A DNA stretch of 11,069 nucleotides, taken from Phycisphaeraceae bacterium. Lineage in GTDB: Bacteria > Planctomycetota > Phycisphaerae > Phycisphaerales > Phycisphaeraceae. The stretch spans positions 1 to 11,069 of the forward strand of contig SKPT01000078.1 in the NCBI GenBank assembly GCA_007119405.1, written 5' to 3'. Of the stretch, positions 1-11,069 are shown in pieces; the stretch's first letter is position 1, and each line of letters starts with the position of its first letter. Below the pieces are notes generated by a model. That model had not been told where the DNA came from, made no database searches, and was given only the letters and a program-made list of their open reading frames with translations. The translations under genes were made by a program, and so were the position numbers.

Positions 1-384
1 CTGCTCGAAACGCCCGAAATCAGCCGCGCGTGGCGCGAGCAGCACGACTCCGCTCCCGGCGCCGCCGACGGTGACCGACTCTACGAGCAGTTTCACGAGA
101 TCCAGGTCGAGGCCGCCGTCGATCGCGCGGAGTTGATCCCGGGCGTACTTGAGACCATCGACTGGCTGCGCGGCCGCGGCGCGATGATCGCCACCAACGC
201 CGGATACTTTCGCCAGGTGCTCGACGCGATCCTTCCCCCCGCCGCAGAACAGGGTCTCGACGCCGACTCGAATGTCTGCGCGACCGACGTCCCGGAGGCT
301 CGCCCCGCGCCATGGATGCTGGTGGTCAACATGCTTGAAACCGGCGTCTACCCCTCCGAGGCGGTCGTGAAAGTCGGCGACACC
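1..384 (+). other. PhnX-like (phosphonoacetaldehyde hydrolase family) HAD domain segment
   Basis: Reading frame 1 gives residues that follow the phosphonatase family closely. They include the end of the cap domain (LYEQFHEIQVEAAVDRAE), then IPGVLETIDWLRGRG, the DVPEARPAPWM segment equivalent to the PhnX DVPxGRPxPWM, GVYP, and the acidic motif VKVGDT with the Mg-binding aspartate. PhnX cleaves phosphonoacetaldehyde to acetaldehyde and phosphate. The family phrase GSTTGYT is here IATNAGYF, so this may be a PhnX-like HAD of different specificity. The nucleophile aspartate and Schiff-base lysine would lie upstream of the window. The usual continuation after GDT (a D-I-x-E-G-x-N-A-G type sequence and the C-terminal strand) is absent, so this domain is truncated at its 3' side. 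Confidence 0.75.
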
Positions 385-2061
385 GTGATTTTCAAGGGCG
401 GCGTGCGATACCGCGGGCAGATCGAGCTGCGCGACCGGGCGGGCGAGCCGGGTCGGCCCATCGTCCTCGATGGAAACACGCGCGGGACGTTGGGCCAGGG
501 CGCGGCGATTTTCGCCGGCAGCGACGCGACGGGCGACTGGCGCCGCGTCGAGGCGGCGGACGAGGTCGCCGGCAACGAGCACTGGGCCCGGCTCTGGGTC
601 ACGCAGATCGACGGTGAGGTCGGCCCGCTCGCCGCCAACCTGCACCAGGACGAGCGCCGGCTCTCGCTGGCCATGTCACCCGAGCCACGCGACCCCTTCT
701 ACCAGGACCTGCGCAGCGACTACCGCGAGATTCCCGAGGATCGGCGCCACGCCACGCACGTACGCGATCCCGGGTTCTTCACACACGACGCGCCCGATGC
801 CTGGGACCAGGCCATCGTCGGCGTGTACGACCTGCACGGCAACTCCACCTACTTCTCCAACGTTGCCGGCTACGACCCCGACACCGGGACGCTGCACTGG
901 CAGGGTGAGCGACGCAACCCCGCCGGCTTTGCCATGCTCAACCACCCCCGCCTGATCACCGGCCCCGGCCAGTACGCGGTGCGGCGGGATGGGCCACGCA
1001 CGCGGATCTACGTCTGGCCCCGGGACGCCGGGAACCTTGACGGCATCATGGTCTCGCGGCGCAACCGGGCCGTCACCCTGCTCGACAGTGACCACGTGAC
1101 CATTCAGGGCTTTCGCATGCTCGGCCAGCGCGGCGCGGCGGTGTACGCCCGCAACGCGGCGTTCATCACGGTTCGCGACAACGAGCTGACGCTGGCGACC
1201 TCCGGCAGCGTCGGGCGGGCCGGCGGCGGCTCGTCGATCGACATGAGCGACGTGCGCGACGTGCTGATCGAGGGCAACCACATCCATGACAACACCCGCA
1301 TCGGCGGCATCACGATCAATCCGGGCGAGCGCCTCGTCGTGCGCAACAACCGCATCCGCCGCACCGGGTACGTGGGCATCTGGCTGATGAACGCCCGCCA
1401 CGGGCAGATCATCGGCAACGAGATCCGCGACAACAACGCCACCCATGCCAACGCCATCTCCGTTTACGTCTCCTCCCGCGATGTGCTGATCGCCGACAAC
1501 CGCGTGTTCGGCTCGAGCCGACCCGTGACCGCCAGCGACACGACCGGCCTGGTCATCTACAACAACATCCTCCATGGCGACGACAACCTCGCCCTGGCCT
1601 TCTGGACCGCCGGCGACGTCCAGGCCCTCATCGCCCACAACGTGCTCACCGGCTCCGGCGACGAGGGTTGGATGCGCAGCCTGGCGATATTCAGCAACAA
1701 CCAGGGCGAGAACTCCAGCTTCCTGATCAAAAACAACATCGTCGACGGCGTGTATGGCCAGATGCCCGGGCAGCTCGCGGGCAACCTGTTCCTGCGCGAG
1801 CTGACCTTCGCCGACTTCGACGAGCAGGCGAATCGCCTGGCCGACGATGCTCAGGCGGTCTTCGTTGACGCCGCGGCGCACGACTATGGGCTCAGGGAAG
1901 GGAGCCCGGCGATCGGGATCGGGCGCGACCTGGACGCCGTGCTACCGCGAGCGACGTTTCCCGGCTATGACTTCGACCGCGACCTGGACGGCGAGCCGCG
2001 ACCCGCGGGCCCCGGGGTGGACGCGGGGGCGTATCAGCGGGCGGAATCGGCGGGTCCTTGA
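1..2061 (+). CDS. Chimeric ORF: PhnX-like HAD fragment fused in frame to a right-handed beta-helix protein (5' partial)
   Basis: The frame is open from the first base, so the true start lies outside the window; a TTG at 133 is only an internal codon. Codons 1-128 (to ~384) match the second half of a phosphonoacetaldehyde hydrolase-like HAD protein. From ~385 to the stop the protein is a right-handed parallel beta-helix of the kind found in secreted polysaccharide lyases and hydrolases. It begins with the phrase GDTVIFKGGV and, between about 1096 and 1750, carries at least nine rungs with the N-x-I/V pattern, such as VLIEGNHIHDN, LVVRNNRIRRTG, GQIIGNEIRDN and FLIKNNIVDG. The C-terminus has the common motif LREGSPAIGIG ... 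DLDGEPRP ... GVDAGAY. No signal peptide can be present at the junction, although beta-helix proteins of this type are normally exported. The polysaccharide substrate cannot be told. No frameshift is seen. The fusion may be real or an assembly artefact. Confidence 0.75.
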   Translation: MLETPEISRAWREQHDSAPGAADGDRLYEQFHEIQVEAAVDRAELIPGVLETIDWLRGRGAMIATNAGYFRQVLDAILPPAAEQGLDADSNVCATDVPEARPAPWMLVVNMLETGVYPSEAVVKVGDTVIFKGGVRYRGQIELRDRAGEPGRPIVLDGNTRGTLGQGAAIFAGSDATGDWRRVEAADEVAGNEHWARLWVTQIDGEVGPLAANLHQDERRLSLAMSPEPRDPFYQDLRSDYREIPEDRRHATHVRDPGFFTHDAPDAWDQAIVGVYDLHGNSTYFSNVAGYDPDTGTLHWQGERRNPAGFAMLNHPRLITGPGQYAVRRDGPRTRIYVWPRDAGNLDGIMVSRRNRAVTLLDSDHVTIQGFRMLGQRGAAVYARNAAFITVRDNELTLATSGSVGRAGGGSSIDMSDVRDVLIEGNHIHDNTRIGGITINPGERLVVRNNRIRRTGYVGIWLMNARHGQIIGNEIRDNNATHANAISVYVSSRDVLIADNRVFGSSRPVTASDTTGLVIYNNILHGDDNLALAFWTAGDVQALIAHNVLTGSGDEGWMRSLAIFSNNQGENSSFLIKNNIVDGVYGQMPGQLAGNLFLRELTFADFDEQANRLADDAQAVFVDAAAHDYGLREGSPAIGIGRDLDAVLPRATFPGYDFDRDLDGEPRPAGPGVDAGAYQRAESAGP

Positions 2062-2131
2062 GCACGCGAGCCGGCCGCGGGCATCACGCCCAAGCGGTGA
2101 TGTCCCGAAACATCGGACCAGGAGGCTGACC

Positions 2132-3466
2132 ATGGACGCCGAGCGGACGCAAGCGGCCGCAGGCCTGAATGAAACGCTGCCGACCAGTGAGCGCTACGCC
2201 GTCGCGGTCGATGGCGAGTCGGTGCCCGTGCTCGCGGTCGAATGGGCCGGCGGCTACGCCCTGGCCACCGCGCCAGGCGGTGTGCAGGTGCAGATCACCA
2301 CGAGCTTCGACTTCGAGCACGCGGTGGTGCGACCGCTGCGCCTCGATGTCGCCGTGCAGCGATGCGGGCCCCGCGAGCTGCGCTTCACGCTCGCGGGCCC
2401 GGCGTATGTGAGCGTGGAGTTCGACGGCGACATTCGCCAGCCGTTGCTGCTGTTGATCGACGCCCCAGAACTGGACGAGCCCCCGCCCGGCGACGGCGAG
2501 CTGATCGCATTCGAGCCCGGCCGCATCCACGACGTGGGCACGATCGAGCTCCAGAGCCAGCAGCGCCTCTGGATCCGGCGCGGCGCGGTGGTGCGCGGCG
2601 TGATCCGCGCCGAGGGACAGCACAACATCGCCATCGGCGGACTCGGTGTGCTCGACGGCTCGCAATTCGAGCGGCGCGACGCCGCCCGCGCCGCCGGCCG
2701 GCACCGCCCGCGCATGGTCCACCTGATCGACTGCCAGCACGTGACCGTGCGCGGCATCACCATTCTCGACGGGCCCACCTGGCACCTCGTGCCCGTCGGC
2801 TGCCGGCACGTCGAGATCGACCGCGTCAAAATCATGAACGAGTCGGCCAACGGCGACGGCGTGGATGTCGTCGGCTCGCAGGACGTGCACATCCACGACA
2901 GCTTCCTGCGCACCCTCGACGACTGCATCGCCATCAAGGCGCTGGACGTCGGCAGCCCCACCGGGCATCGCGACGTCGAGCGCGTCCGCGCCGAGCGCCT
3001 GACCTGCTGGAACGCCGCGTGGGGCAACGCCCTGGAGATCGGCTACGAGACGCGCTGCGAGCACATCCGCGACATCGTCTTCCGCGACATCGACATCATC
3101 CACTGCCAGTGGGAGGGCGGGGCCTCCGGCGGGGCGCTGACCATCCACAACGGCGATCGCGCCACCGTCAGCAACGTCCTCTACGAGGACATCCGCATCG
3201 AGGACGTGCAGCAGAAGGTCATCGACTTCAAGGTCACCTTCGACCGCTACAGCAAGGACGAGCAGCGCGGCTGGCTGCGCGACATCGAGCTCAGGAACGT
3301 CGCCGTCGTGGCCGGGCCGCTGCCGCCGTCGATCATCCAGGGCTACCGCGACCGCACGGTGCAGAACGTGACGATCGAGAATTTCACCCACCTGGGCCGG
3401 CCGCTGACCAACCTCGCCGACGCCAAGCTCGTCCTGGAGCGGGCCCGGGAAGTGGGCTTCCGGTGA
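2132..3466 (+). CDS. GH28-like (polygalacturonase-fold) beta-helix protein, 444 aa
   Basis: The ATG at 2132 is chosen because AGGAGG (2120-2125) lies 6 nt upstream; the frame is open further 5' but overlaps the previous gene. The first ~120 residues form a beta-rich N-terminal domain, followed by a right-handed beta-helix of GH28 type. The catalytic-acid region is recognisable: NGDG at 240-243 (D242) stands for the GH28 NTD, and the Asp pair is at 263-264 in TLDDCIAIK. The canonical GHG histidine motif and the RxK substrate-binding motif are not found; the corresponding region reads WGNALEIGYET (297-307), followed by LTIHNGD (336-342). GH28 enzymes hydrolyse galacturonan or related polymers by inversion. 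No signal peptide is visible, so the protein looks cytoplasmic and may act on imported oligosaccharides. It lies 70 bp after the beta-helix gene on the same strand. The fold assignment is firm; the substrate is unknown. Confidence 0.85.
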   Translation: MDAERTQAAAGLNETLPTSERYAVAVDGESVPVLAVEWAGGYALATAPGGVQVQITTSFDFEHAVVRPLRLDVAVQRCGPRELRFTLAGPAYVSVEFDGDIRQPLLLLIDAPELDEPPPGDGELIAFEPGRIHDVGTIELQSQQRLWIRRGAVVRGVIRAEGQHNIAIGGLGVLDGSQFERRDAARAAGRHRPRMVHLIDCQHVTVRGITILDGPTWHLVPVGCRHVEIDRVKIMNESANGDGVDVVGSQDVHIHDSFLRTLDDCIAIKALDVGSPTGHRDVERVRAERLTCWNAAWGNALEIGYETRCEHIRDIVFRDIDIIHCQWEGGASGGALTIHNGDRATVSNVLYEDIRIEDVQQKVIDFKVTFDRYSKDEQRGWLRDIELRNVAVVAGPLPPSIIQGYRDRTVQNVTIENFTHLGRPLTNLADAKLVLERAREVGFR

Positions 3467-3505
3467 CGGGCTCGCTCGCCGCGTGAAATGCGACCAACCG
3501 TGAAG

Positions 3506-3584
3506 CGGCAAAGACAAGTGAAGAAGCGAAGATGCGGAGTGTCAAGCCAACCTGATTTCCTTCGCGCTCTTCACCTCTTCGCGG
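3506..3584. repeat. Imperfect GAAG-rich inverted repeat between convergent genes
   Basis: In the 214-bp gap between the converging GH28-like and alcohol dehydrogenase genes, the arm at 3506-3534 (containing GTGAAGAAGCGAAG) is largely complementary to the arm at 3556-3584 (CTTCGCGCTCTTCACCTCTT), with about 21 bases between them. The RNA could form a long imperfect hairpin from either strand. It could be a bidirectional terminator, although there is no clean T-run, or the relic of a dispersed intergenic element. The rest of the gap shows no convincing gene. Confidence 0.4.
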
Positions 3585-3680
3585 TATTTCGACGGGTGAG
3601 CGATGGTACGCTCGGCCACGGCCGTAACGATTTCCGGCGAAGGCGGGTCCGACGGTCTCGACCGCGCCGAGGCAGGGCCC

Positions 3681-4850
3681 TCACCAGGCCTCGCGATAGA
3701 GCTCGATGATCTGGTCCGCCTCGGGCACGCGCGGGTTGTTGGCGGGGCTGCCCGAGGCCAGGGCGTCGGCGGCCATCCTGGGCAGGTGCGACTCGAACCC
3801 GTCCCGATCCACCGAGCAGCAGTCGCGCAGGGCGGGCAGTTCCAGATCGCGGTTGAGCGCTTCCAGCCAGTCGACGAGCTTGCCGCAGGCGTCGTGCTCG
3901 CTGTCGCCGGCCCCGGCGGCGCCGACCGTCCGGGCGACGGCGGCGTAGCGGGCCGGGGCGCTGCCGATGCTGAAGCGCGTGACGGTTGGCAGGAGCACCG
4001 CGTTGGACAGCCCGTGCGGCAGGTGGAACATGGCCCCGATCGGCCGGCTCATGCCGTGGACGAGGCAGACGCTGGCGTTGCAAAAAGCCAGCCCGCCCTG
4101 GCACGCGGCCAGCGACATCGCGGCCCGGGCGGCCGTGTCGGCTCCGTCGTGGAAGGCGTCGCGCAGGTGGCGCGCCACCAGGCCGATGCACGCCAGCGCC
4201 AGCGGGTCGGTCATCGCGTTGGCCTTGCGCGAGACGTAGGCCTCGATGCCGTGCGTCAGCGTGTCCACGCCCACCGCCGCGGTCAGCGGCCGGGGCATCG
4301 AGTGCGTCAGCTCGTGGTCGACGATCGCGGCCCGCGGCATCAGCGGCGCCGCGAGCATCATCATCTTGACCTGACGCTGCGTGTCGGTGATCACGGCGAC
4401 CTTGGTCGCTTCGCTGCCCGTGCCCGCCGTGGTGGGGATCGCGACCACGGGCAGGCCCCGGCGCGCGATCTGGTGGTACCCGGCGTACGCGGGCAGGGGC
4501 TGGTCGTTGCGCGGGCGCACCGCCACGACCTTGGCGACGTCGATGGGCGAGCCGCCGCCCAGCGCGATCACGACGTCGGCCTCGTGCTCGCGCAGGGCGG
4601 CGAGACCCGCGTCGACGTTCGCGTCCGTGGGGTCCGCCTGGACGTCGCTGAACACCGCCGACACCAGGCCGGCCGCGTCGAGCATGGCGCGAAGCTCATC
4701 AACAATCCCGAGCTGGACGACGCCGGCGTCGGTGACGATCAGCGGGCGCCTGGCTTCGAGGCCGGCGACGAGCCCGGGCAGTTCCCGGCGGGCGCCGCCG
4801 CCGTGAAGGATGCTCGCCGGGGCGTCGAAGCGGGGGGATGCGGACGTCAT
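3681..4850 (-). CDS. Iron-containing (group III) alcohol dehydrogenase, 389 aa
   Basis: This is an NAD(P)-dependent oxidoreductase of the Fe-ADH family that interconverts alcohols and aldehydes in the cytoplasm. The NAD-binding GGGSPIDVAK is at residues 98-107 and the PTTAGTGSE motif at 139-147. The four metal ligands are in family order and spacing: D196 and H200 (GVDTLTHGIEAY), H265 (VHGMS) and H279 (LPHG). Length is typical (380-390 aa). The ATG at 4850 gives the standard N-terminus; upstream in-frame starts would overlap the preceding gene, and only a weak GAGAGA precedes this ATG. It lies 38 nt after the semialdehyde dehydrogenase and is the last gene of the - strand operon. A coupled role is likely, for example oxidising a hydroxyacid or alcohol to the semialdehyde used by its neighbour, or reducing surplus aldehyde. 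The substrate cannot be read from the sequence. Confidence 0.92.
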   Translation of the reverse strand: MTSASPRFDAPASILHGGGARRELPGLVAGLEARRPLIVTDAGVVQLGIVDELRAMLDAAGLVSAVFSDVQADPTDANVDAGLAALREHEADVVIALGGGSPIDVAKVVAVRPRNDQPLPAYAGYHQIARRGLPVVAIPTTAGTGSEATKVAVITDTQRQVKMMMLAAPLMPRAAIVDHELTHSMPRPLTAAVGVDTLTHGIEAYVSRKANAMTDPLALACIGLVARHLRDAFHDGADTAARAAMSLAACQGGLAFCNASVCLVHGMSRPIGAMFHLPHGLSNAVLLPTVTRFSIGSAPARYAAVARTVGAAGAGDSEHDACGKLVDWLEALNRDLELPALRDCCSVDRDGFESHLPRMAADALASGSPANNPRVPEADQIIELYREAW

Positions 4851-4888
4851 GGCGGATCTCTCGTACGAACTGCGACACAAGCGCCGCG

Positions 4889-6424
4889 CTACCATCCGTG
4901 CTTGCGAACGTAGCTGTCATCCCACCGGCTGAGCGTGAGCCTCTGCCGGGTGTAGAACCTCACACCCTCCGTGCCCTGGACGTGCAGGTCGCCGAAGAAT
5001 GACTGGTTCCAGCCGCTGAACGCGAACATGGCCATGGGGGCGGGCACCGGGACGTTCACGCCCACCATGCCGCACTGGACCTCCCGGGCGAACTGGCGCG
5101 CCGCCCCGCCGCTGGCGGTGAAGATCACTGCGCCGTTGCCGTAGCCGATGGCGTTGATGCGGGCGATGGCGTCGTCGAGCGTGGCGGGCCGCTGCATGGC
5201 AAGGATGGGGCCGAACAGCTCGGTGTTGGCGATGTCCATTTCCGGCCGGACGTGATCCAGCAGCGTCGGCCCGACGAAGAAGCCTTCGCGGGGGATGTTC
5301 TCGCGACCGTCGCGCACGAGCGTGGCGCCTTGCCGCCGACCCTGCTCGATGGCGTCGAAGAGGCGGTCGCGGGCCTGGCCGTCGATGACCGGGCCCATTT
5401 CGGCATCGTCGTGGCGATCGGTGGGCAGGACCTTGAGGTTGTCGATCGCCCGGGCGATCCGCTCGTTGAGCGCCTCGGCCGCGCCGCCGACGCTCATGAC
5501 CATTGACCCGGCCATGCAGCGCTGCCCGGCGCAACCGTAGGCCGCGCCCATGACGGCCCGGCAGGTGGACTCCGGCTCGGCGTCGGGCATCACGAGCATC
5601 ACGTTCTTGGCGCCGCCGGCGGCCTGGACGCGCTTGCCGGCCGCACAGCCGCGGGTGTAGACGTGCCGCGCGACGCGCGTCGAGCCGACGAAGCTGATCG
5701 CGGCGATGCCCGGATGATCGCAGATGGCGTCGACGACGGCCCGGCCGCCGTGCACCACGTTCAGCACGCCCGCGGGCAGGCCGGCCTCGGCGACAAGCTC
5801 CGCCAGGCGATTGGCCGTCAGCGGCACCTTCTCGCTGGGCTTGAGCACGAAGCAGTTGCCGCACGCGATCGCCAGCGGAAACATCCACATCGGCACCATC
5901 GCCGGAAAGTTGAACGGCGTGATCCCCGCGCACACGCCCAACGGCTCGCGCGTGGTCTGGCCATCGATGTGCTCGGCGACCTGAGGCAGGGACTCGCCCT
6001 TGAGCAGATGGGCGATGCCGCAGGCGAAATCGACCACCTCGATGCCGCGCCGCACGTCGCCCCGCGCTTCGCTGAGCGTCTTGCCGTTCTCCAGCGTCAC
6101 GAGCCGGGCGAGCTCGTCGAAGTGCGCTTCAAGCAACTGCTTGAGCCGGAACATGATCTGCGCGCGCTCCGGCGCGGGCGTGTCCCGCCAGCCGCGGTGG
6201 GCGGCCGCGGCGGCTTGCACGGCCTTGTCGAGGTCCGCGGCGGTGGACAGCGGCGCCGCCGCGATCCGCTGGCCCGTCGAGGCGTTGTGGACCGGGGCGA
6301 AGTCGGTGGCCGCGGCGTCAACCCACCGGCCACCGACCCAGTTGGCCAGGCGCTGATCGGTGGTGGAGGTGTTGGCGGCGGCCGGCGTCCCGGTGGTGCC
6401 GGGGGTGTTGGTGGATGCGCTCAT
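4889..6424 (-). CDS. mmsA: CoA-acylating (methyl)malonate-semialdehyde dehydrogenase, 511 aa
   Basis: MmsA/IolA-type enzymes oxidise malonate or methylmalonate semialdehyde with NAD and CoA to acetyl- or propionyl-CoA plus CO2. Visible hallmarks are the TPFNFPAMVPMWMFPLA segment (169-185, with the ALDH Asn172), FVGSTRVA (246-252), and catalytic Cys303 in CAGQRCMAGS with the neighbouring Arg302 typical of this subfamily. The usual ALDH general-base glutamate is replaced by a GGAKN context (270-274), as in CoA-acylating members. The C-terminal SGWNQSFFGDLH and GVRFYTRQR segments are also family-typical. The ATG at 6424 is preceded by AGGAGA at 5 nt spacing. A Thr/Ala/Asn-rich stretch of ~25 residues precedes the conserved core. 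It is the third gene of the operon, 73 nt after the epimerase-like gene and 38 nt before the Fe-ADH. Subfamily is very secure; the in vivo substrate (inositol, valine or another source) is not. Confidence 0.93.
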   Translation of the reverse strand: MSASTNTPGTTGTPAAANTSTTDQRLANWVGGRWVDAAATDFAPVHNASTGQRIAAAPLSTAADLDKAVQAAAAAHRGWRDTPAPERAQIMFRLKQLLEAHFDELARLVTLENGKTLSEARGDVRRGIEVVDFACGIAHLLKGESLPQVAEHIDGQTTREPLGVCAGITPFNFPAMVPMWMFPLAIACGNCFVLKPSEKVPLTANRLAELVAEAGLPAGVLNVVHGGRAVVDAICDHPGIAAISFVGSTRVARHVYTRGCAAGKRVQAAGGAKNVMLVMPDAEPESTCRAVMGAAYGCAGQRCMAGSMVMSVGGAAEALNERIARAIDNLKVLPTDRHDDAEMGPVIDGQARDRLFDAIEQGRRQGATLVRDGRENIPREGFFVGPTLLDHVRPEMDIANTELFGPILAMQRPATLDDAIARINAIGYGNGAVIFTASGGAARQFAREVQCGMVGVNVPVPAPMAMFAFSGWNQSFFGDLHVQGTEGVRFYTRQRLTLSRWDDSYVRKHGW

Positions 6425-6449
6425 GAGCGTCTCCTGTTGTGTCGCATGG

Positions 6450-6473
6450 ACAAGCTCCGCGGACTCCGCTTGT
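6450..6473. promoter_or_regulatory. Palindromic sequence in the leader of the semialdehyde dehydrogenase gene
   Basis: On the - strand a 24-nt element has perfect 6-nt outer arms, ACAAGC and GCTTGT, around a 12-nt centre that includes the palindrome TCCGCGGA. It ends 25 nt before the ATG at 6424, in the only sizeable gap (73 nt) after the epimerase-like gene. It could be a small intra-operon RNA hairpin or an operator. No -35/-10 pair was recognised nearby, so the role is open. Confidence 0.35.
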
Positions 6474-6497
6474 AAGCGGCACGTGTCGTGACCAGGC

Positions 6498-7556
6498 TCA
6501 AAAATGCCCCGCACGCTGCTCGTAATGCGTGGGCTTGTCGTGCACGGGCATGCCGCGCTTCAGCCAGTCGGCGTTCCAGCGGATCATCGTCTCGACGTCG
6601 ACGACGGGCTCGCCGAACAGGGCGCGGGCCTGCGACGTGTCGTTGTGCCAGGCCAGCGGCTGCTCTTGCCCGGTGAACACCGGCTCCACGCCGAACAGCT
6701 CGCCGAAGCGCGTCGCCACATCACGGATGCGCACCGGCCGGGGCATGCCGATGTTCAGCGGCGAGGCGGGCTGCGTGCAGTGGCGCAGGCTGCGCAGGAT
6801 CTGCGCCGTGCTGTCACCCTGCCAGATGACGTTGGCCACAGGCGTGGAGATGTCGATCGGCTGGCGCTGGCGCACCCACTCGGCGACGTCGTGCAGCACG
6901 CCGTACCGCAGGTCGATGGCGTAGTTCAGGCGGATGAGCCGCCCGGGGCTGGCGTTGCGCTGGCTGTGGTATTGCAGGACCCGTTCGCGGCCGACGCAGG
7001 AGTTGGCGTACTCGCCCAGCGGCGTGACGGCGTCGCTCTCCCTGCTGCCCGGGCCGTCGACGCGGGCGAAAGGGTAGACGCAGAGCGTGGAGAAGCCGAC
7101 GGTGCGCGAGCGAGCGAAGCGCTGGCCCACGAACGTCGGCACCACCACGTTCATCGCCCAGGTCATCGGCTCGCTGCCGGCGGTGCCGAACTTGCGCCCG
7201 GCCATGTAGATGATGTTGGGCACCTCGGGCAGCGCGTCGACCTGCCGCTGATCGAGCAGGTCGCACGTGATCGTCTCGACGCCCTGTGCCTCGAGACGCT
7301 CCCTGACCGCCGGGTCGCTGAAGCGCGCGACGCCGATCACGCGGCGGTCCGGCGCGGCCCGCCTGGCCATCATCGCCAGCGTGGGCCCGACCTTGCCGCC
7401 GACGCCCAGGACCATGATGTCGCCCGCCACGGCCGCGAGATCCCGCACCACGCCACGCGTCGGCGTCGAGAGCAGATCCTCCAGCTCCGCCACGTCGCGG
7501 ATCGTCGCGGGCAACGGGCGGTCTTCCAGGCAGGTGATGGTGTCGGTTTCCGGCAT
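6498..7556 (-). CDS. NAD-dependent epimerase/dehydratase-like protein (extended SDR), 352 aa
   Basis: The protein has an N-terminal extension of ~45 residues and then a Rossmann fold beginning at VLGVGGKVGP (49-58), the NAD-binding glycine motif. A second-strand arginine region (VIGVARFS) and NIIYMAGRKFGT (114-124) follow, typical of extended short-chain dehydrogenases that act on nucleotide sugars or other polyols. The expected catalytic YxxxK is altered: Tyr183 is present in GEYANSCVGRERV, but the lysine position is Cys187. The C-terminal domain shows LNIGMPRPVRIRDVA and other epimerase-like elements. It lies directly downstream of the DHDPS-like gene (56-nt gap) and no good Shine-Dalgarno is seen before the ATG at 7556, which hints at translation from the operon transcript. 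It may be a catalytically altered oxidoreductase, or a sugar-binding protein serving the lyase next to it. Confidence 0.85.
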   Translation of the reverse strand: MPETDTITCLEDRPLPATIRDVAELEDLLSTPTRGVVRDLAAVAGDIMVLGVGGKVGPTLAMMARRAAPDRRVIGVARFSDPAVRERLEAQGVETITCDLLDQRQVDALPEVPNIIYMAGRKFGTAGSEPMTWAMNVVVPTFVGQRFARSRTVGFSTLCVYPFARVDGPGSRESDAVTPLGEYANSCVGRERVLQYHSQRNASPGRLIRLNYAIDLRYGVLHDVAEWVRQRQPIDISTPVANVIWQGDSTAQILRSLRHCTQPASPLNIGMPRPVRIRDVATRFGELFGVEPVFTGQEQPLAWHNDTSQARALFGEPVVDVETMIRWNADWLKRGMPVHDKPTHYEQRAGHF

Positions 7557-7612
7557 GGGGCGATCGTTGGTCGCAGGTTCGGTCGAGCGAAGCGAGGCCC
7601 AAACATGGGCGA

Positions 7613-8686
7613 CTACATCTTCAGCCAGCGGTCGAGGTTCTCCCGCACGAACGCATCATCGCTCAGGTGCGGATAGTCGCGGCAGACGCGGTCGATCTCG
7701 TCGGCCTGGCCCGGGCTCAGGTCCTCGTTGCGCTTGAGCGTCCAGATGCCTTCGAGCAGGCCCTGGCGGCGCAGAATCTCGTTGACGCCCACGATGCTGC
7801 CGGCGTACTCGTTCGCGGCGTCGAAGATCGCGCCGTTGGCGTCGGTCAGCTCGGCGCTGAGCGTGAGCATCTCGGTGGGCACGCAGTCGCGCCGGCTCAG
7901 CTCGTGGCAGCGCGCCAGCAGTTGCACCGCCGTCTTCGTCCAGCACGCCCACTGCCCGAGCAGCCCGCCGCGGATGCGCACCGTGCGATGCTCGCCGTTG
8001 ACCTTGAAGCGCAGCGGCGTGAGCAGATCGTAGACAATGCTGTCATCGTTGCCGGTGTACAGGGCGATGTCGTCTTCGCGGCCGGCCTCGGCGACGGCGC
8101 GGGCCACGTCCAGCGTCCCGTAGCGGTTGAACGGGGCGATCTTGATGCCGTGCAGGTTCTCGATCTCCACGAGCTGCCGCCAGAACGCGTGCTCCAGCCG
8201 GATGCCGCCCACACCCGTGAGCAGGTAGAAGCCGAACACCGGCATGACGTCGGCGATGCGTTGGACATGGTGGACCATCTCCTGGTCCAGCGCATCGCCG
8301 AACGCCGCGAGCGAGACGATGGCGAAGTCGTAGCCCAGCTCGCGCGCCGTCTCGGCCTGGGCCAGCGCATCGCCGGTGCGGCCGTTGAGCCCCGCGATCT
8401 TGACGATCGGCCGACCGAGCCGGGCCGACATCGCGTCCAGCTCCTCGGCGCAGGTGCGCAGCACCGGCTCGAAGAGATCGATGCCGGGCCGGCGAATCTC
8501 GAACTGCGTGAAGTGCATCCCCACCGCCACGCCGCCGGCGCCCGCCTCGGCGTAGTAGCGCATCAACACGCGCTGGCGCTTCTCGTCGAAGCGCCGCCGC
8601 GCGTCCAGCGCCAGCGGCGTGGCCGGTATGACCATGCCCTGGCGGACGCGGCTGAGCATGTCCTGACGATCCATCTGCGGCATCAT
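7613..8686 (-). CDS. Dihydrodipicolinate synthase/N-acetylneuraminate lyase superfamily protein, 357 aa
   Basis: This is a class I (Schiff-base) pyruvate-type aldolase with a TIM barrel. The Schiff-base lysine is K182 in HGIKIAPFNRYGTLDV, the partner tyrosine is Y154 in FGFYLLTGVGG, and GVAVGMHFTQFE (52-63) sits at the substrate-carboxylate loop position usually read as GTTGE. It is about 60 residues longer than the usual ~295, with the extra sequence at the C-terminus. Lysine-biosynthetic DapA is unlikely given length and context; cleavage or formation of a sugar-derived 2-keto acid is more plausible. Two tandem ATGs stand at 8686 and 8683. The GAGGAG (8689-8694) is 2 nt from the first and 5 nt from the second, so initiation may be at 8683. 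It is the first gene behind a good promoter and heads the operon. Confidence 0.88.
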   Translation of the reverse strand: MMPQMDRQDMLSRVRQGMVIPATPLALDARRRFDEKRQRVLMRYYAEAGAGGVAVGMHFTQFEIRRPGIDLFEPVLRTCAEELDAMSARLGRPIVKIAGLNGRTGDALAQAETARELGYDFAIVSLAAFGDALDQEMVHHVQRIADVMPVFGFYLLTGVGGIRLEHAFWRQLVEIENLHGIKIAPFNRYGTLDVARAVAEAGREDDIALYTGNDDSIVYDLLTPLRFKVNGEHRTVRIRGGLLGQWACWTKTAVQLLARCHELSRRDCVPTEMLTLSAELTDANGAIFDAANEYAGSIVGVNEILRRQGLLEGIWTLKRNEDLSPGQADEIDRVCRDYPHLSDDAFVRENLDRWLKM

Positions 8687-8716
8687 GGCTCCTCGATCAG
8701 GGGCATCGCGGTGCCG

Positions 8717-8744
8717 AATATAGGCCCGGCTGCGGCGGCGTCAA
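8717..8744 (-). promoter_or_regulatory. Sigma-70-like promoter of the DHDPS-like operon
   Basis: On the - strand, TTGACG (8744-8739) and TATATT (8722-8717) are separated by 16 nt, close to the consensus TTGACA-N17-TATAAT. These AT-rich boxes stand out in a very GC-rich region. Transcription would start near 8710, giving a leader of ~24 nt with GAGGAG before the ATG at 8686. This would make the lyase, epimerase-like, semialdehyde dehydrogenase and Fe-ADH genes one operon, separable from the upstream TIM-barrel gene. Confidence 0.6.
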
Positions 8745-8781
8745 TCGCCGGCGAGACGGCGGGCCCGGGCAACCTCTCGGC

Positions 8782-9942
8782 TCATTCGCGCTGCGCCACC
8801 CGGTATAGCCGCACGTCGTACGGCTGAAAGTCGTCCGCGAACGATCCATCCTCCACCGCCAGGGCACGATTCCCGCCAAGCACCTCGATCTCATCGGCCG
8901 ATGACGCGCCCTCGATCGTGAAGCGCGCCCGGCACGCGGCGTTGCGCATCGCCACGGCGAAGATGTAGAGCCAGCCGTCGTGGCTCCGGGTCGTCGCCGC
9001 CACGGGGGCGTTCGCGTCGCTGCTGAGCACGCGCGCGGCCGGGCCGGCCGGCGCGTTGAGCACGGGGGCGAGCTCGCGAATCTCACCGTTGACCCGCGTC
9101 ACCGCCTCGCGCATCTCGTCGTTGGCCAGCAGCGCGGCGTCGTTCTTGTGACCTTCGCGAAAGTCATGAACGAACCAGCACAGCCCGCGCGAGCCGTGGA
9201 TCAACGACATCCACGCCTCGGCACGCACCTGGTGCGGCGTGGCGATCCGCTCGGGATTGTGAATGTGCGTGCATTCGAGCACGTTCCACACCGGCTTGCG
9301 ATCCTCGACGAACGACCGCAGCCGCTGCACCCCCTTGGCGACGTACCAGAGGTACTCGTGCCCGTCGGGGGCGAAGATCGTTCGCCCGTCGGGCCCGGGC
9401 AGCTTGAGGTTCGCCACCGGGTAGACGTCGTAGCAGACGATGTCCGCGCCGCGGGCGTAGAGCGGGTATTGCTCGAGCGTCGCCCCGCGGCCCGGGAAGG
9501 CGTCGTTGGCCACGCCCTGGCCGAAGTTCACCACGATCGGCCGCGTCGGGTCCTTGGCGCGGATCGCCTCGGCGTCGCGCTGGATCTTCTCCGGCGGCAC
9601 GGGCTGGCCGGCGTGGGGGTCGTTCGGCCCGCGGCGGTTGTCCGGCTCATCGCCGTGCATCCACGCGATGATCGGCGAGTCGCCCCGCTCGATGTCCGCC
9701 AGCGCCACGTCGTTCTGCCGGCAGATCGCGTGCATCCCCGCGTCGCGCAGCCGATCGAGCTGCTCCGGCGTGGGCCCGCGGTGCAGGGCGAAGTAGGTGT
9801 TGACGCCGATGGCCTTGTACTGCTGCGCGAGCGCCGGATCCTGCGACCAGACGAGGATGGGCAGGAATCCCGGGTCGGTCGGCGGCCCGTTGGTCCATTG
9901 GGCGTAGGGGCTTTCGGCGCTGGAAGCGGTGGGGCTGGTCAT
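8782..9942 (-). CDS. TIM-barrel glycoside-hydrolase-like protein, 386 aa
   Basis: I do not recognise a named family. The sequence reads as a (beta/alpha)8 barrel of glycoside hydrolase clan A type: PILVWSQDP near the start, KAIGVNTYFAL (43-53), IIAWMHGDEPDN (91-102), IVVNFGQG (136-143), ADIVCYDVYPV (167-176), WNVLECTHIH (219-228) and GLCWFVHDF (253-261). E99 of GDEP and E223 of VLEC sit where clan A acid/base and nucleophile glutamates are expected; this is an inference from spacing. A small beta domain follows from ~300 to the end. The ATG at 9942 is preceded by GGAGG (9950-9954) with a 7-nt spacer. In-frame sequence upstream is open but would run through the divergent promoter region. No signal peptide is visible, so it is probably cytoplasmic. 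It lies 95 nt before the lyase operon on the same strand and diverges from the BlaI-type gene. Confidence 0.8.
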   Translation of the reverse strand: MTSPTASSAESPYAQWTNGPPTDPGFLPILVWSQDPALAQQYKAIGVNTYFALHRGPTPEQLDRLRDAGMHAICRQNDVALADIERGDSPIIAWMHGDEPDNRRGPNDPHAGQPVPPEKIQRDAEAIRAKDPTRPIVVNFGQGVANDAFPGRGATLEQYPLYARGADIVCYDVYPVANLKLPGPDGRTIFAPDGHEYLWYVAKGVQRLRSFVEDRKPVWNVLECTHIHNPERIATPHQVRAEAWMSLIHGSRGLCWFVHDFREGHKNDAALLANDEMREAVTRVNGEIRELAPVLNAPAGPAARVLSSDANAPVAATTRSHDGWLYIFAVAMRNAACRARFTIEGASSADEIEVLGGNRALAVEDGSFADDFQPYDVRLYRVAQRE

Positions 9943-10060
9943 GGCTTGGCCTCCGAAGCTCGGATCACGGACGACGTGCGACACTGCGATGATACGCCAC
10001 CGGTCGATCCCCGGGTTGGCGGCCCGTCGGCCCGGCCGCCGCGGCAGGGGGGCTCCCGGC

Positions 10061-10089
10061 TTGCGTCGGGGCGCCGGGGCGGCTAAAGA
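10061..10089 (+). promoter_or_regulatory. Weak promoter-like sequence before the BlaI-type repressor
   Basis: TTGCGT (10061-10066) and TAAAGA (10084-10089) have a 17-nt spacer. Each matches the sigma-70 consensus at only three of six positions, but the spacing is ideal and a palindrome follows directly. It lies in the 188-bp divergent region between the TIM-barrel gene and the repressor gene. The rest of that region shows no gene. Confidence 0.3.
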
Positions 10090-10105
10090 TGTCAATAACT
10101 TGGCA
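10090..10105. promoter_or_regulatory. Candidate BlaI-type operator
   Basis: TGTCAATAACTTGGCA is an inverted repeat of form TGYCAA-N4-TTGRCA with one mismatch between arms. It sits over the presumed transcription start, just after the -10-like box and 25 nt before the repressor ATG at 10131, a good position for autorepression. BlaI/MecI proteins bind short palindromes as dimers, often with TACA/TGTA arms, so this is not a textbook site. Confidence 0.4.
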
Positions 10106-10130
10106 CGCCCGCCGCAGGAGCCTTGCAAGC

Positions 10131-10514
10131 ATGACCGCGAGCCACGAGCTGAGCCGACGCGAGCGGCAGATCATGGAGGTGATCTACCGCCACGGCACCG
10201 CGACCGCGCGCCAGGTGGCCGAGGCGATGGAGAACCCGCCATCGCATACGGCCGTGCGGACGATGCTGCGGATCCTCGAGGACAAGGGGCATCTCAAGCA
10301 CAGCGTGCGGGGCCGGGCCTACGTCTACCAGCCGACCCAGCCACGCACCCGCGCCGGCCGGTCGGCGCTGCGGCGGGTCGTGCAGACGTTCTTCGGCGGC
10401 TCGCTCAAGGACGCCGTCGCGGCCCACCTCAGCTCGCCCGGCATCAAGCTCGACGAGGCGCAGCTCCGCGACCTGGCGGACCTGATCGAGCAGGCCCGGC
10501 GCCAGGGGCGATGA
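10131..10514 (+). CDS. BlaI/MecI/CopY-family transcriptional repressor, 127 aa
   Basis: This is a winged-helix DNA-binding protein of the BlaI/MecI family. The N-terminal domain shows LSRRERQIMEVIYRHGTATARQVAEAM-type helices, then HTAVRTMLRILEDKGHL (recognition helix and following turn) and the wing RGRAYVYQP. The C-terminal helices, from about residue 65 on, form the dimerisation region and include FFGGSLKDAVAAHL, a common family phrase. Length is typical (120-130 aa). The ATG at 10131 is preceded by AGGAG (10116-10120) at 10 nt; an in-frame ATG at 10089 would have no Shine-Dalgarno and would overlap the candidate operator. Usual partners are BlaR1-type M56 sensor peptidases, but none follows: a VWA remnant converges after 16 bp. 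Targets could be its own promoter or the divergent TIM-barrel gene. Confidence 0.93.
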   Translation: MTASHELSRRERQIMEVIYRHGTATARQVAEAMENPPSHTAVRTMLRILEDKGHLKHSVRGRAYVYQPTQPRTRAGRSALRRVVQTFFGGSLKDAVAAHLSSPGIKLDEAQLRDLADLIEQARRQGR

Positions 10515-10530
10515 GCCCGCGCCGCCACGC

Positions 10531-10815
10531 TCATGGGCCGACGCGGGCCATCTCGTCGAGCAGGTGGCGGTTGGGCGCGTTGCTCATGCCCACGGCGAAC
10601 ACGCGCGTCTCGTGGGCGCGCTCGCGGATCGCGTCGATGATCGCCGCGTCGTTGCTCACCAGCCCGTCCGTGACGAACAGCACGATGCGCATGCGCTCCG
10701 CGTCGTCGCCGTCCCGGTCATGCTCGTCAGGGCGGCGGCGGTCCCGGAAGGGCCCGGCGTTGAGCGCACGCAGCACGGCGTTGCGCATCGCGAAGCGGGT
10801 GGGGACATCGGCCAT
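10531..10815 (-). pseudogene. VWA-domain remnant (VIT/VWA-type), 94 aa
   Basis: The product contains the second half of a von Willebrand factor A domain: ERMRIVLFVTDGLVSND (40-56, with MIDAS aspartate D50 in TDG), then TRVFAVGMSNAPNRHLLDEMARVG. This matches the conserved core of VIT/VWA-domain proteins. The first MIDAS motif DxSxS and the VIT domain are missing, and the frame stops right after ARVGP where family members continue, so it is truncated on both sides. The ATG at 10815 nonetheless has GAGGT (10822-10826) 6 nt upstream, and an in-frame stop at 10825-10827 fixes the start. A low-complexity Arg/Asp stretch (24-38) interrupts the region before the core strand. It converges on the BlaI-type gene. 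It is most simply a degraded remnant; a small expressed protein is possible. Confidence 0.6.
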
Positions 10816-10852
10816 GGCGCAACCTCACAGTGCGGGGAGCTTGGTCTGCAAG

Positions 10853-10881
10853 GTTGGATGCCGCCGCCTGCCGAAGGTTCC
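10853..10881 (-). promoter_or_regulatory. ECF-sigma-like promoter before the VWA remnant
   Basis: On the - strand GGAACC (10881-10876) and TCCAAC (10858-10853) are 17 nt apart, resembling ECF-type promoters with a GGAAC -35 element. The ATG of the VWA remnant follows 37 nt further on with its own Shine-Dalgarno. The specific sigma factor is unknown and chance occurrence is possible. Confidence 0.3.
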
Positions 10882-10922
10882 CGCATCGGTGAGAAATTTG
10901 CCTTGGCCGAACCTGGCCCCGC

Positions 10923-11069
10923 TCAGCCCGGGAACACCGAATAGGTTTCCGGCGGCCGGCCGGTCGCGGCGTAGTAGATCGCCCCGACGACGATCCACAG
11001 CAGCCCGCCGCTGAGCTCGCCGGCGATCACGCCGATCATCATCGGCACCAGCAGCCGATACGCCGCCGC
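10923..11069 (-). CDS. C-terminus of a multi-pass membrane protein (DUF6785-like), 5' partial
   Basis: The last 147 bases read on the - strand as 48 residues with no stop until TGA at 10923-10925. The start lies beyond the window. The segment AYRLLVPMMIGVIAGELSG, then GLLWIVVGAIYYAATG, is strongly hydrophobic and would form one or two membrane helices, followed by a short soluble tail PPETYSVFPG. This ending resembles the C-termini of large planctomycete and verrucomicrobial membrane proteins of the DUF6785/DUF6784 group, from memory of the style rather than a search. Function unknown. It is too short for a firm family call, but the uninterrupted frame and hydrophobic pattern support a real coding end. 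Confidence 0.6.
   Translation of the reverse strand, partial: AAAYRLLVPMMIGVIAGELSGGLLWIVVGAIYYAATGRPPETYSVFPG

Follow-up and report, generated by a model that had tools for sequence, protein, structure and literature searches.

The first gene of the 11,069-nucleotide stretch of Phycisphaeraceae DNA analysed here (the window) raises the question of whether a phosphonatase, PhnX, and a beta-helix protein have become fused in a living cell or whether DNA of two organisms has been joined around them. A single open frame occupies positions 1-2061 of the plus strand, encodes 686 residues and is open at its 5' end. The preliminary description had read this frame as phosphonatase-like and then beta-helix, with a switch at a Gly-Asp-Thr motif within 361-400, and had left two interpretations side by side, a metagenome misjoin or a genuine scar of recombination yielding a cytosolic chimeric protein. 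The reading of the frame is borne out, with GDTV (376-387) as a slightly more exact position for the switch, and of the two interpretations the misjoin gains support while genuine recombination loses it. On sequence comparison, the window is very probably a chimeric contig and its apparent PhnX/beta-helix fusion a misjoin of DNA from two bacteria. This explanation is the most likely because a letter-perfect unfused counterpart exists for the right-hand part and a close unfused relative for the left. The features concerned are as follows.

1 to 375, plus strand: phnX fragment, an Armatimonadota-like and apparently foreign left end, equivalent to residues 67-191 of protein P0044 (from TIGR01422, structure 1swv, P0044, tree and GC3)
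376 to 387, plus strand: junction, GGCGACACCGTG, encoding Gly-Asp-Thr-Val, a four-residue word that each parent protein contains
388 to 2061, plus strand: right-handed parallel beta-helix protein without its N-terminal part (PF13229), equivalent with the junction residues to residues 80-640 of protein P0001
2132 to 3466, plus strand: glycoside hydrolase family 28-like protein (PF00295, E 1.4e-20), given for context only
7613 to 8686, minus strand: DHDPS-like protein, matching P0093 with 100% identity over 100% coverage (2 contigs, the longest 34,830 bp)

Unfused counterparts of the two halves

Residues 1-124 match positions 55-178 of the 251 in the TIGR01422 phosphonatase (phosphonoacetaldehyde hydrolase) profile with an E-value of 7.9e-35. 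The score of 120.3 bits falls short of the full-protein cut-off of 220, as expected since only a piece of the protein is present. Residues 60-188 of the solved PhnX structure 1swv align gaplessly to window residues 1-129 and end in KVGDTV. The nearest relative, P0044 (276 aa), shares 120 of these 129 residues (93%) and continues after GDTV as PDIEEGLNAG, where the window has IFKGG instead. While the window shares the GDT loop of its PhnX relatives, the D..EG.NAG-type stretch that follows in them is missing. Measured against the PhnX family, nothing after GDTV is retained, and residues 1-66 (P0044 numbering) fall left of the window. The residue second after GDT is proline in 40 of 49 PhnX matches, and the true phnX parent could differ from P0044 beyond GDTV. 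P0044 carries DWAGT near its N-terminus; we take the N-terminal nucleophile motif and Schiff-base lysine of PhnX to fall left of the window's first base, and its GDT region to be the metal-binding loop.

To bring full-length PhnX proteins within the length limits, the PhnX relatives were collected with a query of 250 residues in which word finding and scoring were restricted to residues 1-129; proteins of approximately 137-437 aa were admitted, and longer fusions would be visible only in the whole-frame search. The PhnX search returned 49 matches from 358 candidates, 34 of them (P0044-P0077) at 68-93% identity and the other 15 at 45% or less. A maximum-likelihood tree was built from the 49 matches and the window piece, which occupies only 47% of the retained columns, and in it P0044 is the sister of the window (support 99/91). 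The window falls within a five-row group that holds one Armatimonadota protein (99/90), and all 34 closer relatives form with it one clade of 35 rows (100/96). Four of these 34 relatives carry a taxon name, in every case Armatimonadota or Armatimonadia. Base composition also sets the left end apart. Its GC3 is 0.832 over 375 bp, a value reached or undercut in 2 of 2252 overlapping 375-bp windows from eight other genes; both of these lie in the gene at 8785-10128, where the start may have been called too far upstream, and among non-overlapping windows 1 of 22 also reaches 0.832. GC3 separated the left end more clearly than codon usage, which differs only mildly (mean log-likelihood -0.98, against -1.15 and -0.96 for the two lowest of the other 375-bp windows).

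The remainder of the frame is a beta-helix protein by PF13229, with E-values of 9.4e-18 for the whole frame and 9.1e-19 in a scan of 385-2058; the gathering cut-off is well exceeded (64.8 bits vs 25.9), and PF05048 is found in the same frame (E 3.5e-13). Window residues 126-686, from GDT to the C-terminus, are identical to residues 80-640 of P0001 at 561 of 561 positions. P0001 is a beta-helix protein (PF13229/PF05048) of 640 aa encoded on a 34,830-bp contig, and differs in having 79 N-terminal residues of its own instead of the PhnX piece. Its N-terminus is hydrophobic and, judged by eye, signal-like, and continues as ...YVDFDGGDDEADG...APGDP...LRPGDTV. The segment before GDT, with a YVDF-like start,.PGDP and L..GDT, is found in 8 of 9 aligned database rows including P0001, while P0004 starts later. 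A beta-helix N-terminal part of this kind, with a start that is signal-like by eye, is thus present in P0001 and seven other rows and missing in the window. The preliminary description had held that the HAD half lacks its C-terminus and the beta-helix half its signal peptide and first rungs, and the comparison now gives these losses a length: 81 residues from the C-terminus of PhnX (GDTV ends at residue 195 in P0044) and 79 from the N-terminus of the beta-helix protein (in P0001 GDTV begins at residue 80).

The match to P0001 appears to extend to its surroundings. The DHDPS-like gene lies approximately 7 kb to the right of the junction, and the longest contig of its identical match P0093 has the same size as that of P0001, which links the DNA right of the junction to P0001's contig; that the two lie on the same contig rests on this equal size of 34,830 bp. 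Since both the 561 P0001 residues and the DHDPS-like protein are identical throughout, evidently the same strain carries the beta-helix gene whole on the 34,830-bp contig, which may come from another sample, with a strain difference possible. Five of 43 beta-helix matches carry a taxon name, namely Phycisphaeraceae (P0002), Planctomycetes or Planctomycetota (P0018 and P0023) and Opitutales (P0024 and P0042). The nearest named relative is from a Phycisphaeraceae metagenome-assembled genome (P0002, 72%), making a planctomycete the probable source of the right-hand DNA. The phylum of this organism is not firm because few rows are named and the named DHDPS relatives among the 120 matches listed are Verrucomicrobia. 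Armatimonadota do not occur among the named beta-helix relatives, nor among the named DHDPS relatives in the matches listed.

The junction at Gly-Asp-Thr-Val

The codons at 376-387 are GGC GAC ACC GTG, and the switch point lies inside these four, with no finer placement. The break is assigned to this interval because P0044-type sequence matches through V129 and P0001 matches from G126. The claim that Gly-Asp-Thr is common to both families at the switch holds at the protein level, where the shared word is GDTV. On the upstream flank P0001 has a proline (CCN) where the window reads GTC, and on the downstream flank P0044 has a proline (CCN) where the window reads ATT. Therefore at most 12-13 bp are common to both genes, an upper bound derived by codon logic from the proteins rather than by comparing the parent DNA, and the true number may be smaller. 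Because the tract specifies GDTV in either gene, the frame is kept automatically.

No five-residue word is common to P0044 and P0001, and only five four-residue words are shared among 173,901 position pairs. Given this rarity a random ligation is unlikely, and the join appears to have been guided by the tract. Within the window GGCGACACCGTG has a single exact copy, and six occurrences with up to two mismatches compare with 4.2 expected by chance, so the tract itself is nothing special. The presence of a tract common to both genes at GDT does not discriminate recombination from artefact. The join lies 375 bp from the window end, which truncates phnX.

Fused relatives and competing explanations

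A search with the whole 686-residue frame yielded 43 matches from 7993 scored candidates, covering 8-87% of the query. PF13229 is listed in all 43 and a HAD domain in none. By BLASTP at an E-value of 0.01, all 43 match the beta-helix half and none matches the PhnX half (residues 1-125); conversely, none of the 49 PhnX matches also matches the beta-helix half. Testing the halves separately against the proteins of both searches, along the lines that the preliminary description had proposed, gave no other protein containing both. Each side instead matches a separate unfused product (P0044, 276 aa, 93%; P0001, 640 aa, 100%), as a chimeric contig would give, and the sides differ in taxonomic affinity, Armatimonadota against planctomycete or verrucomicrobial, with few rows named. 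Genome contigs scanned with the beta-helix half contained five distant loci at 26-47% identity, all from other species, and viral contigs scanned with P0044 and with P0001 contained no relative of either. A verrucomicrobial metagenome-assembled genome searched with TIGR01422 gave seven matches, none of them above the cut-off.

Real recombination in a cell is unlikely, although it survives better than the other alternatives to a misjoin. Armatimonadota phnX DNA would have entered a planctomycete-like strain very recently and joined by microhomology at GGCGACACCGTG, over at most 12-13 bp, to form an in-frame gene. The frame is indeed open across the junction, and a junction at a shared word is the outcome that microhomology-mediated joining would give. 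However, such an event needs transfer between distant lineages, and evidently the same strain is found unfused yet otherwise identical, both in the beta-helix residues (561/561) and in the DHDPS-like protein (100%). A second case is found neither among the 43 whole-frame matches nor among the 49 shorter proteins of the PhnX search. Both halves are also damaged, with PhnX lacking everything after GDTV and the beta-helix protein its signal-like sequence. Even with a genuine junction, neither half would be likely to retain activity, since PhnX would be cut after its metal-binding loop and the beta-helix would have no signal-like start. The proposed scar with a cytosolic chimeric product is not supported, given the absence of dual matches in either search and the intact gene on the 34,830-bp contig. 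The preliminary description had reasoned that relatives with the halves in separate intact genes would speak against a real fusion, and P0001 and P0044 are products of such genes.

Less probable still is a deletion within one genome in which phnX and the beta-helix gene lay side by side, either a real deletion or an assembly collapse. Both pieces lie on the plus strand, and one longest-contig size, 2254 bp, is common to a PhnX match (P0070) and a DHDPS match (P0112, among the 120 of 8000 listed). Jittered lists gave at least one such PhnX/DHDPS coincidence in 28% of trials. At this chance level, the shared size is weak evidence either way on a phnX gene beside the alcohol dehydrogenase, aldehyde dehydrogenase, epimerase-like and DHDPS genes. 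No longest contigs of equal size are found between the 49 PhnX and the 43 beta-helix matches, and the Armatimonadota affinity and lower GC3 of the phnX piece argue against a common genome. An established and conserved PhnX/beta-helix fusion family is hardly credible: two domains do share one open frame in the window, but the cross-matches are 0/43 and 0/49 at an E-value of 0.01 and the unfused P0001 is perfectly identical from GDT onwards.

Possible origin of the probable misjoin, and neighbouring genes

A misjoined contig end would be composed as follows. From approximately 376-387 rightwards the DNA would derive from one bacterium with an unbroken beta-helix gene, and the first 375 or so bases would be a piece of an Armatimonadota-type phnX from another organism. 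The pieces would have become attached at GGCGACACCGTG, over 12-13 bp or less, a tract that the genes can have in common since GDTV occurs in both proteins, and the join would have been made in the laboratory or the computer rather than in a cell. Candidate routes are template switching, a ligation chimera during library making, or the wrong extension of a contig end by the assembler. The k-mers usually used in assembly are longer than an overlap of 12-13 bp. As the tract is shorter than common k-mers, a chimeric library molecule would be likelier than a pure graph error, and we lean towards a contig end extended by such a molecule.

Contigs that combine sequence of several genomes are among the outcomes described for metagenome assembly (PMC7299287), and the window, probably made up of DNA from two organisms, resembles them. 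A short tract common to both sides of a join is likewise described for chimeras of multiple-displacement amplification, where complementarity of 2-21 nt was found at more than 70% of junctions; the likeness to the window is by analogy only, as 85% of these amplification chimeras were inversions and only 27.6% of directly joined segments more than 10 kb apart had such complementarity (PMC1855051).

The locus carries a general warning, in that a shared four-residue motif can disguise a cross-phylum contig chimera as a clean in-frame fusion, and an open frame raises no alarm. Unchecked, such a sequence could find its way into databases as a PhnX/beta-helix fusion and wrongly suggest a gene transfer.

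The remaining right-hand genes were also surveyed. Four genes lie in a row on the minus strand at 3681-8686 and encode an iron-containing alcohol dehydrogenase, an aldehyde dehydrogenase, an NAD-dependent reductase-like protein (weak) and the DHDPS-like protein. The aldehyde dehydrogenase is of the methylmalonate-semialdehyde type (TIGR01722, 608.7 bits vs 448.5), and for the DHDPS-like protein all 8000 scored candidates had an E-value of 0.001 or less. The row looks like a catabolic operon. The frame at 8782-10128 (minus strand) encodes 448 residues without a significant Pfam match, and its TTG start may be placed too far upstream, given low GC3. At 10531-10815, also on the minus strand, a 94-residue frame ends in ..LLDEMARVGP and a stop; it lies between a BlaI-like gene (10089-10514) and the end of a short frame at the right edge that has no Pfam match. 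Its VWA_3 (E 0.022) and VWA (E 0.03) matches are below cut-off, as is its best Pfam line, TetR_C_28 (E 7.1e-4). We take its motif to be that of VWA, and the frame resembles a piece of a VWA domain truncated on both sides. It could be what remains of a gene, a spurious frame or a second join.
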